Shown here: in pieces, positions 1 to 64,000 of the stretch
How the letters are laid out: every line of letters starts with the position of its first letter
How positions within the stretch are numbered: the first letter of the stretch is position 1
Source: Streptomyces sp. 549
GTDB lineage: Bacteria; Actinomycetota; Actinomycetes; Streptomycetales; Streptomycetaceae
DNA: 64,000 nucleotides
Assembly: GCF_030124175.1 (NCBI RefSeq)
Contig: NZ_JASKMT010000006.1
Span: 62,001 to 126,000 of the forward strand
Direction: 5' to 3'
Program-made: the position numbers and the translations under genes
The notes under the pieces: model-generated
Databases searched by the model: none
Told to the model about the DNA's origin: nothing
The model's input: the letters and a program-made list of their open reading frames with translations, nothing else

Positions 1-185
1 TGGAGGTGTTCGCGGACGGGTTCGGCGGGCACGGTGAGGGCGCGGCCGGTTTCGGCGAGGTGGCGGCGGCGCTTGGCGTAGGCGTTCTCGGCGCGGCGGC
101 AGGGCGGGCAGGAGCAGCCTCTGACTCCGGAGCCGGGGCGGCCCTTAGCGCGGGCGGTGGTGCCGTGGTCGGGCAGGGGCTTCAC
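1..185 (-). CDS. Partial phage-type small Cys-rich protein, cut by the left window edge
   Basis: The first 61 or so residues are visible, from a GTG start at 185, and the frame runs open off the window. The protein opens with a 'DHGTTARAKGRPGSG' segment followed by a GCSCPPC cysteine cluster and a very basic stretch (RRRHLAETGRA). From memory, short basic proteins of this kind are common in actinophage early regions. The cysteines suggest metal or nucleic-acid binding, which is inference. The GTG start overlaps the stop codon of the upstream gene by four bases (GTGA), so it is translationally coupled to the prophage early operon. Confidence 0.6.
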   Translation of the reverse strand, partial: MKPLPDHGTTARAKGRPGSGVRGCSCPPCRRAENAYAKRRRHLAETGRALTVPAEPVREHL

Positions 186-403
186 CAGCCGTCTCCCTTC
201 TTGATGGCGGGCGGGGTGTTGCCGATGTGCCAGAGGCCGCAGGCGTGGCAGGTGTAGGCGCGGAGAGCGACGCCGGGGTAGAGGCGGCGGGCGACGGAGC
301 GCGCCGTGCGGCGGTTGGCGTACCGCTGCTTGCCTGTGGTGGGGCAGGTGCTGATCTGGAGCGAGGAGGGCCGGGCCTGGGCCGGCTTGCGGTGGTGCTT
401 CAT
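182..403 (-). CDS. Small zinc-finger-like prophage protein
   Basis: This 73-residue basic protein starts MKHHRKPAQARPSS and contains a C-terminal CHACGLWH motif with an upstream 'TCPTTGKQRY' segment, so two cysteine pairs or Cys/His ligands are available for a small zinc ribbon. An upstream in-frame start would add a low-complexity Pro/Arg tail, so the ATG at 403 is preferred. That ATG sits in a 4-base ATGA overlap with the upstream gene. The function is unknown; small zinc-ribbon proteins of this size are frequent in actinophage early operons. Confidence 0.7.
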   Translation of the reverse strand: MKHHRKPAQARPSSLQISTCPTTGKQRYANRRTARSVARRLYPGVALRAYTCHACGLWHIGNTPPAIKKGDGW

Positions 404-633
404 CGGGGCACCTCGGCGGCGAGGTCGTGGGCGATGGTGTCTTCGCTGTAGCCGAGGAGGTTGGCGATGGCGGCGATGGTGTGGCCGAGGGCGTGGAGTC
501 GGCGGGCGGCCCATCGGCGTTCCGGAATGCTGATGTCGACGAGTTCGCCGTTGAGGCGGCGTTCTACGGCGACGACGTCGATGGTGTTGCCGTCGTGCTG
601 GACGGTCGTGAACGGGGCGAGCCGGCCGCTCAT
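400..633 (-). CDS. Small helix-turn-helix-like prophage protein
   Basis: The 77-residue product has an N-terminal beta-like half and a C-terminal helical half, 'RRWAARRLHALGHTIAAIANLLGYSEDTIAHDL', that reads like a sigma-70 region 4 or transposase-type helix-turn-helix (helix, GHTIAAIANLLGYSEDTI turn-helix). A DNA-binding role is an inference from that pattern. It overlaps both neighbours by four bases (ATGA), so it belongs to the leftward early operon. No close family is recognised. Confidence 0.7.
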   Translation of the reverse strand: MSGRLAPFTTVQHDGNTIDVVAVERRLNGELVDISIPERRWAARRLHALGHTIAAIANLLGYSEDTIAHDLAAEVPR

Positions 634-809
634 CGGGGGACTCCCGGCTTGTGGGTGCCGCAGCGGCAGGTCTCGAAGGTGCCCTTGCAGGTCGGGCAGG
701 GCCGCTCAGCGAGGCGTGCGGCGCGTCGGTCGGAGAGGGGTACGCCGACGAGGACCATGAGGAGTGCGGCGGCCCCGCATGCGGCGGCGATGATTCCGGC
801 GTCGGTCAT
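630..809 (-). CDS. 59-residue membrane protein with C-terminal zinc ribbon
   Basis: Reading the minus strand from the ATG at 809 gives MTDAGIIAAACGAAALLMVLVG..., a single hydrophobic segment (about residues 4-23). A short basic stretch and a C-terminal CPTC...CRCG cysteine pattern (about residues 40-52) follow. Both ends sit in 4-base overlaps with neighbouring genes, which is the main argument that this very short frame is real. The topology suggests a one-pass membrane protein displaying a small metal-binding knob. The function is unknown. Confidence 0.65.
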   Translation of the reverse strand: MTDAGIIAAACGAAALLMVLVGVPLSDRRAARLAERPCPTCKGTFETCRCGTHKPGVPR

Positions 810-1069
810 CGGCGCTCACCCCTGTCGCGGCGGACCGCCTCAGCGAGCCGGTCGAACGCTTCGGCCTCGGCTTCGGTGAGGGAGCCGTCCGCGGGGACGG
901 GCAGGGCCTCCGCGGCGTCCAGGGCGCGGGACCAGCGGCGCAGCGCCCGGTGCTGCCGCCAGAGGAGGCGGGCAGCCCACACGCCGAGCAGCACCATCGC
1001 GGCGGCGAGGATGCCGTGGGCGACGAGGGCGACGAGTAGCAGCCGGTCGATGAACTCGAAGACGTTCAT
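806..1069 (-). CDS. Small membrane protein of the prophage early operon
   Basis: This 87-residue protein begins MNVFEFIDRLLLVALVAHG and has one long hydrophobic stretch (about residues 8-36) followed by a basic and then acidic, probably cytoplasmic helix (RRWSRALDAAEAL...LTEAEAEAFDRLAEAVRRD). It overlaps the flanking genes by four bases at each end. It is the second of several one-pass membrane proteins encoded consecutively here. The function is unknown. Confidence 0.7.
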   Translation of the reverse strand: MNVFEFIDRLLLVALVAHGILAAAMVLLGVWAARLLWRQHRALRRWSRALDAAEALPVPADGSLTEAEAEAFDRLAEAVRRDRGERR

Positions 1070-1464
1070 GCGGCGCCTCCGAGGGCGTCTCGGAGGGGGC
1101 GGACGTTGATGCCGGTGGGGTGGGTGGGCTGGTCGTCGGGGTCGACGTCGCGCACCCCGGCGGGCACGGTCACGGCGCGGGCGTTGTCGAGCGCGGCGCG
1201 GAGCCGCTGCACGTCGGCCTCCAGCCGGTCGGCGCGGGCCGCAGCCTCGGCGAGCTGGTTGGCGCGGGCGTTGGCCCGGTCCCGGGCGGTGTTCGCCTCA
1301 GCGAGGCGGGCCGTCAGGGCGTCGAGCGCGGTGCGGGTGCAGGCCAGGTCGGCGGCGGCCTCAGCGACGGCGGCACGCGCCTCAGCGGCGTCCTGGGCCG
1401 CCTCCTGGGCGCGCCGGTCGGCTATGGCCGCGGCACTGTGCCGGGCGCGGTAGCGGGCAAGCAT
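1066..1464 (-). CDS. Coiled-coil protein of the prophage early operon
   Basis: The 132-residue product is almost entirely Ala/Arg/Glu-rich helix from residue 10 to about 100 (for example AQEAAQDAAEARAAVAEAAADL and RADRLEADVQRLRAALDNARAV), as expected for a coiled coil. A short Pro-rich tail follows. The ATG at 1464 is preceded by a GGAG ribosome site on the minus strand. It is separated from the DUF5131 gene by a terminator-like hairpin, so it may head a sub-operon. The function is unknown. Confidence 0.7.
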   Translation of the reverse strand: MLARYRARHSAAAIADRRAQEAAQDAAEARAAVAEAAADLACTRTALDALTARLAEANTARDRANARANQLAEAAARADRLEADVQRLRAALDNARAVTVPAGVRDVDPDDQPTHPTGINVRPLRDALGGAA

Positions 1465-1491
1465 CGGAGTCTCCGATCGGTACGGTGGGTG

Positions 1492-1522
1492 GGGCCGCCC
1501 CCGCTCGAATCGGGGGCGGCCC
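1492..1522 (-). terminator. Intra-operon hairpin between the DUF5131 gene and the coiled-coil gene
   Basis: A 12-bp GC stem (GGGCCGCCCCCG paired with CGGGGGCGGCCC, 7-base loop) lies between the DUF5131 stop and the next start. It lacks a T-run, as is common for Streptomyces terminators, and could attenuate the distal part of the early operon. Confidence 0.6.
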
Positions 1523-1532
1523 GTGGGCGTCA

Positions 1533-2597
1533 TCAGGTGGTGAGGACGGCGGCCGGGTGGACGGCGGGGAACTCGTCCCACGTCCGGCCGTCCAGGACCC
1601 GGCCAGCGCGGCCCTTGCCAGCGCGGAGCATGATCTGGCCGTCCACGTCTCCGGGCCCGGCGAACAGCAGCCGGGTGGACGCGCGCGCCCGATCGGGCAC
1701 GTCCGGGCCGTAGCTCGAAGGGGCGGCCACCCACTCCCCGTGCTGCTTAAACAGGTAGGGCACGCCCGCCTGCTGGCACTGGTCACGCAGGGAGCGCGCC
1801 CAGTCCGGGTGCATGGGACGGGCGCGGTGGCCGGACTCCCCGCCGACGATCACCCAGTGCAGCGCCCCCCAAGCGGGGCCCGGCGTAAGCCCGCACCCGG
1901 CCTCGTGCATGTAGTACGGCGGCCCGTAGCCGCCACAGGTGCAGTCCTTGGACTCCTCGAAGAACGGCAGCTTCACCGGGCCGAGGAGCGGTTCGCAGGA
2001 CAGGAACCGGACGGCCGCCGGGGTGTCGAGCAGCGCGGGGATGCGGAGGTCTGCACGCTGCTGGTCCTCCACCGAGACGCCCATCCAGACGTTCGGCAGC
2101 GGCCACGGGGTGTCGTGGAAGACGCGCTTCTCGGCGTCGTCCGGTACACCCGGCACGCGGTCCGGGTTCGCCTTGGAAACGGCCCAGGCCATCGCTGAAC
2201 GGAAGTGCATGCCGGGCCCATGGCTGTGCCCGCAGTCGCACCGGCCGCCGAGCAGCGACCGCATCCGCCCGTGCCGCTTCGTCAGCACCTGGTACGTGTG
2301 CTGCGGAGTGAGCGCCATCACGGCGAAGAGGCGGGCGATGTAGTCGCCGGGGATGTCCTTGTGGAACAGGTCCGACATGCTGTTGACGAAGATCCGGCGG
2401 GGCTTCTTCCAACGCAGCGGCAGGGTCAGCGCGTTCGGGCGGAGCGTCAGGTCGAAGCCGGTCTCGAAGTGATGACCGGCCACGCCACGGAACCGCTCGG
2501 CGAACGTCTCGGCGTAGCAGTTGTCGCACCCGGGGCTGACCTTCGTGCAGCCGGTAACGACGTTGAGGGTCTTGTCGGTCCACTCGATGGACGTCAT
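1533..2597 (-). CDS. Phage Gp37/Gp68-family (DUF5131) protein
   Basis: The 354-residue protein opens MTSIEWTDKTLNVVTGC and carries the family signature TGCTKVSPGCDNCYAE (about residues 15-30), a cysteine triad reminiscent of radical-SAM iron-sulfur sites. Further conserved blocks are FVNSMSDLFH, YQVLTKRH, WMGVSVEDQ, LSCEPLLG and WVIVGGESG. These define the phage Gp37/Gp68 family, whose activity is not established as far as I know. Extra Cys-rich insertions (CDCGHSHG and CTCGGYG) look like added metal sites. An AGGAG site precedes the ATG. It sits mid-operon in the prophage early region. Confidence 0.9.
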   Translation of the reverse strand: MTSIEWTDKTLNVVTGCTKVSPGCDNCYAETFAERFRGVAGHHFETGFDLTLRPNALTLPLRWKKPRRIFVNSMSDLFHKDIPGDYIARLFAVMALTPQHTYQVLTKRHGRMRSLLGGRCDCGHSHGPGMHFRSAMAWAVSKANPDRVPGVPDDAEKRVFHDTPWPLPNVWMGVSVEDQQRADLRIPALLDTPAAVRFLSCEPLLGPVKLPFFEESKDCTCGGYGPPYYMHEAGCGLTPGPAWGALHWVIVGGESGHRARPMHPDWARSLRDQCQQAGVPYLFKQHGEWVAAPSSYGPDVPDRARASTRLLFAGPGDVDGQIMLRAGKGRAGRVLDGRTWDEFPAVHPAAVLTT

Positions 2598-2662
2598 GAG
2601 GTGTCTCCTGGTGGTTGTGCGCTGCCGGCCCGGGGTTTGGTGGCCGCCGGGCCGGCAGGCGA

Positions 2663-2761
2663 TCAACGGGGAAAGCGGCTGCGCGCCGCGAAGTACAGGC
2701 ACGCGGCGGCCAGACCGAGCGGCGTCGAGCAGATCGCCAGCAGCCACAGCACGGTGGTCAC
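2663..2761 (-). CDS. 32-residue membrane peptide
   Basis: From a GTG at 2761, overlapping the upstream stop by four bases (GTGA), the frame encodes a peptide of one hydrophobic helix (VLWLLAICSTPLGLAAACLYF) and a basic tail (ARSRFPR). Such mini-membrane peptides are easily missed. The overlap, codon bias and placement between coupled genes support it, but no family is recognised. Confidence 0.45.
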   Translation of the reverse strand: MTTVLWLLAICSTPLGLAAACLYFAARSRFPR

Positions 2762-3036
2762 TCGCCCACCTCCAGCCAGTCCCGGTCCTCCCGGGCCTCG
2801 GGCACGAGGCGGGGCCTGCCGCAGGCGCGGCAGGTGGCCGTGCCGTCGCCGTGGTCGTCATGCCGGGTCAGCAGGCTGGGACAGGTCCCCGCGCAGGCGA
2901 GGAGCCGGCCGGACGTGTCAGCGTCGAACCGGGCCGTGCGGCGCCGGGGCTGGCCCGCCTCGGCGAGCGCCCGGTAGGCGAGCGTCGCCACCGCCACCGC
3001 CACGAACATCGCCCCGTACAGGGCGTAGCCCGTCAC
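2758..3036 (-). CDS. Membrane protein with zinc ribbon
   Basis: This 92-residue protein starts at a GTG that overlaps the exonuclease stop by four bases. An N-terminal hydrophobic segment (YALYGAMFVAVAVATLAY) is followed by a soluble domain with four cysteines (CAGTC and CRAC, separated by about 22 residues), which fits a zinc ribbon. It repeats the membrane-plus-ribbon layout of the 59-residue protein further along the operon. The function is unknown. Confidence 0.65.
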   Translation of the reverse strand: MTGYALYGAMFVAVAVATLAYRALAEAGQPRRRTARFDADTSGRLLACAGTCPSLLTRHDDHGDGTATCRACGRPRLVPEAREDRDWLEVGE

Positions 3037-3749
3037 GACGCCACCGCCTCAGGCACCGGCACCAACGGCCACGCAGACTCGACAACCGCCTGCGGATCCC
3101 GCCGCCGGAAGTGCTCCTGTAGCGACGCCGCCTGATCCGCAGCCCAGAACACCTGCGCCGCATGCAACTCCGACAGGTCCATCGCGGCCAACTCCGGGTA
3201 CAGGCTGGCCAGTCGCCACGCCACCCGGCACGCCGCCACCGCATCCGCATCCGCGGTGTGCGCCGCGCCCAGCGGCACCCGGTAGTGCTCGCACAGCGCC
3301 GTCAACGTCCGCTTCCCCGGCCGGAACTGGTCCACCCGCTTGTCCAGGACCAGCGGGTCGACCACGTGCAGCCGGTCCACACGCTCCGACAGCGGCGCCA
3401 CGCCGTACCGGCGCGCCTCCCGGTCCAGCACCGTGAAGTCGTACCGCGCGTTCATCACGACGACCGGCAGATCATGTGCGGCGACCTGCACCAGCGCGGC
3501 CACGATCGACTCCACCACTTCACCCGCCGAAGCACCCTCCGCGCGGGCCCGCTCCGTCGTCACGCCGTGCACCGCCGACGCCTGCGCGGGGATGTCCTCC
3601 CCACCGACGTCCGACAGCCACGACGCCACCGCCGGGGGCTGTCCGCCGCCGACCTGCGGGACGCAGGCCGTGACGATCCGCGCCGTCTCCGGGTCTACGC
3701 CGGTCGTCTCGAAATCGAGACCCGCCATCCGGGCCAGGTGCCAGCTCAC
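3033..3749 (-). CDS. DnaQ-like 3'-5' exonuclease
   Basis: The 238-residue protein has the DEDDh exonuclease motifs in order: DFETTG (Exo I), NARYDFTVLDREARR (Exo II) and HTADADA (Exo III with the catalytic His and Asp). It would remove nucleotides from 3' ends in phage DNA replication or recombination. It lies beside the ERF and YqaJ genes, forming a three-nuclease/annealase recombination module. The GTG at 3749 overlaps the ERF stop; an internal ATG eight codons in (MAGLDFETTG) is an alternative start. The C-terminal 60 residues beyond the fold are of unknown role. Confidence 0.9.
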   Translation of the reverse strand: MSWHLARMAGLDFETTGVDPETARIVTACVPQVGGGQPPAVASWLSDVGGEDIPAQASAVHGVTTERARAEGASAGEVVESIVAALVQVAAHDLPVVVMNARYDFTVLDREARRYGVAPLSERVDRLHVVDPLVLDKRVDQFRPGKRTLTALCEHYRVPLGAAHTADADAVAACRVAWRLASLYPELAAMDLSELHAAQVFWAADQAASLQEHFRRRDPQAVVESAWPLVPVPEAVAS

Positions 3750-4534
3750 GAGGCACCACCCGCGAAGCCACGCTCGGTGCCGACCCGCAGAATCATCGGG
3801 ACGATCGGCTCGTCGTCCCCAGACTCATTGGTGACGAGGCCGCCTTCCCTCTTCTGCTGCCTCAGCTCGTACACCATCTGGGCCATCCGGGCCTTGCTGG
3901 TGGCGGTGTCGAGCGCCTCGTCCCGGTAGTCCGTGAGGGGGCGCAGCGGGGCCTCGCCCCGCTCGACGTTCACGGAGTCGGGGTCGACATCCCCCGTCGG
4001 CACCAGACCGCCGAGGAACAGCAGAGAGCGCAGCGCGGTAGACAGCGCCTTGGCGGTGCCCTTGTCGGCGGAGTCCATCGACTCGCCCACGGACTGCACC
4101 TCGATGAAGTCCCCGGCCGGGCCGATGATCTTGTACGTGACGGAGACAGTGCACTCGCGGGAGTTCTTACCGGTGCTCGTCTTCACGTCCCTGTAGGCAG
4201 CCTCCGTGTGCACCGGCAGGACCAGCACCCCATGGAGTCGGCACGCCGGACCGAAAGCGTTCAGGGCCGCATCTACGCCCCTGAACTGGTAGCTGCCCGA
4301 CGTGTTGGGCTTGCCGTACCAGCCGTCCTTGCTGACACCGCGCACCGTCCCCATGACGCGGGACCAGGCGACGTGGACGGGGACCTGTTCGGGCCCCTCA
4401 GGGCCGGGCTCGGGGATGCCCGGGTCCGAAAGGCGGGGCGCCGCAGACGGGGCCGAAGTCGGCGTGGCCGGCGTGGCCTCGGCGGTGTCGGTGCGGCCGG
4501 CGGCAGCCGCCGCGCGCTCAGCGAGAGTGGTCAC
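3746..4534 (-). CDS. ERF-family single-strand annealing recombinase
   Basis: After a Pro/Ala-rich N-terminal tail (about residues 1-48), the 262-residue protein carries the ERF core: AWSRVMGTVRGVSKDG, YQFRGVDAALNAFGP, VTYKIIGPAGDFIEVQSVGES and SADKGTAKALSTALRSLLFLGGLVPT. ERF proteins anneal complementary single strands during phage recombination. It is encoded between the DnaQ-like and YqaJ-like nucleases, the expected synaptase/exonuclease pairing. It is coupled to both by 4-base overlaps. Confidence 0.9.
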   Translation of the reverse strand: MTTLAERAAAAAGRTDTAEATPATPTSAPSAAPRLSDPGIPEPGPEGPEQVPVHVAWSRVMGTVRGVSKDGWYGKPNTSGSYQFRGVDAALNAFGPACRLHGVLVLPVHTEAAYRDVKTSTGKNSRECTVSVTYKIIGPAGDFIEVQSVGESMDSADKGTAKALSTALRSLLFLGGLVPTGDVDPDSVNVERGEAPLRPLTDYRDEALDTATSKARMAQMVYELRQQKREGGLVTNESGDDEPIVPMILRVGTERGFAGGAS

Positions 4535-5580
4535 CGCAGGTACTCCTTACGAATGGCAGCAGGGATGTTGAGACGGCGGGACTCCCGGTCCTCCACGCAC
4601 GCGGCGTACGCGTCGGGGAACTCCTCGCGGAGCCGGGACCGGTCCACGTACTCGCGGGCCTCCGACTCGTAGGCGAACGCGACACGGTCCCGAATGAGGG
4701 CCTGCTCGGCGTCGCCCAGGTGAGCCAGCAGCCGGGCCTTCGCCGCGGTCTTCCGCTTCTTCGCGTCCGACTCGGCGGCAGCCGCCTGCACGTACTCGGT
4801 CAGGTGGTCGTGCGCTTCCAACTCGCGGTCGAGCACGACGTATCCGGCCCGGTTCGGGTGGAGCTGCTCGTACAGGTCGAGCAGCACGTCAGGGTCGGCG
4901 TCGTCGGCGAGAACCGGCGGAGTGCGGTCGGTGATCTGACGCCACGCCCGGTCGCCCGTCGCCCGCAGGTCGTTGATGAGCTGGGCGTGATCGGCCGGGC
5001 GGACGACGAACTGCCGGTAGTCGTTACCGCCGATCAGGCACGCGACGTGCATGTGGTCGTAGCCGCACACGTCCGCCTGCCACAGCGTCTGGGCAAGGAC
5101 GTCGTCAGGAACGCCGGCCCGCCACGCGGGGGCCTTCATCTTGTCGCGGCACTTGATCTCCACCGCGCAGCGTTCCTGAGCGGTGGCCAGCGGGCATTCC
5201 AGGACGCGCCGGTCGAGGGTGCACATCTGCCACGGGCGGTCGACGTTGGCGACCAGCCCGACGCGGCGAACGACGGAGCGGTTGCGGCGGGCCCACTCGC
5301 GGGCGACGGTCTCCTCGTTGAGCCGCCCCCACAGGGCGGGCTCGGAGTCGTCGCCTTCGAGGGGAAGGCCGCCGGTCTTGTCGTGGTAGACGGACAGTGC
5401 GTTGCCGTAGCGGGAGATGCCGAGGATGGCGGCGACATCGGACGAACCGAGCCCTCGGCGGCGGGCGGTGAGCCAGGTGTCGCGGTCGGCGTCGGCGGGG
5501 AGGATGAGGCGGCCGGTCGGGGTGACCCGCCGCCCGGCGGCCGGGGCGGTGACCGCCCCGGCCTGCACGGACGTCGTCAT
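4531..5580 (-). CDS. YqaJ-family (lambda Exo-like) viral recombinase nuclease
   Basis: The 349-residue protein shows the YqaJ signatures: RRRGLGSSDVAAILGISRYG, the WGRLNEETVAREW helix, and the metal-binding CTLDRRV...CAVEIKC pair, which supplies the Asp and the Glu-x-Lys of a PD-(D/E)XK nuclease. The family degrades 5' strands of double-stranded DNA and works with an annealing protein, here the downstream ERF gene. A long helical C-terminal part (residues about 220-349) is usual. The ATG at 5580 overlaps the preceding stop by one base. Confidence 0.9.
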   Translation of the reverse strand: MTTSVQAGAVTAPAAGRRVTPTGRLILPADADRDTWLTARRRGLGSSDVAAILGISRYGNALSVYHDKTGGLPLEGDDSEPALWGRLNEETVAREWARRNRSVVRRVGLVANVDRPWQMCTLDRRVLECPLATAQERCAVEIKCRDKMKAPAWRAGVPDDVLAQTLWQADVCGYDHMHVACLIGGNDYRQFVVRPADHAQLINDLRATGDRAWRQITDRTPPVLADDADPDVLLDLYEQLHPNRAGYVVLDRELEAHDHLTEYVQAAAAESDAKKRKTAAKARLLAHLGDAEQALIRDRVAFAYESEAREYVDRSRLREEFPDAYAACVEDRESRRLNIPAAIRKEYLR

Positions 5581-5798
5581 CAGGCGTGCTCCTTGCGCAG
5601 GTAGTGGGTGGCCCCGTCGGACCGGCGACGAGCGATCAGGGCGCCACGGCGGGCCAGCACCCGCAGATCACGGCGCGCGGTCCGCCGGAACGGCACCGCC
5701 ACCCCGCGATCCGCGTACAGGCGCCGCACACGGGCCGTCGTCCCCGGCCCCGACTCGGTGCGCACCGCCTCCGCGAGCACCTCCAGGCGGTCGCTCAT
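5580..5798 (-). CDS. Small basic winged-helix-like protein
   Basis: The 72-residue product (MSDRLEVLAEAVRTESGPGTTARVRRLYADRG...) is rich in Arg and ends in DLRVLARRGALIARRRSDGATHYLRKEHA, which reads like the recognition helix and beta wing of a winged helix. DNA binding is an inference from this pattern. It is tightly packed between the YqaJ gene and the next gene, inside the leftward operon. Confidence 0.6.
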   Translation of the reverse strand: MSDRLEVLAEAVRTESGPGTTARVRRLYADRGVAVPFRRTARRDLRVLARRGALIARRRSDGATHYLRKEHA

Positions 5799-6151
5799 GA
5801 CGCCTTCCGCTCGGGCTGGGCCAGCGGGCCGACGGCCCGGGTGATGTGCTCTGCCAGGGCCATGGCCTCATCGGCGGTGCACGGGTACTGCGTCCCGTAG
5901 GAGAGGCGTTCGGTCAGCTCGGTGACGAGCTCGTCGCGGGCGTGGCCGGCGGGGCTGTCGTCGCACCCGGACGCGGTCTGCGTGCCGGCGGTGGTGGTGA
6001 GCCGGTCGATCTCCAGCAGGTCGTCGATCAGGGCCTGCGGGTCGGCGGCAGCCACCTCCGCGAGGTCCCGGATGGCCTGCTCCACGATGTCGGTGACGTC
6101 GATGGCGACGCGCCCGGGGCGGCGGTGGACACGGATCTGGGGATGCGTCAT
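5795..6151 (-). CDS. Hypothetical prophage protein
   Basis: This 118-residue protein begins MTHPQIRVHRRPGRVAIDVTDIVEQAIRDL. It is predicted mostly helical and acidic after a short beta-like N-terminus. No family is recognised. The ATG at 6151 sits in a 4-base overlap with the upstream membrane gene, and its own stop overlaps the downstream start, so it is a coupled member of the early operon. Confidence 0.6.
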   Translation of the reverse strand: MTHPQIRVHRRPGRVAIDVTDIVEQAIRDLAEVAAADPQALIDDLLEIDRLTTTAGTQTASGCDDSPAGHARDELVTELTERLSYGTQYPCTADEAMALAEHITRAVGPLAQPERKAS

Positions 6152-6363
6152 CGGGGGCCTCGCAGGTTGGTGAGCTGGGATGCGTGGGCGGCAGTCGTGT
6201 GGGCCAGGGCCATGGCGAGCGCGGCCAGGACGCCCGCCCCGTGCGCGAGGGCCCCGGTGACGGTGCGGTCCGTGCGGTCCAGCAGCACCCCCACCACCAG
6301 CCCCGCAGCGGCCAGCACACCGACAGCGAGGACGACGGCCAGCACGGTCTCCTCCGTCATCAC
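6148..6363 (-). CDS. Two-segment small membrane protein
   Basis: The 71-residue product has two hydrophobic stretches (VLAVVLAVGVLAAAGLVVGVLL and AGVLAALAMALAHTTAAHA) joined by a charged RTDRT loop, so it is a likely helical hairpin in the membrane. The layout resembles a small holin, but the gene sits in the early operon rather than beside an endolysin, so that role is not claimed. It overlaps both neighbours by four bases. Confidence 0.6.
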   Translation of the reverse strand: MMTEETVLAVVLAVGVLAAAGLVVGVLLDRTDRTVTGALAHGAGVLAALAMALAHTTAAHASQLTNLRGPR

Positions 6364-6974
6364 CGGTCACCCGCCTCGGAGGCGGCGCTGCGGTGCTCGG
6401 GCGTGACCTCAGCGCAGTCCGGGCCGCCACACCCCGGGGCCTGGAATCGGCCGCAGACGCAGACGGTGCAGCCGACGTCGTTGCGGTGCCAGTTCAGGGT
6501 GTGATGGCAGGCGTCACAGGGGGTCGAGAGGTAGACGTCGGCGCGCTGCCGGGCGACGAGCTGCTGCACCGGCGACGGGGCCGTGTCCTCCGCGACGACC
6601 GGCTGCTCCACCTCGGTGGCGGCTGCCATGCGGTACAGCTCGTCGGCTGCGTGGCACATGCACAGGTCCAGGCCGCCGCTGGCGTCCGGACACCGCTCCT
6701 CGAAGGACCGTGCCGCCTCCCGGAGCACGTCGGTGCGGCGCGGGCGGGCGGCCAGCTCGGCACGCAGCGCGATCAGCTCCGACTCCTTGCGAGCAACCAG
6801 CAGGCCCAACCCCACGCCCCACTCGCGCAGCCGCTCCACCTCGGCGGCCATCGTCAGGGCGATCTCGTGCAACGCCCGCTCGGTGCCGCTGTCGTAGGTC
6901 GCGGTCCGCTCGCCGTACTGCGCGAGACGAATCGCGGCGGCCTTCGCCGTCATCGGCGTCTGCTCGGCGCTCAT
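6360..6974 (-). CDS. Hypothetical prophage protein with C-terminal Cys/His cluster
   Basis: This 204-residue protein has a helical N-terminal half (MSAEQTPMTAKAAAIRLAQYGE..., with a likely coiled coil near residues 45-75). The C-terminal half is rich in metal ligands: CDACHHTLNWHRNDVGC and VCVCG, then CGGPDC. The combination suggests a zinc-binding domain such as a treble clef. No function is recognised. The ATG at 6974 is preferred over an upstream start because it gives the 4-base overlap with the neighbouring gene. Confidence 0.65.
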   Translation of the reverse strand: MSAEQTPMTAKAAAIRLAQYGERTATYDSGTERALHEIALTMAAEVERLREWGVGLGLLVARKESELIALRAELAARPRRTDVLREAARSFEERCPDASGGLDLCMCHAADELYRMAAATEVEQPVVAEDTAPSPVQQLVARQRADVYLSTPCDACHHTLNWHRNDVGCTVCVCGRFQAPGCGGPDCAEVTPEHRSAASEAGDR

Positions 6975-7381
6975 GCCGCCACCCCGATACCGGCCGCAGC
7001 CACACGCGCCGCGCTGCACGGGTCCATCACCGGCGGGTCCAACAGCTGGTGCCGCTGCTCAGCCAACCGCGCGTCCAACGACGCCACCGGCAGAGCCAAC
7101 GTCAACGCCACCCGCACACCCCGCCACGACGACGACAACGTGTGCGTCCGAACCGTCCGACCATCCGCGTCCTCACGCGTCGCCGCAGCCGCCCGGATGC
7201 TCCCGCCCAGACGCTCCGCCCAGACATGCATCGGCTCGAACGACTCGGCGTGCAGGTGCCCCAACAGGTCACCCGACTCGGACAGGTGCCACGTCGCCGC
7301 CGGCGCCGGGAACATCGCGATCAACTCCGCCAGCGCGAACGCCCCGCTGGCCTGAGGCTGGAAGTGGGTAGGCTGATTCAT
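6971..7381 (-). CDS. Hypothetical prophage protein
   Basis: The 136-residue product (MNQPTHFQPQASGAFALAELIAMFPAP...) has mixed alpha/beta character with a central TWHLSESGDLLGHLHAES segment and a TLSSSWRGVRVALTLALPV strand region. No family is recognised. The ATG at 7381 has a purine-rich leader (AGAGAAAGAGGTAAGGCC on the minus strand), which supports this start and makes it the likely first gene of the main leftward operon after the Xis-like gene. Confidence 0.6.
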   Translation of the reverse strand: MNQPTHFQPQASGAFALAELIAMFPAPAATWHLSESGDLLGHLHAESFEPMHVWAERLGGSIRAAAATREDADGRTVRTHTLSSSWRGVRVALTLALPVASLDARLAEQRHQLLDPPVMDPCSAARVAAAGIGVAA

Positions 7382-7460
7382 GGCCTTACCTCTTTCTCTG
7401 GGAGTGGTGAGGTCTGGCCGCCCCGTTGCTTGCCGGCGAGGGGCGGCCATCTGTGTCTGG

Positions 7461-7715
7461 TCAGGCAGTGCGGCGAGACCCGCGTGCCGGAAGCGGCACG
7501 AGGTGGGCCATCGGGTGCTGACCGGGGGCCGGCGCCGCAGTGGCGGTGCCCGGCTCGTGGTGGTGCAGGAGCGTGATGCGCTCCAGGTCGGCGTCGGTGA
7601 ACAGCACCTGACGGCCGAGCTTGATGTGGGGCAGGCGCTTGATGTGGCGGCGCAGCCAGCTCTCCTCGATGCGGAGCACCGCGGCGGCCTCGCGGTAGGT
7701 GTGGAGTCGCGTCAC
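7461..7715 (-). CDS. Excisionase-like helix-turn-helix protein
   Basis: This 84-residue protein begins with TYREAAAVLRIEESWLRRHIKRLPHIKLGRQVLFTDADLERI, the MerR/AlpA-type helix-turn-helix typical of recombination directionality factors and excisionases. A short Ala/Pro-rich tail follows. Such proteins bend DNA at att sites to promote prophage excision. Its start overlaps the upstream repressor-like gene (GTGA). Being two genes from the switch region and about 2 kb from the integrase fits an Xis role, which is inferred. Confidence 0.7.
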   Translation of the reverse strand: MTRLHTYREAAAVLRIEESWLRRHIKRLPHIKLGRQVLFTDADLERITLLHHHEPGTATAAPAPGQHPMAHLVPLPARGSRRTA

Positions 7716-8044
7716 GACGCCACCGCCTCGGGGGCCACCGTTGCGGGGACACTGCGCCCCGTAGGGATGAACAGGATCAGGACATCCACGCCAATTCGTC
7801 GGGCGACGGCGTGGGCGGCTTCTCCGGGGAGGGTGTCTCGCACCCCGGTGAGGAGTTCGCCGATGACTCCGTGGGCTACGCCGGCGGTGGCCGCCAGCTC
7901 CCGGGTGTTGGTGGGTCGGCCGTTGCCGGTGCGCTTCATGACGGTGCGCAGCAGGTCACGGTCGACCAGCAGGTACGGAGGCAGCTCTTCGTCCACGTTT
8001 ACCTCGGTGTTCAGAGTGTTTTTTCTGGTGAACGGTTCGAGCAT
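7712..8044 (-). CDS. XRE-type helix-turn-helix regulator, Cro-like side of the prophage switch
   Basis: The 110-residue product carries a helix-turn-helix region, TNTRELAATAGVAHGVIGELLTG (about residues 45-67), after a short N-terminal extension. It is the first leftward gene from an operator-rich gap and is divergent from another helix-turn-helix gene at 8297. This mirrors the cI/cro arrangement of temperate phages. Which of the two is the lysogenic repressor cannot be decided from sequence alone. The ATG at 8044 lies between operator half-sites. Confidence 0.7.
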   Translation of the reverse strand: MLEPFTRKNTLNTEVNVDEELPPYLLVDRDLLRTVMKRTGNGRPTNTRELAATAGVAHGVIGELLTGVRDTLPGEAAHAVARRIGVDVLILFIPTGRSVPATVAPEAVAS

Positions 8045-8264
8045 GGCACACCCGTGAACGACTTGTCCATGACTTTGAACAACGTGTTTTTCTAGGTGAA
8101 CAACGAGGCCATTGTTGCGTACATCTCAATGTGTGGATTCTGGTCACTGTCCCCGTGCAGGGTGGTCGCCGTGCCCGCTAGCGTGGACAATCTGTTCAGC
8201 GGGCGGAACTGACCAGCCGCCTGAACAGGGGAAACGCTCGAACAGAACCACCGGTCACATGAAC
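8009..8264. promoter_or_regulatory. Prophage switch region: cluster of TGAAC/GTTCA half-sites
   Basis: The gap between the two divergent helix-turn-helix genes, extending into the 5' end of the leftward one, contains repeated copies of TGAAC or its complement: GTTCA at 8009, GTGAAC at 8028, 8054 and 8096, TTGAAC at 8075, TGTTCAG at 8193, CTGAACAG at 8221, CGAACAG at 8239 and TGAAC at 8260. Two copies sit in a longer direct repeat (GTGTTTTTTCT/GTGTTTTTCTA followed by GGTGAAC). This spacing-rich array fits operators for a dimeric phage repressor. Confidence 0.65.
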
Positions 8265-8296
8265 ACCCCCCGCCACGTGACACGGAGACCGAACGG

Positions 8297-8707
8297 ATGA
8301 CCACCACCATGGCCGAACAGACCGCACCCCCGAACACGGCCCTGTCCGACCTGATCGCCAGCCGCCGCCAGGAACAACGCCTCAGCCTGCGCACCGTCCA
8401 AGACCGGACGATCCACCCCGACACCGGCGAACCCGTCATCAAGTACGGGCGGCTGAACAAGCTGGAGAAGAACAGCCCCGGCATCACACCGCCCACCCTG
8501 GAAGAACTCGAAGCCCTCGCCGGCGCCCTCGCCCTCCCCCTCGGCCGCCTACAGGACGCCGCCGGCGCCCAGTTCCTCGGCATCGAGACCGTCTGGTCCG
8601 AGAGCGGCGAGATGCGCACCTGGGTGGAACTGGGCGAGCGGCTTTCGCCGACCCAGCGTGACGCGATCTTCCGACTGATGCGCGAGCAACTCCCGCCGCT
8701 GGACTAG
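8297..8707 (+). CDS. Helix-turn-helix regulator, probable prophage repressor
   Basis: The 136-residue protein has an N-terminal regulatory fold, LIASRRQEQRLSLRTVQDRTIHPDTGEPVIKYGRLNKLEKNSPG. This is the XRE-like pattern seen in Streptomyces phage and mobile-element regulators. A C-terminal segment (GIETVWSESGEMRTWVELGERLSPTQRDAIFRLMREQL) is likely a dimerisation helix. It is transcribed toward the integrase and away from the lytic operon, as expected for the lysogeny repressor. A GGAG site sits 9 bases before the ATG at 8297; an internal ATG four codons later is possible. Confidence 0.7.
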   Translation: MTTTMAEQTAPPNTALSDLIASRRQEQRLSLRTVQDRTIHPDTGEPVIKYGRLNKLEKNSPGITPPTLEELEALAGALALPLGRLQDAAGAQFLGIETVWSESGEMRTWVELGERLSPTQRDAIFRLMREQLPPLD

Positions 8708-8858
8708 GGCTACCGGGGGGCACCGCGTGCAGCTCTGGCCAGGGAAGTTACCGCGCGTAGTTCCCCCGTTAGAGTGGTGGTACATCACCGATCACAGGTG
8801 CATCATGAATGTTCCGCCGGGGGGCGTGAGGGAGCGCCACACAGGGCGCACCCTAACC

Positions 8859-8886
8859 ACCGAATCGAACACACACGCGATTCGGT
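8859..8886. repeat. 9-bp inverted repeat upstream of the gene at 8917
   Basis: ACCGAATCG and CGATTCGGT form a perfect 9-bp inverted repeat with a 10-base loop, about 30 bases before the ATG at 8917. There is no T-run. It could be an operator or a weak terminator for the repressor gene. Confidence 0.45.
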
Positions 8887-8916
8887 CGTAGAAACGTGCG
8901 GACGATGGGGGTTTGA

Positions 8917-9399
8917 ATGCACCTGTACAACAACGCGGAGGCCCACTTCCACCTCAGCACCACCGACATCGACACCCGGCACGCCTGCCGCATCACCGAA
9001 AGCCCCGGCTGCGCCGACATCCTCCTCCACACAGACGCCGCCACACCCGCGCTCTGCGCCTCCCTCAACCGCTGGCACCACCGCATCCTCAGCCGCGGCC
9101 TCTGGGCCCAACGCTGGGACGGACCAGCCGGCCGACTCGACACCCCACCCCAGCACCGCCGCATCGCCACCGCCCGCTGGGCCACCGCCCCCGCCACCCT
9201 CACCGCCGGCGAAGCCTGCCGCCCCGTCGAGCGGCAGGCCGGGATCCTCTGGCTCATCCGCGACGGCGAAGCCACCGACGCCCTCATCGACCAGATGAAC
9301 CGGCGCCTGGAACGCCTCGTCGGCGACGGCCTGTGGATCCAGCGATGGCACGGACGCCGCCGCACGCCTCAGCCCGCATCCACCACCCGCAGCCCCTGA
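8917..9399 (+). CDS. Hypothetical protein of the integrative element, convergent with the integrase
   Basis: The 160-residue product begins MHLYNNAEAHFHLSTTDIDTRHACRITES and appears to contain two similar halves: 'CASLNRWHHRILSRGLWAQRW' (about residues 47-67) and 'IDQMNRRLERLVGDGLWIQRW' (about 123-143). This suggests an internal duplication of a helix-plus-GLW-QRW module. No family or function is recognised. Its 3' end overlaps the end of the integrase gene by 31 bases on the opposite strand. Confidence 0.65.
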   Translation: MHLYNNAEAHFHLSTTDIDTRHACRITESPGCADILLHTDAATPALCASLNRWHHRILSRGLWAQRWDGPAGRLDTPPQHRRIATARWATAPATLTAGEACRPVERQAGILWLIRDGEATDALIDQMNRRLERLVGDGLWIQRWHGRRRTPQPASTTRSP

Positions 9400-10628
9400 C
9401 GCACCTCCGGCGCCATCGCCGCCTCCACCGCCGCAGTGATCTCACCATCGAGCGCACTCACAAGGTGCCCGTACCGGTCCACCGTCGTCTGGATCGACTC
9501 GTGACCCAGCCGGGTCCGGATCGCCGGCAGCGGAATACGGGCAGCGATCAGCCACGCCACATGCGTGTGCCGCAGATCGTGGATCCGCGGTGCGCGAGGC
9601 AGGCCCTTCGCGACGGCCTCGCGCCCCGCCGGCTGCCACTTGCGGTGGTAGAAGTTGCTGTGCCGCCAGGCGTTGCCCCAGGCCGTGCGGAACACGAACG
9701 CCTCCGGGTGCTGGCCCTCCACCAGCCGGCGGGCCACGTCGACCTGAGAGGGCGACAGGGCCACCAGGCGCCGGGCCTTGCGCGTCTTCGGCGGGCCGAG
9801 GAAGAAGCTCTTGTCCGAGCCCTTCGGCGCCTTCTTCCAGGCCCGCTGGACGGACGCGGTCGGTGTCGACGAGGTCAGCTTGAGGTCCCGCACCTGGAGG
9901 GCTGACGCCTCGCCCCAGCGCATGCCCGTGCCCACGAGCCAGTCGGCGAGCAACCGCGCCCCGGGGTCGGTGATCTCGGCCGCGACGCGCGCGTACTCGT
10001 CGCGCTCCAGGAACACCATCTCCTCCACCGTGTGGTCGTCGGCGCGAGGCAGTCGGGTGCCGGTGCAGCAGTTCGTGGTGCGCAGCTGCGGGTCGGCCTC
10101 CACGGCGGCCTGCACGATGCACCACAGCAGCCCGTGCCGGTTCGCGATCGACTTGGGCGAGGCGGGCCGGCGCAGCCACGCCTTCGGGTCCTCCGGGTCG
10201 CGCTCGCCGTCCTCCTCCGCGCGGACCCAGTCGGTGATGTCGTCGGCCGTGATGTTGCCGATGGTCGGCTGGACGGTGCGGCCGGACCGGAGGGCGTGGC
10301 GGATGACGGTGAAGTGCTGGTCGACTTCGCGGGCGTAGTCGTCGCGGGTGCGGGGGTCGATGCCGGTGAGGCGGTTCACGTAGCGGTGGGCCCAGTCAAG
10401 GAGGGGGACGTCGTCCTCGCTGACGGGCTCCTCGACGAAGCCGCGGCCCTTGAGCCAGCCGTGCGGCCACTTCTGCCCGTGAGCATCGACGAGGCGCTTG
10501 AACGCCTTCGCGCTGTCCTCGTCCGCGAAGGGTTCGGACTCCGAGGTGCCGCCTCGTCCGCCTTGGATCCACCGGACCTGAAAGATCGCGGATCCGTCCT
10601 TACGTTCACGCTTCCTGATGGTCGCCAT
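9369..10628 (-). CDS. int: Tyrosine site-specific integrase
   Basis: This 419-residue protein has an N-terminal arm-type segment (MATIRKRERKDGSAIFQVRW), a SAM-like core-binding region (about residues 75-180) and a C-terminal catalytic domain. The catalytic residues are R237 (TGMRWGEA), H350 and R353 (HDLRHTHVAWL), H376 (LGHES) and the nucleophile Y386 (TTVDRYGHLV). It would integrate the element at the adjacent tRNA-His gene. The start codon lies about 110 bp from the tRNA 3' end, the usual int/att layout. Confidence 0.95.
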   Translation of the reverse strand: MATIRKRERKDGSAIFQVRWIQGGRGGTSESEPFADEDSAKAFKRLVDAHGQKWPHGWLKGRGFVEEPVSEDDVPLLDWAHRYVNRLTGIDPRTRDDYAREVDQHFTVIRHALRSGRTVQPTIGNITADDITDWVRAEEDGERDPEDPKAWLRRPASPKSIANRHGLLWCIVQAAVEADPQLRTTNCCTGTRLPRADDHTVEEMVFLERDEYARVAAEITDPGARLLADWLVGTGMRWGEASALQVRDLKLTSSTPTASVQRAWKKAPKGSDKSFFLGPPKTRKARRLVALSPSQVDVARRLVEGQHPEAFVFRTAWGNAWRHSNFYHRKWQPAGREAVAKGLPRAPRIHDLRHTHVAWLIAARIPLPAIRTRLGHESIQTTVDRYGHLVSALDGEITAAVEAAMAPEVRQGLRVVDAG

Positions 10629-10687
10629 GACGGGACGGTAGCGCCGGTTGTGGCTCTCTGGTTAGGCCCGCGTTGGGCCGAAGAAGA

Positions 10688-10734
10688 AAGCAGGGCCTCC
10701 GTTCCCGGGTTTCCCCAGGTCGGAGGCCCTGCTT
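10688..10734 (-). terminator. tRNA-His terminator
   Basis: A 14-bp perfect stem (minus strand AAGCAGGGCCTCCG paired with CGGAGGCCCTGCTT, 19-base loop), followed on the minus strand by CTTCTTC, lies directly after tRNA-His. The element's integrase starts about 60 bp further on. Confidence 0.75.
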
Positions 10735-10739
10735 TTCAG

Positions 10740-10813
10740 GGTGAGTGACGGGACTTGAACCCGCGGCCACCTGGACCACAACCAGGTGCTCTACCAACTG
10801 AGCTACACCCACC
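10740..10813 (-). tRNA. tRNA-His (GTG anticodon)
   Basis: On the minus strand the gene reads GGTGGGTGTAGCTCAG..., with an anticodon stem-loop CCTGG-TTGTGGT-CCAGG giving anticodon GTG. The T-arm is GCGGG-TTCAAGT-CCCGT and the acceptor 3' strand CACTCAC. A G at position -1 facing C73 is the histidine-specific identity element. CCA is not encoded. The prophage int gene abuts the 3' end, so this tRNA is the inferred attachment site. The exact core repeat cannot be set without the left end. Confidence 0.95.
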
Positions 10814-10934
10814 ATGACCGGCGTCGGAGTGTTCTCCGCACCGGCCGGATACGAGTGTACAGGTTTTGCGAGGGTGCTCGCGCACCCCTTTCCCGGGGGT
10901 GCCGGGAAGCGCCCGCGCGGGGTGCTGTGCCCGG

Positions 10935-11546
10935 TCAGGCAGTGGGTTCGGCGGGCAGGACGTGCTTGGCGGCGATGGCCTTCGCCGTGTCGGAGTCCGG
11001 GCCGGGCTGGGGCACGAAGACGGCCTCGCGGTAGTAGCGCATCTCGGCGATGGACTCGCGGATGTCGGCCAGCGCGCGGTGGTTGCCGCTCTTCTCGGGA
11101 CTGTTGTAGTACGCCCGCGGGTACCAGCGCCGGGCGAGTTCCTTCACCGAGGACACGTCCACGATCCGGTAGTGCAGGTGCGCTTCCAGGGTGGGCATGT
11201 CGCGGAGCAGGAAGCCGCGGTCGGTGGAGACGGAGTTGCCGCAGAGCGGGGCCCGGCCGGGCTCGGGCACGTGCTCGCGGAGGTACTCCAGCACCTGCTT
11301 CTCGGCGTCGGCGAGCGTCGTGCCGCCGTCCAGCTCGTCGAGCAGGCCCGAGGCGGTGTGCATGTCGCGCACCACCTCGGGCATCTGCGCCAGCGCCTCG
11401 GCGGGCGGGCGGACGACGACGTCCACCCCCTCGCCGAGCACGTTCAGCTCCGAGTCCGTGACCAGGGCGGCCACCTCGATGAGCGCGTCGTCGGACAACG
11501 AGAGGCCGGTCATCTCGCAGTCGATCCACACCATGCGATCGTTCAT
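10935..11546 (-). CDS. orn: Oligoribonuclease
   Basis: The product (203 residues from MNDRMVWIDCEMTGLSL) is a DEDDh 3'-5' exonuclease that degrades 2-5 nt RNAs and pGpG, and so also finishes c-di-GMP turnover. Motifs visible are WIDCEMTGL, LCGNSVSTDRGFLLRDMP, and HRALADIRESI near the C-terminus. It follows adpA on the same strand with a 19-base gap, the adpA-ornA arrangement known in Streptomyces. A GTG three codons upstream is possible, but the ATG at 11546 gives the familiar N-terminus. Co-transcription with adpA is likely. Confidence 0.95.
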   Translation of the reverse strand: MNDRMVWIDCEMTGLSLSDDALIEVAALVTDSELNVLGEGVDVVVRPPAEALAQMPEVVRDMHTASGLLDELDGGTTLADAEKQVLEYLREHVPEPGRAPLCGNSVSTDRGFLLRDMPTLEAHLHYRIVDVSSVKELARRWYPRAYYNSPEKSGNHRALADIRESIAEMRYYREAVFVPQPGPDSDTAKAIAAKHVLPAEPTA

Positions 11547-11565
11547 GCGAGTCACCCTACGTCGC

Positions 11566-12978
11566 TCAGGGCTGTGTGCGGCCCCGTTGCAGGGGTAGCC
11601 GGGCCGCGTAGAGATCCGGCGGGACCCCGGCGGTGTCGGCCGCCGGTGTGGTCACCAGGCTGCGGCCAAGGAACTCCGCCGCCTCCGACCGGGTGGGCGG
11701 ACGGGAGTCCATCCGCACCTCCGGTCGTGCATCTCCCGGCCGCATGTCTCCCGGCCGGCCCTCACCCGGTCTGGGATCGGCCCGCCCGTCGACCCTGGCC
11801 ATGGCCCTGGCCTCCGCGCGTGCCAGCGCTCGTGACTCCGCCCGCGACTCCGACCGCGCCTCCACCCTGGACTCCGACCGTGAGTGCGGCAGCCGGTGGT
11901 CACCCGGTGGTCCGCCCTCCAGCCCGTCCGCGGTGTCGTTGTTCGCACCCGACGGCCGCCGGGCCCGGTAGGCCGCCCGGTAGGCGGCCGGGGACGCGCC
12001 CAGCTGCCGCCTGAAGTGGCCGCGCAGGGCGACCGGCGACCGGAAGCCGCAGCGGGCCGCGACCTCGTCGACGGAGTAGTCCGTCGTCTCCAGCAGCCGC
12101 TGGGCCTGCAGCACCCGCTGGGTGATGAGCCACTGCAGGGGCGCGCTGCCGGTGAGTGAGCGGAACCTGCGGTCGAACGTGCGGCGGCTCATGTACGCGC
12201 GGGCGGCGAGCGTCTCCACGTCGAACTGCTCGTGGAGGTGCTCCAGTGCCCATGCGACGACTTCCGCCAGCGGGTCGGTTCCGATCTCCTCCGGTAATGA
12301 CCTGTCGAGCCGGTGGAGTTGTCCCACTTCGCTGCCGTTGCCGCGGCGCGGCGGCACGACGAGCCTGCGGGCGAGCGCCCCCGCGGCCTCGACCCCGTGG
12401 TCGGCCCGCACGACGTGCAGGCAGAGGTCGATGCCCGCGGCGGTACCCGCCGAGGTGAGGATGTCGCCGTCGTCCACGAAGAGTTCCCGCGGATCGACGT
12501 GCACCGCCGGGTAGCGCTTGGCGAGTGTCGGTGCGTACATCCAGTGTGTGGTCGCTGGACGGCCGTCCAGCAGACCTGCCGCCGCCAGCACGAACGCGCC
12601 GGTGCACAGTCCCATGATCCGCGCGCCCTCCTGGTGCGCGCGACGCAGGGCGTCGAGCGCGGCGGAGGGCGGCGGTTGGGTGATGGAACGCCAGGCGGGC
12701 ACGACGACCGTGCCCGCCCGGGAGATGGCGTCGAGCCCGTAGGGCGCCGACAGCTCAAGGCCGCCGGTGGTACGCAACGGCCCGTCCTCACCCGCGCACA
12801 CCAGAAGGCGATAGCGGGGTACACCCGCGTCCTGCCGGTCGACACCGAAGACGGAGAGCGGAATTGAACTCTCGAATATCGGGCCTCCGCCGAAGAGCAG
12901 TACCGCGACAATCTCGCGGCGCCGCCGGGCGGCCAGCTTCCGGATTGGCGCGGGGCCGTGCGGTGGGTCCTGGCTCAT
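11566..12978 (-). CDS. adpA: AdpA (BldH), AraC-family central developmental regulator
   Basis: The 470-residue protein has a DJ-1/PfpI-like N-terminal dimerisation domain (about residues 20-205; IVAVLLFGGGPIFESSIPLSVFG, GLCTGAFVLAAAGLL). A C-terminal AraC double helix-turn-helix follows (about 237-340; ETLAARAYMSRRTFDRRF, SVDEVAARCGFRSPVALRGHF). AdpA controls hundreds of morphogenesis and secondary-metabolism genes. Leu-228, in the interdomain linker, is encoded by TTA (12295-12297), so translation should require the bldA tRNA, as known for adpA. The tail after residue about 365 is an unusual Arg-rich SRSESR/RPGD repeat, making this longer than the roughly 400 residues I recall for other AdpA proteins. 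Confidence 0.95.
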   Translation of the reverse strand: MSQDPPHGPAPIRKLAARRRREIVAVLLFGGGPIFESSIPLSVFGVDRQDAGVPRYRLLVCAGEDGPLRTTGGLELSAPYGLDAISRAGTVVVPAWRSITQPPPSAALDALRRAHQEGARIMGLCTGAFVLAAAGLLDGRPATTHWMYAPTLAKRYPAVHVDPRELFVDDGDILTSAGTAAGIDLCLHVVRADHGVEAAGALARRLVVPPRRGNGSEVGQLHRLDRSLPEEIGTDPLAEVVAWALEHLHEQFDVETLAARAYMSRRTFDRRFRSLTGSAPLQWLITQRVLQAQRLLETTDYSVDEVAARCGFRSPVALRGHFRRQLGASPAAYRAAYRARRPSGANNDTADGLEGGPPGDHRLPHSRSESRVEARSESRAESRALARAEARAMARVDGRADPRPGEGRPGDMRPGDARPEVRMDSRPPTRSEAAEFLGRSLVTTPAADTAGVPPDLYAARLPLQRGRTQP

Positions 12979-13457
12979 GTCTCTAAGCCCCCCTCAGTGG
13001 TCGCTTCCTCTCGGTCCTGCACGGTTTCCCCCGCCGTGGTTTTGCCAAGATCGAATCTACTGCGTCAGATGGGGCTGATGGGACAACTTCATCACTCAGC
13101 GCTATGTCGACAAGACAACTTGGCGTAAAGCATTCGATCACGAAGCGTTCCACTCGCGGGCGCCCCTGGGAAGTGCGCCTGGCCGTGTGGACCGGTGTCC
13201 GTGGGGTGCATACACCCGTTGCACTCCTTTCAACCCTGGTCGGGGCCATGAAGGAGGCTGACGGGGCACTCGGTGCACCCTGAGGGCAAGTTGGCCGAAA
13301 AGTACGCCGGTTCTGACGGACCGTCCGACAGGCATGAGCGTACGCCCTGCGCTCCGCGAGGTCTCGCCCACGTCCCCGGTTGACGCGAACCTCTCCACCG
13401 ACCGGTGGTGGATCAGCCACCGGACGCGGGCACGCCGCGGGCACCGGGGGCCATGAC

Positions 13458-13476
13458 GGACAGGACCGTCCTGTCC
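13458..13476. repeat. Inverted repeat upstream of adpA
   Basis: GGACAGGA-CCG-TCCTGTCC is a perfect 8-bp stem with a 3-base loop. It lies about 480 bp upstream of adpA and only 10 bp from a second, longer hairpin. It could be an operator or a leader structure. Confidence 0.55.
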
Positions 13477-13486
13477 GGGCCGGTGG

Positions 13487-13529
13487 GACCGGTGGGCGGG
13501 TGGCGCGGACGTCCACCCACCCACCGGTC
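13487..13529. repeat. Long inverted repeat upstream of adpA
   Basis: Two 17-base arms (GACCGGTGGGCGGGTGG and CCACCCACCCACCGGTC) pair with one mismatch across a 9-base loop. The ACCGGT cores also occur singly nearby at 13395-13408. This is the strongest structure in the adpA upstream region. Confidence 0.6.
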
Positions 13530-13868
13530 TCCCCCGGCCGGGCCCTCGCGAACCGCGTCGCCGGAGACCGTTCACCGCCTCCGGCCCGGCGGGATCCGCG
13601 TCGGGGCAGGCCTCCCGCCGGCCCGCCCGACCCGGCCCGGCCGGTGGCTGACGCACGCGGTGGACGGTGGCCGGAAGGGGTCGGGCGTGACACCCGCCAT
13701 TGCACGATGCGCATCGCTACGGCATGCTTCGCCCTCAACCTCTGGGCACGGAGCGTGTGGCGCCGTACCCTGGGGGTAGGGCCCTGGAAAGATGTTTCCC
13801 GGACGTTTTATTTAGCCCGCAACCATCCGCCGCCCCTCCGCACGAGGACTTCTTTCGCCGAGACGCCA

Positions 13869-14390
13869 ATGGCCGGACACGAGATCCCCGAACCAGCGGA
13901 CCGCAAGCCTGTCGCCGATTCCGCGGCACGGCCCGATGCGGCGGCCCAGGAACGCCATTCCTGCGATCCGGCGTTCCGGCACGGAGTCGTCGTCGGATTC
14001 GACGGCTCCACCTCCAGTGAACGGGCACTGGCCTACAGCATCGGAATGGCACGCAGGTCGGGTTCCGGCCTGATCATCGTGCATGTGGCCAACCGGCTGC
14101 CCACCACCGTGTGGGCGGGTTGCGAGCCCCCGGTGTTCGTCGACGTTCCCGACCACCGCACCGAGGTGCTGGGCCTGGAACTGGCCTGCGCCGACTACCT
14201 CGCCGAGGTGCCGTGGATCCTGGTGGAACGCGGTGGCGACATCTGCCACGAGTTGGAGGAGGTCGGCCGCGAGTACGCGGCGGACGCCATCGTGGTGGGT
14301 TCCACGCACGGGCTGGTGGGCCGCATCTTCGGCTCGGTCGCCGGCCGCCTGGCACGCCGTGCCCAGCGCCCGGTCGTGGTCATTCCCTGA
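13869..14390 (+). CDS. Universal stress protein (UspA family)
   Basis: The 173-residue product contains one UspA domain. VVVGFDGSTSSERALAYSIGMARRSGSGLIIVHV starts the fold, and the C-terminal nucleotide-binding motif DAIVVGSTHGLVGRIFGSVAGRLARRAQRPVVVIP matches the G-2x-G-9x-G-(S/T) ATP-binding pattern approximately. An acidic N-terminal tail of about 40 residues precedes it. Usp proteins aid survival under stress or dormancy. The ATG at 13869 was chosen because upstream in-frame sequence is low-complexity. It is divergent from adpA across the long regulatory gap and convergent with glmS. Confidence 0.9.
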   Translation: MAGHEIPEPADRKPVADSAARPDAAAQERHSCDPAFRHGVVVGFDGSTSSERALAYSIGMARRSGSGLIIVHVANRLPTTVWAGCEPPVFVDVPDHRTEVLGLELACADYLAEVPWILVERGGDICHELEEVGREYAADAIVVGSTHGLVGRIFGSVAGRLARRAQRPVVVIP

Positions 14391-14392
14391 CC

Positions 14393-14449
14393 GACCGCTG
14401 CGGCGCACGAGACCGCTGCGGCGCACGAGACGATCACTCGGGCGCACGA
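14393..14449. repeat. Short tandem repeat after the usp gene
   Basis: The 18-base unit GACCGCTGCGGCGCACGA occurs twice in perfect tandem (14393-14428), followed by a degenerate third copy ending GGGCGCACGA. It begins just after the usp stop codon. It may be a slippage product. Confidence 0.6.
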
Positions 14450-14694
14450 GACGACCGACGCCACGCTCGGGCCGCCAGCAGCCGCGCACTGGCACGTGGC
14501 CCCCGGTGGCTCACCGGGCTCAGGGACAACTCTCCGTCTCCCGGCGGAACTCCGGGGAAATTTTCCGCCCCCGATCCGGTGCAGGACGCCGTCTGCGTGG
14601 GCATATAGCCCGCACAGCGTGCTGCCGAACGGGAGGTGACGGTCCCCGGAGGGCAGCTCACCGCCGGCGTGATGGGCAACGCCGGCGCAGTGGA

Positions 14695-14736
14695 GGGGCC
14701 CGGGAGCGCGTCTGGTGGCACGCGCTCCCGGACCCC
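14695..14736. terminator. Bidirectional terminator between usp and glmS
   Basis: GGGGCCCGGGAGCGCGT pairs with ACGCGCTCCCGGACCCC (17 bp, one mismatch, 8-base loop) between two convergent genes. It would stop transcription from both sides. Confidence 0.75.
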
Positions 14737-14813
14737 TCGTTCCGTACGACTGCCTGAGTGCGGCTGCTTGAGTGCGGCTGCTCCCGTGCGGCTGCTCGAC
14801 TAGCCCCGTGGGA

Positions 14814-16649
14814 CTACTCGACGGTGACGGACTTGGCCAGGTTGCGCGGCTTGTCGATGTCCCGGCCCAGCGCGAGCGCCGTGTGGTAGGCGAGCAGCTG
14901 GAGCGGCAGGCCCATCAGGATCGGGTCCAGCTCCACCTCGTTGCGCGGCACCACGATGGTGTGGTCGGCCTTCTCCTGCCGGCTGTGCGCGACGGCGAGG
15001 ATGCGGCCCTCGCGGGCCTTGATCTCCTCCAGCGTGGCGCGGTTCTTGTCCAGCAGTTCGTCGTCGGGCAGGATCGCCACGGTCGGCACCGAGGGCTCGA
15101 TGAGCGCCAGCGGACCGTGCTTCAGCTCGGACGCCGGGTAGGCCTCGGCGTGGATGTAGGAGACCTCCTTGAGCTTCAGCGAGGCCTCGCGGGCCACCGG
15201 GTAGCCGCGCACCCGGCCGACGAACATCATCGACTTGGCGTGGGCGTACTCCGCGGCCAGCTTCTCGATCTCCGGCTCGCCGGCCATGATCTCGGCGATC
15301 TGGCCGGGCAGCCGGCGCAGGCCGTCGATGATGCGCTTGCCGTCGGCGACGGACAGGTCGCGGATGCGGCCCAGGTGCAGGGCGAGCAGCGCGAAGGCGA
15401 CGGCGGTGTTGGTGAAGCACTTGGTGGAGACCACGCACACCTCGGGTCCGGCGTGCACGTACACGCCGCCGTCGGTCTCGCGGGCGATGGCGCTGCCGAC
15501 GACGTTGACCACGCCGAGCACCCGGGCGCCCTTGCGCTTGAGCTCCTGTACGGCGGCGAGCGTGTCGTAGGTCTCGCCGGACTGGCTGACCGCGATGTAC
15601 AGCGTGTCGGGGTCGACGACGGCGTTGCGGTAGCGGAACTCGCTGGCGGGTTCGGCGTCGGCGGGGATGCGGGCCAGCTCCTCGATGAGCTGGGCGCCGA
15701 TCATGCCCGCGTGGTACGCCGAGCCGCAGCCGAGGATCTTGACCCGTCGCACGCCCCGGGCCTCGCGGGCGTCCAGGTTGAGGCCGCCGAGGTGCACGGT
15801 GGCGAACCGGTCGTCGATGCGGCCGCGCAGCACCCGGTCGACGGCGTCGGCCTGCTCGGCGATCTCCTTGTGCATGTAGGTGTCGTGGCCGGCCATGTCG
15901 TAGGACTCGGCGGCCCACTCCACGGTCTCCGGCGACGTCGAGGTGCGGGAGCCCTCGGTGGTGTACGTGCGGTAGTCGTCGGCCTTGATGGTGGCCATCT
16001 CGCCGTCGTTGAGGGTGACGACCTGGCGGGTGTGCGAGACGAGGGCGGCGACGTCGGAGGCGAAGAGCATCTCGTGCTCGCCGATGCCCAGCAGGACCGG
16101 GGAGCCGTTGCGGGCGACGACGATCCGGTCGGGGAAGTCGGCGTGCAGCACCGCGATGCCGTAGGTGCCCTCGATGACGCTGAGCGCCTCGCGGACCTTC
16201 TCCTCCAGCGTCTCGGCCTGGGCGCGGCCGATGAGGTGCGCCAGCACCTCGGTGTCGGTCTCGGAGGCGAAGGTGACGCCGTCGGCGGTCAGCTTGGCGC
16301 GCAGGTCGTCGGCGTTGTCGAAGATGCCGTTGTGGACGACGGCGACCTTGGCGTCGGGGCCGGCGGTCTCGGTGTGCGGGTGCGCGTTCTCGTCGCTGGG
16401 CGCGCCGTGGGTGGCCCAGCGGGTGTGGGCGATGCCGGTGCTGCCGGTGAACTTCTTCGGCAGCCGTGCCTCCAGCTCGCGGACGCGGCCCTTGGCCTTG
16501 GCGGTGCGCAGACCCGCGCTGCGGCCCGTCCCCGTGCCGTGGATGGCGATGCCGGCCGAGTCGTAGCCCCGGTACTCCAGCCGCTGCAGGCCCTCCAGCA
16601 GCAGCGGCGCCACGTCGCGCTTGCCGATGTAGCCAACGATCCCGCACAT
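14814..16649 (-). CDS. glmS: Glutamine--fructose-6-phosphate aminotransferase (isomerising)
   Basis: This 611-residue enzyme makes glucosamine-6-phosphate from fructose-6-phosphate and glutamine, the first step to UDP-GlcNAc and peptidoglycan. The N-terminal glutaminase domain begins MCGIVGYIGKRDVAP, with catalytic Cys2, followed by RLEYRGYDSAG, GIAHTRWATHGAPS and HNGIFDN. Two SIS sugar-isomerase domains follow (ILGCGSAYHAG, SQSGETYDTL, GRVRGYPVAREASLKLKE, HGPLALIEP). It ends LAKSVTVE, the usual C-terminus. Length is full. It is convergent with usp and followed on its 5' side by a small conserved gene on the same strand. Confidence 0.97.
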   Translation of the reverse strand: MCGIVGYIGKRDVAPLLLEGLQRLEYRGYDSAGIAIHGTGTGRSAGLRTAKAKGRVRELEARLPKKFTGSTGIAHTRWATHGAPSDENAHPHTETAGPDAKVAVVHNGIFDNADDLRAKLTADGVTFASETDTEVLAHLIGRAQAETLEEKVREALSVIEGTYGIAVLHADFPDRIVVARNGSPVLLGIGEHEMLFASDVAALVSHTRQVVTLNDGEMATIKADDYRTYTTEGSRTSTSPETVEWAAESYDMAGHDTYMHKEIAEQADAVDRVLRGRIDDRFATVHLGGLNLDAREARGVRRVKILGCGSAYHAGMIGAQLIEELARIPADAEPASEFRYRNAVVDPDTLYIAVSQSGETYDTLAAVQELKRKGARVLGVVNVVGSAIARETDGGVYVHAGPEVCVVSTKCFTNTAVAFALLALHLGRIRDLSVADGKRIIDGLRRLPGQIAEIMAGEPEIEKLAAEYAHAKSMMFVGRVRGYPVAREASLKLKEVSYIHAEAYPASELKHGPLALIEPSVPTVAILPDDELLDKNRATLEEIKAREGRILAVAHSRQEKADHTIVVPRNEVELDPILMGLPLQLLAYHTALALGRDIDKPRNLAKSVTVE

Positions 16650-16710
16650 AGCGTTTCTCCTCGTCAGTTCTGTGGTGCCCGCGCGTCGCGGCGCCGGGCG
16701 GCCCGCGGCG

Positions 16711-16989
16711 TCAGCCGTAGACGATGCGGCGCAGCTGCCGCAGCGAGAGCTGCGGCGGCGCGACCGCGCGGTGCGGCAGTTCCGCGGTGATCCGCTCGAA
16801 GATCGCCGGATTGGTCAGGCCGCCGGACTGCAGTTCGCGGTGCCTTCGGCGGACGAACTCCTCCGTCGTCTCGTCGAAGTACGCCAGGACGTCGAGCACG
16901 ACCCGGGCCGCTTCGCCGCGTTGCAGTGCGGTGGTGCGGACCAGGTGGTCGACCAGGTCGTCGTGGTGCGGCGTCCGGCGTTCGAGCAC
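16711..16989 (-). CDS. Conserved small actinobacterial protein
   Basis: From a GTG at 16989 the product is 92 residues (VLERRTPHHDDLVDHLVRTTALQRGEAARVV...) and ends RQLRRIVYG. The central LDVLAYFDETTEEFVRRRHRELQSGGLTNPAIFERI segment is a conserved pattern I recall from uncharacterised Streptomyces proteins. An ATG at 17082 would add about 30 unconserved residues. The fold appears all-helical, and the function is unknown. It is upstream of glmS on the same strand with a 61-base gap, so it may be co-transcribed. Confidence 0.7.
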   Translation of the reverse strand: MLERRTPHHDDLVDHLVRTTALQRGEAARVVLDVLAYFDETTEEFVRRRHRELQSGGLTNPAIFERITAELPHRAVAPPQLSLRQLRRIVYG

Positions 16990-17134
16990 CCGTTGATACT
17001 GCGGGCAGCCGGGCCCTTTCGCAAGAATCCTGCCCGATTTCGGGCAGGGGTGTGTCGTGGGTGAGCCGTGCCGGTGTGGCAACCGGGCGGACCGTCCGGC
17101 TCCGCTTCAGCTCACGCCGGCTGCGTCGGGCGGG

Positions 17135-18046
17135 TCAGAAGCGGTCCAGGACGGCTTTCTTCGCTGCGCTGAACTCCTCGTCGGTGAGCACGCCCGCGGT
17201 GTGCAGCTCGGCCAGCTCCCGCAGCCGGCGCAGCAGCGCGTCGTGGTCGGCGTCCTGACGGGCCCCGTGCTGGGCCGCCTGCCCGGTCGCCGGCCCGGGG
17301 GCCTTGTCCAGGGACAGCTGCGGCCCGGCCGGCCCGGCCGGGTGCGGCAGACGGGCGGTGACGGCCGCCAGCAACAGCGCCGACTCCGCCGTCTCGCGGG
17401 CCTCGCGCAACCCCCACAGCACCACGCAGTAGGGGTCGTGCGACGGCTTGACGAATACCGCCGGGCCCTTGGGCACGAACCGCACCCAGCCGCTCTCCCA
17501 GCCGCCCGATTTCAACCACTCGACCCGGGCCAGGTCGGCCAGCGCCAGCACGCGGGGTCCGGAGGACTTCTTGGTCTCCTCCGCACCCCAGCCCCACTCG
17601 ATGCGGATCTGCTCCCCGTCGAAGGTGGCCCGGCCGTCCGAGCCGTTCAGCGTCAGCGGCACCGGGGGACCGGGCAGCAGGTAGCGGTCAGCGGGCTCGT
17701 CCACCGGCACCTCGTCCAGCAGCAGGGCGTTGCGCACCTCGTCGACGAGGTACTCGGCGGCGCCGGAGCGGTCCTTCTCCACGCCCAGGGTGTAGGGGTC
17801 GGCGGCGTCCGGCAGCACACCACCGGTGGCCTGGGTCAGCGGGTCGGCGGCGGCACGCAGCCGCAGGCGCAGCCGGCCGCCCTTGCGCCCCGCCTCGTAG
17901 GAGATGCCCGCGACCGCCGCCAGCGGCACCGTCAGCTCGCCCAGCGCGGTCCGCAGCGGGTGCACGCCCCGGCCTCCGCCGGGGGTCAGCCTCAGTACCG
18001 AGCCGTCGAAGGTCCAGGTCCCGTCGCGCTGGGTGAGTTCGGCCAT
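17135..18046 (-). CDS. DUF4429 domain protein with C-terminal SHOCT motif
   Basis: The 303-residue protein has two tandem beta-rich DUF4429 repeats. One runs about residues 1-110 (MAELTQRDGTWTFDGSVLRLTPGG...VAGISYEAGRKGGRLRLRL), the other about 130-220 (LNGSDGRATFDGEQIRIEW...GWESGWVRFVPKG). A C-terminal SHOCT motif (DALLRRLRELAELHTAGVLTDEEFSAAKKAVL) follows. DUF4429 resembles a PH-like fold, and SHOCT is a short oligomerisation or membrane-associated module. Its role is unknown. It lies 27 bases downstream of the acyl-CoA dehydrogenase start-strand operon end and may be read through from it. Confidence 0.85.
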   Translation of the reverse strand: MAELTQRDGTWTFDGSVLRLTPGGGRGVHPLRTALGELTVPLAAVAGISYEAGRKGGRLRLRLRAAADPLTQATGGVLPDAADPYTLGVEKDRSGAAEYLVDEVRNALLLDEVPVDEPADRYLLPGPPVPLTLNGSDGRATFDGEQIRIEWGWGAEETKKSSGPRVLALADLARVEWLKSGGWESGWVRFVPKGPAVFVKPSHDPYCVVLWGLREARETAESALLLAAVTARLPHPAGPAGPQLSLDKAPGPATGQAAQHGARQDADHDALLRRLRELAELHTAGVLTDEEFSAAKKAVLDRF

Positions 18047-18073
18047 GCGCGCATTCTCCCAGCCGCCGGCCGG

Positions 18074-19237
18074 TCAGAGGCTGCCGACTCCCAACTCCCG
18101 TGCGATCAGCATGCGCTGGACCTCGCTGGTGCCCTCGCCGATCTCCAGGATCTTGGAGTCCCGCCACATGCGGGCCACCGGGTACTCGTTCATGAAGCCG
18201 TAGCCGCCGTGGATCTGGGTGGCCTCGCGGGCGTTGGTGACGGCGCTCTCCGAGGAGTACAGCTTGGCGATGGCCGCCTGCTTCTTGAACGGCTCACCGG
18301 CCAGCAGTCGGGACGCGGCGTCCCGCCAGCCGACGCGGGCGGTGTGGGCCCGCATCTCCATGTCGGCGAGCTTGAACTGGATGGCCTGGTTGGCGCCGAT
18401 CGGCCGCCCGAAGGCCATGCGGGTGCTCGCGTAGGACACCGACTCGTCGACGCAGCCCTGGGCGAGGCCGGTGGCGAGCGCGGAGATGGCGATGCGCCCC
18501 TCGTCGAGGATGCGCAGGAACTGGGCGTAACCGCGGCCCTCCTCACCGAGCAGGTTCGCCGCGGGCACCCGCACGTCGGCGAAGGACAGCTCGCGGGTGT
18601 CGGAGGCGTTCCAGCCGACCTTGGAGTAGGGCGCGGCGACGGTGAAGCCGGGGGTGCCGGAGGGCACGATGATCGACGAGATCAGCGGGGAGCCGTCGTC
18701 CTTGCGGCCGGTGACGGCGGTGACGGTGACCAGGCCGGTGATGTCGGTGCCGGAGTTGGTGATGAAGCACTTGGTGCCGTTGATCACCCACTCGTCGCCG
18801 TCGCGGACGGCGGTGGTGCGGGTTCCGCCCGCGTCCGAGCCGCACTCCGGCTCGGTCAGGCCGAACGCGCCGAGCACCTCACCCGAGCACAGCCTGGGCA
18901 GCCACTCGCGCTTCTGCTCCTCGGTCCCGAAGCGGAAGACGGGCATGGCGCCGAGGGAGACACCGGCTTCCAGGGTGATCGCGACCGAGGAGTCGACCCG
19001 GGCGAGCTCCTCCAGCGCCAGGCAGAGCGCGAGGTAGTCGCCGCCCATGCCGCCGTACTCCTCGGGGAAGGGCAGTCCGAACAGGCCCATGCGGCCCATC
19101 TCGCGCACGATCTCGTAGGGGAACTCGTGCCGCTCGTAGTAGTCCCCGATCTTCGGCGCGACGACGTCGTGCGCGAACGCCTCGACGGTGCGGCGCAGCT
19201 CCTCGTGTTCGGGACTGAGGCGGTGGTCAAGGGACAT
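18074..19237 (-). CDS. acdH: Acyl-CoA dehydrogenase (AcdH / isovaleryl-CoA dehydrogenase-like)
   Basis: The 387-residue flavoprotein shows FGLTEPECGSDAGG and the WVINGTKCFITNSG FAD/substrate segment. It also has the QIHGGYGFMNEYPVARMWRDSKILEIGEGTSEVQRMLIAREL C-terminal signature, which includes the GTSE glutamate region. It oxidises short or branched acyl-CoAs to enoyl-CoAs. Its operon also encodes both methylcrotonyl-CoA carboxylase subunits and HMG-CoA lyase, so isovaleryl-CoA (leucine catabolism) is the likely substrate. Streptomyces AcdH is known to accept several branched acyl-CoAs. It starts 6 bases after the HMG-CoA lyase stop and is the last gene of the operon. Confidence 0.93.
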   Translation of the reverse strand: MSLDHRLSPEHEELRRTVEAFAHDVVAPKIGDYYERHEFPYEIVREMGRMGLFGLPFPEEYGGMGGDYLALCLALEELARVDSSVAITLEAGVSLGAMPVFRFGTEEQKREWLPRLCSGEVLGAFGLTEPECGSDAGGTRTTAVRDGDEWVINGTKCFITNSGTDITGLVTVTAVTGRKDDGSPLISSIIVPSGTPGFTVAAPYSKVGWNASDTRELSFADVRVPAANLLGEEGRGYAQFLRILDEGRIAISALATGLAQGCVDESVSYASTRMAFGRPIGANQAIQFKLADMEMRAHTARVGWRDAASRLLAGEPFKKQAAIAKLYSSESAVTNAREATQIHGGYGFMNEYPVARMWRDSKILEIGEGTSEVQRMLIARELGVGSL

Positions 19238-19243
19238 GGCGGT

Positions 19244-20221
19244 TCACTGCTCCTTGTGGGAGAGGGCGCGGACGGTGCGGGACGGGCTGGGTCGGCCCAG
19301 GTGGCCGGCCATCCACTCGCTGGTGGCGGTGAGACGGCCGAGGTCGACGCCGGTGCGGATGCCGAGTCCGTGCAGCATCCACACCAGGTCCTCGGTGGCG
19401 AGGTTGCCGGTGGCGCTCTTGGCGTAGGGGCAGCCGCCGAGCCCGCCCGCCGAGGCGTCGACGGTGGTGACGCCGTGCTGGAGGGCGGCGAGGGTGTTGG
19501 CCAGCGCCTGGCCGTAGGTGTCGTGGAAGTGGACCGCGAGCCGGTCGGCGCCGACGCCGTCCTCGGCGAGCGCGGTGAGCAGGGCGCCGACGTGGCCGGG
19601 GGTGGCGACGCCGATGGTGTCGCCCAGGCTCAGTTCGTCGCATCCCAGGTCGAGCAGGCGGCGGCAGACCGCGGTGACCTTCGCCAGCGGCACCGCCCCC
19701 TCCCAGGGGTCGCCGAAGCACATCGAGAGGTAGCCGCGCACGGTCGCCCCGGCGTCCTTCGCGGCGGCGACGACCGGGGCGAACATCTCCAGCGACTCGT
19801 CGACACCGCGGTTGAGGTTGGCGCGGGCGAAGGACTCGGTGGCGCTGCCGAAGACGGCCACCTCGCGGGCGCCCAGCGCCAGCGCGCGGTCCAGCCCGCG
19901 CATGTTGGGCACCAGCACCGGCAGCCGCACCCCGTCGAGGTCCGACACCAGCGGGAACAGCTGCTCGGCGTCGGCCAGTTGCGGCACCCACCTGGGGTGG
20001 ACGAAGCTTGTGGCCTCCACCGTGGTGAGGCCCGCGTCGGCCAGTCGGCGCACGAACTCGGCCTTGACCTCGACGGGCACCACGGCCTGCTCGTTCTGCA
20101 GCCCGTCGCGCGGGCCGACCTCGTGGATGCGGACCCTCTCGGGCAGTCCGGGCGCGGGCACGGCCATCGGCAGCGCGCCGGGGCCGGGTGCGGCGGCGGG
20201 GGTCTCGGGGGCGGTGGTCAC
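19244..20221 (-). CDS. Hydroxymethylglutaryl-CoA lyase
   Basis: This 325-residue TIM-barrel enzyme splits HMG-CoA to acetoacetate and acetyl-CoA, the last step of leucine degradation. Visible motifs are [13 protein letters not shown] near residue 30, [28 protein letters not shown], the metal-binding [12 protein letters not shown], and the signature [15 protein letters not shown] with the catalytic Cys. The GTG at 20221 has GGAGG upstream on the minus strand and overlaps the carboxylase alpha stop by four bases (GTGA). Upstream in-frame methionines lie inside the alpha gene and are not used. Confidence 0.95.
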
Positions 20222-22317
20222 GGGGTGGCCTCCTTGTCGCGCGCGTCGGGCGCCGTGCGTCCGGCGGTCCCGGCAGACCCGGCGGACCCGGCGGGGTCGT
20301 CCGCACCGTCGGGTTCGTCGGGTTCGACGACGGCGAGCACCTGGTCCATCGCCACGGTGCTGCCCGCGGTGACGTCCAGCGCGATGACCGTTCCGGCGTG
20401 CGGGGCGGCGATGACGTGCTCCATCTTCATCGCCTCGACCACGACCAGGGTCTGCCCGGCGGCGACCCGGTCGCCGACGGTGGCCTTGACGACCGAGACG
20501 GTTCCGGGCATCGGCGCGGTCAGCGTGTCGCCGTGCGTGCCGGCACCGCCGCGCAGCATGGCGGCGACCGGGTCGTGGTCCTGCACCCACCAACCGGCGC
20601 CGTCCCTGCCCAGCCAGTGGTGCGGGCCGTCGGGGGCGTGCGCGAAGGCCGCGGCGGTGCCGTGCCAGCGCAGGTGCACGGTGCCGTCGCCGGTGGCGAG
20701 CAGCCGGGCGGGCACCGGGTCGGCGTCGCCGACGCGGACCTCCGCGTCGGCGGGCAGGCCGCGGACGTGCACCGCGACGGGGTCGTGGCCGGGCACCCGC
20801 AGCCGGTGGACCGTCCACGCGGGCTCGTCGCCCAGGCGCCAGCCGGACGGCACCGAGAAGGGGTCGGTCCAGCCGTCGGCGTCGGGCTCGGCGTCACGGG
20901 TGCGCAGCAGCGCGACGGCCGCGTACACCTCGTCGGGCACCTCCGCCGGGACCAGGGAGGCGGCGTCGCGGTCGACGAGGCCGGTGTCGAGGTCGCCGGC
21001 GGCGACCGCCGGGTGGGCGAGCAGGGCGCGCAGGAAGGCGGTGTTGGTGTCCACGCCGAGCACGGTGGTGCCGGCGAGCGCGGCGCGCAGGCGGCGCAGC
21101 GCGGTGGGCCGGTCGGGGCCGTGGGCGATGACCTTCGCCAGCATCGGGTCGTAGGTGGTGCCGACGCGGGTGCCGGTGGCCAGCCCGGAGTCGACGCGGA
21201 CGCCGGTGCCCTGGGGTTCAGCGAGCAGGTGGACCGTGCCGGCCGAGGGCAGGAAGTCGACCTGACCGCCGGTGGCGCGTGCTGTCTCGGCGCAGATCCG
21301 GGCCTCGACGGCATGCCCGTCGAGGCGGATGTCGGCCTGGGCGAACGGCAGTTCCTCGCCGGCCGCGACACGCAGCTGCCACTCGACGAGGTCGACGCCG
21401 GTGATCAGTTCGGTGACGGGGTGCTCGACCTGGAGGCGGGTGTTCATCTCCATGAAGCAGTAGGCGCCCGGGTCGCCGCCGGGCACGATGAACTCGACCG
21501 TGCCGGCGCCCCGGTAGCCGCAGGAGCGGGCGGCGTCGGCGGCGGCCCGGCCCATCGCGGCGCGGGTGGCCTCGTCGAGCAGCGGGCTGGGCGCCTCCTC
21601 GATGATCTTCTGGTGGCGGCGCTGGAGTGAGCACTCGCGCTCGCCCAGGTGCACGACGTTGCCGTGGCCGTCGGCGAGCACCTGGATCTCGATGTGCCGG
21701 GGGCCCTCGATCCAGCGTTCCACCAGCAGCGTGTCGTCGCCGAACGCGCCGCGCGCGGTGCGGCGGGCGGCGGCGATCTCCTCGGCCAGCCGTGCCTCGT
21801 CGTGGACCAGCCGCATGCCCTTGCCGCCGCCGCCCGCGGACGGCTTGAGCAGGACGGGCATGCCGATGCGGCGGGCGGACTCGGCGAGCGCGTCGTCGTC
21901 CAGGCCGCTGCCGGAGGAGCCGGGCACGACGGGCACACCCGCGGCGGCGACCGTCTCCTTGGCCCGGATCTTGTCGCCCATCAGCTCGATGGCCTCGGCC
22001 GGCGGCCCGACGAACACCAGGCCGGCGTCGGTGACGGCACGGGCGAAGGCGGCGTTCTCGGCCAGGAAGCCGTAGCCGGGGTGCACGGCCTGGGCGCCGG
22101 TGCGGGCGGCGGCGTCGAGTATCGCGGGCACGTGCAGGTAGCTCTCGGCGGCGGGCGGCGGGCCGATGCGCACCGCCTCGTCGGCCTCTCGGACGTGCCG
22201 GGCGTCGGCGTCGGCGTCGCTGTACACGGCGACCGAGCGCACGCCCAGCTCGCGCAGCGTGCGGATCACCCGGACGGCGATCTCGCCGCGGTTGGCGATC
22301 AGTACGGTGTCGAACAT
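20218..22317 (-). CDS. Methylcrotonyl-CoA carboxylase alpha subunit (biotin carboxylase + biotin carrier)
   Basis: The 699-residue protein carries a biotin carboxylase domain ([62 protein letters not shown]). A linker region and a C-terminal biotinyl domain with EAMKMEHVI complete it. It carboxylates biotin for the beta-encoded carboxyltransferase. The HMG-CoA lyase and acyl-CoA dehydrogenase genes downstream point to 3-methylcrotonyl-CoA rather than acetyl- or propionyl-CoA as substrate. A Gly/Ala/Asp-rich C-terminal tail after the biotinyl domain is variable in the family. It lies 16 bases after the beta gene. Confidence 0.93.
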
Positions 22318-22333
22318 CCTCACAGCGGTTCCC

Positions 22334-23950
22334 TCACATCCGGAAGACGCCGAAGCCGGGCTCACCCAGCGGGGCGTTGGCGCAGGCGGTCAGGGCCAGG
22401 CCCAGCACCGTGCGGGTCTGCAGCGGGTCGATGACGCCGTCGTCCCACAGGCGGGCGGTGGCGTAGTAGGCGCTGCCCTGGGTCTCGTACTGCTCGCGCA
22501 CCGGGGCTTTGAACTCCTCCTCCTGCTGCGTCGTCCACTGCTCGCCGCGGCCCTCGATCTGGTCCCGCTTGACGGTGGCCAGCACGGACGCGGCCTGCTC
22601 GCCGCCCATCACGGAGATCTTGGCGTTCGGCCACATCCACAGGAAGCGCGGCGAGTACGCCCGGCCGCACATGGAGTAGTTGCCGGCGCCGTAGCTGCCG
22701 CCGACGACGACCGTCAGCTTCGGCACCCGGGTGCAGGCGACGGCGGTGACCATCTTGGCGCCGTGCTTGGCGATGCCGCCGGCCTCGTAGTCGCGGCCGA
22801 CCATGAAGCCGGAGATGTTCTGCAGGAACAGCAGCGGGATGCCGCGCTGGTCGCACAGCTCGACGAAGTGCGCGCCCTTCTGCGCGGACTCCGAGAACAG
22901 GATGCCGTTGTTGGCGACGATGCCCACCGGGTGGCCGTGCACATGGGCGAAGCCGGTGACGAGTGTGGTGCCGAACTCGGCCTTGAACTCGTGGAAGCGG
23001 GAGCCGTCGGTGAGGCGGGCGATGACCTCGCGCACGTCGTAGGGGGTGCGGGAGTCCACCGGCACCGCGCCGTACAGTCCGGCCGGGTCCACGGCCGGTT
23101 CCTCGACCGGCCGCACCGTCCACGGCAGCGGGCCGCGGCGCGGCAGCGTGGCGACGATGTCGCGCACGATGCGCAGGGCGTGCGCGTCGTCCTCGGCGAG
23201 GTGGTCGGTGACGCCGGAGGTGCGCGAGTGGACCTCGCCGCCGCCCAGCTCCTCGGCGGTGACGACCTCGCCGGTGGCGGCCTTCACCAGCGGCGGGCCG
23301 CCCAGGAAGATGGTGCCCTGGCCGCGGACGATGACCGCCTCGTCGCTCATCGCCGGGACGTAGGCGCCGCCGGCGGTGCAGGAGCCGAGCACGGCGGCGA
23401 TCTGCGGGATGCCGGCGCCGGACATCCGGGCCTGGTTGTAGAAGATCCGCCCGAAGTGGTCGCGGTCGGGGAAGACCTCGTCCTGCATCGGCAGGAAGGC
23501 CCCGCCGGAGTCGACGAGGTACAGGCACGGCAGGCGGTTCTCCAGCGCCACCTCCTGCGCGCGGAGGTGCTTCTTCACCGTCATCGGGTAGTAGGTGCCG
23601 CCCTTGACGGTGGCGTCGTTGGCGACGACGACGACCTCGCGCCCGGAGACCCGGCCGATGCCGGCGATCACCCCGGCGGCGGGCGCCTGGTCGCCGTAGA
23701 GGCCGTCGGCGGCGAGCGGGGCCAGTTCCAGGAAGGGCGAGCCGGGGTCGAGCAGCGCGTCCACCCGGTCGCGCGGCAGCAGCTTGCCGCGGGAGGTGTG
23801 CCGCTCCCGGGCGCGCTGACCGCCGCCCAGGCGGGCCCGGGCCAGCTTCTCGCGGAGCTGGGCGGCCAGCTCGCGGTGTGCGGCCTCGTTGGTGCGCCAG
23901 GTGTCGGACGCCGGATCCGCGGTGCCGGTCAGCGGCGGTGCCTGCTGCAT
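22334..23950 (-). CDS. Methylcrotonyl-CoA carboxylase beta subunit (carboxyltransferase)
   Basis: The 538-residue protein has the duplicated crotonase-like carboxyltransferase fold. Its N-terminal half includes [47 protein letters not shown] and [19 protein letters not shown]. The C-terminal half includes [42 protein letters not shown] and [24 protein letters not shown]. The FLPMQ/VFPD block and the NISGFMVG block are typical of methylcrotonyl-CoA carboxylase. It is the first gene of the operon and is divergent from a TetR gene across two 18-bp operator-like repeats. Confidence 0.95.
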
Positions 23951-23994
23951 GGCGTGGAGCCCCCTCGCTCACGGGTCGGGTGGTGCGTGCACGC

Positions 23995-24012
23995 GGTTAA
24001 TCATCGTTAACC
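23995..24012. promoter_or_regulatory. Operator-like inverted repeat 1 between the carboxylase operon and tetR
   Basis: GGTTAATCATCGTTAACC is an 18-bp inverted repeat in the divergent promoter region. Its arms match those of a second copy 28 bp away, so the pair is the probable TetR operator. Confidence 0.7.
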
Positions 24013-24022
24013 CACGGCGTCA

Positions 24023-24040
24023 GGTTAACGCTCACTAACC
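24023..24040. promoter_or_regulatory. Operator-like inverted repeat 2 between the carboxylase operon and tetR
   Basis: GGTTAACGCTCACTAACC shares the GGTTA...TAACC arms and the length of the first repeat. It ends 21 bp before the tetR start, consistent with autoregulation plus control of the divergent catabolic operon. Confidence 0.7.
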
Positions 24041-24061
24041 CCACTGTCTAGAATCGTCCCC

Positions 24062-24751
24062 ATGACCACGAAGACCGGGGCCGCCCCGGGCCCGGCGCCC
24101 GCTCCGACCCGCCGCGAGCAGATCCTGCGCGAGGCCGCCCGGCTGTTCGCCGAGCGCGGCTTCCACGGCGTGGGGGTCGACGAGATAGGCGCCGCCGTCG
24201 GCATCAGCGGTCCCGGTCTGTACCGGCACTTCGCGGGCAAGGACGCCATGCTCGCCGAGCTGCTGGTGGGCATCAGCGAGCGGCTGCACGACGGCGGGCG
24301 GCTGCGCCTGGCGGAGTCCGAGGCGGCCTCGCGGTCCCCGTCCGACACCCTGGACGCGCTCATCGACGGCCACATCGACTTCGCGCTCGACGACCGGGCG
24401 CTGATCACCCTGCACGACCGGGAGCTGGACCGGCTGCGGGACGCGGACCGCAAGCGGGTCCGCCGGCTCCAGCGCGGTTACGTGGAGCTGTGGGTGTCGG
24501 TGGTCCGCGAGGTCCACCCCGAGGTGCCCGAGCAGCAGGCCAGGACGGCCGTGCACGCCGTGTTCGGGCTGCTGAACTCGACCCCGCACCTGAGTCGGCC
24601 CACCGCCGAGCAGCCCACCCAGCGCCGCGACGTCACCGCCGCGCTGCTGCACCGCCTGGCCCGCGGCGCCTTCGCCGCCGCCGGAGCCGGGGACGGTGAC
24701 GGGCGCGGGCGCCGCGGTCAGGGCAGGGAGACTCCGCGCTCGGCGAGGTAG
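24062..24751 (+). CDS. TetR-family regulator of the leucine/isovalerate operon
   Basis: The 229-residue protein has an N-terminal helix-turn-helix (about residues 18-62; REQILREAARLFAERGFHGVGVDEIGAAVGISGPGLYRHFAGKDAML) and an all-helical ligand domain. Divergence from the carboxylase/HMG-CoA lyase operon, and paired inverted repeats in the gap, suggest it represses that operon until an acyl-CoA intermediate binds. The ligand is inferred. Its 3' end overlaps the convergent M23 peptidase gene by 34 bases. Confidence 0.9.
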   Translation: MTTKTGAAPGPAPAPTRREQILREAARLFAERGFHGVGVDEIGAAVGISGPGLYRHFAGKDAMLAELLVGISERLHDGGRLRLAESEAASRSPSDTLDALIDGHIDFALDDRALITLHDRELDRLRDADRKRVRRLQRGYVELWVSVVREVHPEVPEQQARTAVHAVFGLLNSTPHLSRPTAEQPTQRRDVTAALLHRLARGAFAAAGAGDGDGRGRRGQGRETPRSAR

Positions 24752-25311
24752 GCGACGGGGTCGACGTCCGAGCCGTAGCCGCGCTTCTTCCGGACCTCCA
24801 GGTGCAGGTGCGGGCCCGTCACGCGGCCGGTGGCGCCGGTGTCGCCCAGCCGGGTGCCGCCCTGCACCGCGGCGCCCTCCTTCACCGCGATCCTGGACAG
24901 GTGCGCGAACAGCACGAAGTGGCCGTCCTCCATCGCGACCAGCACCGCGTTGCCGTAGTCGCCGTAGGCGCGGGCGACCTCCACCTCCCCGGGCCCCACC
25001 GAGGCCACCGGCGTACCCGACGGCACCGCGAGGTCGATGCCGGTGTGCCGCCCGGCGAGCCAGTTGCCGGGGATGCCGTAGGCGGCCGACACCGGGTACT
25101 TCGCCGCGAGCGGACGCGCGAACACGCCCGGCGGCCCGGCCAGCGGGTCCGTCTGTTGCGTCTGCGGCTCTGACTGCGGGTCGTCCGCGGCGGCGGCCGG
25201 GTGTGCCGCGCCGAGGGCCGGAACGAGTCCGAGCGCCAGCAGCGCGCCACCGCCCAGCAGCATGCCGCGGCGGCTCAACGCGGCGGGCGTGCGTTCACCC
25301 TGTGTACACAT
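24718..25311 (-). CDS. Secreted M23-family peptidase (LytM domain)
   Basis: The 197-residue product from the ATG at 25311 (GGGAGGA upstream) has a signal region with paired arginines, SRRGMLLGGGALLALGLVPALGAAHPAAAA, compatible with Tat or Sec export. The C-terminal LytM metallopeptidase domain carries HTGIDLAVPSG (His and Asp zinc ligands) and HLHLEVRKK (catalytic and ligand His). Such enzymes cut cell-wall cross-bridges or activate amidases during growth and sporulation. A 344-bp gene-free leader precedes it and may hold an RNA switch. An upstream in-frame start would add unconserved residues. Confidence 0.9.
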   Translation of the reverse strand: MCTQGERTPAALSRRGMLLGGGALLALGLVPALGAAHPAAAADDPQSEPQTQQTDPLAGPPGVFARPLAAKYPVSAAYGIPGNWLAGRHTGIDLAVPSGTPVASVGPGEVEVARAYGDYGNAVLVAMEDGHFVLFAHLSRIAVKEGAAVQGGTRLGDTGATGRVTGPHLHLEVRKKRGYGSDVDPVAYLAERGVSLP

Positions 25312-25655
25312 GCGACCGTCCTCCCGAACAGTGACGTCAACACTGTGAGGACACGTCAGGTGCCGGGAGCCTGCATCTCGTGAACACCGCAGAACCCCGG
25401 CGAGCGGAGCCGGGAACGGACCAGCGGAGGCGACAACTCCCCTTTGCACCTGCTTGGTTGGCTTGCGACGCGACTGCTCGGGCGTGCCGGTCCGTACAGG
25501 TGAATGGTGTAAACCACTTTTGCTCCGTCAGATCACGGACCGTCAGGCTGCGGCCCGGGCACCGGCAGCTCCCCGGCGCACACGCGACGGCGGTCGACCT
25601 GACGGCTGGTCGGCGTGGCGGAAGCGAGGGGCGCGGCAGGCCGGCTGCCCACGCC
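25312..25655 (-). other. 344-bp leader region upstream of the M23 peptidase gene
   Basis: There is no credible gene. On the minus strand around 25464-25447 the sequence AAGCCAACCAAGCAGGTG resembles the AGCTAACC-NGGTAGGCG block I recall from c-di-AMP (ydaO/yuaA) riboswitches ahead of Streptomyces cell-wall hydrolase genes. It is preceded by a CCCGAG element. The match is partial and was not modelled, so this is a candidate only. Confidence 0.3.
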
Positions 25656-26558
25656 TCAGTCGCACCACCACAGCACACACGAGGACTGCGTCGGCTCCGG
25701 TTCCGGCTCTGGGTCGGGATCCCGGGGAGGCTGGCTGGTCGCGGTGGGGGTCGGGGGACGGGGCACGTTGACGGTCGCCGGCGGTGTGGAGGCGGGCGCC
25801 GGGGGCGGCTGCTCCGCGTCGGGGGCCGAGGACGAGGGCGCGCTGGGCGCCCCGGCCGGCGGTGAGGCGCTGCCACTGGTGTCGGGTGACGCCGACGGGG
25901 AGGAGGAGACGCCGTCGGCCGACGCGGACGGCGACGCCTCCTCCTCCCCGTCCACCGGCCCGTCGCCCGGCGTCTCCGGCTCCGTCCCCTCCTCGCCGGA
26001 CCGCTCCGGTGAGGGCGGCGTGCTCGCCGGGGCCTCGGCGTCGGCCTCCGGCCGGAAGTCGGGCAGTCCGCCGCCGGTACCCACCGCGACCCCGGCCAGC
26101 ACCACCGCCGCGACCAGCACCGCGCCGATCAGGATGCGGCGCCGACTCCCCCGGCGGCCCTCCCGGCGGTCGGCCGCCCGCCCCTCCCGCACGCCGGGCG
26201 GCGGCTCGGCGGCGCCGTCCACGGCGGGAAGCGCGGCCGTTTCCACCGCGTCGGGTGTGGAAGGCGCGCCGGGTGCGTCAGACGTGGAGGGCGCGTCGGA
26301 CGTGGAGGGCGCGTCGGGAGTGCGGGCCGGCGCCACCGGGTCGTGGGCGCCGGCCGGCGCGACCGCGGGCAGTTCCGCGGTGGGCAGCTCCGCGTCCGGC
26401 GCCCCGCCCCCGGACGCACCGGCGCCGAACGCACCGCTCCCCAGCGGGCCGGCGGGGTCGGGGTCGGCCGGGGTCTCCGGTGCGTGCTGCACCTCGCCGC
26501 ATCCGGGACACACCAGGGCGCCGTTGAGGTGGCGGCGACAGGTAAGGCAGTAGTTCAT
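25656..26558 (-). CDS. Zinc-ribbon, single-pass membrane protein with Ser/Pro-rich extracellular tail (SCO2400-family-like)
   Basis: The 300-residue protein starts MNYCLTCRRHLNGALVCPGCG, a four-cysteine zinc ribbon. A Pro/Ala-rich cytoplasmic segment with an 18-bp DNA repeat (APSTSD units) follows. Next come a basic stop, one hydrophobic helix (ILIGAVLVAAVVLAGVAVG, about residues 163-181) and a long Ser/Pro/Glu-rich tail ending SSCVLWWCD. From memory this matches the Streptomyces SCO2400 family, whose function is not known. It is transcribed from a start 94 bp beyond the cebR stop. Confidence 0.8.
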   Translation of the reverse strand: MNYCLTCRRHLNGALVCPGCGEVQHAPETPADPDPAGPLGSGAFGAGASGGGAPDAELPTAELPAVAPAGAHDPVAPARTPDAPSTSDAPSTSDAPGAPSTPDAVETAALPAVDGAAEPPPGVREGRAADRREGRRGSRRRILIGAVLVAAVVLAGVAVGTGGGLPDFRPEADAEAPASTPPSPERSGEEGTEPETPGDGPVDGEEEASPSASADGVSSSPSASPDTSGSASPPAGAPSAPSSSAPDAEQPPPAPASTPPATVNVPRPPTPTATSQPPRDPDPEPEPEPTQSSCVLWWCD

Positions 26559-26652
26559 GGGGGGACCCACTCCAGCGGGCGTCAGTCCTGCGGTGGCGGC
26601 CACCCTACTGGCCTGTGTCGTGTCCCTGCCGAGGGGGTCACCCGGCCCGGGA

Positions 26653-27705
26653 TCAGGACGAACTGCGGCGCACCAGCTCGGTCGGCAGCACCACGCCGGT
26701 GGGCACGGCGGTGCCGCCCGCGCCACCGGGCGCGGCCGGGCCGCGCAGCCGGGCCAGCAGCAGCCTGGCCATCTCGCGGCCCATCTGCTCGATGGGCTGC
26801 CGCACGCTGGTCAGCGGCGGGTCCATGTGGCGGGCCACCGCGGAGTCGTCGAAGCCGACCAGCGCCACGTCGTCGGGCACCGTCCGCCCGGCCGCACGCA
26901 GCGCCATCCGCGCGCCGGAGGCCATCACGTCGGACGCGCAGAAGACGGCGTCCACCTCGGGCCTGCGGGCCAGCAGCTCGCGCATCGCGCGGTGGCCGCC
27001 GTCCTCGGTGAAGTCGCCGTGCGCGACGAGCCGCGCGTCCTCGTCGTGGCCGGCGATGCGGACGGCGTCCCGGTAGCCGTCCAGGCGGCACTGGGCCACG
27101 TACATGTCGAGCGGGCCGGTGATGGTGGCCACCGTGCGGCGGCCACGGCCGATCAGGTGCTCCACCGCGGCCCGTGCGCCGCCGACGTTGTCGGAGTCGA
27201 CGTAGGGCACGGACTCGGCGCCGGACCGCCGGCCGCCCAGCACGGCCGGCATCTCGATGCTCTCCAGCAGGTCGGGCAGCGGGTCGTCGGCGTGCACCGA
27301 CACCAGCAGCACGCCGTCCACCCGGTGGGCGCTGACGTACTGGCCGAAGCGGTCGCGTTCCTTCTGGTTGCGGATCATGGTGAGCAGCAGCTGGAGGTCG
27401 GCGTCGGCCAGGGCGGCGCTGACGCCGCGCACCACACCGGAGAAGTACGGCTCGGCGAACAGCCGGGTCTCGTGCTCGGGGACCACGAGCGCTATCGCGT
27501 CGGTGCTGCCGGCGGCGAGGGCGCGCGCGGCCGGGTTCGGAACGTAACCGAGTTCCGCGACGGCCCGCTGGACCGCCGCCCGGGTCTGCTCACTGACCCG
27601 CGGGGAACCGTTGACCACCCGGGAGACCGTGCCCCGTCCGACCCCGGCACGTGCCGCGACCTGCTCCAACGTGGGCCTGCGAGCCCCAGCGCCGCGCACC
27701 GCCAT
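26653..27705 (-). CDS. cebR: CebR, LacI-family repressor of cello-oligosaccharide use
   Basis: The 350-residue regulator has a LacI helix-turn-helix plus hinge (about residues 12-60; TLEQVAARAGVGRGTVSRVVNGSPRVSEQT, NPAARAL) and a periplasmic-binding-protein-like sugar domain with GFDDSAVARHMDPPLTSVRQPIEQMG. CebR represses cebEFG-bglC and releases DNA on binding cellobiose. Two perfect TGGGAGCGCTCCCA boxes, ahead of cebE and bglC, confirm the assignment. The ATG at 27705 is preferred; a start 14 codons upstream is possible. Confidence 0.93.
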   Translation of the reverse strand: MAVRGAGARRPTLEQVAARAGVGRGTVSRVVNGSPRVSEQTRAAVQRAVAELGYVPNPAARALAAGSTDAIALVVPEHETRLFAEPYFSGVVRGVSAALADADLQLLLTMIRNQKERDRFGQYVSAHRVDGVLLVSVHADDPLPDLLESIEMPAVLGGRRSGAESVPYVDSDNVGGARAAVEHLIGRGRRTVATITGPLDMYVAQCRLDGYRDAVRIAGHDEDARLVAHGDFTEDGGHRAMRELLARRPEVDAVFCASDVMASGARMALRAAGRTVPDDVALVGFDDSAVARHMDPPLTSVRQPIEQMGREMARLLLARLRGPAAPGGAGGTAVPTGVVLPTELVRRSSS

Positions 27706-27783
27706 ACCTGCCTCCCGGACCGATTCTCCGATGTACGGATCATTCAACTACACCGTGTTTCGAAGTAGTTGCCGTTCAGTGTC

Positions 27784-27812
27784 TTGACACCCCGATGGGT
27801 CTCGGAGACTCT
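27784..27812 (+). promoter_or_regulatory. Probable cebE promoter
   Basis: A TTGACA -35 element (27784-27789) is followed 17 bases later by a weak -10 (GACTCT). The CebR box begins 15 bases further on, where a bound repressor would block initiation or clearance. The -10 assignment is tentative. Confidence 0.4.
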
Positions 27813-27827
27813 TCAACCCATCACGTT

Positions 27828-27841
27828 TGGGAGCGCTCCCA
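27828..27841. promoter_or_regulatory. CebR operator upstream of cebE
   Basis: TGGGAGCGCTCCCA is the perfect 14-bp palindromic CebR box. It lies in the cebR-cebE divergent region, 64 bp before the cebE start. Confidence 0.93.
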
Positions 27842-27904
27842 AGGTACCGCACCCAGTCATTTCTCCACACGCCCTTTCACGTCCCGTACGTTCGGGAGGA
27901 TGCA

Positions 27905-29239
27905 ATGCACGGCAGGACCCGCACACCTTCGTTCCGTCTCACCACCCGCAGCCTGGCCATCGGCCTCACCGCTGCCCTGAGCGCCGGCCTGCTCGCAGGA
28001 TGCGCCTCGGACAGCGACGAGTCGTCGGATACCGCGGACGGCAAGAAGAAGACCACCGTCTCGGTGGGCGTCTTCGGCGTCTTCGGCTACAAGCAGGCCG
28101 GGCTGTACGACGAGTACGAGAAGCTCAACCCGCATGTGACGATCAAGGAGAACTCCACCGAGCGCAACGAGGACTACTACCCGGCCCTGCTGAACCGCCT
28201 CTCGGCCGGCAGCGGACTCGACGACATCCAGGCCGTCGAGGTCGCCAACATCAACGAGCTGACCCAGATCCAGGCCGCGAAGTTCGTGGACATGTCCAAG
28301 GCCGACGGGGTGGACGGCGAGAGCTTCCTGCCCTGGAAGTGGGACCAGGCCAAGGCCGAGGACGGCCGGGTCATCGGTGTCGGCACCGACATCGGCCCGA
28401 TGGGCGTCTGCTACCGCAAGGACCTGTTCGACAAGGCGGGCCTGCCCACCGACCGCGAGGAGGTCGGCAAGCTCTGGGAAGGCGACTGGGAGAAGTACGT
28501 CGACGCAGGTGAGACCTACATGAAGGACGCCCCCGAGGGGACGACCTTCATGGACGCCGCAGCCGGCCTCTACAACGGTTCGGTCTCCAGCTACGCCGAG
28601 AAGAACTACAACAAGGACGGCGAGCTGATCTACAAGGACAGCGACGCCGTGAAGACCTCGTGGGACCTGGCGATGCGGGCAGTCGAGGGCAAGATGACCG
28701 GCCGGCTGAAGCAGTTCGACACCGCCTGGGACCAGGCCTACGCCAACGGCACCTTCGCCACCGTGGTCTGCCCCTCCTGGATGCTCGGCTACATCAAGGA
28801 GAAGGCCGGCGAGAAGAACGCCGACCAGTGGGACGTCGCGCCCGCTCCCCGGCCCGCCAACTGGGGAGGTTCGTTCCTGACCGTGCCGGAGGCCGGCAAG
28901 AACAAGGAGGAGGCCGTCAAGCTGGCGGCCTGGCTGACCGCGCCGCAGCAGCAGGCGAAGCTGTTCGCCAAGCAGGCCAGCTTCCCCAGCTCGCAGCGGG
29001 CACTGGACCTCCCCGAGGTCAAGGACGCCAAGCACGAGTACTTCGCTGACGCGCCCATCGGTGCGATCTTCTCCGAAGCCGCGAAGGGCATCCCCACCGC
29101 CATCCTCGGCCCGAAGGACCAGATCGTCGGCGAGAACATCGCCACGGTCGGCATCCTCCAGGCCGAGCAGCAGGGCAAGTCGCCCGACGAGGCGTGGAAG
29201 GCCGCGGTGAAGAAGATCGACAACGCGGTCGACGAGTGA
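27905..29239 (+). CDS. cebE: CebE, cellobiose/cellotriose-binding lipoprotein
   Basis: The 444-residue extracellular solute-binding protein has a lipoprotein signal ending LLAGC (Cys33) after a basic N-region and hydrophobic core. The mature chain begins ASDSDESSDTADG, then shows the family 1 binding-protein fold (TVSVGVFGVFGYKQAGLYDEYEKLNPHV). It captures cello-oligosaccharides for the CebFG permease, and the ATPase is usually the shared MsiK encoded elsewhere. The ATG at 27905 has GGGAGGA upstream. It is the first gene of cebEFG, with a CebR box in its promoter. Confidence 0.94.
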   Translation: MHGRTRTPSFRLTTRSLAIGLTAALSAGLLAGCASDSDESSDTADGKKKTTVSVGVFGVFGYKQAGLYDEYEKLNPHVTIKENSTERNEDYYPALLNRLSAGSGLDDIQAVEVANINELTQIQAAKFVDMSKADGVDGESFLPWKWDQAKAEDGRVIGVGTDIGPMGVCYRKDLFDKAGLPTDREEVGKLWEGDWEKYVDAGETYMKDAPEGTTFMDAAAGLYNGSVSSYAEKNYNKDGELIYKDSDAVKTSWDLAMRAVEGKMTGRLKQFDTAWDQAYANGTFATVVCPSWMLGYIKEKAGEKNADQWDVAPAPRPANWGGSFLTVPEAGKNKEEAVKLAAWLTAPQQQAKLFAKQASFPSSQRALDLPEVKDAKHEYFADAPIGAIFSEAAKGIPTAILGPKDQIVGENIATVGILQAEQQGKSPDEAWKAAVKKIDNAVDE

Positions 29240-29252
29240 CCGGAGCTGCTGG

Positions 29253-30263
29253 ATGACCACCCCGCGCCTCGAAGCCGTGCCCCCCGCCACCGCGGGGGGC
29301 ACGGCCCCGCGCCCGCCCCGCAAGGGCGGGCCGGCCGACCCCAAAGAGGAGCGCCGCCTCGCCCGGCGCAGCCGCCGCTACCAGCGGGACGCCCGCTGGA
29401 GCCCGTACGCGTTCATAGCTCCGTTCTTCCTGTTCTTCACCGCCTTCGGCCTCTTCCCGCTGCTGTACACGGGCTGGGCCTCGCTGCACAAGGTCTCCCT
29501 GCACACCCCGACGGAGATGGAGTGGGCCGGGCTGCACAACTTCTCCCGGCTGATCAGCGACGAGTTCTTCTGGAACGCGCTGCGCAACACGTTCACCATC
29601 GGCCTCATCGCCACCGTTCCCCAGTTGCTGATGGCGCTCGCGCTGGCCCACCTGATGAACTACAAGCTGCGCGGCTCGATGTTCTTCCGGGTCGCCATGC
29701 TCACCCCCTACGCCACCTCGGTCGCCGCGGCGACCCTGGTGTTCGCGATGCTCTACGGTCGCGACTACGGCATGATCAACTGGGGTCTGGGCCTGGTCGG
29801 CATCGACAACATCGACTGGGAGAGCGGCACCTGGACCTCGCAGTTCGCCGTGTCCACCATCGTCATCTGGCGATGGACGGGCTACAACGCGCTGATCTAC
29901 CTGGCCGCGATGCAGGCCGTGCCGGACGACCTCTACGAGTCGGCGGCCCTGGACGGGGCCTCCCGCTGGCAGCAGTTCCTGCACGTGACGATTCCGTCGC
30001 TGCGGCCGACCATCCTGTTCACGGCTGTCATCTCGACCATCGGCGCCACCCAGCTGTTCGGAGAGCCGCTGCTGTTCGGCGGTTCGGCGACCGGCGGGTC
30101 CTCGCACCAGTACCAGACGCTGGGGCTGTACCTGTACGAGCAGGGCTGGGTCAACTACCACCTCGGCCGGGCGTCAGCGATCGCCTGGTCCATGTTCCTC
30201 GTCCTGATCGTGATCGGCCTCGTCTACTGGCTGTTCGCCCGACGGCTTCAGAAGAGCCACTGA
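29253..30263 (+). CDS. cebF: CebF, cello-oligosaccharide ABC permease
   Basis: The 336-residue protein has about six transmembrane helices after a Pro/Arg-rich cytoplasmic N-tail (residues 1-50): YAFIAPFFLFFTAFGLFPLLYTGWA first, and WSMFLVLIVIGLVYWLFARRL last. The EAA loop that contacts the ATPase is visible as DDLYESAALDGASRWQQFLHVTIPSLRP. It forms the membrane channel with CebG. It starts 13 bases after the cebE stop, so is co-transcribed. Confidence 0.94.
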   Translation: MTTPRLEAVPPATAGGTAPRPPRKGGPADPKEERRLARRSRRYQRDARWSPYAFIAPFFLFFTAFGLFPLLYTGWASLHKVSLHTPTEMEWAGLHNFSRLISDEFFWNALRNTFTIGLIATVPQLLMALALAHLMNYKLRGSMFFRVAMLTPYATSVAAATLVFAMLYGRDYGMINWGLGLVGIDNIDWESGTWTSQFAVSTIVIWRWTGYNALIYLAAMQAVPDDLYESAALDGASRWQQFLHVTIPSLRPTILFTAVISTIGATQLFGEPLLFGGSATGGSSHQYQTLGLYLYEQGWVNYHLGRASAIAWSMFLVLIVIGLVYWLFARRLQKSH

Positions 30264-30276
30264 AAGGGGGCTGACC

Positions 30277-31134
30277 ATGGCTGTTTTCTCTGCTGTCCGG
30301 GCCGGCCGCGCGGGCAAGCACCTGCACGGCGGCGTGATCACCTACACCGTGCTGGCGGTCTTCACCCTGGGCTCGCTGCTCCCCCTGGTGTGGACGGCGA
30401 TCGCGGCCTCCCGGGACAACTCGCGGCTGGCCGAGACGCCGCCACCGTTCTGGTTCGGCGGCAACCTGCTCTCCAACCTGAGCACGGCGTGGACCGACGC
30501 CAACATGGGCAAGGCGCTGTTCAACACGGTGTTCGTGGCCGGGACCATCTCGGTCAGCACGGTGCTGTTCGCGACGCTGGCCGGGTTCGCCTTCGCCAAG
30601 CTCCACTTCCGGGCGAAGAACATCCTGCTGGTGCTCGTCATCGGGACCATGATGGTGCCGCCGCAGCTCAGCGTGGTGCCCCTGTTCATGGCCATCGCCG
30701 AGCTGGAGTGGACCAACCAGCTGCAGGCGGTCATCCTGCCCATGATGGTGAGCGCCTTCGGAGTGTTCTTCATGCGGCAGTACCTGGTGAACGCGCTGCC
30801 CACCGAGGTCATCGAGGCCGCCCGGGTGGACGGCGCGAACAGCCTGCGCGTCATCTGGCACGTGGTCTTCCCCGCCGCCCGCCCGGCGATGGCCGTCCTG
30901 GGCATGCTCACCTTCGTGATGGCCTGGAACGAGTTCTTCTGGCCGATCATCGCGCTGACCCAGGACAACCCGACCGTCCAGGTCGCCCTGACGGGTCTGG
31001 GCCAGGGATACATCCCCGACCAGTCGGTGATCATGGCCGGCGCCCTGCTCGGCACGCTCCCGCTGCTGATCGCCTTCGCCATCTTCGGCAGACAGATCGT
31101 GGGCGGCATCATGCACGGCGCAGTCAAGGGCTGA
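30277..31134 (+). CDS. cebG: CebG, cello-oligosaccharide ABC permease
   Basis: This 285-residue, six-helix permease pairs with CebF. Its EAA loop reads EVIEAARVDGANSLRVIWHVVFPAARPA, and the last helix is QSVIMAGALLGTLPLLIAFAIFGRQIVGGI. The N-terminal segment (GVITYTVLAVFTLGSLLPLVWTAIAASRD) is the first helix. It follows cebF by 13 bases. No ATPase gene follows, consistent with use of the multipurpose MsiK ATPase. Confidence 0.94.
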   Translation: MAVFSAVRAGRAGKHLHGGVITYTVLAVFTLGSLLPLVWTAIAASRDNSRLAETPPPFWFGGNLLSNLSTAWTDANMGKALFNTVFVAGTISVSTVLFATLAGFAFAKLHFRAKNILLVLVIGTMMVPPQLSVVPLFMAIAELEWTNQLQAVILPMMVSAFGVFFMRQYLVNALPTEVIEAARVDGANSLRVIWHVVFPAARPAMAVLGMLTFVMAWNEFFWPIIALTQDNPTVQVALTGLGQGYIPDQSVIMAGALLGTLPLLIAFAIFGRQIVGGIMHGAVKG

Positions 31135-31176
31135 CGCGTGTCCGCCCTGCCGAACGCCCTTTCCGACGACTAGACT

Positions 31177-31190
31177 TGGGAGCGCTCCCA
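31177..31190. promoter_or_regulatory. CebR operator overlapping the bglC ribosome site
   Basis: TGGGAGCGCTCCCA, the perfect CebR box, ends one base before the bglC ATG. Its GGGAG (31178-31182) is also the only Shine-Dalgarno-like sequence at a suitable distance from that start. Confidence 0.92.
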
Positions 31191-31191
31191 C

Positions 31192-32586
31192 ATGACTTTC
31201 CCCTCCGACTTCCTGTTCGGATCGGCCACGTCCGCCTACCAGATCGAGGGCGCCGCCGCCGAGGACGGACGCACCCCCTCCATCTGGGACACCTTCAGCC
31301 ACACCCCCGGCAAGGTGCTCGGCGGCGAGCACGGCGACGTCGCCGTAGACCACTACCACCGCTTCCGCGACGACGTGCGCCTCATGGCGGACCTGGGCCT
31401 TGAGGCCTACCGGTTCTCCGTCAGCTGGTCCCGCGTCCAGCCCACCGGCCGCGGCCCGGCCGTCCAGCGCGGCCTGGACTTCTACCGCCAACTGGTCGAC
31501 GAGCTGCTGGAGCACGACATCACCCCGTGGGTCACCCTGTACCACTGGGACCTGCCGCAGGAGCTGGAGGACGCGGGCGGCTGGCCCGAGCGCGTCACCG
31601 CCGAGCGGTTCGCCGAGTACGCCACGCTCACCGCCGACGCGCTCGGCGACCGGGTGCAGCACTGGACGACGCTCAACGAGCCGTGGTGCAGCGCGTTCCT
31701 CGGCTACGGCTCGGGCGTGCACGCGCCGGGCCGGACCGAGCCGCTCGCCGCGCTGCGCGCCGCGCACCACCTCAACCTCGGCCACGGCCTCGCCGCGCAG
31801 GCGCTGCGCGCGGCGCTGCCGGCCACCGCCAAGCTGGGCGTCAGCCTCAACTCGGCGGTCGTGCGGGCCCGCACCGACTCCCCCGCCGACCGCGACGCCA
31901 AGCGGCGCATCGAGGCGCTCGCCAACGGCGTCTTCGAGGGGCCGATCCTCCAGGGCGCGTACCCCGAGGACCTGTTCGCGGACACCGCGCGCATCACCGA
32001 CTGGAGTTTCGTCCGCGACGGCGACCTGGCGGAGATCCACCAGCCGCTGGACGCGCTCGGCGTCAACTACTACACCCCGTCCCTGGTGTCCCAGGTGCAG
32101 GCGGGCGAGGTCGAGCGGCGCGACGGTCACGGCGCGAGCGCGCACTCCCCCTGGCCTGCGGCCGACAGCGTCGCCTTCCACCAGACGCCCGGCCCGACCA
32201 CCCAGATGGGCTGGACGGTCGACCCGACCGGCCTGCACGAGCTGCTCGTCCGGCTGGGGCAGCTGGCACCCGGCGTGCCGCTGTACATCACCGAGAACGG
32301 CATGGCCTGCGAGGACAAGCCGTCCGAGGACGGCACCGTCAACGACCAGGACCGGATCGACTACCTGCACGGCCACCTCGGCGCGGTCGAGCAGGCCAGG
32401 GGCGACGGCGTGGACGTGCGCGGCTACTTCCTGTGGTCGCTGCTCGACAACTTCGAGTGGTCCTACGGGTACAGCAAGCGCTTCGGCGCGGTCTACGTCG
32501 ACTTCGACACCCAGGAGCGGACACCGAAGGCCAGTGCGCACTGGTACGCGGAACTGGTCAGGACCCGGGAGCTGCCCGCCGTCTGA
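31192..32586 (+). CDS. bglC: BglC, family GH1 beta-glucosidase
   Basis: The 464-residue cytoplasmic enzyme hydrolyses imported cellobiose to glucose. GH1 signatures are [15 protein letters not shown] at the N-terminus, the acid/base E163 in TLNEPW, the nucleophile E368 in YITENG, and the aglycone/glycone-site motif [20 protein letters not shown]. There is no signal peptide. It sits 57 bp after cebG with its own CebR box, so it can be controlled with the transporter or alone. Confidence 0.96.
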
Positions 32587-32774
32587 CGGATCGGGGGGAC
32601 GGCGGGAGCGCGGGGTGCGGCGGAAGGGGCAAATCGGCCGCCGCACCCCGCTGGGTCCCTGTGGGGGTGATCAGAACACTAGCCGCCCCGACTCCGGCAT
32701 CCTGGACGAATCGGGCTCCGGGCGGGTGCCTTAGGACGGCCTTAAGGCCCGGATGGCCGGACGTTAAGCGAGTG

Positions 32775-34151
32775 TCACGCCCGGCGAGCCCGCCGCCGCA
32801 CCCGGTGACCGCGGCGGTTCCCGGCCGGGCGGCCCTCGGTGTCCAGCGCGAGCCACAGCCGCACCTCGGTGCCGCCCAGCACCGACCGGCCGATCCGCAC
32901 GTCGCCGCCGGTGGACTCCGCGACCCGGCGCACGATGTCCAGCCCCAGGCCGGTCGAGCCGGGGCCGCCGTCGCCGTGGCCGCGCCGCAGCGCCGCCTCC
33001 GGGTCCTCGATGCCGGGGCCCGCGTCGGAGACCAGCACGATGACGGAGTTGCTGGAACTGCCCGCGTCGTGCACGTCCACCGCGAAGGCGGTGCCCTCGG
33101 GGGTGTGCCGGAAGACGTTGCCGAGCATCGCGTCCAGCGCGGCGGCCAGTTCGGCGCGGGCCACCGGTACGCGCACCGGACGGTCCGGCGTGGCGACCCG
33201 GGCCCGGCGGCCCTCGTCCTCCGCCAGCGCCGACCAGAACTCCATCCGCGCCCGCACCACTTCGGACGCGTCGCAGCCCACCGACACCCCGGCGCCGGGT
33301 GACTGCGGCTTCAACTCCCGGGCGGCCTGGATGACCTGGTCGACCTCCCGTTCAAGCTGGGCGACCGCGTGGCGGGTCTGGTCCGCCGCGTCGCCCTCGC
33401 CCAGCGAGGCGGCGTTCAGGCGCAGCACCGTCAACGGGGTGCGCAGCCGGTGTGAGAGGTCGGCAGCCAACTCCCGTTCATTGGCAAGCAGTTGCACGAC
33501 CTGGTCGGCCATCATGTTGAACGCCACAGCGGCCGACCGCAGTTCGGTCGGGCCCTGTTCGGGCACCCGCACGCCGAGCTTTCCCTCACCCAGTTCGTGC
33601 GCCGCCTGTGCGAGGCGGGCCGCGGGACGGACCATCCGGGTGCCGAGCCGGTCGGCGATCGCGACCGAGCCCACCACCAGGCCCAGTCCCACTCCGGCCA
33701 GCACCAGCCAGGCGGTGGTCACCCCGCGCGAGACCTCCTCGTCGGGCACGAAGACCTCCACCACCGCGATGCGGCCGGTGTTGACGGCGGTCGGTTGGAG
33801 CAGCGCGAAGCCGCCGGGCACGGCGACGATCGACGCCCGCGCCTCGCCCAGCGCGTCCGCGGGCGCGCGGCGCTCACCGACCTCGATCGGCTCGCCCCGA
33901 TCGTCCCCGGCCGGTACGTGTACCGCGATGCGGCCGTCGGCACCCGCCTGGGTGCTGGCCACCGCGCGCTGGAGCTGGGCGCGGTCGGCGGTGATGGCGA
34001 GCGCCGGGCCGATCGCGGCGGCCTGCCGCTCGGCGTTGGAGAACGCCCGGTCCCGTGCCATCTCCTTCACCACCAGGCCCAGCGGCACCGCGAAGGCGAT
34101 CACCACCATGGCCGTCACGGCGAGGCAGACCTTGACCAGCGCCCATCTCAC
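32775..34151 (-). CDS. Sensor histidine kinase
   Basis: The 458-residue kinase has two membrane segments (about residues 6-28 and 146-167) flanking an extracellular sensor domain of about 115 residues, then a HAMP domain. The dimerisation/phosphoacceptor helix follows with H234 (DLSHRLRTPLTVLRLNAAS), and the ATPase domain shows ALDAMLGNVFRHT (N box), VSDAGPGIEDPE (G1) and STGLGLDIVRRV (G2). The GTG at 34151 overlaps the regulator stop by four bases (GTGA). The signal is unknown. It is encoded downstream of its response regulator. Confidence 0.92.
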   Translation of the reverse strand: MRWALVKVCLAVTAMVVIAFAVPLGLVVKEMARDRAFSNAERQAAAIGPALAITADRAQLQRAVASTQAGADGRIAVHVPAGDDRGEPIEVGERRAPADALGEARASIVAVPGGFALLQPTAVNTGRIAVVEVFVPDEEVSRGVTTAWLVLAGVGLGLVVGSVAIADRLGTRMVRPAARLAQAAHELGEGKLGVRVPEQGPTELRSAAVAFNMMADQVVQLLANERELAADLSHRLRTPLTVLRLNAASLGEGDAADQTRHAVAQLEREVDQVIQAARELKPQSPGAGVSVGCDASEVVRARMEFWSALAEDEGRRARVATPDRPVRVPVARAELAAALDAMLGNVFRHTPEGTAFAVDVHDAGSSSNSVIVLVSDAGPGIEDPEAALRRGHGDGGPGSTGLGLDIVRRVAESTGGDVRIGRSVLGGTEVRLWLALDTEGRPAGNRRGHRVRRRARRA

Positions 34152-34855
34152 TGCGGCGGTCCCGCCACCGGGGGTTCGAGCTTGACGCCGACGCCGCGCA
34201 GCGTGTGCAGGTAGCGCGGGCGGGCCGCGGTCTCGCCGAGCTTGCGCCGCAGCCAGGACAGGTGCACGTCGATGGTCTGGTCGTCTCCGTAGGACTGCTG
34301 CCACACCTGGGCGAGCAGTTCGCGGCGCGGCACCACCACACCGGGCCGCCCGGCGAGGAAGGCCAGCAGGTCGAACTCGCGGCGGGTCAGGTCCAGTGCG
34401 GTGCCGTCGAGCCGGGCCTGCCGGCGCAGCGGGTCCACCTCCAGGCCGCCGACCCGGAGCGTGGCGTCCTCCGGCGACGCGGTGCGCTCGCCGCCCCGGG
34501 ACCGGCGCAGCACCGCCGCCATCCGGGCGGACAGGTGCTCCACCGAGAAGGGCTTCACCAGGTAGTCGTCGGCGCCGGCGTTGAGCAGCCGCACGATCTC
34601 CGACTCGTCGTCCCGGGCGGTGGCGATGATGACCGGGACCTGGGTGATGCCGCGCAGCATCTTCAGGGCCTCGGCGCCGTCCAGGTCGGGCAGTCCCAGG
34701 TCGAGCACGACCACGTCGAAACCGATCTGGGAGACCTCGCGCAGTGCCTCCAGCGCCGTCCCGACACTGCGCACCGTGTGGGACGCCTCGGTGAGGTGGC
34801 GGATCAGCGCCGAGCGCACGAACTGGTCGTCCTCAACGACGAGCACACTTGCCAT
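34148..34855 (-). CDS. OmpR-family response regulator
   Basis: The 235-residue regulator has a receiver domain with the acidic pair in VVEDDQ, phosphoacceptor D52 (VVVLDLGLPDLDG), and the switch Thr and Lys (ATARDD, LVKPF). The C-terminal winged helix (about residues 135-228) includes RREFDLLAFLAGRPGVVVPRRELLAQVW and DVHLSWLRRKL. It is the first gene of a two-gene operon with the kinase, divergent from a small secreted-protein gene 32 bp away that it might regulate. Confidence 0.93.
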   Translation of the reverse strand: MASVLVVEDDQFVRSALIRHLTEASHTVRSVGTALEALREVSQIGFDVVVLDLGLPDLDGAEALKMLRGITQVPVIIATARDDESEIVRLLNAGADDYLVKPFSVEHLSARMAAVLRRSRGGERTASPEDATLRVGGLEVDPLRRQARLDGTALDLTRREFDLLAFLAGRPGVVVPRRELLAQVWQQSYGDDQTIDVHLSWLRRKLGETAARPRYLHTLRGVGVKLEPPVAGPPQ

Positions 34856-34887
34856 GCGCGGAACCGTACGCCATTAGGGTGAAGCCG

Positions 34888-35457
34888 ATGCAACGTCGAC
34901 TGGTTCACGCGGGCGCGTGGTTGTGCGCCACCTCGGTTGCCGCCGCGCTGTCCTGGTTCGGCGTGCACACCGTGATCTCCGGCACGGCCTACGACCCGCC
35001 CCGGGCGGTCACCCTGTCCCTGGACGGCGACGCGGAAACAGCCGAGCAGTCCTCCACCCGGCGTCCCAAGCCGGCGGATTCGCCCTCCCCTTCGGCGTCG
35101 GGGGCTTCGCCGTCGCCGTCACCGTCGGACTCCGCGTCGCCGTCGGCCGCGGGCAGCCCGAGCGCCCGGCCGTCCCGCACCCCGTCGGGCAGCGCGTCAC
35201 CGCCCGCACCCGGGAAGGGCGAGCAGCCGCCCACCGGGCAGGTGCGCAGCTACACCGCTGACGGCGGGCTGGTCGCGTTCGACCTGCGGGCCGACTCGGC
35301 GGCGCTGGTGTCGGCGACACCCGGCTCCGGATGGCAGGTCGAGGTGTGGCAGCAGGAGTTCTGGATTCGGGTGACCTTCAGCAAGGGCGACCGCGCCTCG
35401 TCGATCTTCTGCACCTGGCACGACGGCCCGCCACGCGTGCAGCTCGACGAGCGCTGA
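34888..35457 (+). CDS. Secreted or membrane-anchored protein with Ser/Pro linker
   Basis: The 189-residue protein begins with a signal-like segment, MQRRLVHAGAWLCATSVAAALSWFGVHTVI. An acidic region and a Ser/Pro-rich linker (residues about 60-120, SPSPSPSDSASPS-type repeats) follow, then a small C-terminal beta domain (QVRSYTADGGLVAFDLRADSAALVSATPGSGW...QVEVWQQEFWIRVTFSKG). Such linkers typically span the cell wall. The function is unknown. It is divergent from the response regulator gene, which makes it a plausible target or partner of that system. Confidence 0.8.
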   Translation: MQRRLVHAGAWLCATSVAAALSWFGVHTVISGTAYDPPRAVTLSLDGDAETAEQSSTRRPKPADSPSPSASGASPSPSPSDSASPSAAGSPSARPSRTPSGSASPPAPGKGEQPPTGQVRSYTADGGLVAFDLRADSAALVSATPGSGWQVEVWQQEFWIRVTFSKGDRASSIFCTWHDGPPRVQLDER

Positions 35458-35502
35458 ACCGCCCCGCGCCCGGGCGCGGATGGGCCCGCCGGGTCTTGCC
35501 GG

Positions 35503-36384
35503 TCAGCTGCGGCGGCGGTCGAAGACGCCTGCGGGTGGGGCCGGCGAGGCGGTGGCGGTGGCGTCGGTGACGACGCGGGCGCCACCGGTGAAGTCCGCCA
35601 GATCCCGGCCGTGCAGCAGCCGCCCCGGGTGCGGGTCGCCGGCCGCCCGCCGGGTGAGTTCGGTTGTCGGCAGCGGCCCGTCGGCGGCCAGCAGCACCGC
35701 GTTGCCGAAACGCTTGCCGCGCAGCACCGCCGGGTCCGAGGTCAGGCACAGCTCGGCGAAGGCGTCGCGCACGGTCGCGGTCTGGGCGCGCAGATGGGCC
35801 AGCGGCGGCCCGTCGGCCAGGTTCGCCGCGTACCAGCCGCCGGGCCGCAGCGTCCGCCGGACCTCGGTGAGGAACTCGGCCGTTCCCAGGTGCGCGGGGG
35901 TGCGGGCGCCCTGGAAGACGTCCGCCACCACCAGGTCGGCCCAGCCGTCGGCGACGCGGGCCAGCCCTGCCCGCGCGTCCGTGCCGCGCACCCGGATGCG
36001 CCAGCCGTCGGGCAGCGGCAGGTGCTCCCGCACGAAGGCGGTCAGCGCGGTGTCCATCTCGACGACCTGCTGGGTGGAGCGCGGGCGGGTCGCGGCGGTG
36101 TAGCGGGCCAGGGTCAGCGCGCCGCCGCCCAGGTGCAGCACCCGCACCGGGCGTCCGGGCGGCGCCAGCAGGTCGATGGCGTGGCCGATCCTGCGCTGAT
36201 AGGAGAAGTCGAGGTGCGCGGGGTCGGCGAGGTCCACGTGCGACTGCGGGGCGCCGTCGAGCAGCAGTTGCCACGCCTGCGGGCGGTCGGGGTCCGGCAG
36301 CAGCTCGGCCAGCCCGCCGCCGACCTGCTCGGCCGCCGCCTCGCGGCCCTGCCGGGCCGCGGCGGATCGTCGCTGTCTGCCCAT
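35503..36384 (-). CDS. Spermidine synthase-like methyltransferase-fold protein
   Basis: The 293-residue product has a Rossmann-like spermine/spermidine synthase fold: RVLHLGGGALTLARYTAAT (the usual GGG loop), VVEMDTALTAFVREHLPL (acidic ribose-binding residue), DGWADLVVADVFQGARTP and RTLRPGGWYAANLAD. In true polyamine synthases the DxxD catalytic segment is conserved. Here VADVFQG stands in for it, so the substrate is uncertain and bacterial 'fused SpeE-like' proteins without polyamine activity are the closest analogy. Its ATG is at 36384. Confidence 0.85.
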   Translation of the reverse strand: MGRQRRSAAARQGREAAAEQVGGGLAELLPDPDRPQAWQLLLDGAPQSHVDLADPAHLDFSYQRRIGHAIDLLAPPGRPVRVLHLGGGALTLARYTAATRPRSTQQVVEMDTALTAFVREHLPLPDGWRIRVRGTDARAGLARVADGWADLVVADVFQGARTPAHLGTAEFLTEVRRTLRPGGWYAANLADGPPLAHLRAQTATVRDAFAELCLTSDPAVLRGKRFGNAVLLAADGPLPTTELTRRAAGDPHPGRLLHGRDLADFTGGARVVTDATATASPAPPAGVFDRRRS

Positions 36385-36433
36385 GGCGGCCAGTATCCCC
36401 CGGCCGCGCGCCGGCGCGCCCGCCGGGGAGCGG

Positions 36434-36847
36434 CTACCAGCGGTCGAGCGCCTCGATGGTCCGGGCCGCCTCGCCGAGCGCGGCACGCAGCCGGGACGCG
36501 TCGGTGGCCGTCTCGTAGGTGCCGTCCGGCGGCACCACCCAGCCCGCGCCGGCCACCGGCGGCTCACCGGCGCTGCGGTCGGCGGGCCCGCTGGTCTGCG
36601 TGCAGGCGCTGCCGGGAAGGTCCCAGGCGGCGGCGGTGCCCGGCGGGACCAGGAAGCCGAGCGTGGCTCCGGCGTCGTCGTGCAGCACCGGGCCGACGCC
36701 GTCGCGCAGCCTGAGGATGTCGACCGCCTCCAGCCCCTGCCGCGCGGGCACGGTGACCAGGTCGCAGGGCTCGTCCGGCGGCACCGCACCGCGTCCGGCC
36801 CCGGGCCGGGTCGGGGCGGTGGTACGCAAGTCTCCGGTGTCAAGCAC
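36434..36847 (-). CDS. Hypothetical protein, possibly prim-pol N-domain-like
   Basis: From a GTG at 36847 (GAGGAG upstream) the product is 137 residues. The blocks CDLVTVPARQGLEAVDILR and LGFLVPPGTAAAWDLPGS resemble, by eye, the small Streptomyces proteins annotated as bifunctional DNA primase/polymerase N-terminal-like; the gene at 43921 belongs to the same group. The catalytic acidic residues of a primase are not evident, so activity is not claimed. It is divergent from the NsdA-like gene, and such pairing with TPR regulators is worth noting. Confidence 0.65.
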   Translation of the reverse strand: MLDTGDLRTTAPTRPGAGRGAVPPDEPCDLVTVPARQGLEAVDILRLRDGVGPVLHDDAGATLGFLVPPGTAAAWDLPGSACTQTSGPADRSAGEPPVAGAGWVVPPDGTYETATDASRLRAALGEAARTIEALDRW

Positions 36848-37018
36848 GGTGACCACTCCTCTGCGCTCGCTGATGCATGGTTCAACGTGCGGGAGCGTCA
36901 ACGGCTACGGCATCGGGCACCGCAAAGGATGGCGATTCATGGCGGATGCCGAATGGGATATCCGTTCTGTCGGCAAACCCTGTGTGGCGGACCCCTCACG
37001 GCGTGTACCTTCCCGGGC

Positions 37019-38428
37019 ATGGCGTCGTCACCTCCAGCGTCAGCCGCGACGCAGCGGCAGCCGAACCTGGCCTTCCGGCGACAGCGCGGCGGGCTCTCCC
37101 CCGGTGAGTTCGCCGCCGCCGTCCGCAGGGCGGCCCGGGAGATCGGGGAGCGGGTGTCCTGCGACGCCCGCTACGTCGGGCGGGTGGAGAGCGGGGAGAT
37201 CCGCTGCCCCAACTACGCCTACGAACGGGTGTTCCTGCACATGTTCCCGGGGCGGACCCTGTCCGACCTGGGCTTCGCCCCGCGGGCGTCGGTGCGCGGA
37301 AGGGCGGCGCGAATCCCGGGCGGAGGTGACGGCACCTCCACCGGGACGACCTCCTGCCCGGCGCACTCGGACCACGAGCGTGCCGGGCCCCACCCTGGAC
37401 ACGACGAGGAGAGCGACGTGCTGCGTCGCGCATTCATGGCCGGCGGCCCCGCCGCGCTGGCCGCCACCACCGCGGGCGCCGTGCTCTGCGGCCCCGGGGC
37501 CGCAAGCGCCCTTGCCGCCCCGGCCCGCGCCGGGGCGCCCGAGGCGGCAGCGGTCGAGGAGGCGGTGCGCCGCATCCGCCTGCTGGACGACCGGCACGGC
37601 GCGGACGGCCTCTACCGCCGCGCCGGCACCTGGCTCCGAGCCGCGTACGAACTGCTGGACTCCCGACCGCAACGCCAGACCGTGGCCGACCGGTTGCACG
37701 CCGGCGCGGGTGAACTCGCCATCTCCGTGGGCTGGCTGGCGCACGACTCAGGACGGCTGGAGGACGCCCGCTCGCACTACGGCGAGGCGCTGGCCACCTC
37801 ACGGGTGGCCGAAGACCCCGCCCTGGAGGCGCACGCCTTCTGCAACCTGGCCTTTCTCGCCCGGGACGCCGGGCGGCCCCGGGAGTGCGTGCGGGCCGCG
37901 CAGGCCGGCACGCAGGCTGCCCGGCGCCTCGGCTCGCACCGGCTGCTCTCGCTGCTGGCGCTGCGCGAGGCCGGCGGCTGGAGCCGGCTCGGCGACCGGG
38001 CCTCCTGCGCGGAGGCACTCGGCCGGGCGCGTGCCCTCTTCGCCCGCGGCCCGGTGGACGACGACCCGGAGTGGATGACGTTCTTCGGCGAGGCGGAGCT
38101 TTCCGGTCTGGAGGCGCAGTGCTGGGCGGCGCTGGGCGACTGGACACTCGCCACGCGCGGCGCGCGGCGCGCGGTCGCCCTGCAACCGCCGCACTTCGCC
38201 CGCAACACCGCCCTGTTCACCGCCCAGTTGGCCGGGGACCTGGCCGGTGCGGGCTCCCCGGACGAGGCGGCGACGCAGGCCGCCCGCGCCCTGGACCTGC
38301 TGGCGGACGTCCGGTCCTCCCGCGTCAGCACCATGCTCGCGGCCACCGCGCACCACCTCGCGCCCCACCGGGGTGACGCGGCGGTGGACTCGTTCCTGGA
38401 CCGGATGTCGGCCCGCCTCACAGCCTGA
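37019..38428 (+). CDS. NsdA-like TPR regulator
   Basis: The 469-residue protein has an N-terminal DNA-binding-like region (FRRQRGGLSPGEFAAAVRRAAREIGERVSCDARYVGRVESGEIRCPNYAYERV, about residues 17-70). Next come a His/Gly-rich linker and a Tat-like or membrane-proximal segment, DVLRRAFMAGGPAALAATTAGAVLCGPGAAS. A C-terminal array of TPR-type helices follows (HYGEALATSRVAEDPALEAHAFCNLAFLARDAGRP). The layout matches NsdA, a negative regulator of Streptomyces development and antibiotic production. Several paralogues exist per genome, so this one's target is unknown. The ATG at 37019 has only a weak ribosome site. Confidence 0.8.
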   Translation: MASSPPASAATQRQPNLAFRRQRGGLSPGEFAAAVRRAAREIGERVSCDARYVGRVESGEIRCPNYAYERVFLHMFPGRTLSDLGFAPRASVRGRAARIPGGGDGTSTGTTSCPAHSDHERAGPHPGHDEESDVLRRAFMAGGPAALAATTAGAVLCGPGAASALAAPARAGAPEAAAVEEAVRRIRLLDDRHGADGLYRRAGTWLRAAYELLDSRPQRQTVADRLHAGAGELAISVGWLAHDSGRLEDARSHYGEALATSRVAEDPALEAHAFCNLAFLARDAGRPRECVRAAQAGTQAARRLGSHRLLSLLALREAGGWSRLGDRASCAEALGRARALFARGPVDDDPEWMTFFGEAELSGLEAQCWAALGDWTLATRGARRAVALQPPHFARNTALFTAQLAGDLAGAGSPDEAATQAARALDLLADVRSSRVSTMLAATAHHLAPHRGDAAVDSFLDRMSARLTA

Positions 38429-38476
38429 CTGCACAACCCGGTGGGAGCCAGGAACCAGGGGCCGGCTGCCTCTGGT

Positions 38477-39085
38477 TCAGGCCCCGGCCTCCAGGTGGCC
38501 GACGTCGTTCCAGCGCTCGATGGCGGGCTCGCCGTACGCCCAGCCCAGCTCCGACAGCGAGGCGGGCGACAGCCGCAGCCGGGCGGCGAACTCCGGTTCA
38601 CGGCCGAGCCAGCGCGCACCGAGCACCCGCAGCATGTGGCCGTGGGCGAACAGCAGCACGTCGTGCTCGGCCGCCCGCGCCCAGGCGACGACCTCGTCCG
38701 CGCGGGCGGACAGCTCGGCCAGCGACTCCCCGCCGGGCACGCCGTCCCGCCAGATCACCCAGTCCGCCCCGGCCCGTTCCTTGATGTCGTCCGGGCTGAG
38801 CCCCTCGTAACCGCCGTAGTCCCGCTCCATGAGGGCGTCCCACGGCTGCGCCCGGCCGCCGCCGAACCCGGCCAGCTCGCAGGTCTCCGCCGCCCGCGAG
38901 AGCGGGCTGGTCCGCACCTCGGCGTCCGGCAGTCCGTTCCAGGGCGCGCGGTGCAGCCGCTCGCCCAGCTGCTTGGCCATGCGGCGGCCGTCGTCGAGCA
39001 GCGGCACGTCGGTCCGCCCGGTGTGTCGGCCCAGGCGGGACCAGGCCGTCTCGCCGTGGCGTACCAGCAGGATGCGCGCTGACAT
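38477..39085 (-). CDS. Histidine phosphatase-family protein (phosphoglycerate mutase-like)
   Basis: The 202-residue protein begins [27 protein letters not shown], with the catalytic His in RHGE. It also shows [18 protein letters not shown], the ERDYGGYEG acid-base region, and [18 protein letters not shown] with the second catalytic His. It is a phosphomonoesterase or broad phosphatase rather than a glycolytic mutase by length. GGAGAG precedes the ATG at 39085. It is divergent from the nuclease-helicase operon. Confidence 0.93.
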
Positions 39086-39217
39086 GCGAAAGCTCTCCTC
39101 GCAGCGGGGGCAGGGTCTTTCCGCATCCATCATCGCGCACCGGCCGGGCGGGCGCCGGAGGCGGGGGACGGCGGGTGCGCTGGGCCGTTGTCGGTGCCGG
39201 ATGCCAGACTCTGCCGG

Positions 39218-40456
39218 GTGACGCACCACCCGCACCGCTCCCCCCGCAGCGACGCCGGGGCCGAGGCCCCCGACGGGCGGCGCACCGCCCTGCCCCGGCG
39301 GCTGGCCGCACTGCGCGGCGCCGGCCGCCCGGCCCGCCCGCTGGACGCGCGGGCCATCTCCGCGCTCGCCGCCAACCCCGGCTGCCGCCGCCGCGCCCTG
39401 CTGGACGGCGCCGGCGTCGACAAGGCCGCGCTCGCGCAGGCCCTCGGCGCTCCCGCGCCCTTCGGGCAGTCGCAGTTCGCGTTCGCCCGGGGCCACGCCT
39501 TCGAGTCCCGGCTGACGGCCGACAACGGCGCCGCTCTGGTCGCCCTGCTGCGGGAGCGCATGGGCGGTGACGTGCCCGAGCCGGAGGACGTCGCCGTCCC
39601 CGACCTGTCCGCCGACGGCCCTGCGGGCCGCGCCGAGCGCACCCGGCTCGCGCTGGCCGAGGCGGACCGCGCCGCCGCCGAGGGCCGGTGGACGCTGCTG
39701 GCCCACCCGATGCTGGAGCTGGACGTCGGCGGCTCCCCCGTCCACCTGGAGCCGGACGCGGTCACCGTGGCCCCCGACGGGCGCCGCACGGTGGTGGAGA
39801 TCAAGTCCTTCCCGATCCTGGACGGTTCCGCCGACCCGGCCAAGGTCGGTGCCGCCGCCCGGCAGGCGGCCGTCTACGCGCTGGCGCTCGCCCGGATGGG
39901 CGGTGCGGTGGACGAGCGGGCGCTGCTGGTGTGCCCGAAGGACTTCTCCAACCAGCCCACCGCCGCCGCCATGGACCTGCGCAGGCAGGTTGCCGCCGTG
40001 CGGCGGCAACTGGACCGGCTGACGCGGGTGGAGGAGATCGCCGGCGCCGTGCCCGACGGGGTCAGCTTCGACCCGGACCTGCCCGCGGGGGAGCTGGCCG
40101 CGGCCGTCGCGACGGTGCCCGCCGCGTACGACCCGCAGTGCCTGGCCGGCTGCGAACTCGCCTTCCACTGCCGCGGCCAGGCCAGGTCGGCCGGTGAGGT
40201 GACGACGCTGGGCCGCGGCGCACGCGGTGAGCTGGGCGGCCTCGCCACCGTCCGCAGCGCGCTGGACGCGGCCCGCGGCCTCGCGGGCGACCCGGCCGAC
40301 CCGGCGGTCACCGCCCTGCGGCGCGCGGCCCGCCTGCGGGCCGAAGCCCTCGCAGAGGCTCCGGGGCACGGCTGCGAGGCCGACGCCGGGGCCGGCGGGG
40401 TGCCCGGGGCGCGGGCGGCGGGCCCGGCGGTGCCCGAGGGGGCGGCATGGGGCTGA
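39218..40456 (+). CDS. RecB/Cas4-like PD-(D/E)XK nuclease with iron-sulfur-type cysteines
   Basis: The 412-residue protein (GTG at 39218; a TTG ten codons earlier is possible) has RecB-family motifs in order: RGHAFES (residues 91-97), D180 in LEPDAV, E194-x-K196 in VVEIKSF, and Q216-xxx-Y220 in RQAAVYAL. Cys56 near the N-terminus plus C308-x3-C312-x5-C318 form the split four-cysteine layout of iron-sulfur nucleases such as Cas4, AddB and Dna2. It should cut single-stranded DNA ends. It overlaps the next gene by 10 bases, starting a three-gene operon with an SF1 helicase. No cas1/cas2 is present. Confidence 0.88.
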
Positions 40457-41952
40457 TCACCACACTGGCCCGGATGGAGGCCGTGGAGACGGGGGCGGTC
40501 ACGCCGCTCACCACCGTCCGGCACCGGCATCTGTCCGACCGGCCACTGGTCCTGGTACCGCTCACCACGGCCGGTGAGGCCGGTGCGCCGCTGGGCGCGC
40601 TGGTCGGCACCGACCGGGACGCGCCGCGCCTGCTGACCGTGCCGCAGCCCCGCGACCGGGACCTGCGGTTCGCCTTCCTCGCCGCGCTCGCCGAGGAGGT
40701 GCTGCCGCACGTCGAGGCCGTGCTGGCCGCGACCGAGGCGGTGCCGCCGAAGGACAAGGACGCCGAGCCCGTCGAGCTGTGCCTGGACGCACCCCAGCTG
40801 CTGGTGCCCAACCGCGGCGGGATGGAGTTCGTGCGGCTGCTCGGGCGGTCGATGCGGTTCCGCCGCACCGCCGAGGAGGACCCGCAGGCCGCCCATCCGG
40901 CGCCGCCCCGGGTGCCGCTGCTGGGCCGCTGGCTTAGCCACTTCGGGGAGCGGGCCCGGGTGCCCGGCTCCTCACTGCTGCTCGCCATGACGGACCTGCT
41001 CGGCCGCCACTGGGCCACCGGCCAGAGCAGCCTGGAGGACCAGCACCTCGGGGCGCTGCTGGCCTGGTTCCGGCACCCCGGCGACGGCGCCGCGGCGGCC
41101 CTGCGGGCTGAGACCGAGCGGGACGCCGCGGGTCTGCTGCGCACCCCGCCGGCCGGTCCCGCCACCGACCCGGCCTTCGACAACAAGCGGCTGGCGCCCG
41201 CCGTCCAGCGCTACGACGCCAAGCTGCCGGGCGCCGAGGAGGAGGTCGCCGCGCTTCTCGCGTCTCAGCTGCGTCCGACCTGGGACGCCGTCTGGGAGGG
41301 CCTCGACCTGCTGCGGGCCCTCCCGCCCGGCCGGCGGGTGCCGACGCGCTGGGAGAGCGACCGCTGGTCGTGCACCGCGCACCGGGACCGGCTGCTCGCC
41401 GGCGAGCCGCCGCAGCCCCGGCGGGACGACGCGGTGACGGCGGCCCGCAAGCTGGCCGCCAGGGAGCGCGACCAGGCCCGGCTGGCGGCCCACGAAGCGC
41501 TCGACGACCCGCTGGTGATGGCCGCCCGGCGGCTGGCCGGCGAGGCGTTCACCGGTGAGGTCGCGGAGGTCGAGATGGCCTGGTCCGAGGGCAGGCGCAG
41601 GATGCCGCGCCCGCTGGTGACGGTCCGCACCGACGACCTCCCGCAGCTGTCGGAGGGCTCCGCTGTGTTCCGGGCGCTGCCGGAGGGGCGGGCGCAGACG
41701 GGCGAGTTCGCCGTTTCCCCGGGACCTGGACTGATCACCGTGCGGCTGACCGGCGGCATGGGCCGCGGCAAGGAGCCCGCGCCGGGTTCCGTGCCAGGGC
41801 CGGGCGAGCGGGTCTGCTTCACGCTGTTCGAGCACGCCCCGCGCGGCGGACCCGACCTGCCGGAGCCGGAGCACACCCCGTGGACGCACGGCGGCCCGCC
41901 CGGTACCGACGGCGCCGCACCCGACCCGGTCACCGAGGAGGACCTGCTGTGA
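40447..41952 (+). CDS. Unknown protein encoded between the nuclease and the helicase
   Basis: The 501-residue protein has no family I recognise. The N-terminal region (about 20-110) includes [19 protein letters not shown] and [19 protein letters not shown]. The middle is helical ([34 protein letters not shown]). A C-terminal beta-rich part (about 370-460; [13 protein letters not shown]...[27 protein letters not shown]) may be the barrel domain that SMUBP2/Upf1-type helicases insert, supplied in trans. That is inference. It overlaps the nuclease by 10 bases and the helicase by 4 bases, so the three proteins are probably made in step. Confidence 0.85.
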
Positions 41953-43322
41953 GTACGTCCCCCATCGCCCCGGCCGCCACCGCTCCCGGGGACGCGGGCG
42001 GCCCGCCGGACGACCCCGGCGCGGCTGCCGCCGCCGCGACGGCGGCGATCCTCGCCGACACGCTGGCCGGCACGGGACGCGGCGTGGTGGTGGACTCCCC
42101 GCCGGGCGCCGGCAAGTCCACGCTGGTGGTGCGGGCGGCCCGGGAGATCGCCGCGACCGGGCGTGCGCTGATGGTGGTGGCGCAGACCAACGCGCAGGTG
42201 GACGACCTGGTGGAGCGGCTGGCCGAGGCCGATCCGCAGCTGCCCGTCGGACGGCTGCACAGCAGCGACTACACGCCGCCGCAGCCGCGCCCCGACCGGC
42301 ACCCGCAGGTGCGCATGGCGGCGCGGGCCGGTGATCTGGCGGGCCTGGACGTGGTGGTGTCGACGGCCGCGAAGTGGGCGCACGTGAAGGACGTCGAGCC
42401 GTGGCGGCACGCCATCGTGGACGAGGCGTACCAGATGCGGTCGGACGCGCTTCTGGCGGTGGCGCGGCTGTTCGAGCACGCGCTGTTCGTCGGCGACCCG
42501 GGCCAGCTCGACCCGTTCAGCCAGGTGGGCACCGAGCAGTGGGCGGGCCTGTCGCACGATCCGTCGGCGAGCGCGGTGGCGGCGCTGCTGGCCCACAACC
42601 CGGGGCTGCCCCAGCACCGGCTGCCGGTGTCCTGGCGGCTGCCGGCCTCCGCTGCGCCCCTGGTGTCGCAGGCGTTCTACCCGTTCACGCCGTTCCGCAG
42701 CGGGACGGGCCCCGGCGACCGTGCCATGGGGTTCGCCGAGCGGTCGGACGGCTCGGCGCCGGACCGGGTGCTGGACGAGGCGGCGTCCTCCGGGTGGGGC
42801 CTGCTGGAGCTGCCCGCGCGGCACACCCCGCGGACCGACCCGGAGGCGGTGGCCGCCGTCGCGCGCGTCGTGCGCCGGGCGCTGGACCGCCGGGGCAGCA
42901 CGCTCAGCGAGCGGACGCCCGATCCGGCGCCGCTGACCGCCGACCGGATCGCGGTGGGCACCGCACACCGGGACCAGGCCGCCGCGATCCGTGAGGCGCT
43001 GGCCGCGCTTGGCGTGACGGGCGTGACGGTGGACACCGCGAACCGCCTCCAGGGCCGTGAGTACGACCTGACGGTGGTGCTGCACCCGCTGTCGGGCCGG
43101 CCGGACGCCACCGCGTTCCACCTGGAGACGGGCCGGCTGTGCGTGCTGACCTCCCGGCACCGGCACGCCTGCGTGGTGGTCTGCCGGGCGGGGGTGCCCG
43201 AGCTGCTGGACGAGCACCCCTCGACGGAACCGGTGCAGCTGGGGGTGTCGGTGCGCTTCCCCGACGGGTGGGAGGCCCATCAGGCGGTCCTGGCCGAGCT
43301 GGCGCGGCACCGGGTCACCTGA
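41949..43322 (+). CDS. SF1 (Upf1/Dna2-like) DNA helicase
   Basis: The 457-residue protein from a GTG at 41949 has Walker A SPPGAGKST (residues 50-58) and motif Ia VVAQTNAQVDDLVERL. It also carries motif II VDEAY (157-161), motif III GDPGQLDP (182-189), RLPVSWRLP (IV-like), motif V DTANRLQGREYDLTVV and motif VI LTSRHRHACVVV. The QG-REYD motif is typical of SF1B helicases such as Dna2 and SMUBP2. The accessory 1B/1C domains appear absent. GGAGG and a 4-base overlap couple it to the preceding gene. Confidence 0.9.
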   Translation: MSTSPIAPAATAPGDAGGPPDDPGAAAAAATAAILADTLAGTGRGVVVDSPPGAGKSTLVVRAAREIAATGRALMVVAQTNAQVDDLVERLAEADPQLPVGRLHSSDYTPPQPRPDRHPQVRMAARAGDLAGLDVVVSTAAKWAHVKDVEPWRHAIVDEAYQMRSDALLAVARLFEHALFVGDPGQLDPFSQVGTEQWAGLSHDPSASAVAALLAHNPGLPQHRLPVSWRLPASAAPLVSQAFYPFTPFRSGTGPGDRAMGFAERSDGSAPDRVLDEAASSGWGLLELPARHTPRTDPEAVAAVARVVRRALDRRGSTLSERTPDPAPLTADRIAVGTAHRDQAAAIREALAALGVTGVTVDTANRLQGREYDLTVVLHPLSGRPDATAFHLETGRLCVLTSRHRHACVVVCRAGVPELLDEHPSTEPVQLGVSVRFPDGWEAHQAVLAELARHRVT

Positions 43323-43403
43323 GCGGTCCGGACGCTTTTCGAATGCGTCCGGACCGGCCGGGGGACAATGGTGAGTGGCCCCAACGACGACGGAGGTATC
43401 TCC

Positions 43404-43766
43404 ATGCCCGAGCCGCATCCGGCTTCGGACGAGCGCGGCGGCGTCCCGCGCTTCTCGCGGCCCGTGCCGTTGACCTTCGAGCCTGCCGAGTCCACGGCCG
43501 ACCCCGAGCACTTCTTCGACCTTGAGTCGATCAGCGATCCGCGGGAGCTGCTGGCCCGCTCGACGGAGCTGGCGCTGGCGTTCCGCGCCGCAGCCGACCG
43601 GGCGATGGAGTTCCAGGCGATGGCCGCCGCGCAGCTGGCGGACCCCCGCCGGTTCGACCGGCTGCCGGACGCGGCGATCGCCGACCGGGCCCAGTGGACG
43701 GAGGACTACGTCCGCAAGATGGTGGAGTTCGGCGAGGAGCTGCTGCGCGAACGCACCCCGGAGTGA
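43404..43766 (+). CDS. Conserved small Streptomyces protein
   Basis: The 120-residue protein begins MPEPHPASDERGGVPRFSRPVPLTFEP and continues with an amphipathic helical part: DPRELLARSTELALAFRAAADRAMEFQAMAAAQLADP...DRLPDAAIADRAQWTEDYVRKMVEFGEELLRE. GGAGG precedes the ATG. It lies 81 bp after the helicase stop on the same strand and could be a fourth operon member. The function is unknown. Confidence 0.8.
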   Translation: MPEPHPASDERGGVPRFSRPVPLTFEPAESTADPEHFFDLESISDPRELLARSTELALAFRAAADRAMEFQAMAAAQLADPRRFDRLPDAAIADRAQWTEDYVRKMVEFGEELLRERTPE

Positions 43767-43920
43767 TCCGCACGGCGGGAGGGGCGGGACCGCGGGGTAC
43801 GCCGCGGGCAAGCGTGATCCGACATGTGCGGCGCGTACTGTACGGGCCGCGACCGGTGCCCGTCCCGGTTTTTGCCGATCCGCAAGAAGACCGTCGGTCG
43901 CAGCGGTAGACCTGTTCTCC

Positions 43921-44508
43921 ATGAGCAGTGATCCCTCCACCTGTGTCACCCCGGCCGGCGCGGACTGGCTGGCCTCCGCGTGCCGCTTCCCGCGCAGCGT
44001 GCACGCCCTGTGGGCGGCGCGCCCCGGTGCCCCGAGCGTGCTGCCCTGCGGAACGGCCTTCGACGCGGTGAGCACACCGGTGCTCTTCGGACGCCGCATG
44101 CTGGACCGCTTATGGTCGGCGGGTCCGGGCAGCGGGCCGGTGGCCCTGCACCACGGCCGCATCTGGGTGTTCGCCGCCCCCGGCACGGCCGACCGGCTGC
44201 CCGCGCTGCTCGGCTGGGAGGAGTGGGGGCCGTCCCACAGGGGTGCAGAAACGATCCCCCCGCTGCTGTGCCACGGGCTGGGCGACGCGGTCACCGTGCC
44301 GGCCGTGCGTCTCACCGCCGAGCCGCCGCGGGCGTCCCGGTGGCTGGTGGCGCCCGACGTGCGGCACCCGTGGCTGCCGGACGCCGAGACGTTGCTCTGG
44401 GCCTGCCTGCGCGCGGTACGCGCTGGTCGGAGCCATGGCCGCCCGCTGTCGGTTTTTGCGTCCGGTGAGCCGGGTGCTAAGGTCTACGACGTCAGCAGGC
44501 GCCGCTAG
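43921..44508 (+). CDS. Prim-pol N-domain-like hypothetical protein with a TTA codon
   Basis: The 195-residue protein has the blocks WLASACRFPRSVHALWAARPGAPSVLPCGTAFDAVSTPVLFGRRMLD and RIWVFAAPGTADRLPALLGWEEWG. I recall these from Streptomyces proteins annotated as bifunctional DNA primase/polymerase-like. Leu-64 is encoded by TTA (44110-44112), so translation may depend on the bldA tRNA. Its last codons and TAG stop overlap the first 10 bases of a tRNA-Lys gene. Catalytic residues for primase activity are not evident. The gene at 36434 is a possible shorter relative. Confidence 0.75.
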   Translation: MSSDPSTCVTPAGADWLASACRFPRSVHALWAARPGAPSVLPCGTAFDAVSTPVLFGRRMLDRLWSAGPGSGPVALHHGRIWVFAAPGTADRLPALLGWEEWGPSHRGAETIPPLLCHGLGDAVTVPAVRLTAEPPRASRWLVAPDVRHPWLPDAETLLWACLRAVRAGRSHGRPLSVFASGEPGAKVYDVSRRR

Positions 44509-44572
44509 CTCAGTTGGTTAGAGCAGCTGACTCTTAATCAGCGGGTCCGGGGTTCGAGTCCCTGGCGGCGCA
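44499..44572 (+). tRNA. tRNA-Lys (CTT), copy 1
   Basis: The cloverleaf has acceptor GCGCCGC/GCGGCGC, anticodon stem-loop CTGA-CTCTTAA-TCAG (anticodon CTT) and T-arm GGTTCGAGTCC. CCA is not encoded. The sequence is identical to two further copies in the window. The 5' end overlaps the stop codon of the preceding gene. Confidence 0.97.
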
Positions 44573-44580
44573 CAGACAGT

Positions 44581-44613
44581 CGAAGGCCCTCCGTCCGCGG
44601 AGGGCCTTCGTCG
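44581..44613 (+). terminator. Terminator after tRNA-Lys copy 1
   Basis: CGAAGGCCCTCCG-tccg-CGGAGGGCCTTCG is a perfect 13-bp stem 9 bases after the tRNA. A related hairpin follows tRNA-Lys copy 2, so the duplication included flanking sequence. Confidence 0.85.
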
Positions 44614-44688
44614 TGCCCGGCAGCCGCGTGACCGCCGCCCGCGTCCGGGCACGTGCGCGTGAGCGCCGGCTCGTGCGCGCGGCCGCCG

Positions 44689-45927
44689 TCACCGCCGGGT
44701 GACGCGTACCGTCCAGGCGCCGGACTCCGCCCGCCGGACCGCGGTCACCGCGACGGCCCCGTCAGCGGCCAGCAGGGTCTCCCCCTCACCCAGGGGCGCG
44801 TCCGCCAGCTCCGGGTGCACCGAGCTGCCGTGGCAGGCACCGCTGCCGGGGTGCGCGTCGAGCACCTCGACCGGACCGCCGGCCGAGGCGGTGTCGCTGC
44901 GGACCCGGTAGACGAGCAGCCCGGCGGTGCACAGCGCGATGTCGTTGCCGACCGGCTCCCGCGCCTCGACCGCGATCACCTCGTGCGGCCCGGTGCGTAC
45001 GGCGAGCAGCCGGGTGTCGGCCCCGGGCCGGGCGGCCGGCTCGGCGAGCGGCTGAAGCGTGTGCCTGGTGGTGCCCGGTGCCTGCACGCAGTCCACGCGG
45101 GCGTCGTCCAGCCAGCCCATCTTCCACTTGTGCCAGCCGAACGGGTCCGGCGCGAGGCCGAACTGGCTGCCCATCAGGTCCCAGTCGCCGACGTGGGTGT
45201 CCCAGTCGCCCTTGCCGTCCTCGGGGCGGTTGTACAGGTCGGGCAGGTCGAAGACGTGCCCGGTCTCGTGCGCGAGCACGTTGCGGTCTGCGGGGTACTG
45301 CTCGAAGACGGTGACGACCCGCCGCAGCTCGGTGCCGTCCTTCTTCACCGGCTGGTGGAAGTTGACGACCTTCGTCGCGTCGGAGTCCACGCCGGGCGCG
45401 TGCGGGTCGGCGACGAGGTAGACGACGTCGTAGCGGCTGAAGTCCACCTCCGGGTCGGCGGCGGCCAGCGCGTCGTCGACGAACGCGGAGCGCATGCCGG
45501 CGTTCCAGTCCCGCGCTATGTCGTAGGAACGCGACGCGGAGGGCATCTCGATCCACTCGTCCAGCGGGTGCGCCCGCAGGTCGAGCCGCCCGTAGGAGGC
45601 ACTGCGGAAGAAGTCCGCGGTGGCCGGGAAGTGGTCGTCGGCGAGTTGCGCGGGCGTGGTCAGGGGGCGCGAGTCGGGGAAGGACAGGAAGACCATGACG
45701 GCGTCGACCGTCTTCCGCGGACGCACGTACGCGTCGTTCCAGGTGTCGAGGCCGAGGGAGTGATGGGCGTCCGTGCGCGGGAGGGCGCACGGTGGCGCGG
45801 GCTCGGCGAGGACCGGCCCTGCCATCGAGGTGGTGCCGATCACCGCCACGAGCGCGGTGAGCACCGAGGCCGGACGGCGCATCCGCCACAGGAGCGACTC
45901 CTCCTGCGGTAGGCGCACAGGGCTCAC
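44689..45927 (-). CDS. Secreted M6-family metalloprotease
   Basis: The 412-residue protein has an N-terminal signal peptide (MRRPASVLTALVAVIGTTSMAGPVLAEPAPP, cleavage near AEP). Its catalytic domain contains the zinc site HETGHVFDLPDLYN and the downstream GDWDLMGSQFG met-turn-like segment typical of immune inhibitor A-type peptidases. It would degrade extracellular proteins. It is divergent from the cdgA-like gene. The BldD box in the 262-bp shared upstream region could affect it as well. Confidence 0.9.
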   Translation of the reverse strand: MSPVRLPQEESLLWRMRRPASVLTALVAVIGTTSMAGPVLAEPAPPCALPRTDAHHSLGLDTWNDAYVRPRKTVDAVMVFLSFPDSRPLTTPAQLADDHFPATADFFRSASYGRLDLRAHPLDEWIEMPSASRSYDIARDWNAGMRSAFVDDALAAADPEVDFSRYDVVYLVADPHAPGVDSDATKVVNFHQPVKKDGTELRRVVTVFEQYPADRNVLAHETGHVFDLPDLYNRPEDGKGDWDTHVGDWDLMGSQFGLAPDPFGWHKWKMGWLDDARVDCVQAPGTTRHTLQPLAEPAARPGADTRLLAVRTGPHEVIAVEAREPVGNDIALCTAGLLVYRVRSDTASAGGPVEVLDAHPGSGACHGSSVHPELADAPLGEGETLLAADGAVAVTAVRRAESGAWTVRVTRR

Positions 45928-46026
45928 AGGTACCTCCCGTAGCTGACGTGGAACACCACGTCCACCTTGCGGTGATACTTACGGTTTTTACCTGTTTGAT
46001 TAAGCCGAGTGGGTCAGCCCAGTATG

Positions 46027-46041
46027 ATTACCCAGGGTAAG
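46027..46041. promoter_or_regulatory. BldD box upstream of the cdgA-like gene
   Basis: ATTACCCAGGGTAAG fits every fixed position of the published BldD consensus nTnACnC(A/T)GnGTnAn and is nearly a perfect palindrome. It lies about 150 bp upstream of the GTG start and about 100 bp upstream of the divergent protease gene. BldD bound to c-di-GMP represses cdg genes, so this would close a feedback loop. Confidence 0.85.
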
Positions 46042-46189
46042 TGACCGTATCTTTTTGGGGGCGCTCGTACGGACGTGCGCAGGGGCCACCCCAGGAGTGG
46101 CGGCACCCTCCCGGCTGCTGGCCCCTTCTTGGCCAAAGCCCTTATGATCGGCAGACTTTCCAGCCACGAATCCCCTCCGGGAGCGATCG

Positions 46190-47989
46190 GTGAACGGAAT
46201 TCTCGACAGTCAGGGCAGCGCCCCCGATCGCCCCGACACCGCCGGAAAGGCTGCTCAACGCGTTACGGACGGTAGTCATGCGGCGCTTCGCTCCCCTGGG
46301 ACCGCTGTTGAACCAGGGGTTTTTGCCGCGGCATTCAACACCGCACGGCAGGCGATGGCCGTCGTCGACGAGGAGGGCCGCGTCGTCGCCGCCAACGCGG
46401 CGCTCGCCGCCCTGCTGAGCACCGTGCCGGAACGGCTCGAAGGGCTGCCCGCAGCCGAACTGCCGGGCCTCTCCCTGGACGACCACGCACGCACCGCCTG
46501 CCGAGCGGTGCTGCGCGGTGAACGGGACCGGATGTGCTGCACCCGCCGGCTCAAGCACGCGGACGGCCACCCGCTGTGGGTGGAGATCACCCTGGTGCCC
46601 GCCGACCGGCCGCACGGTGCCGCCCTGCTGACCGTCGCCGACGTCAGCGAGCGCCGCGACCTCCAGGACCGGCTGCGCCACCTGCAGATGCACGACCCGG
46701 TCACCCGCCTGCCGAACCGCGCCCTGTTCTTCGAGCGGCTGGCCGGCGCGCTCAACGACAGCGCCACCGGCCGCGTCGGCCTGTGCTACCTCGACCTCGA
46801 CGGCTTCAAGGCCGTCAACGACACACTCGGGCACCGCATCGGCGACCTGCTCCTGGACGCGGTGGCCCGCCGCCTGGTGCGCTGCGCGGCCGGCTCCCCC
46901 TCCCCCGGCGGCCACCTGGTGGCGCGGCTCGGGGGCGACGAGTTCGCGCTGCTGGTGGAGGCGTCCACCGGCACCGACCAGCTCAGCGCGCTCGCCACCG
47001 AGCTGGGAGCCGAGCTGCGGCGGCCCTTCGACGTGAGCGGCCGGCGGATCACCGTCTCGGCCAGCATCGGCGTCGTCGAACGGATCGCGGACGGCACCAC
47101 CGCCACCGAGCTGATGCAGGCCGCCGACACCACGCTCTACTGGGCAAAGGCCGACGGCAAGGACCGCTGGACGCTGTTCGACCCCGAACGCAACGCCCAC
47201 CGCATCACCCGGCAGTCGCTGTCGAGCACGCTGCGCCCGGCCGTCGAACGCGGTGAGTTCATCCTGGAGTTCCAGCCGATCGTCGGACTGGCCGACGAGG
47301 CGCTGCGCGGGGTCGAGGCGCTGGTGCGCTGGCGGCACCCGCAGTTCGGCACGCTGGGCCCCGACCGCTTCATCGGCCTCGCCGAGGAGAACGGCGCGAT
47401 CGTGCCGCTCGGCCGCTGGGTGCTCGCCGAGTCCTGCCGCCAGGCCCGCCGCTGGCAGCAGCAGACCTCGGGGCCGCCGCTGTTCGTCTCCGTCAACGTG
47501 GCGGTGCGGCAGGTGTGGGACTCCGACCTGGTGGCGGACGTGGCCGGCATCCTGGCCGAGACCGGGCTGCCCGCGGGACTGCTGCAACTGGAGCTGACCG
47601 AGTCGGCGGTGATGGGGTCCTCCGGCCGCCCGCTGCAGGCACTGCAGGCGCTGTCGGACATGGGGGTGCGCATCGCCATCGACGACTTCGGCACCGGCTA
47701 CTCCAACCTGGCCTACCTCAGCCGGCTGCCGGTGCGGGCGCTGAAGCTGGACGGCACCTTCGTGCGTGCCTTCCGCACCGCCCGGCACCTCAACCCGGCC
47801 GACGAGACCATCGTCACCTCGCTGGTGGACCTCGCGCACAAGCTCGGCCTGACCGTCACCGCCGAGTGCGTCGAGGGGCCCGCCCAGGCGGAACGGCTGC
47901 GGCGCATCGGCTGCGACACCGGCCAGGGCTGGCACTACTCCAAGCCGGTGGCGGCGGAACGCATCTCCCAGCTGCTCGGCAGCGGCTGA
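46190..47989 (+). CDS. cdgA: GGDEF-EAL c-di-GMP metabolising protein (CdgA-like)
   Basis: The 599-residue protein has a PAS domain (about residues 45-155), a GGDEF domain with intact GGDEF at 248-252 (LARLGGDEFALL context), and an EAL domain with EAL at 376-378 (GVEALVRWRHP) and IDDFGTGYSNL at 497-508. Both catalytic motifs look intact, so it could make and/or break c-di-GMP, the BldD ligand. Domain order and the BldD box upstream match Streptomyces CdgA. The GTG at 46190 has GGGAG nearby. It is soluble with no membrane segments. Confidence 0.9.
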   Translation: MNGILDSQGSAPDRPDTAGKAAQRVTDGSHAALRSPGTAVEPGVFAAAFNTARQAMAVVDEEGRVVAANAALAALLSTVPERLEGLPAAELPGLSLDDHARTACRAVLRGERDRMCCTRRLKHADGHPLWVEITLVPADRPHGAALLTVADVSERRDLQDRLRHLQMHDPVTRLPNRALFFERLAGALNDSATGRVGLCYLDLDGFKAVNDTLGHRIGDLLLDAVARRLVRCAAGSPSPGGHLVARLGGDEFALLVEASTGTDQLSALATELGAELRRPFDVSGRRITVSASIGVVERIADGTTATELMQAADTTLYWAKADGKDRWTLFDPERNAHRITRQSLSSTLRPAVERGEFILEFQPIVGLADEALRGVEALVRWRHPQFGTLGPDRFIGLAEENGAIVPLGRWVLAESCRQARRWQQQTSGPPLFVSVNVAVRQVWDSDLVADVAGILAETGLPAGLLQLELTESAVMGSSGRPLQALQALSDMGVRIAIDDFGTGYSNLAYLSRLPVRALKLDGTFVRAFRTARHLNPADETIVTSLVDLAHKLGLTVTAECVEGPAQAERLRRIGCDTGQGWHYSKPVAAERISQLLGSG

Positions 47990-48017
47990 CCGCCGTCCCC
48001 GTCGGGACGGGCCCGGG

Positions 48018-49115
<1,098 letters not shown>

Positions 49116-49161
49116 CGTGTCCTGCCTCTCCTCGCCGTGCGTGCCTCCCGGCCAACCGGGG

Positions 49162-49189
49162 GCCGCCGCGGGCTATTCCCCGCGGCGGC
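49162..49189 (-). terminator. Hairpin upstream of the LLM gene
   Basis: GCCGCCGCGGG pairs perfectly with CCCGCGGCGGC (11 bp, 6-base loop). With the hairpin at 49217 it forms a double terminator after the racemase operon. Confidence 0.7.
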
Positions 49190-49216
49190 ACGGCGGTGAC
49201 GGGCGGCACATCCGGG

Positions 49217-49240
49217 CGGGCGGCGCGGGTGCGCCGCCCG
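49217..49240 (-). terminator. Terminator directly after racemase gene 1
   Basis: CGGGCGGCGC-gggt-GCGCCGCCCG is a perfect 10-bp stem with a 4-base loop, 2 bases past the stop codon of the 49243 gene. Confidence 0.75.
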
Positions 49241-49242
49241 GG

Positions 49243-49992
49243 TCAGGAGGCGCCGAAGAGGCGGCCGAGCGACGGGCAACGCACTTCGCCGTGCGTGCCG
49301 TCGAGCAGCCGCAGCCCCTCCCAGACGGTGACCTGGTTGGCGGTCAGCACCGGCTTGCCCAGCGTGTACTCCAGGTCGGTGATGTGGGCGGCGCTGTGCA
49401 GGGCCGTGTCGGGCAGCAGCACGGCCTGCGCGTCCGGGTGGTCCCCGGCACCGGCCATGGTGAGCGTCTCCGCCCGTCCCCAGGTGCCCACCTCGGCGGC
49501 GGTGATGATGCCGCTGCCGCGCAGCGAGACCACCTCGACGCCGGCCGCCTTCAGGAACGCCGCGAAGTGCTCGGCGACGTCGTCCGGGTAGGTGGCGGCG
49601 ACGGCGACCCGCTCCAGGCCGAGTGCCCGCGCGGCGTGGGCGAACGCGAAGGAGGTGCTGGAGGCCGGCAGCGCCGCGGCTGCGGAAAGCTCCCGCACCT
49701 GGCGGTGCGCGCCCTCCCAGCCGAAGACGAAGCTGGCGCTGGTGCAGGCCCAGACGACGGCCTGCGCGCCCTGCTGCTTGAGCGCGTCCACACCGGCCGC
49801 CAACCGGTCGGTGGAGCCCATCTCCAGGAGGGCGTCGACACGGTGCGCGTCCTCGCCGATGTCGGTGTGCACCAGCGGGAGGCGGACGTCGGCTCCCGCT
49901 TCCCGCAGCATCCCCTCCAGCCTGGGGTAGTCGTCCTCCGCCGAGTGGCCGGGGTAGAGGAACCCGACCGACTGCCCGGACGCCTGGGCCAT
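49243..49992 (-). CDS. Asp/Glu racemase / maleate isomerase-family protein with one catalytic Cys replaced
   Basis: The 249-residue protein aligns along its length with the neighbouring 50040 gene: VVWACTSASFVFG (Cys83) against AYACTSGSFVGG, and PVLTANQVTVWEGLRLL against PVLSANQVTVWAALRAI. The family uses two cysteines for proton transfer, isomerisation or decarboxylation. Here the second position is Asp195 (VLLPDTALHS) where the paralogue has Cys194 (FISCTNLP). It may therefore lack racemisation and catalyse something else or serve as a partner subunit. The ATG at 49992 has GGGAG upstream. It is 47 bases after the paralogue. Confidence 0.85.
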   Translation of the reverse strand: MAQASGQSVGFLYPGHSAEDDYPRLEGMLREAGADVRLPLVHTDIGEDAHRVDALLEMGSTDRLAAGVDALKQQGAQAVVWACTSASFVFGWEGAHRQVRELSAAAALPASSTSFAFAHAARALGLERVAVAATYPDDVAEHFAAFLKAAGVEVVSLRGSGIITAAEVGTWGRAETLTMAGAGDHPDAQAVLLPDTALHSAAHITDLEYTLGKPVLTANQVTVWEGLRLLDGTHGEVRCPSLGRLFGAS

Positions 49993-50039
49993 CTGCAACT
50001 CCCTTGAGCGGTGGTGCTTCCCCCTGCGCCCCGCAGGGG

Positions 50040-50942
50040 TCATACCGGCGGAAGGCCGCCCGGGTCCTCCCCGAGCGGCGGCTCCGCCAGGATGTCGATC
50101 GGCTCGGCCTCCGCCGGCAGGGCCGTCTCGGCATAGGCGGCCTCAGGCGGCGGCAGTGGCTCGCCTGCCGGCTCCGGCAGCGCCGCCATGGAAGCGGGGC
50201 CGCGCCTGGCCACCGGGTCGAGCAGTGCCTGGTACGGTCCCACGGCCTGCTTGCCGATGGCACGCAGCGCGGCCCACACCGTCACCTGGTTCGCCGACAG
50301 CACCGGCATGCGCAGCTCGGCCTCGAGCTGCGGGATGACGTCGTAGGTCGGCAGGTTGGTGCAGCTGATGAAGAGCGCGTCCGGGTTGTCGGCGACGGCT
50401 TCCCTGGCCATGCCCACGACGTCCCGGTAGGGCACCTTCCAGATGTGCCGGGTGAGGCCGAGGTAGCTGCGCCCGGTCACCTCGACGCCGGCCTCGCCGA
50501 GGTAGTCCTCCAGCGAGTCGGTCACCGACTTGGTGTAGGGCGTGACGACGGCGACCCGGCGGGCGCCGATCTCCCGCAGCGCGGCGAGCAGCGCGCCGGA
50601 GGTCGTGAGGGCCGGGACCTCGCCCGCCTGGACCATGGCCGCGGTGATGCCCCGCTCTCCGGCGTCGCCTCCGACGAAGGACCCGGACGTGCAGGCGTAG
50701 GCGACGACCTCGGGGGCGACGGCGATGAGGGCCTGTACGGCCTCGCGGAGTGTCTCGTGCTCGCTCACCAGCCGGGCGAGGTCCAGGCTCACCTCGACCG
50801 GCACGAACGGGGTGCGCGTCAGGTGGAGTGACACGTCGTCAGGTACCCAGCGCCACAGCTCCCGGTCCAGCGCGAAGTCGAACGGCGCGACGATTCCCAC
50901 GCCGCGCTGCGGCTCCGGGCCGCCTAGAAACGAGACATCCAT
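50040..50942 (-). CDS. Maleate cis-trans isomerase / Asp-Glu racemase-family protein
   Basis: The 300-residue protein retains both family cysteines, C84 (AYACTSGSF) and C194 (FISCTNLP). It also shows VAVVTPYTKSVTDSLEDYL and PVLSANQVTVWAALRAIG. Relatives include maleate isomerase, EutA of ectoine use, arylmalonate decarboxylase and hydantoin racemase. An acidic, Pro-rich C-terminal tail (about 50 residues) is unusual. GAGGGG precedes the ATG at 50942. It is the first gene of a two-paralogue operon, divergent from a D-2-hydroxyacid dehydrogenase. Confidence 0.87.
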   Translation of the reverse strand: MDVSFLGGPEPQRGVGIVAPFDFALDRELWRWVPDDVSLHLTRTPFVPVEVSLDLARLVSEHETLREAVQALIAVAPEVVAYACTSGSFVGGDAGERGITAAMVQAGEVPALTTSGALLAALREIGARRVAVVTPYTKSVTDSLEDYLGEAGVEVTGRSYLGLTRHIWKVPYRDVVGMAREAVADNPDALFISCTNLPTYDVIPQLEAELRMPVLSANQVTVWAALRAIGKQAVGPYQALLDPVARRGPASMAALPEPAGEPLPPPEAAYAETALPAEAEPIDILAEPPLGEDPGGLPPV

Positions 50943-51147
50943 TTTCGAGCCCCTCATCATGCGCAGGGACCGGCCAATGAGGCCGGGGAGAAAAAAGAAG
51001 CCGGACGAGTGCCGGAACGCCGGGACAGATGCCTTCATTGACGAAGGTAGTTTCTTCTCCCTACCGTGGTCAATCCTTGCATCCGCATGGACGTCCCGTC
51101 TCGCTGCCCAGTGAAACCCGCCCTCGTTTCGAAATGGTTTCTCCTCC

Positions 51148-52110
51148 ATGTCCGAACCCCGTGTCCTCGTCCTCGACGCCGATCCGCTGCCCGACCTCAG
51201 CAGGCTCGCCGGCCGGGCGGAGGTCCTGCACGCCGACGAGCACACCCTCGCCGCACGGCTGCCGCACGCCGATGTCCTGCTGGTTTGGCACTTCACCTCG
51301 GACGCGGTCAAGTCGGCCTGGCCGGGCGGCGGCCCGCGCCCGGCGTGGGTGCACACCGCGAGCGCCGGAGTGGACCGGCTGCTGCCGGAGCTGGCCGGCT
51401 CGAACACCGTGATCACCAATGCCCGGGGCGTCTTCGACCAGCCCATCGCCGAATACGTGGCCGGTTTGGTGGTGGCCATGGCCAAGGATTTTGCCGGCAC
51501 ATGGGAATTGCAGCGCGAACACCGGTGGCGGCACCGGGAGACAAAACGCGTCGCCGGAACACGGGCAGTGGTGGTGGGTTCCGGCCCCATTGGCCGCGCT
51601 ATCGGCCGCACTTTGCAGGCACTGGGTGTCACGGTGGAACTCGTGGGGCGGCGGGAACGTGGCGGCGATCCGGAATTCGGCACGGTGCGGGCCGCCGACG
51701 CGCTGCACGGCCTGCTGCCGGAGGCCGACTGGGTGGTGTGCGCCGCTCCCCTCACCGCGGCGACGGTCGGCCTCTTCGACGCCGACGCGTTCGCCAGGAT
51801 GAACCCCGCGGCGCACTTCGTCAACATCGGCCGGGGGCGGCACGTGGTGACGGCCGACCTCGTCGACGCGCTGCGGCGCGGTGTGATCCGGGGGGCGGCC
51901 GTGGACGTGCTGGACGAGGAGCCGCTGCCGCCCGGCAGCCCGCTGTGGGACGTACCGGGGCTGCTGGTGTCGCCGCACATGAGCGGCGACACGCTGGGCT
52001 GGCGCGACGACCTCGCGGTGCAGTTCTGCGACAACTTCGACCGCTGGGCCGCGGGTGAACCGCTGCTCAACGTGGTGGACAAGGAGCTGGGGTACGTCCC
52101 CGCCACCTGA
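51148..52110 (+). CDS. D-2-hydroxyacid dehydrogenase
   Basis: The 320-residue NAD(P)-dependent enzyme has the VVVGSGPIGRAIGRTL nucleotide-binding loop (about residues 142-157). Catalytic regions are INIGRGRHV-type (FVNIGRGRHVVTADLV, with the Arg), DVLDEEPLP (the Glu) and VSPHMSG (the His). It interconverts 2-oxo and D-2-hydroxy acids. Context with racemase-family proteins, an amidase and an amino-acid-type transporter suggests a step in degrading an imported nitrogenous acid, which is inference. It is divergent from the racemase operon and followed by tandem hairpins before the amidase. Confidence 0.9.
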   Translation: MSEPRVLVLDADPLPDLSRLAGRAEVLHADEHTLAARLPHADVLLVWHFTSDAVKSAWPGGGPRPAWVHTASAGVDRLLPELAGSNTVITNARGVFDQPIAEYVAGLVVAMAKDFAGTWELQREHRWRHRETKRVAGTRAVVVGSGPIGRAIGRTLQALGVTVELVGRRERGGDPEFGTVRAADALHGLLPEADWVVCAAPLTAATVGLFDADAFARMNPAAHFVNIGRGRHVVTADLVDALRRGVIRGAAVDVLDEEPLPPGSPLWDVPGLLVSPHMSGDTLGWRDDLAVQFCDNFDRWAAGEPLLNVVDKELGYVPAT

Positions 52111-52116
52111 CGCCGC

Positions 52117-52170
52117 GGCGCCCCGGGCCACCGGGGCGCCCCACCGCCGCCCGGCGCGCCGCCGGGCGGC
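52117..52170 (+). terminator. Tandem hairpins between the dehydrogenase and the amidase
   Basis: GGCGCCCCGG-gcca-CCGGGGCGCC (52117-52140) and GCCGCCCGGC-gcgcc-GCCGGGCGGC (52146-52170) are two perfect 10-bp stems in an 81-bp gap between co-directional genes. They end 10 bp before the amidase GGAGGA site, so they may lower rather than stop read-through. Confidence 0.65.
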
Positions 52171-52191
52171 CTCCCCTTCCGGAGGACCGCG

Positions 52192-53613
52192 TTGACCGAT
52201 CTGACCTCCATGACCGCGACGGAACTCGTCGCGGGCTACGCCGCAGGTGACTTCTCACCCGTCGAGGTGACCGGGGCGGTGCTCGCCCGTGCCGAGGCCG
52301 TCCAGCCGCGGGTGAACGCGTTCGTGCGGATCGACGCGGAGCCCGCGCTGCGGCAGGCGCGGGCGTCCGAGGAGCGCTGGCGTGCCGGTGAGCCGGCGGG
52401 GCTGGTCGACGGGGTGCCCGTCACCGTGAAGGACATCCTGCTGCAGCGCGGCGGTCCGACGCTGCGCGGCTCCTGGGCGCTGTCCACCGACGGCCCCTGG
52501 GAGGAGGACGCGCCCTCGGTGGCCGGTCTGCGGCGGCACGGCGCGGTGTTCCTCGGCAAGACCACCACCCCGGAGTTCGGCTGGAAGGGTGTCACCGACA
52601 GCCCCCGGCACGGCGCCACCGGCAACCCGTACGACCCGTCCCGCACCGCCGGCGGTTCCAGCGGCGGCAGTGCCGCGGCGGTGGCGCTGGGAGCGGGCCC
52701 GCTGTCGCTGGGCACCGACGGCGGCGGGTCGGTGCGCATCCCGGCGTCGTTCAGCGGGGTCTTCGCGCTGAAGCCGACCTACGGGCGGGTGCCGCTCTAT
52801 CCGGCGAGCGCCTTCGGCACGCTGGCGCACGTGGGCCCGATGACCCGGGACGCCGCCGACGCCGCGCTGCTGATGGACGTCGTCAGCGGTCCCGACCCGC
52901 GGGACTGGTCGCATCTGGGCCCGGTGCCGGGGAGCTTCCGCGACCAGCTGGCCGGTGGCGTGCGCGGTCTGCGCGTCGCCTTCTCCCCCGACTTCGGCGG
53001 CCGGGTGCCGGTGGACCCGGAGGTGGCCGCCTCGGTGCGGGCGGCGGTCGACACGCTGGCCGGGCTGGGGGCGCACGTGGAGCAGGCCGACCCGGGGTTC
53101 GCCGACCCGGTGGAGGCGTTCCACACGCTGTGGTTCGCGGGCGCGGCCCGGGTCACGCAGGGCTTCGGCCCCGAGCAGCGCGAACGCATGGACCCGGGCC
53201 TGCGGGACATCTGCGAGCAGGGGGCGGCGCGCTCGGCGCTGGACTACCTGGAGGCGGTGGACGTGCGGATGGCACTCGGCGCGGCCATGGGCGCCTTCCA
53301 CGAGCGGTACGACCTGCTGGTGACGCCGACCATGCCGATCACCGCGTTCGGCGCCGGCCGCGAGGTCCCCGAGAGTTCGACTCACACCCGGTGGACGGGG
53401 TGGACGCCGTTCTCGTACCCGTTCAACCTCACGCAGCAGCCCGCGGCGAGCGTGCCGTGCGGGGTGGACGGCGACGGGCTGCCGATCGGGGTGCAGCTGG
53501 TCGCCGCCCGGCACGGTGACGCCCTGGTGCTGCGCGCCTGCCACGCGCTGTACGGCGCGGGCCTGGGCCGGCTGGCGGCGCCCCGGCTGCTCGGCGAGTC
53601 GCTGCCGGGCTGA
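52192..53613 (+). CDS. Amidase (amidase-signature family)
   Basis: The 473-residue hydrolase has the Ser-cisSer-Lys triad motifs: VTVKDILLQRG with the Lys, and GGSSGGSAAAVALGAGPLSLGTDGGGSVRIPASFSG with both serines. It is full length with C-terminal PFNLTQQPAASVPCG and GLPIGVQLVAARHGD. It releases ammonia or an amine from an amide. The TTG at 52192 is chosen because GGAGGA lies 5 bases upstream and the first in-frame ATG lacks a site. It follows the dehydrogenase in the same orientation. Confidence 0.93.
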   Translation: MTDLTSMTATELVAGYAAGDFSPVEVTGAVLARAEAVQPRVNAFVRIDAEPALRQARASEERWRAGEPAGLVDGVPVTVKDILLQRGGPTLRGSWALSTDGPWEEDAPSVAGLRRHGAVFLGKTTTPEFGWKGVTDSPRHGATGNPYDPSRTAGGSSGGSAAAVALGAGPLSLGTDGGGSVRIPASFSGVFALKPTYGRVPLYPASAFGTLAHVGPMTRDAADAALLMDVVSGPDPRDWSHLGPVPGSFRDQLAGGVRGLRVAFSPDFGGRVPVDPEVAASVRAAVDTLAGLGAHVEQADPGFADPVEAFHTLWFAGAARVTQGFGPEQRERMDPGLRDICEQGAARSALDYLEAVDVRMALGAAMGAFHERYDLLVTPTMPITAFGAGREVPESSTHTRWTGWTPFSYPFNLTQQPAASVPCGVDGDGLPIGVQLVAARHGDALVLRACHALYGAGLGRLAAPRLLGESLPG

Positions 53614-53660
53614 GCGGAGGCCGGTGCCGGGCGGGCTGCGCGCGGCACCGGCCTCCGCTC
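53612..53660. terminator. Terminator between the amidase and the DUF3830 gene
   Basis: GAGCGGAGGCCGGTGCCG pairs perfectly with CGGCACCGGCCTCCGCTC (18 bp). It overlaps the amidase stop codon and separates convergent genes. It is one of the strongest hairpins in the window. Confidence 0.85.
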
Positions 53661-53684
53661 AGCCGGTCACCGGGGTGCGTTTGC

Positions 53685-53712
53685 GGTTGCGGGCTGCGGA
53701 TTGCGGGCTGCG
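53685..53712. repeat. Short direct repeat after the amidase terminator
   Basis: TTGCGGGCTGCGGA and TTGCGGGCTGCGGG are near-identical 14-base copies in tandem just before the DUF3830 stop. No function is evident. Confidence 0.5.
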
Positions 53713-53715
53713 GGG

Positions 53716-54216
53716 TCAGGCGCGGCGGAAGCTGAGGGACTCCCCCAGCGCTCCGGCGCGCCACAGGTCCTGGCAGGCGTCCGCCATCCGGTCCAGGCCG
53801 TCGACGACGCTGCCCCAGACGATGCCGGGCACCCAGCCCGCGTCGCCGTTGATCAGCAGGTTGTTGCGTTCGTAGAAGAGGGCGAGGTCGACGACGGTGG
53901 TGCGGCCCTGGTGGTCGGCGTCCGACTCGTAGCCGTAGGACGCGGTGCCCAGCTGGGTCTGGGTGAAGGTGAAGTAGCACAGGTCACCCGGGATGGGGGT
54001 GACGGTCGGGTTCTCCAGCGGCGGCTCCTCGGGCGCGAAGGGCGGCAGCAGGGCGTAGATCTCGTTGCGGGCGTACTTGGCGTGGTAGACGTCCCCGCCC
54101 AGCGGCAGTGCGTTCCACACCGCGGCGCAGGTGATCGGCGCGCGGTCGTCGAGCAGCTTGGCGGTGCAGCTGACGCCGCGCTTCTCGAGCGAGACGGTGA
54201 TGAAGCGGTCGGCCAT
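53716..54216 (-). CDS. DUF3830-family protein
   Basis: The 166-residue protein (MADRFITVSLEKRGVSCTAKLLDDRAPITCAAVWNALPL...) has the cyclophilin-like beta-barrel pattern of DUF3830. Its blocks include HAKYARNEIYALLPPF, IPGDLCYFTFTQTQLG and LALFYERNNLLINGDAGWVPGIVWGSV. No activity is established for the family to my knowledge. Members recur beside amidase and racemase-family genes, as here. GGAGG lies upstream of the ATG at 54216. A tRNA-Lys gene separates it from the IclR gene. Confidence 0.87.
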   Translation of the reverse strand: MADRFITVSLEKRGVSCTAKLLDDRAPITCAAVWNALPLGGDVYHAKYARNEIYALLPPFAPEEPPLENPTVTPIPGDLCYFTFTQTQLGTASYGYESDADHQGRTTVVDLALFYERNNLLINGDAGWVPGIVWGSVVDGLDRMADACQDLWRAGALGESLSFRRA

Positions 54217-54345
54217 CGTGCCTCCAGTCAGTGTTCCCGGCGATGGTGGCATACGAGCGGTTCTGCCCACGCGGACGACATTCGATCCCCCGGCCGCCCA
54301 CCGGAATCGCGACCGGTGCGCGGGGGCTGGCGCCGGGACACAGCA

Positions 54346-54375
54346 GAAGGCCCCCCGCTGGTGCGGAGGGCCTTC
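54346..54375 (-). terminator. Terminator after tRNA-Lys copy 2
   Basis: On the minus strand GAAGGCCCTCCG-caccag-CGGGGGGCCTTC forms a 12-bp stem with one mismatch. It is clearly related to the hairpin after copy 1 but has diverged in the loop. Confidence 0.8.
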
Positions 54376-54384
54376 GGTCGTCTG

Positions 54385-54458
54385 TGCGCCGCCAGGGACT
54401 CGAACCCCGGACCCGCTGATTAAGAGTCAGCTGCTCTAACCAACTGAGCTAGCGGCGC
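54385..54458 (-). tRNA. tRNA-Lys (CTT), copy 2
   Basis: The sequence is identical over all 74 bases to copies 1 and 3, on the opposite strand. About 10 bases upstream (ACGTCAGCAG) are also shared with copy 1, and TAGGAT about 24 bases upstream could be the -10 element (copy 1 has TAAGGT). Confidence 0.97.
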
Positions 54459-54532
54459 CTGCTGACGTGTGATGATCCTACCCGGTGCCGGGCAGTGCCC
54501 GGCAACCGGATTTGCCGCCCGCGCCGCGGGGC

Positions 54533-55291
54533 TCAGAGGGACAGTGAGAGCAGGACGGGCGCGGCCTGCTCGTTGAGCTTGCGGGCGGCGGCCCGCAGCC
54601 GGTGCGCGTGCTCCAGCGGGAGCGACAGCGCCAGGCAGCCGACCGAGGACCCGGCCGTCACCGGGACCGCCGCGCAGACCGTGCCGACGGCGTACTCCTG
54701 GAGGTCCAGCACCGGCACGGTCGGCGGCTGGCTGTCGAGCTGGCTGAACAGCACCCGCTCGTTGGTCGTGGTGCGGGACGTCAGCCGGATGGTGCGGTGG
54801 CGCGAGAGGTGGTCGCGGCGGCCGTCGTGGTCGAGCTGCGTGAGCAGGCACTTCCCGACGGCGCTGGCGTGGGCGGCGGCCTTGAAGTCCACCCACTCGT
54901 TCACCGCGGGCGTCCCGGGGCCGGCCGCGAACTGGGTGATCTTGACCTCGCCGTCGACGTAGCGGCTGATGTAGACCGCGGCGCCGATGTCGTCGCGCAG
55001 CTCGGTGAGGGTGCGTTGCAGCTTGTCCTGGAGCAGCGCCCTGCGGTCGGCTCCTCCGGAGAGCCGGCTCAGCGCCTCACCGGCGACGTAGCCGCCGTCG
55101 GGGAGCTGTTCGAGGTAGCCCTCCCGGCGGAGCATGATCAGCAGATGCGCCAGATGGCCGGGCGGCAGGCCCGCCTCGCGGGCGAGCCGGTCCTCGGTGG
55201 CGCCGTCGCCCTGCCCGGCTACTGCCTCCAGCACCCGCAGTGCGTACTGCACCGAATGGAACGGCACAGTCGGCAAGGGCTCAGGTGCCAC
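54533..55291 (-). CDS. IclR-family regulator of the amidase/Ehu locus
   Basis: The 252-residue protein has an N-terminal winged helix (HSVQYALRVLEAVAGQGDGATEDRLAREAGLPPGHLAHLLIMLRREGYLEQLPDGGYVAG) and a C-terminal effector domain (AAAHASAVGKCLLTQLD, YAVGTVCAAVPVTAGSSVGCLALSLP). Being located between the DUF3830 gene and the ABC transporter operon suggests it controls the locus in response to the substrate. The GTG at 55291 follows GAGGGGG. A perfect palindrome lies 64 bp upstream. Confidence 0.88.
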   Translation of the reverse strand: MAPEPLPTVPFHSVQYALRVLEAVAGQGDGATEDRLAREAGLPPGHLAHLLIMLRREGYLEQLPDGGYVAGEALSRLSGGADRRALLQDKLQRTLTELRDDIGAAVYISRYVDGEVKITQFAAGPGTPAVNEWVDFKAAAHASAVGKCLLTQLDHDGRRDHLSRHRTIRLTSRTTTNERVLFSQLDSQPPTVPVLDLQEYAVGTVCAAVPVTAGSSVGCLALSLPLEHAHRLRAAARKLNEQAAPVLLSLSL

Positions 55292-55344
55292 GGTGTCCCC
55301 CTCGGAAGGTAGTGACCGCTTGCGTCGCGACCGTCGCTGCCGGT

Positions 55345-55370
55345 CACGTACGTGCGTTATCACGATAACG
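55345..55370. promoter_or_regulatory. Adjacent palindromes upstream of the IclR gene
   Basis: CACGTACGTG (55345-55354) is immediately followed by CGTTATC-ac-GATAACG (55355-55370), both perfect. They lie between the IclR gene and the ehuA end and are candidate operators for autoregulation. Confidence 0.55.
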
Positions 55371-55479
55371 CCCAAGACCCCGTTCCTGGCTAGTCGTTGC
55401 ACCTATCGGCATATGCCCGTGGCCAGGGGTGTTGCCGATCCGGGTCCGGCGGCGGGGCTACCGGACCCGGATCGTCCGC

Positions 55480-56304
55480 TCAGAGCACCGCGCTGAGGAA
55501 CTCGCGCGTCCGCTCGTGGTCGGGGTTGTTGAACATCTTCTCCGGGCTGCCCGACTCGATGACGCGGCCCTCGTTGAACATCAGGACCTCGTCGGAGATG
55601 TCCCGGGCGAAGCTCATCTCGTGGGTGACGCAGAGCATGGTGATGTCCGTGCTGTGGGCGATGTCGCGCAGCACGTCCAGCACCCCCGCGACCAGCTCCG
55701 GGTCGAGCGCGGAGGTGACCTCGTCCAGCAGCAGCACCTGCGGGCGCATGGCGAGCGCGCGGGCGATCGCCACCCGCTGCTGCTGGCCGCCGGACAGCTG
55801 GGAGGGGTACTTGTCCACGTGCTCGGTCAGGCCGACCAGTTCCAGCAGGCCGCGGGCCCGCTCGTCGGCCTCGTCCTTGGACATGCCCAGCACGTGCACC
55901 GGCGCCTCGGTGATGTTCCGCAGCACCTTCATGTTGGGGAAGAGGTTGAACTGCTGGAAGACCATGCCGATCTTCTTGCGGACCTCCCGGGTGTGCTTCT
56001 CCCCGGCCCGTACGAGCTTGCCGCCGCGTTCCTCGTGGGTGAGGTACTCGCCGTCCACCATGATGGTGCCCTCGTCGGGGGTGAGCAGCGTCATCAGCAG
56101 GCGCAGGATCGTGGTCTTGCCCGATCCGGACGGTCCGATGAGCGTCACGTGCTTGCCGGAGGCGACGCTGAACTCCAGGTTGTCGAGCACGGTGTTGTCA
56201 CCGAAGCGCTTGGTGACGCCGTCGAACCGGATCAGCTCGCTGCCGTCGACCTTGGGGTTGCCGGCGGCGTCCGTCGGCGGGGTGCTGGGGGTTTCACTGG
56301 ACAA
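55480..56304 (-). CDS. ehuA: Polar amino acid/ectoine-type ABC transporter ATPase (EhuA-like)
   Basis: The 274-residue ATPase has Walker A LIGPSGSGKTTILR, Q-loop FQQFNLFPNM, signature LSGGQQQRVAIARAL, Walker B VLLLDEVTSALDPE, and the H-loop in CVTHEMSFARD. The family is GlnQ/HisP-like; annotation as EhuA rests on resemblance and on the B-C-D-A gene order. It overlaps the upstream permease by 11 bases and is the last gene of the operon. Confidence 0.88.
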   Translation of the reverse strand: MSSETPSTPPTDAAGNPKVDGSELIRFDGVTKRFGDNTVLDNLEFSVASGKHVTLIGPSGSGKTTILRLLMTLLTPDEGTIMVDGEYLTHEERGGKLVRAGEKHTREVRKKIGMVFQQFNLFPNMKVLRNITEAPVHVLGMSKDEADERARGLLELVGLTEHVDKYPSQLSGGQQQRVAIARALAMRPQVLLLDEVTSALDPELVAGVLDVLRDIAHSTDITMLCVTHEMSFARDISDEVLMFNEGRVIESGSPEKMFNNPDHERTREFLSAVL

Positions 56305-56941
56305 GACGACGCTCCAGGGCTCGGATGAGAAGTGAGGCCGGGTAGGCGATGAGGATGAAGGCGATGCCGACGACCGTGTAGGCCTCGAAGGTGAAGGTCT
56401 CGTTGCTGAACGAGCGGGCCTCGCCGAGCATCTCGAACGCGCCGATGACCGCGATCATCGGCGAGTCCTTGAGCATCGCGACCACGTAGTTGCCCAGTGC
56501 GGGCACCACGCGGCGGATGGCCTGCGGCAGGATCACCGAGGTCCAGGTGCGGCGGCGCGGCAGGCTGAGCGCGGTGGCCGCCTCCCACTGGCCGGCCGGC
56601 ACCCCCTCGATCCCCGCCCGGTAGACCTCGGCGGTGTAGGTGGAGTAGTGCAGGCCCAGGCCGATGATGCCGGTCGCGAGCGGCGACATCGAGGGGCCCC
56701 ACTCGGGCACCACGTAGAAGAGGAAGAAGAGCTGCACCAGCAGCGGGGTGTTGCGGATGAACTCGGTGACCGCGGTCACCGGCCAGCTCACCCACTTGCG
56801 GGGCGACCGCTGCGCCAGCGCCCAGACCAGGCCCAGTGCGAAGGCGATGAGGCTGCCCACCACCAGGGCCTGCAGGGTGACCAGCAGTCCGTCCCAGAAT
56901 CGCGGCATGAAGTCGCCGACGACGTCCCAGTCCCAGTTCAT
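56294..56941 (-). CDS. ehuD: ABC transporter permease (EhuD-like)
   Basis: The 215-residue permease has about five transmembrane helices (LLVTLQALVVGSLIAFALGLVWAL, LLVQLFFLFYVVPEWG, VVGIAFILIAYPASLLIRAL). The HisM/GlnP-type signature reads FIRNTPLLVQLFFLFY, and the EAA-like loop is GQWEAATALSLPRRRTWTSVILPQAIRRVVPALGN. It forms a heterodimer with the 56938 gene product. Its ATG overlaps the stop of that gene by four bases. Confidence 0.9.
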   Translation of the reverse strand: MNWDWDVVGDFMPRFWDGLLVTLQALVVGSLIAFALGLVWALAQRSPRKWVSWPVTAVTEFIRNTPLLVQLFFLFYVVPEWGPSMSPLATGIIGLGLHYSTYTAEVYRAGIEGVPAGQWEAATALSLPRRRTWTSVILPQAIRRVVPALGNYVVAMLKDSPMIAVIGAFEMLGEARSFSNETFTFEAYTVVGIAFILIAYPASLLIRALERRLVQ

Positions 56942-57681
56942 CCGATGCCTCCTGCGGACTGCGACGAGGCCTGCGAGGACTCACCGCGGGCGTCGAGCTT
57001 GCGGCTCAGGAAGCCGCGCTGCCGCGGCTTGCCCTGGCCGATGCCGGCCTTGGCGTGGCGTTCGAGTGCCCGCATGCCGCGGGTCAGGACGAACGCGATC
57101 ACGAAGTACGAGAACAGCAGCAGCGTGTAGGCGGGCGCGCTCTCGTTGCTGGCGAGCCTGGCCAGGTTGCCGGCGAAGGTCATGTCGGCCACCGAGATGA
57201 CCGAGACCAGCGCGGTCCCCTTGAGCAGTTCGATCAGCAGGTTGTTGAACGACGGGATCATCTCCGGCCAGGCCTGCGGCAGTTCGATGCGCCGCAGCCG
57301 CTGGAGCCGGGTGAAGCTCAGTGCGATGCCCGCCTCGCGCTGCTCGGTGGCCACCGACTGGAGCGCGCCGCGCACGACCTCGGAACCGTAGGCGCCGTAG
57401 GTGAGGCCGAGCGCCACCACGCCGGCGCCCATCGGCACGAACTGCCAGCCGAACATCAGCGGGAAGGCGAACGCCATCCACAGCATGAAGACCAGCGCGG
57501 AGGTGCCGCGGAAGATCTCGAAGTAGATGCCGGCCAGGAACCGCACGATCCACCACTTCGAGGAGCGGGCGATGCCGATGCCGAAAGCGACGAGCGCGGC
57601 CAGGGCCGCGCTGTACAGGGTGACCTGGATGGTGATCCAGATGCCGGGCAGGAACCAGTTGGTGAAGATGCCTGAGGTCAT
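56938..57681 (-). CDS. ehuC: ABC transporter permease (EhuC-like)
   Basis: The 247-residue permease has about five helices (WITIQVTLYSAALAALVAFGIGIA first) and the family signature IFRGTSALVFMLWMAFAFP. The EAA-like loop is EQREAGIALSFTRLQRLRRIELPQAWPEMIPSFNN. A basic, Ser/Gln-rich C-terminal tail is cytoplasmic. The ATG at 57681 overlaps the binding-protein stop (ATGA); two codons of upstream alternative start are less likely. Confidence 0.9.
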   Translation of the reverse strand: MTSGIFTNWFLPGIWITIQVTLYSAALAALVAFGIGIARSSKWWIVRFLAGIYFEIFRGTSALVFMLWMAFAFPLMFGWQFVPMGAGVVALGLTYGAYGSEVVRGALQSVATEQREAGIALSFTRLQRLRRIELPQAWPEMIPSFNNLLIELLKGTALVSVISVADMTFAGNLARLASNESAPAYTLLLFSYFVIAFVLTRGMRALERHAKAGIGQGKPRQRGFLSRKLDARGESSQASSQSAGGIG

Positions 57682-58667
57682 GAGCACAGCTCCTCGGCGG
57701 TGAGGTCCGTCATCTCGTCCTCGGTGAAGCCGAAGGGGCTGACGATCTCCAGCAGCTCCCGGTAGTCGTCCTCCTTGAGCTTGTGCAGCTCCTCGTTGAA
57801 GGCGTCGCGGAAGTTCTTCTCCGACAGCCGGAACGCGAACCCGCCGGCACCGTAGGCGGGCTCACCGTCCACCTCGGGCTGGAAGGGCTCGGTCGACTCG
57901 GCCCGGGGCGAGTTCTTCACCACGCCGGCGACCGTGATGTTGGTGCCGGCGAACGCGTCCACCCGGCCCTGCACCACCGCGTCGAGCCCGGCGACCTGGT
58001 CGGGCAGGATGAGGATGTCCTTCACCCCGGCGGCCCTGGCGTACTCGATCTCGGCGTACGCCTCGCCGCTGGCGAGCCGCAGGCCCTTCTCCACGATGTC
58101 CTCGTAGGTGCGGATGCCCTCCGGGTTGCCCTTGCGCACGATGAACGAGTCGAGCATCAGGTAGTCGGGATCGGAGAACAGGACCTGCGCGCACCGGGTC
58201 GGGTTGATGTACATGCCCGCGGACACCACGTCGAACTGCTGCGCCTTGAGCCCGGGGATGAGTGCGCTGAACTCCGTGGGTACGGGCACGACGTTGTCGA
58301 TGCCCAGCCGCTTGAAGATGACCTTGGCGATCTCCGGGGCCTCACCCGTGGGTTCGCCCTCGTCGTTGATGTAACCGAACGGGGGTTCGCTGGCGATACC
58401 GATGCGCACCGTCCCCTTGTCCCGCAGTCGCTCCAGCAGATCGCCGCCCTCCACGCGGCCCTCGTTCGGTGCTCGGCTGCAACCTGCCGCCCCGAGTACG
58501 CCCAGCGCCGCCACGCCGGTGAGCAGCGAGCGGCGACTGATACCGGCTTCGTTCGATGCGGCGAATGCCTGAATCCTTCTCGGTGGTGGAGCCATGGGCG
58601 CGCCACTACCCAGGTTGGCGAGGTCTATGCGGGTCGTTTCCGGCCGGTGATCTGGTTGTGTCGTCAC
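57678..58667 (-). CDS. ehuB: ABC transporter substrate-binding lipoprotein (EhuB-like)
   Basis: The 329-residue protein has a twin-arginine lipoprotein signal, ISRRSLLTGVAALGVLGAAGC, with the lipid-anchor Cys near residue 63. It then shows the family 3 binding-protein fold (GTVRIGIASEPPFGYINDEGEPTGEAPEIAKVIFKRLG). The GTG at 58667 lacks a ribosome site and a TATACG element lies close upstream, so leaderless translation is possible. An ATG 24 codons later is an alternative start. Ligand by family is ectoine/hydroxyectoine or another polar amino-acid-like compound. It is the first gene of the B-C-D-A operon. Confidence 0.88.
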   Translation of the reverse strand: MTTQPDHRPETTRIDLANLGSGAPMAPPPRRIQAFAASNEAGISRRSLLTGVAALGVLGAAGCSRAPNEGRVEGGDLLERLRDKGTVRIGIASEPPFGYINDEGEPTGEAPEIAKVIFKRLGIDNVVPVPTEFSALIPGLKAQQFDVVSAGMYINPTRCAQVLFSDPDYLMLDSFIVRKGNPEGIRTYEDIVEKGLRLASGEAYAEIEYARAAGVKDILILPDQVAGLDAVVQGRVDAFAGTNITVAGVVKNSPRAESTEPFQPEVDGEPAYGAGGFAFRLSEKNFRDAFNEELHKLKEDDYRELLEIVSPFGFTEDEMTDLTAEELCS

Positions 58668-58689
58668 GCAGTGCGTATATCACGTGACG
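58662..58689. promoter_or_regulatory. Inverted repeat at the ehuB start
   Basis: CGTCACG (58662-58668, covering the GTG start on the minus strand) and CGTGACG (58683-58689) form a perfect inverted repeat with a 14-base spacer in the 46-bp gap shared with the divergent kinase gene. It is a candidate operator. Confidence 0.5.
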
Positions 58690-58713
58690 GTGGGTGTCGG
58701 GCAGGCTTGACAC

Positions 58714-59373
58714 ATGCGTACCGACGAGATCGCCGAACTGGCGTGGCAGGTAGCGGAGACGGCACGGATCGAGGGGCGCCCGAGGGGACTGCTGGGCCTC
58801 GCCGGACCACCGGGGGCGGGAAAGTCGACCCTGGCGCGGGCACTGGTGGCCGAGTTGCGGGAACAGCACGGACCGACGGCGGCCGGGTACGCGCCGATGG
58901 ACGGATTCCACCTCTCCAACACGCAGTTGGACCGCCTCGGACTGCGGGCCCGCAAGGGCGCACCGGCGACCTTCGACGTGGCCGGCTACGCGGCCCTGCT
59001 GGCCCGGCTCGCCACCCCTGAGCCGGAGGACGTCTACTGTCCGGATTTCGACCGTTCACTGGACGAACCCGTCGCGGCGCGGCACCTGGTACCCGCCGCC
59101 ACCGCCCTGGTGGTGACCGAGGGCAACTACCTGGCCGTGGACCTGCCCGGCTGGGCGCGGGCACGGGCCTCACTGGACGCCCTGTGGTACCTCGACGGCC
59201 CGTCGGGCGAGCTGGAAGAACGCCTGGTGGCACGGCATGTGACAGGTGGTCTGGCCCGGCCTGCGGCGGCGGCTCGGGTGCGGGCCAACGACCTACCCAA
59301 CGCGGAGCTGGTGCGGACGTCGCGGAACGCGCGGTGGATCAACCAGATCGTTCATTGGTCTGGACATGTCTGA
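58714..59373 (+). CDS. Nucleoside/nucleotide kinase-family protein (PRK/uridine kinase-like)
   Basis: The 219-residue P-loop kinase has GLAGPPGAGKSTLARAL (about residues 28-44), the DGFHLSN substrate/base segment, YCPDFDRSLDEPVAA and VVTEGNYLAVD. It ends RTSRNARWINQIV. This pattern is shared by uridine kinase, phosphoribulokinase, pantothenate kinase and sugar kinases such as FrcK, so the substrate is open. Its last codons contain a DasR-like site that serves the downstream LPMO gene. It is divergent from ehuB. Confidence 0.88.
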   Translation: MRTDEIAELAWQVAETARIEGRPRGLLGLAGPPGAGKSTLARALVAELREQHGPTAAGYAPMDGFHLSNTQLDRLGLRARKGAPATFDVAGYAALLARLATPEPEDVYCPDFDRSLDEPVAARHLVPAATALVVTEGNYLAVDLPGWARARASLDALWYLDGPSGELEERLVARHVTGGLARPAAAARVRANDLPNAELVRTSRNARWINQIVHWSGHV

Positions 59374-59407
59374 GCACCGCCACTAGGTTCGGCTTTGGTC
59401 TAGACCG
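59356..59407 (+). promoter_or_regulatory. Tandem DasR-type (dre) sites ahead of the LPMO gene
   Basis: TGGTCTAGACCG (59396-59407) matches the core TGGTCTAGACCA of DasR-responsive elements in 11 of 12 positions. TGGTCTGGACAT (59356-59367) is a weaker copy 40 bp upstream, inside the end of the kinase gene. DasR, released by glucosamine-6-phosphate, controls chitin genes in Streptomyces. Confidence 0.75.
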
Positions 59408-59463
59408 CAACACCGCTTGCCGCAAGCCTCACAGGCCCCTCCACCCCACGGAGAGAGAGAAGC

Positions 59464-60057
59464 ATGCGCACCAGGATCACAGCCGCCCTGACCGGACTCG
59501 GCATCGCCGGAGCCGCCATGTTCGCGATGGGAGGTTCGGCCCAGGGCCACGGCTGGAGCGAGGCCCCGACTAGCCGGCAGGCGTTCTGCGCCAACGGCAC
59601 CGTCAACAACTGCGGTTCCATCCAGTGGGAGCCGCAGAGCGTCGAAGGCCCCAAGGGCTTCCCCCAGGCCGGCCCGCGGGACGGCGCCATCTGCTCGGGC
59701 GGCAACCAGCAGTTCGCCCAGCTCGACGACCCGCGCGGCGGGAACTGGCCGACCAACAAGCTCACCGGCGGCCAGGGCTACACCTTCAAGTGGAAGCTGA
59801 CCGCCGCTCACGCGACGAGCGACTTCAAGTACTACATCACCAAGGACGGCTGGGACCCGAACAAGCCGCTCACCCGGGCCGACCTGGAGAGCCAGCCCTT
59901 CATGACCGTCTCCATGGGCGGCCAGCGACCCGCCTTCGACTGGAGCCACCAGGGCACCGTGCCCACCGGCAAGTCCGGCAAGCACCTGATCCTGGGCGTG
60001 TGGACGATCGCGGACACCGCGAACGCCTTCTACGCATGCTCCGACGTGGAGCTCTGA
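59464..60057 (+). CDS. Chitin-active lytic polysaccharide monooxygenase (AA10; Chb3-like)
   Basis: The 197-residue secreted protein has a signal peptide (MRTRITAALTGLGIAGAAMFAMGGSAQG) cleaved before His29, which becomes the N-terminal copper ligand; H116 completes the histidine brace. Family blocks are HGWSEAPTSRQAFCANG, GYTFKWKLTAAHATSDFKYYITKDGW and HLILGVWTIADTANAFYACSDVEL. It cleaves crystalline chitin oxidatively. Length (no extra CBM) matches small Streptomyces Chb proteins. DasR-type sites precede it. Confidence 0.95.
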   Translation: MRTRITAALTGLGIAGAAMFAMGGSAQGHGWSEAPTSRQAFCANGTVNNCGSIQWEPQSVEGPKGFPQAGPRDGAICSGGNQQFAQLDDPRGGNWPTNKLTGGQGYTFKWKLTAAHATSDFKYYITKDGWDPNKPLTRADLESQPFMTVSMGGQRPAFDWSHQGTVPTGKSGKHLILGVWTIADTANAFYACSDVEL

Positions 60058-60240
60058 GCCGACCGGGCGCCGGCCCGCCCGGACGCCGCACTCTCTGGTG
60101 ATCCCCGGCCGCCACACGTCGGGCACCACCAGGCGGTGGGCCCGGTGCCCCTGACCGGGGGCGTCGGGCCCACCGCAGCCAAACGTGTCACCCCTGCGCG
60201 CCGCGCATCGGGCAATTCACACCTATGCCATATTTGCCGC

Positions 60241-61188
60241 ATGCGCAGGCCCATGTCCGGCACCGCCGGAGCACCCCAGGGAGAAGGCCGCGAGGACCTC
60301 CTCGACGAGCACGCCTCGGCGCTCCCCCGTGCCCGCGCCGCCCGGCTGCTGCTGGCCCACCGGCACGGCAACCAGGTCGCCTTCGACGGCGCACTGGACG
60401 GGCTGTTCTGCGACGAACCCACCCGGGACCTGGTCGCCGCCCTGTGCTGGATCGCCGGCGAGGGCGTGCGGCAGTGCCACCGCACCGACGAGGCCGCCGA
60501 CCGCGAACTGCACCGCCTGGCGAGCCTGGCCGCCTACGGCGAGCGCTGGACCGAGACGCACGAGGAGGCCGCGCCGGACGTCGCGGACCTGCTGACGGCC
60601 GTGACGCAGGACGACGTGGAGCGGGTGCGCGCGCTGCTGCGGGCCACCCCGGACACCACCTACCTGCTGGGCGGCCTGGTGCAGGCGTTCGCACTGCTGC
60701 TGCCGGCGGTGCCACGCCCGTACCTGCGGCGCGTACTCACCGAGCTGCGCACCACCCGGCCGCCCGCCCAGCCCCCCGACTCCGCCGGGCCCGAGCCGGA
60801 CGGGGCCCAGCCGCCGGAAGCCGACCCGCCCGCTGCGGACCCGTTCGACGCCGTCCCGTTCGACGCCGTCCCGTCCGAGGAGGCCCCGTTCGAGGAGGCC
60901 CCGCCCGAGGACGCGCGCGAGGGCAGTGGGCACCCGGCACCCGTGAGCCCGCCCGAACCGCTCGCACCCGCCGCTCCCACCGCACCTGCCGCACCTGCCG
61001 CGCCTTTCTTCTTCGACGGCCCCGACGACCCGACCGGCCCCGAGGACCCGACCGGAGCCGCCGGGGCTCCGCCGCCGCCCGGGGCTCCGCCGCGCCCGGA
61101 GCAGCCACCGCGCCCGGAGCAGCCACCGCGGCCGGTGGACGGGTGGCCCCCTGGCGGGTGGTCCGGGGCACCCCCCGGCATCGGGTAA
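60241..61188 (+). CDS. Hypothetical protein with Pro-rich repetitive C-terminus
   Basis: The 315-residue protein has a helical N-terminal domain (about residues 15-165; LLDEHASALPRARAARLLLAHRHGNQVAFDGALDGLFC...ATPDTTYLLGGLVQAFALLLPAVPRPYLRRVLTELR). A Pro/Glu/Ala-rich tail follows with DNA-level tandem repeats (PFDAV units near 60841 and PPRPEQ units near 61095). The folded part is conserved-looking but unrecognised. The ATG at 60241 is followed by a second in-frame ATG at 60253. It ends 30 bp before a tRNA-Lys gene. Confidence 0.7.
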   Translation: MRRPMSGTAGAPQGEGREDLLDEHASALPRARAARLLLAHRHGNQVAFDGALDGLFCDEPTRDLVAALCWIAGEGVRQCHRTDEAADRELHRLASLAAYGERWTETHEEAAPDVADLLTAVTQDDVERVRALLRATPDTTYLLGGLVQAFALLLPAVPRPYLRRVLTELRTTRPPAQPPDSAGPEPDGAQPPEADPPAADPFDAVPFDAVPSEEAPFEEAPPEDAREGSGHPAPVSPPEPLAPAAPTAPAAPAAPFFFDGPDDPTGPEDPTGAAGAPPPPGAPPRPEQPPRPEQPPRPVDGWPPGGWSGAPPGIG

Positions 61189-61217
61189 GCTTTTTCTGCC
61201 GGTCACGACCGGCGCCC

Positions 61218-61291
61218 GCGCCGCTAGCTCAGTTGGTTAGAGCAGCTGACTCTTAATCAGCGGGTCCGGGGTTCGAGTCCCTGGCGGCGCA
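61218..61291 (+). tRNA. tRNA-Lys (CTT), copy 3
   Basis: This copy is identical in all 74 bases to copies 1 and 2. It is followed by an unrelated, stronger terminator and by decayed genes, so this copy is the best candidate for a past integration site. Confidence 0.97.
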
Positions 61292-61663
61292 CCGCAGCAC
61301 AACGGCTGAGGCCCCTCCCTTCGCGGGAGGGGCCTCAGCCGTTCGGTGTGTCACCTGCCGTCGGACAGCTCCGCCGCGAGCTGCCGCACATCCGGCGCTC
61401 CGCCGGGCCGAGCGGCTGTCCGGGGCGCAGCCGCCCGGGGCGGCCTGGCAGCGTGCCGAGGCCCTCGGCCGCCGGCGGCAGCGGCGGCACGCACACCCAC
61501 CGCAGGCCCGCCGGTGTCCTTGGGCACCGCGCCGGGCCAGCCGCCTTCGATGAACCCCACTCCGAAGGCGGCGCTTCCGCCGCCCGGATGGCATCCCGGT
61601 CGACCGGCGCTTGAGCCGCGCTCCGGTGAGGCTCGACTCCCACAGGGGAGCATTCAGGGGGGT
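61292..61663. other. Gene-free interval after tRNA-Lys copy 3
   Basis: This 372-bp interval holds the tRNA terminator and then GC-rich sequence in which I see no supported gene, repeat or site. Short open frames on both strands lack ribosome sites and family resemblance. Confidence 0.5.
61301..61343 (+). terminator. Terminator after tRNA-Lys copy 3
   Basis: AACGGCTGAGGCCCCTCCC pairs perfectly with GGGAGGGGCCTCAGCCGTT (19 bp, 5-base loop). It is unrelated to the hairpins after the other two tRNA-Lys genes. Confidence 0.88.
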
Positions 61664-62397
61664 ATGTCCGACCTGGACGACCTGGCGGACCGTCTGGCCA
61701 GGACCCGGTGGACCGGTGAGCTGCCCGGTGTGGGCGACGCCTACGGCGTGCCGCTGGACCGGGTGCGCGACCTCACCGCCTACTGGCGGGACGGCTTCGT
61801 CTGGCGGCACTGGGAGGCGCGGCTCAACGCCCACCCGCAGTTCACCACCACGATCGACGGTTGGAACATCCACTTCCTGCACGTGCGTTCCGCCGAGCCG
61901 GACGCGATGCCGCTGGTCCTCACCCACGGCTGGCCGATGTCGGTAGTGGAGTTCCTCGACGTGATCGGCCCGCTCACCGACCCGGCAGCGCACGGCGGCG
62001 ACCCGGCCGACGCCTTCCACCTGGTGATCCCGTCGCTGGGCGAAGCTGATGCCGGCTCGGCCACACCCGCTACGGCGCGCACGGCGTGGACTGGGGATCG
62101 TTCCTGACCGGCGTGCTCGGCGAGACCGTGCCGGAGGGGCTGATCGGACTGCACCTGACCATGCCGTTCGCCGGCCCGCCCGCCGAGCAGGTCGCGCTCG
62201 ACGAACGCGACCTGGCGGGGCTGGCCGCGCTGAACGAGTTCCCCGAGGACGCCCGCAGGCCCCGCGCCTGGTGCGAGCAGCGGTTCACCGACCTGCGCCG
62301 GTGGACCGACCACGAGCACGGCGGCCACTTCCCCGCCCTGAAGCAGCCCGAAGTGCTGGTGTCCGAGCTGCGCTCGTTCTTCGCCGACCTGCGCTGA
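61664..62397 (+). pseudogene. Epoxide hydrolase remnant with frameshift and internal deletions
   Basis: From the ATG at 61664 the frame encodes the epoxide-hydrolase N-terminal domain ([38 protein letters not shown]) and the oxyanion-hole motif [19 protein letters not shown]. It then loses homology after VIPSL and stops at 62107. A second frame resumes at [15 protein letters not shown] (the nucleophile-Asp region) and runs through LIGLHLTMPFAGPP to HGGHFPALKQPEVLVSELRSFF at the C-terminus. At least two internal segments (around residue 130 and most of the cap domain) are missing, and a frameshift separates the parts. Confidence 0.85.
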
Positions 62398-62497
62398 GCC
62401 GTTCGGCGCCAACGCCCGGCGCGTTGTGACCGGGCCGCCGCCACGACCGCCCGCCCAACCACCGTGCCCCGCCGCCGTTCCGCCCGTTGGAGGTTCA

Positions 62498-63203
62498 GTG
62501 ACCACCGCCGAGGACGTCCGCGTCCACCCGTTCCCCGGTTCCAGCCGCCGCGGCCTGTCGCCCGGTCTTCGCCGAACAGGGCTTCTCCGCCGAGCGCGAC
62601 GTGCTGTCCGCACTCACCACCGCCCGGGCGGGCGAGGACCGCCTCGACCCGGGCGAGCTGATCGGCCTCGGCTACACCCTGCTGGGCACCGGCTACGACC
62701 CCACCGCGGGCCAGATCGGCAACGTCGCACTGACCCTGCTCACCAACCACCCCGCCCTGTGGCACCGCCTCGGCACGCACCCCGGCGAGGTCCCACAGGC
62801 CGTGAGGGAGCCGCTGCGGGTGGTCAACCTCAACGCCGACGACACCTCCGGACTGCCGCGCATCGCCACCGAGGACGTCACGGTCGCGGGAGTGCGCATA
62901 CCGGCCGGGGACGCGGTGTTCCTCTCCTTCGCCTCCGCCAACCGCGACGAGGCCGTCTTCGACGCGCCCGAGCAGGCCGACTTCCACCGCTCCCCCGAAC
63001 CGCACCTGGCGTTCGGCCACGGCATCCACCGCTACCTGGACGCCGGGCTGGCACGGCTGGAACTGGCCGTGGTACTGGAGGAGTTGACCAACCGATTCCC
63101 GCACACGCAGCTAGCCGTACCGGAACACGAGCTGCGCCGGCGGGCCGGCGACGTCAACCACAACCTGCTCGCTCTGCCCGTCCACCTGCGAAGGACCACC
63201 TGA
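62498..63203 (+). pseudogene. Cytochrome P450 remnant lacking the heme-ligand cysteine
   Basis: A GTG with GGAGG upstream encodes TTAEDVRVHPFPGSS, a typical P450 N-terminus. The reading frame then shifts and most of the N-terminal half is deleted. The remaining frame has an I-helix (LGYTLLGTGYDPTAGQIGN), the K-helix ExxR (EPLRVV) and ITVAGVRIPAGDAVFLSFASANRDEAVF-type blocks. The heme loop reads FGHGIHRYLDAGLARLEL, with Tyr (TAC, 63033-63035) in place of the essential Cys and Asp in place of Gly two residues later. It cannot bind heme as a thiolate. Confidence 0.88.
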
Positions 63204-63205
63204 TC

Positions 63206-64000
63206 GTGAACCACTCGTCCCCCACCGTGCCGCAGGGCGGCGTCCTGAACCAACGCGCGCTCAACCGGGCGCTGTTGGAACGCCAGTTGCTGCTCAACCG
63301 GTCCGAGATGTCCGCCTCGGACGCCGTCGCCCACTTGGTCGGCATGCAGGCCCAGGCGCCCGCACCCCCCTACACCGGCCTGTGGACACGGCTGGAAGGC
63401 TTCCGGCCCGAGGACCTGTCCGAGCTGATCAGCAACCGGCAGGCCGTCCGGCTGGTGATGATGCGCGGCACGCTGCACCTGGTCACCGCCGAGGACTGCC
63501 TGCGCCTGCGTCCCGTCCTGCAGAGCGCCCTGGAACGCTCGCTGACCAGCACCTTCGGCAAGAAGCTCACCGGTCTGGACGTCCACGAGGTGGCTGCCGC
63601 CGGACGGCAACTCGTCGAGAGCGAACCGCTCACCCTCGGCGGCATCGGCACCCGCCTCGCCGAACGCTGGCCCGACCACGACGAGTTCGCCATGGCCAAC
63701 GCCGTCCGTGCCCTGGTCCCCCTCGTCCAGACTCCGCCGCGCGGGCTGTGGGGCGGCGTCGGCCAGGCCGTGCACACCAGCGCCGAAGCCTGGCTCGGCC
63801 GACCGCTGGAAGCGGACACCGAGCCCGACGACCTGGTGCTGCGCTACCTCGCGGCCTTCGGCCCGGCCACCGTCAAGGACATGCAGGCCTGGTCAGGCAT
63901 GACCCGCCTCGCCGCCTGCGTGAAACGTCTGCGCCCCGAGCTGCGCGTCTACCGGGACAGCAACGGCAACGAACTCTTCGACGTCCCCGACGGCCCGCTG
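63206..64000 (+). CDS. Winged-helix DNA-binding domain protein (HTH_42/AlkX-like), cut by the right edge
   Basis: The visible 265 residues from a GTG at 63206 include LNQRALNRALLERQLLLNRSEMSASDAVAHLVGMQAQAPAPPYTGLWTRLEGFRPEDLSELI and LVMMRGTLHLVTAEDCLRLRP. This is the pattern of the winged-helix DNA-binding family PF06224, related to AlkZ/YcaQ interstrand-crosslink glycosylases. Many Streptomyces members lie in biosynthetic loci as self-resistance factors; that role here is inference. The frame is open to the window edge. It follows the dead P450 by 2 bases. Confidence 0.87.
   Translation, partial: MNHSSPTVPQGGVLNQRALNRALLERQLLLNRSEMSASDAVAHLVGMQAQAPAPPYTGLWTRLEGFRPEDLSELISNRQAVRLVMMRGTLHLVTAEDCLRLRPVLQSALERSLTSTFGKKLTGLDVHEVAAAGRQLVESEPLTLGGIGTRLAERWPDHDEFAMANAVRALVPLVQTPPRGLWGGVGQAVHTSAEAWLGRPLEADTEPDDLVLRYLAAFGPATVKDMQAWSGMTRLAACVKRLRPELRVYRDSNGNELFDVPDGPL

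Follow-up and report, generated by a model that had tools for sequence, protein, structure and literature searches.

Within the 64,000-nucleotide stretch of Streptomyces DNA analysed here (the window), three genes follow one another so closely that each overlaps the next. They raise the question of whether their products, a nuclease, a protein of no curated family and a helicase, work as a single machine and, if so, what this machine does. Our preferred reading, to which we assign a probability of roughly 0.6, is that they form one functional unit, a Dna2-type nuclease-helicase in three polypeptides, kept vertically as a core function in Streptomyces, with divergent copies recruited to defence. 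Our literature search found no published description of the trio as a system, and the sequence-only reading that had pointed to it likewise knew of none. Generic helicase domains aside, none of the three proteins belongs to a family curated in Pfam, NCBIfam or PADLOC. The genes are arranged as follows:

39218..40456, + strand: nuclease gene, 412 aa, GTG start (TTG at 39188 is an alternative start)
40447..41952, + strand: middle gene, 501 aa, ATG start, overlapping the nuclease gene by 10 bp
41949..43322, + strand: helicase gene, 457 aa, GTG start, overlapping the middle gene by 4 bp

The three open reading frames and both overlaps, as originally reported, are present, and codon usage marks all three frames, but not the competing ones, as coding, under a model partly trained on the same gene family. 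The overlaps are conserved, the 10-bp overlap at the nuclease/middle joint being found in 63 of 78 scored joints and the 4-bp overlap at the middle/helicase joint in at least 49. Among the ten neighbouring ORFs (34.1-51.0 kb) we detected no Cas, toxin or methylase domain, in agreement with the earlier statement that cas1/cas2, toxins and methylases are missing nearby, and no recognised repair or defence gene.

Independent profile searches with the nuclease, the middle protein and the helicase, in a sample of 396 genomes confined to the Actinomycetota, returned the identical set of 16 genomes, in 5 of 236 genera. The trio occurs in nearly all sampled Streptomyces and is patchy among other actinobacteria. 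Gene order was fixed in 74 of the 76 long Streptomyces loci, the other two running into the end of a contig, and the genes were separate in every intact locus read. In another class the order and the 4-bp overlaps are kept at 28, 25 and 34% identity, so the co-occurrence extends beyond close relatives. In one genome (G243) some 37 kb separate the helicase gene from its two partners. Well-supported splits were common to the protein trees in 16 of 17, 13 of 17 and 17 of 17 cases, and the protein distances among trio members correlate (r 0.98-0.99). Taken together, obligate co-occurrence, overlaps and agreement between the trees suggest a tight complex. In 50,697 phage records, short-pattern scans, which can miss relatives, detected none of the middle protein, and in viral contigs none of any trio protein; they thus provide no evidence for a phage origin. 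On plasmids, relatives appeared in three records only. A match at L134 was not confirmed.

The first gene encodes a RecB/Cas4-like PD-(D/E)xK nuclease with four invariant cysteines, whose key residues, counted from the start at 39218, are:

39383..39385, + strand: Cys56, first predicted Fe-S ligand
39755..39757, + strand: Asp180, nuclease motif II
39797..39805, + strand: E194-x-K196, nuclease motif III
39863..39877, + strand: Q216-xxx-Y220, nuclease motif IV
40139..40171, + strand: C308-x3-C312-x5-C318, remaining predicted Fe-S ligands

These nine residues sit where they had been placed from sequence, and all are invariant in 38 Streptomyces nucleases. In 14 more divergent sequences C56, D180, Q216, Y220, C308, C312 and C318 are likewise unchanged throughout, and one row has lost E194/K196, the motif becoming L-x-R only in the second-copy lineage L110/L131; this loss implies that nuclease activity is not always required. 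The AF2 model (pLDDT 79, with about 23 low-confidence residues ahead of the first nuclease helix) gave as its best structural matches Cas4 (Z 11.5), the AdnA nuclease (9.0), Exo5 (8.9), MGME1 (8.6) and Dna2 (7.5), which upholds the family assignment. PDB matches of the nuclease profile were designed repeat proteins and were judged compositional.

The third gene encodes a UPF1/Dna2-like SF1B helicase, as had been proposed, comprising only RecA domains 1A and 2A, with the following invariant motifs:

42099..42119, + strand: Walker A, PPGAGKS
42420..42437, + strand: motif II, DEAYQM
42492..42506, + strand: motif III, GDPGQ
43050..43061, + strand: motif V, QGRE
43152..43166, + strand: motif VI, SRHRH

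Both AAA_11 and AAA_12 scored above the cut-off. The longest match was Dna2, whose residues 642-983 align with profile positions 25-364 (E 5e-13), and SMUBP-2 matched with E 4.6e-13. Since only 24 profile positions precede the part aligned with Dna2, a stalk and barrel would not fit, and the protein indeed lacks those of its relatives.

This directs attention to the middle subunit, in which an alpha/beta N-terminal part is followed by a helical middle, long helices and a C-terminal beta barrel:

41530..41832, + strand: C-terminal beta barrel, residues 362-462, candidate detached helicase 1B barrel (VIA-align)

The possibility that this protein is an unrelated known enzyme found no support in sequence matches to Pfam, NCBIfam, PADLOC or the PDB, the last searched with its profile, and Foldseek returned nothing at E<=0.001; a Pfam match to Caa3_CtaG (E 0.11) was judged to be chance. 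With VIA-align the barrel matched senataxin (SETX; Z 8.3), Sen1 (7.7), IGHMBP2 (7.4) and UPF1 (7.2). Unrelated barrels scored up to Z 7.9, the value for the ferredoxin-reductase type, so the match to 1B barrels is not separable by Z. A Pfam scan of 15 members of the middle family, down to E 10, returned no 1B family and a weak TOBE_2 match (E 0.023) in two members. Probabilities from hhalign were <1% against six barrel-bearing or related helicases, the templates being single sequences or shallow alignments. Nor did we find a fusion of middle protein and helicase, the N-terminal parts of 776-782-aa helicases elsewhere being unrelated to the middle protein by hhalign. The suggestion that the beta-rich C-terminus replaces the accessory barrel therefore stands in part: the predicted fold does resemble 1B barrels, but it ties with unrelated barrels and carries no sequence signal. 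We regard it as a candidate for the barrel that the helicase lacks.

Two alternatives bear on these results. The middle protein could be a regulator, or an adaptor that binds DNA, and have nothing to do with the helicase barrel, with the helicase working without 1B and the trio being a looser pathway. This would suit a barrel similarity that falls inside the range of unrelated folds and has no sequence support, and the RecD2 branch of SF1B does without barrel and stalk (PMC4716839). We nevertheless consider it rather unlikely, as the helicase profile aligns with Dna2 and SMUBP-2, from the branch having both barrel and stalk, and the obligate co-occurrence, overlaps and congruent trees speak against a loose association. 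Alternatively, the trio could act on RNA or R-loops, like UPF1 or senataxin, rather than on DNA ends: the best barrel matches (SETX, Sen1, IGHMBP2, UPF1) are RNA helicases, and RNA enzymes occur within the UPF1-like branch (PMC5452015). This seems highly improbable given that the nuclease has the fold of DNA nucleases (Cas4, AdnA, Exo5, MGME1, Dna2), that Dna2 is the longest helicase match, and that the neighbours of second copies, SbcCD and Wadjet, act on DNA.

Those second copies, which are divergent, adjoin SbcCD (Mre11-Rad50), Wadjet and pPIWI-RE defence genes. Wadjet type II lies beside L106, L109 and L132, Wadjet type I beside the plasmid copies L157 and L159, pPIWI-RE beside L110 and L131, and Hma beside L131. 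These defence-linked copies are accompanied by an extra gene, UpX, and in many cases by SbcCD, whereas the core Streptomyces copy has neither UpX nor adjacent SbcCD. Copies in defence islands go beyond what the single stretch read earlier could have shown.

It is conceivable, then, that the trio is primarily an anti-phage or anti-plasmid defence, that these neighbourhoods reflect its native role and that in the Streptomyces core copy such a system has become fixed. The defence genes alongside, the UpX and SbcCD that come with them, and the patchy distribution outside Streptomyces would all fit. We find this doubtful, however: synteny holds for the Streptomyces copy at about 50 of 54 complete loci, and this copy has no UpX or adjacent SbcCD and is near-universal in the genus, unlike typical defence genes. 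The middle protein has no PADLOC match, and no defence gene was recognised in the flanks read around L102-L105, L130, L133 and L158, a minority of whose genes were profiled.

We therefore take DNA-end resection by a three-subunit machine, also recruited to defence, as the most likely role of the trio. By analogy with Dna2, broken ends or forks would be where the motor acts, travelling 5'->3' along single-stranded DNA. The link between motor and nuclease would be the middle subunit, which may also provide the accessory barrel absent from the motor, and the threaded strand would be cut in a nuclease channel closed by the predicted cysteine-bound cluster, so that DNA ends are resected. In Streptomyces the unit would serve a core function kept by vertical descent, probably end or fork processing. 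In defence islands, SbcCD and DNA-cutting systems such as Wadjet may make or open ends that the divergent copies then degrade. A bolder version, which we put forward tentatively, is that of a bacterial Dna2 in three obligate subunits, with a UPF1-type barrel on a separate scaffold, that partners SbcCD as a prokaryotic counterpart of eukaryotic MRN-Dna2 resection and, within defence islands, breaks down the DNA that Wadjet and similar systems have opened.

Streptomyces depend on break processing to keep their plastic linear chromosomes, and a near-universal, unnamed nuclease-helicase would give this genus another resection machine alongside AdnAB. Should the barrel truly be detached, the accessory-barrel function of Dna2/UPF1-type helicases could be studied by adding or removing a subunit. 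The copies linked to SbcCD and Wadjet suggest a two-step defence, in which DNA is cut and then degraded, and a bacterial parallel to MRN and Dna2.

How does the trio compare with known systems? Among the PADLOC (2023) systems, including Mokosh, there were no full-length protein matches, only matches to the helicase core (MkoA 31.7 bits, MkoC 30.5) and weak Cas4 matches. The archaeal Mre11-Rad50-HerA-NurA genes recall the SbcCD-linked second copies, with Mre11-Rad50 encoded next to a helicase and a nuclease, but HerA, a hexameric HerA/FtsK ATPase, and NurA, with an RNase H-like fold, are not homologous to the trio proteins. AddAB, AdnAB and RecBCD also process ends with helicase and nuclease, as proposed here, and the AddB and AdnA nuclease domains are related to the trio nuclease. 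Their motors are SF1A (UvrD-like), with the nuclease fused to a helicase-like chain, whereas the trio motor is SF1B, by its AAA_11/AAA_12, Dna2 and SMUBP-2 matches, and is encoded by a separate gene. Cas4 and the solo/MGE-Cas4 nucleases have fold and motifs in common with the trio nuclease, which scored 12.1 bits against the Cas4 model TIGR00372 (cut-off 65) and which, unlike Cas4, has fixed partner genes and no cas1/cas2 among the ten neighbouring ORFs. In the portion of a Cas4 survey considered here (PMC5704561), Cas4-like proteins are linked with UvrD and COG1205 helicases, and no nuclease-middle-helicase trio is described. IGHMBP2/SMUBP-2 and UPF1 share the SF1B RecA pair; the trio helicase differs in lacking stalk and barrel and in having an associated nuclease, and it scored 35.3 bits against the IGHMBP2 model TIGR00376 (cut-off 348.9).

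The closest parallel is eukaryotic Dna2, which likewise combines a RecB/Cas4-type nuclease bearing Fe-S-type cysteines with a UPF1-like SF1B helicase. Dna2 fuses these activities in one chain, whereas the trio consists of three separate polypeptides, its nuclease has a C-x3-C-x5-C cysteine spacing and no N-terminal OB domain, and about 360 residues at the start of its middle subunit have no assignment. Between its nuclease and helicase, Dna2 has a barrel carried on a stalk of two helices (PMC4716839), and this order, nuclease, barrel/stalk, helicase, is also the gene order of the trio if its candidate barrel is counted. The subunits would thus follow the domains of Dna2, from Fe-S nuclease through a stalk- and barrel-bearing scaffold to an SF1B motor built on a RecA pair.

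The sequence-only reading had described a three-gene operon with overlaps of 10 bp and 4 bp, and both overlaps are present in the window of this 6.0-Mb, 72-contig actinobacterial genome, whose closest named relatives are Streptomyces. The operon lies downstream of a divergent histidine phosphatase gene:

39218-40456, forward strand, nuclease gene, open reading frame read in the window
40447-41952, forward strand, middle gene, open reading frame read in the window
41949-43322, forward strand, helicase gene, open reading frame read in the window
43368-43766, just downstream of the trio, conserved Streptomyces protein of 132 aa that lacks a Pfam family; 53 of 54 complete loci have it close to the trio

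Other conserved core-neighbourhood genes are found at 43921-44508 and 44689-45918 (no Pfam match; 53/54 and 50/54 loci), and a PAS-GGDEF-EAL cyclic-di-GMP protein gene (46355-47989) is syntenic with the trio in 50/54.

Of 76 long Streptomyces loci, 74 have the three genes side by side in this order, the two exceptions lying at contig ends, and the 10-bp overlap recurs at 63 of 78 joints. Beyond the core locus, whole trios are carried by other families (L102-L108, L130, L158); Streptomyces itself has divergent second copies (L109, L110, L131, L132), and a further class has the trio at L133, where identity is 28, 25 and 34% for nuclease, middle protein and helicase and both joints are 4-bp overlaps, as in the distant trios L187-L189. 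The survey across Actinobacteria proposed by that reading covered 396 genomes from 236 genera, and separate profile searches for the middle protein, helicase and nuclease matched the same 16 genomes in five genera, with none of the 396 carrying just one or two members. Since 12 of these 16 belong to one genus, the independent evidence is the coincidence across five genera. Moreover, the three protein trees concur on most well-supported splits (distance correlations 0.98-0.99). Taken together, these sequence comparisons are strong evidence that the trio forms a single functional unit whose genes have been inherited and transferred as a set, though not proof of a physical complex.

Some loci depart from this layout. 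The helicase gene of genome G243 is present about 37 kb away, and in Streptomyces olivoreticuli a transposase-like ORF (L036:11650-13005, IS110-like by eye) separates the middle gene from an intact helicase gene. At L189:1304-2866 (G575) the middle gene has in-frame stops, possibly reflecting decay or an assembly error. At L133:2559-4253 a 564-aa gene overlaps the trio's end and may be a fourth member there; its product has an RNase_H_2 domain and matches PD-(D/E)xK nucleases weakly.

The nuclease subunit belongs to the RecB/Cas4 type and has Fe-S-type cysteines. The residues read from the sequence (D180, E194-x-K196 and Q216-xxx-Y220, with C56, C308, C312 and C318) are all present and invariant in 38 Streptomyces proteins; in a divergent set (n=14) change in the motif residues is limited to E194/K196, in one row. 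The cysteines are spaced C-x3-C-x5-C and are predicted to bind a cluster. Sequence profiles match Cas4 only weakly (E 0.008-0.12); the AlphaFold2 model (mean pLDDT 79) aligns best with Cas4 (Z 11.5, 200 residues), followed by the AdnA nuclease domain (9.0), Exo5 (8.9), RecE (8.7), MGME1 (8.6) and Dna2 (7.5). In two second copies (L110:4330-5493 and L131:6017-7135) L-x-R (VVLIRSF) replaces E194-x-K196, possibly giving a nuclease-dead version; the adjoining pPIWI-RE island encodes its own PD-(D/E)xK protein.

The helicase scores above cut-offs for AAA_11 and AAA_12, and its assignment to SF1B held: a profile built from 14 divergent family members has SMUBP-2 and Dna2 as top PDB matches (E about 5e-13), and all motifs are kept down to 33% identity. 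Dna2 and its UPF1-like relatives carry a stalk and barrel ahead of, or inserted into, RecA1 (PMC4716839, PMC5452015). In our profile 340 positions align to Dna2 642-983 and just 24 precede them, and therefore the helicase subunit has no room for these elements.

Searches of Pfam, NCBIfam, PADLOC and PDB sequences gave no match for the middle protein, and Foldseek returned nothing at E<=0.001. The AlphaFold2 model of this protein (pLDDT 76, pTM 0.62) runs from an alpha/beta N-terminal part through a helical middle and long helices to a C-terminal barrel (362-462), for which VIA-align ranks senataxin first (Z 8.3, 86 residues, rmsd 3.0) and also lists Sen1 (7.7), IGHMBP2 (7.4) and UPF1 (7.2), each over a range fitting the 1B barrel. 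Because ferredoxin-reductase-type barrels reach Z 7.9, the ranking alone decides nothing. The match is notable because the matched helicases are relatives of the helicase subunit, which lacks their barrel, and because this barrel ends the protein encoded directly upstream of RecA1. The proposal that a C-terminal beta-rich segment could replace the helicase barrel has some support from structural likeness and context; unrelated barrels score almost as high, and sequence-profile comparison gives no confirmation of homology.

The window trio is a core, vertically inherited locus, since 49-53 of 54 complete Streptomyces loci share its neighbours. Accessory copies have other surroundings. Specifically, the trios on two Streptomyces plasmids are about 41% identical; a 281-aa gene, UpX, lies ahead of each, with SbcC/SbcD to one side and Wadjet jetABCD to the other, as in plasmid locus L157:

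L157:2343-18676, SbcCD divergent from UpX-nuclease-middle-helicase, with Wadjet type I

UpX (P0005) has no Pfam family and a possible coiled coil. The UpX-trio arrangement recurs at L106-L110, L130-L132 and L158, with SbcCD divergent and adjacent at L106-L109, L132, L157 and L159. Wadjet genes (type I or II) lie at the trio's far side in L157, L159, L106 and L109 (type II in the last two), and Wadjet type II lies beyond SbcCD at L132; L110 and L131 adjoin the pPIWI-RE island, L131 with Hma genes downstream too. As L110/L131 and L106-L109/L157/L159 each form clades, these are a few independent associations and not a dozen. Different defence systems adjoin different trio lineages, which supports a link between accessory trios and defence that is probably real.

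The view that the trio is not known to have been described as a system agrees with our search, which found no description in open-access papers or the 2023 PADLOC, and may have missed a recent one. The plasmid annotation labels the nuclease and middle proteins 'hypothetical', and the helicases with which a Cas4 survey associates Cas4-like nucleases are of the UvrD and COG1205 kinds (PMC5704561).

Wadjet cleaves closed circular DNA but leaves linear molecules alone (PMC10586767), and for this reason a putative end-degrading trio with Mre11-Rad50 next to Wadjet might complete DNA destruction. Motors of this SF1B branch translocate 5'->3' along single strands (PMC4716839, PMC5452015), and in Dna2 ssDNA is threaded through a tunnel of helicase, barrel and Fe-S-stapled nuclease (PMC4716839). 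By homology, resected ends or forks would be the sites where a three-chain Dna2-like machine comes together, and the middle protein would couple its parts. We rate the trio as candidate Dna2-type machinery in split, three-subunit form, with nuclease, candidate barrel and RecA1/RecA2 following one another as in Dna2.
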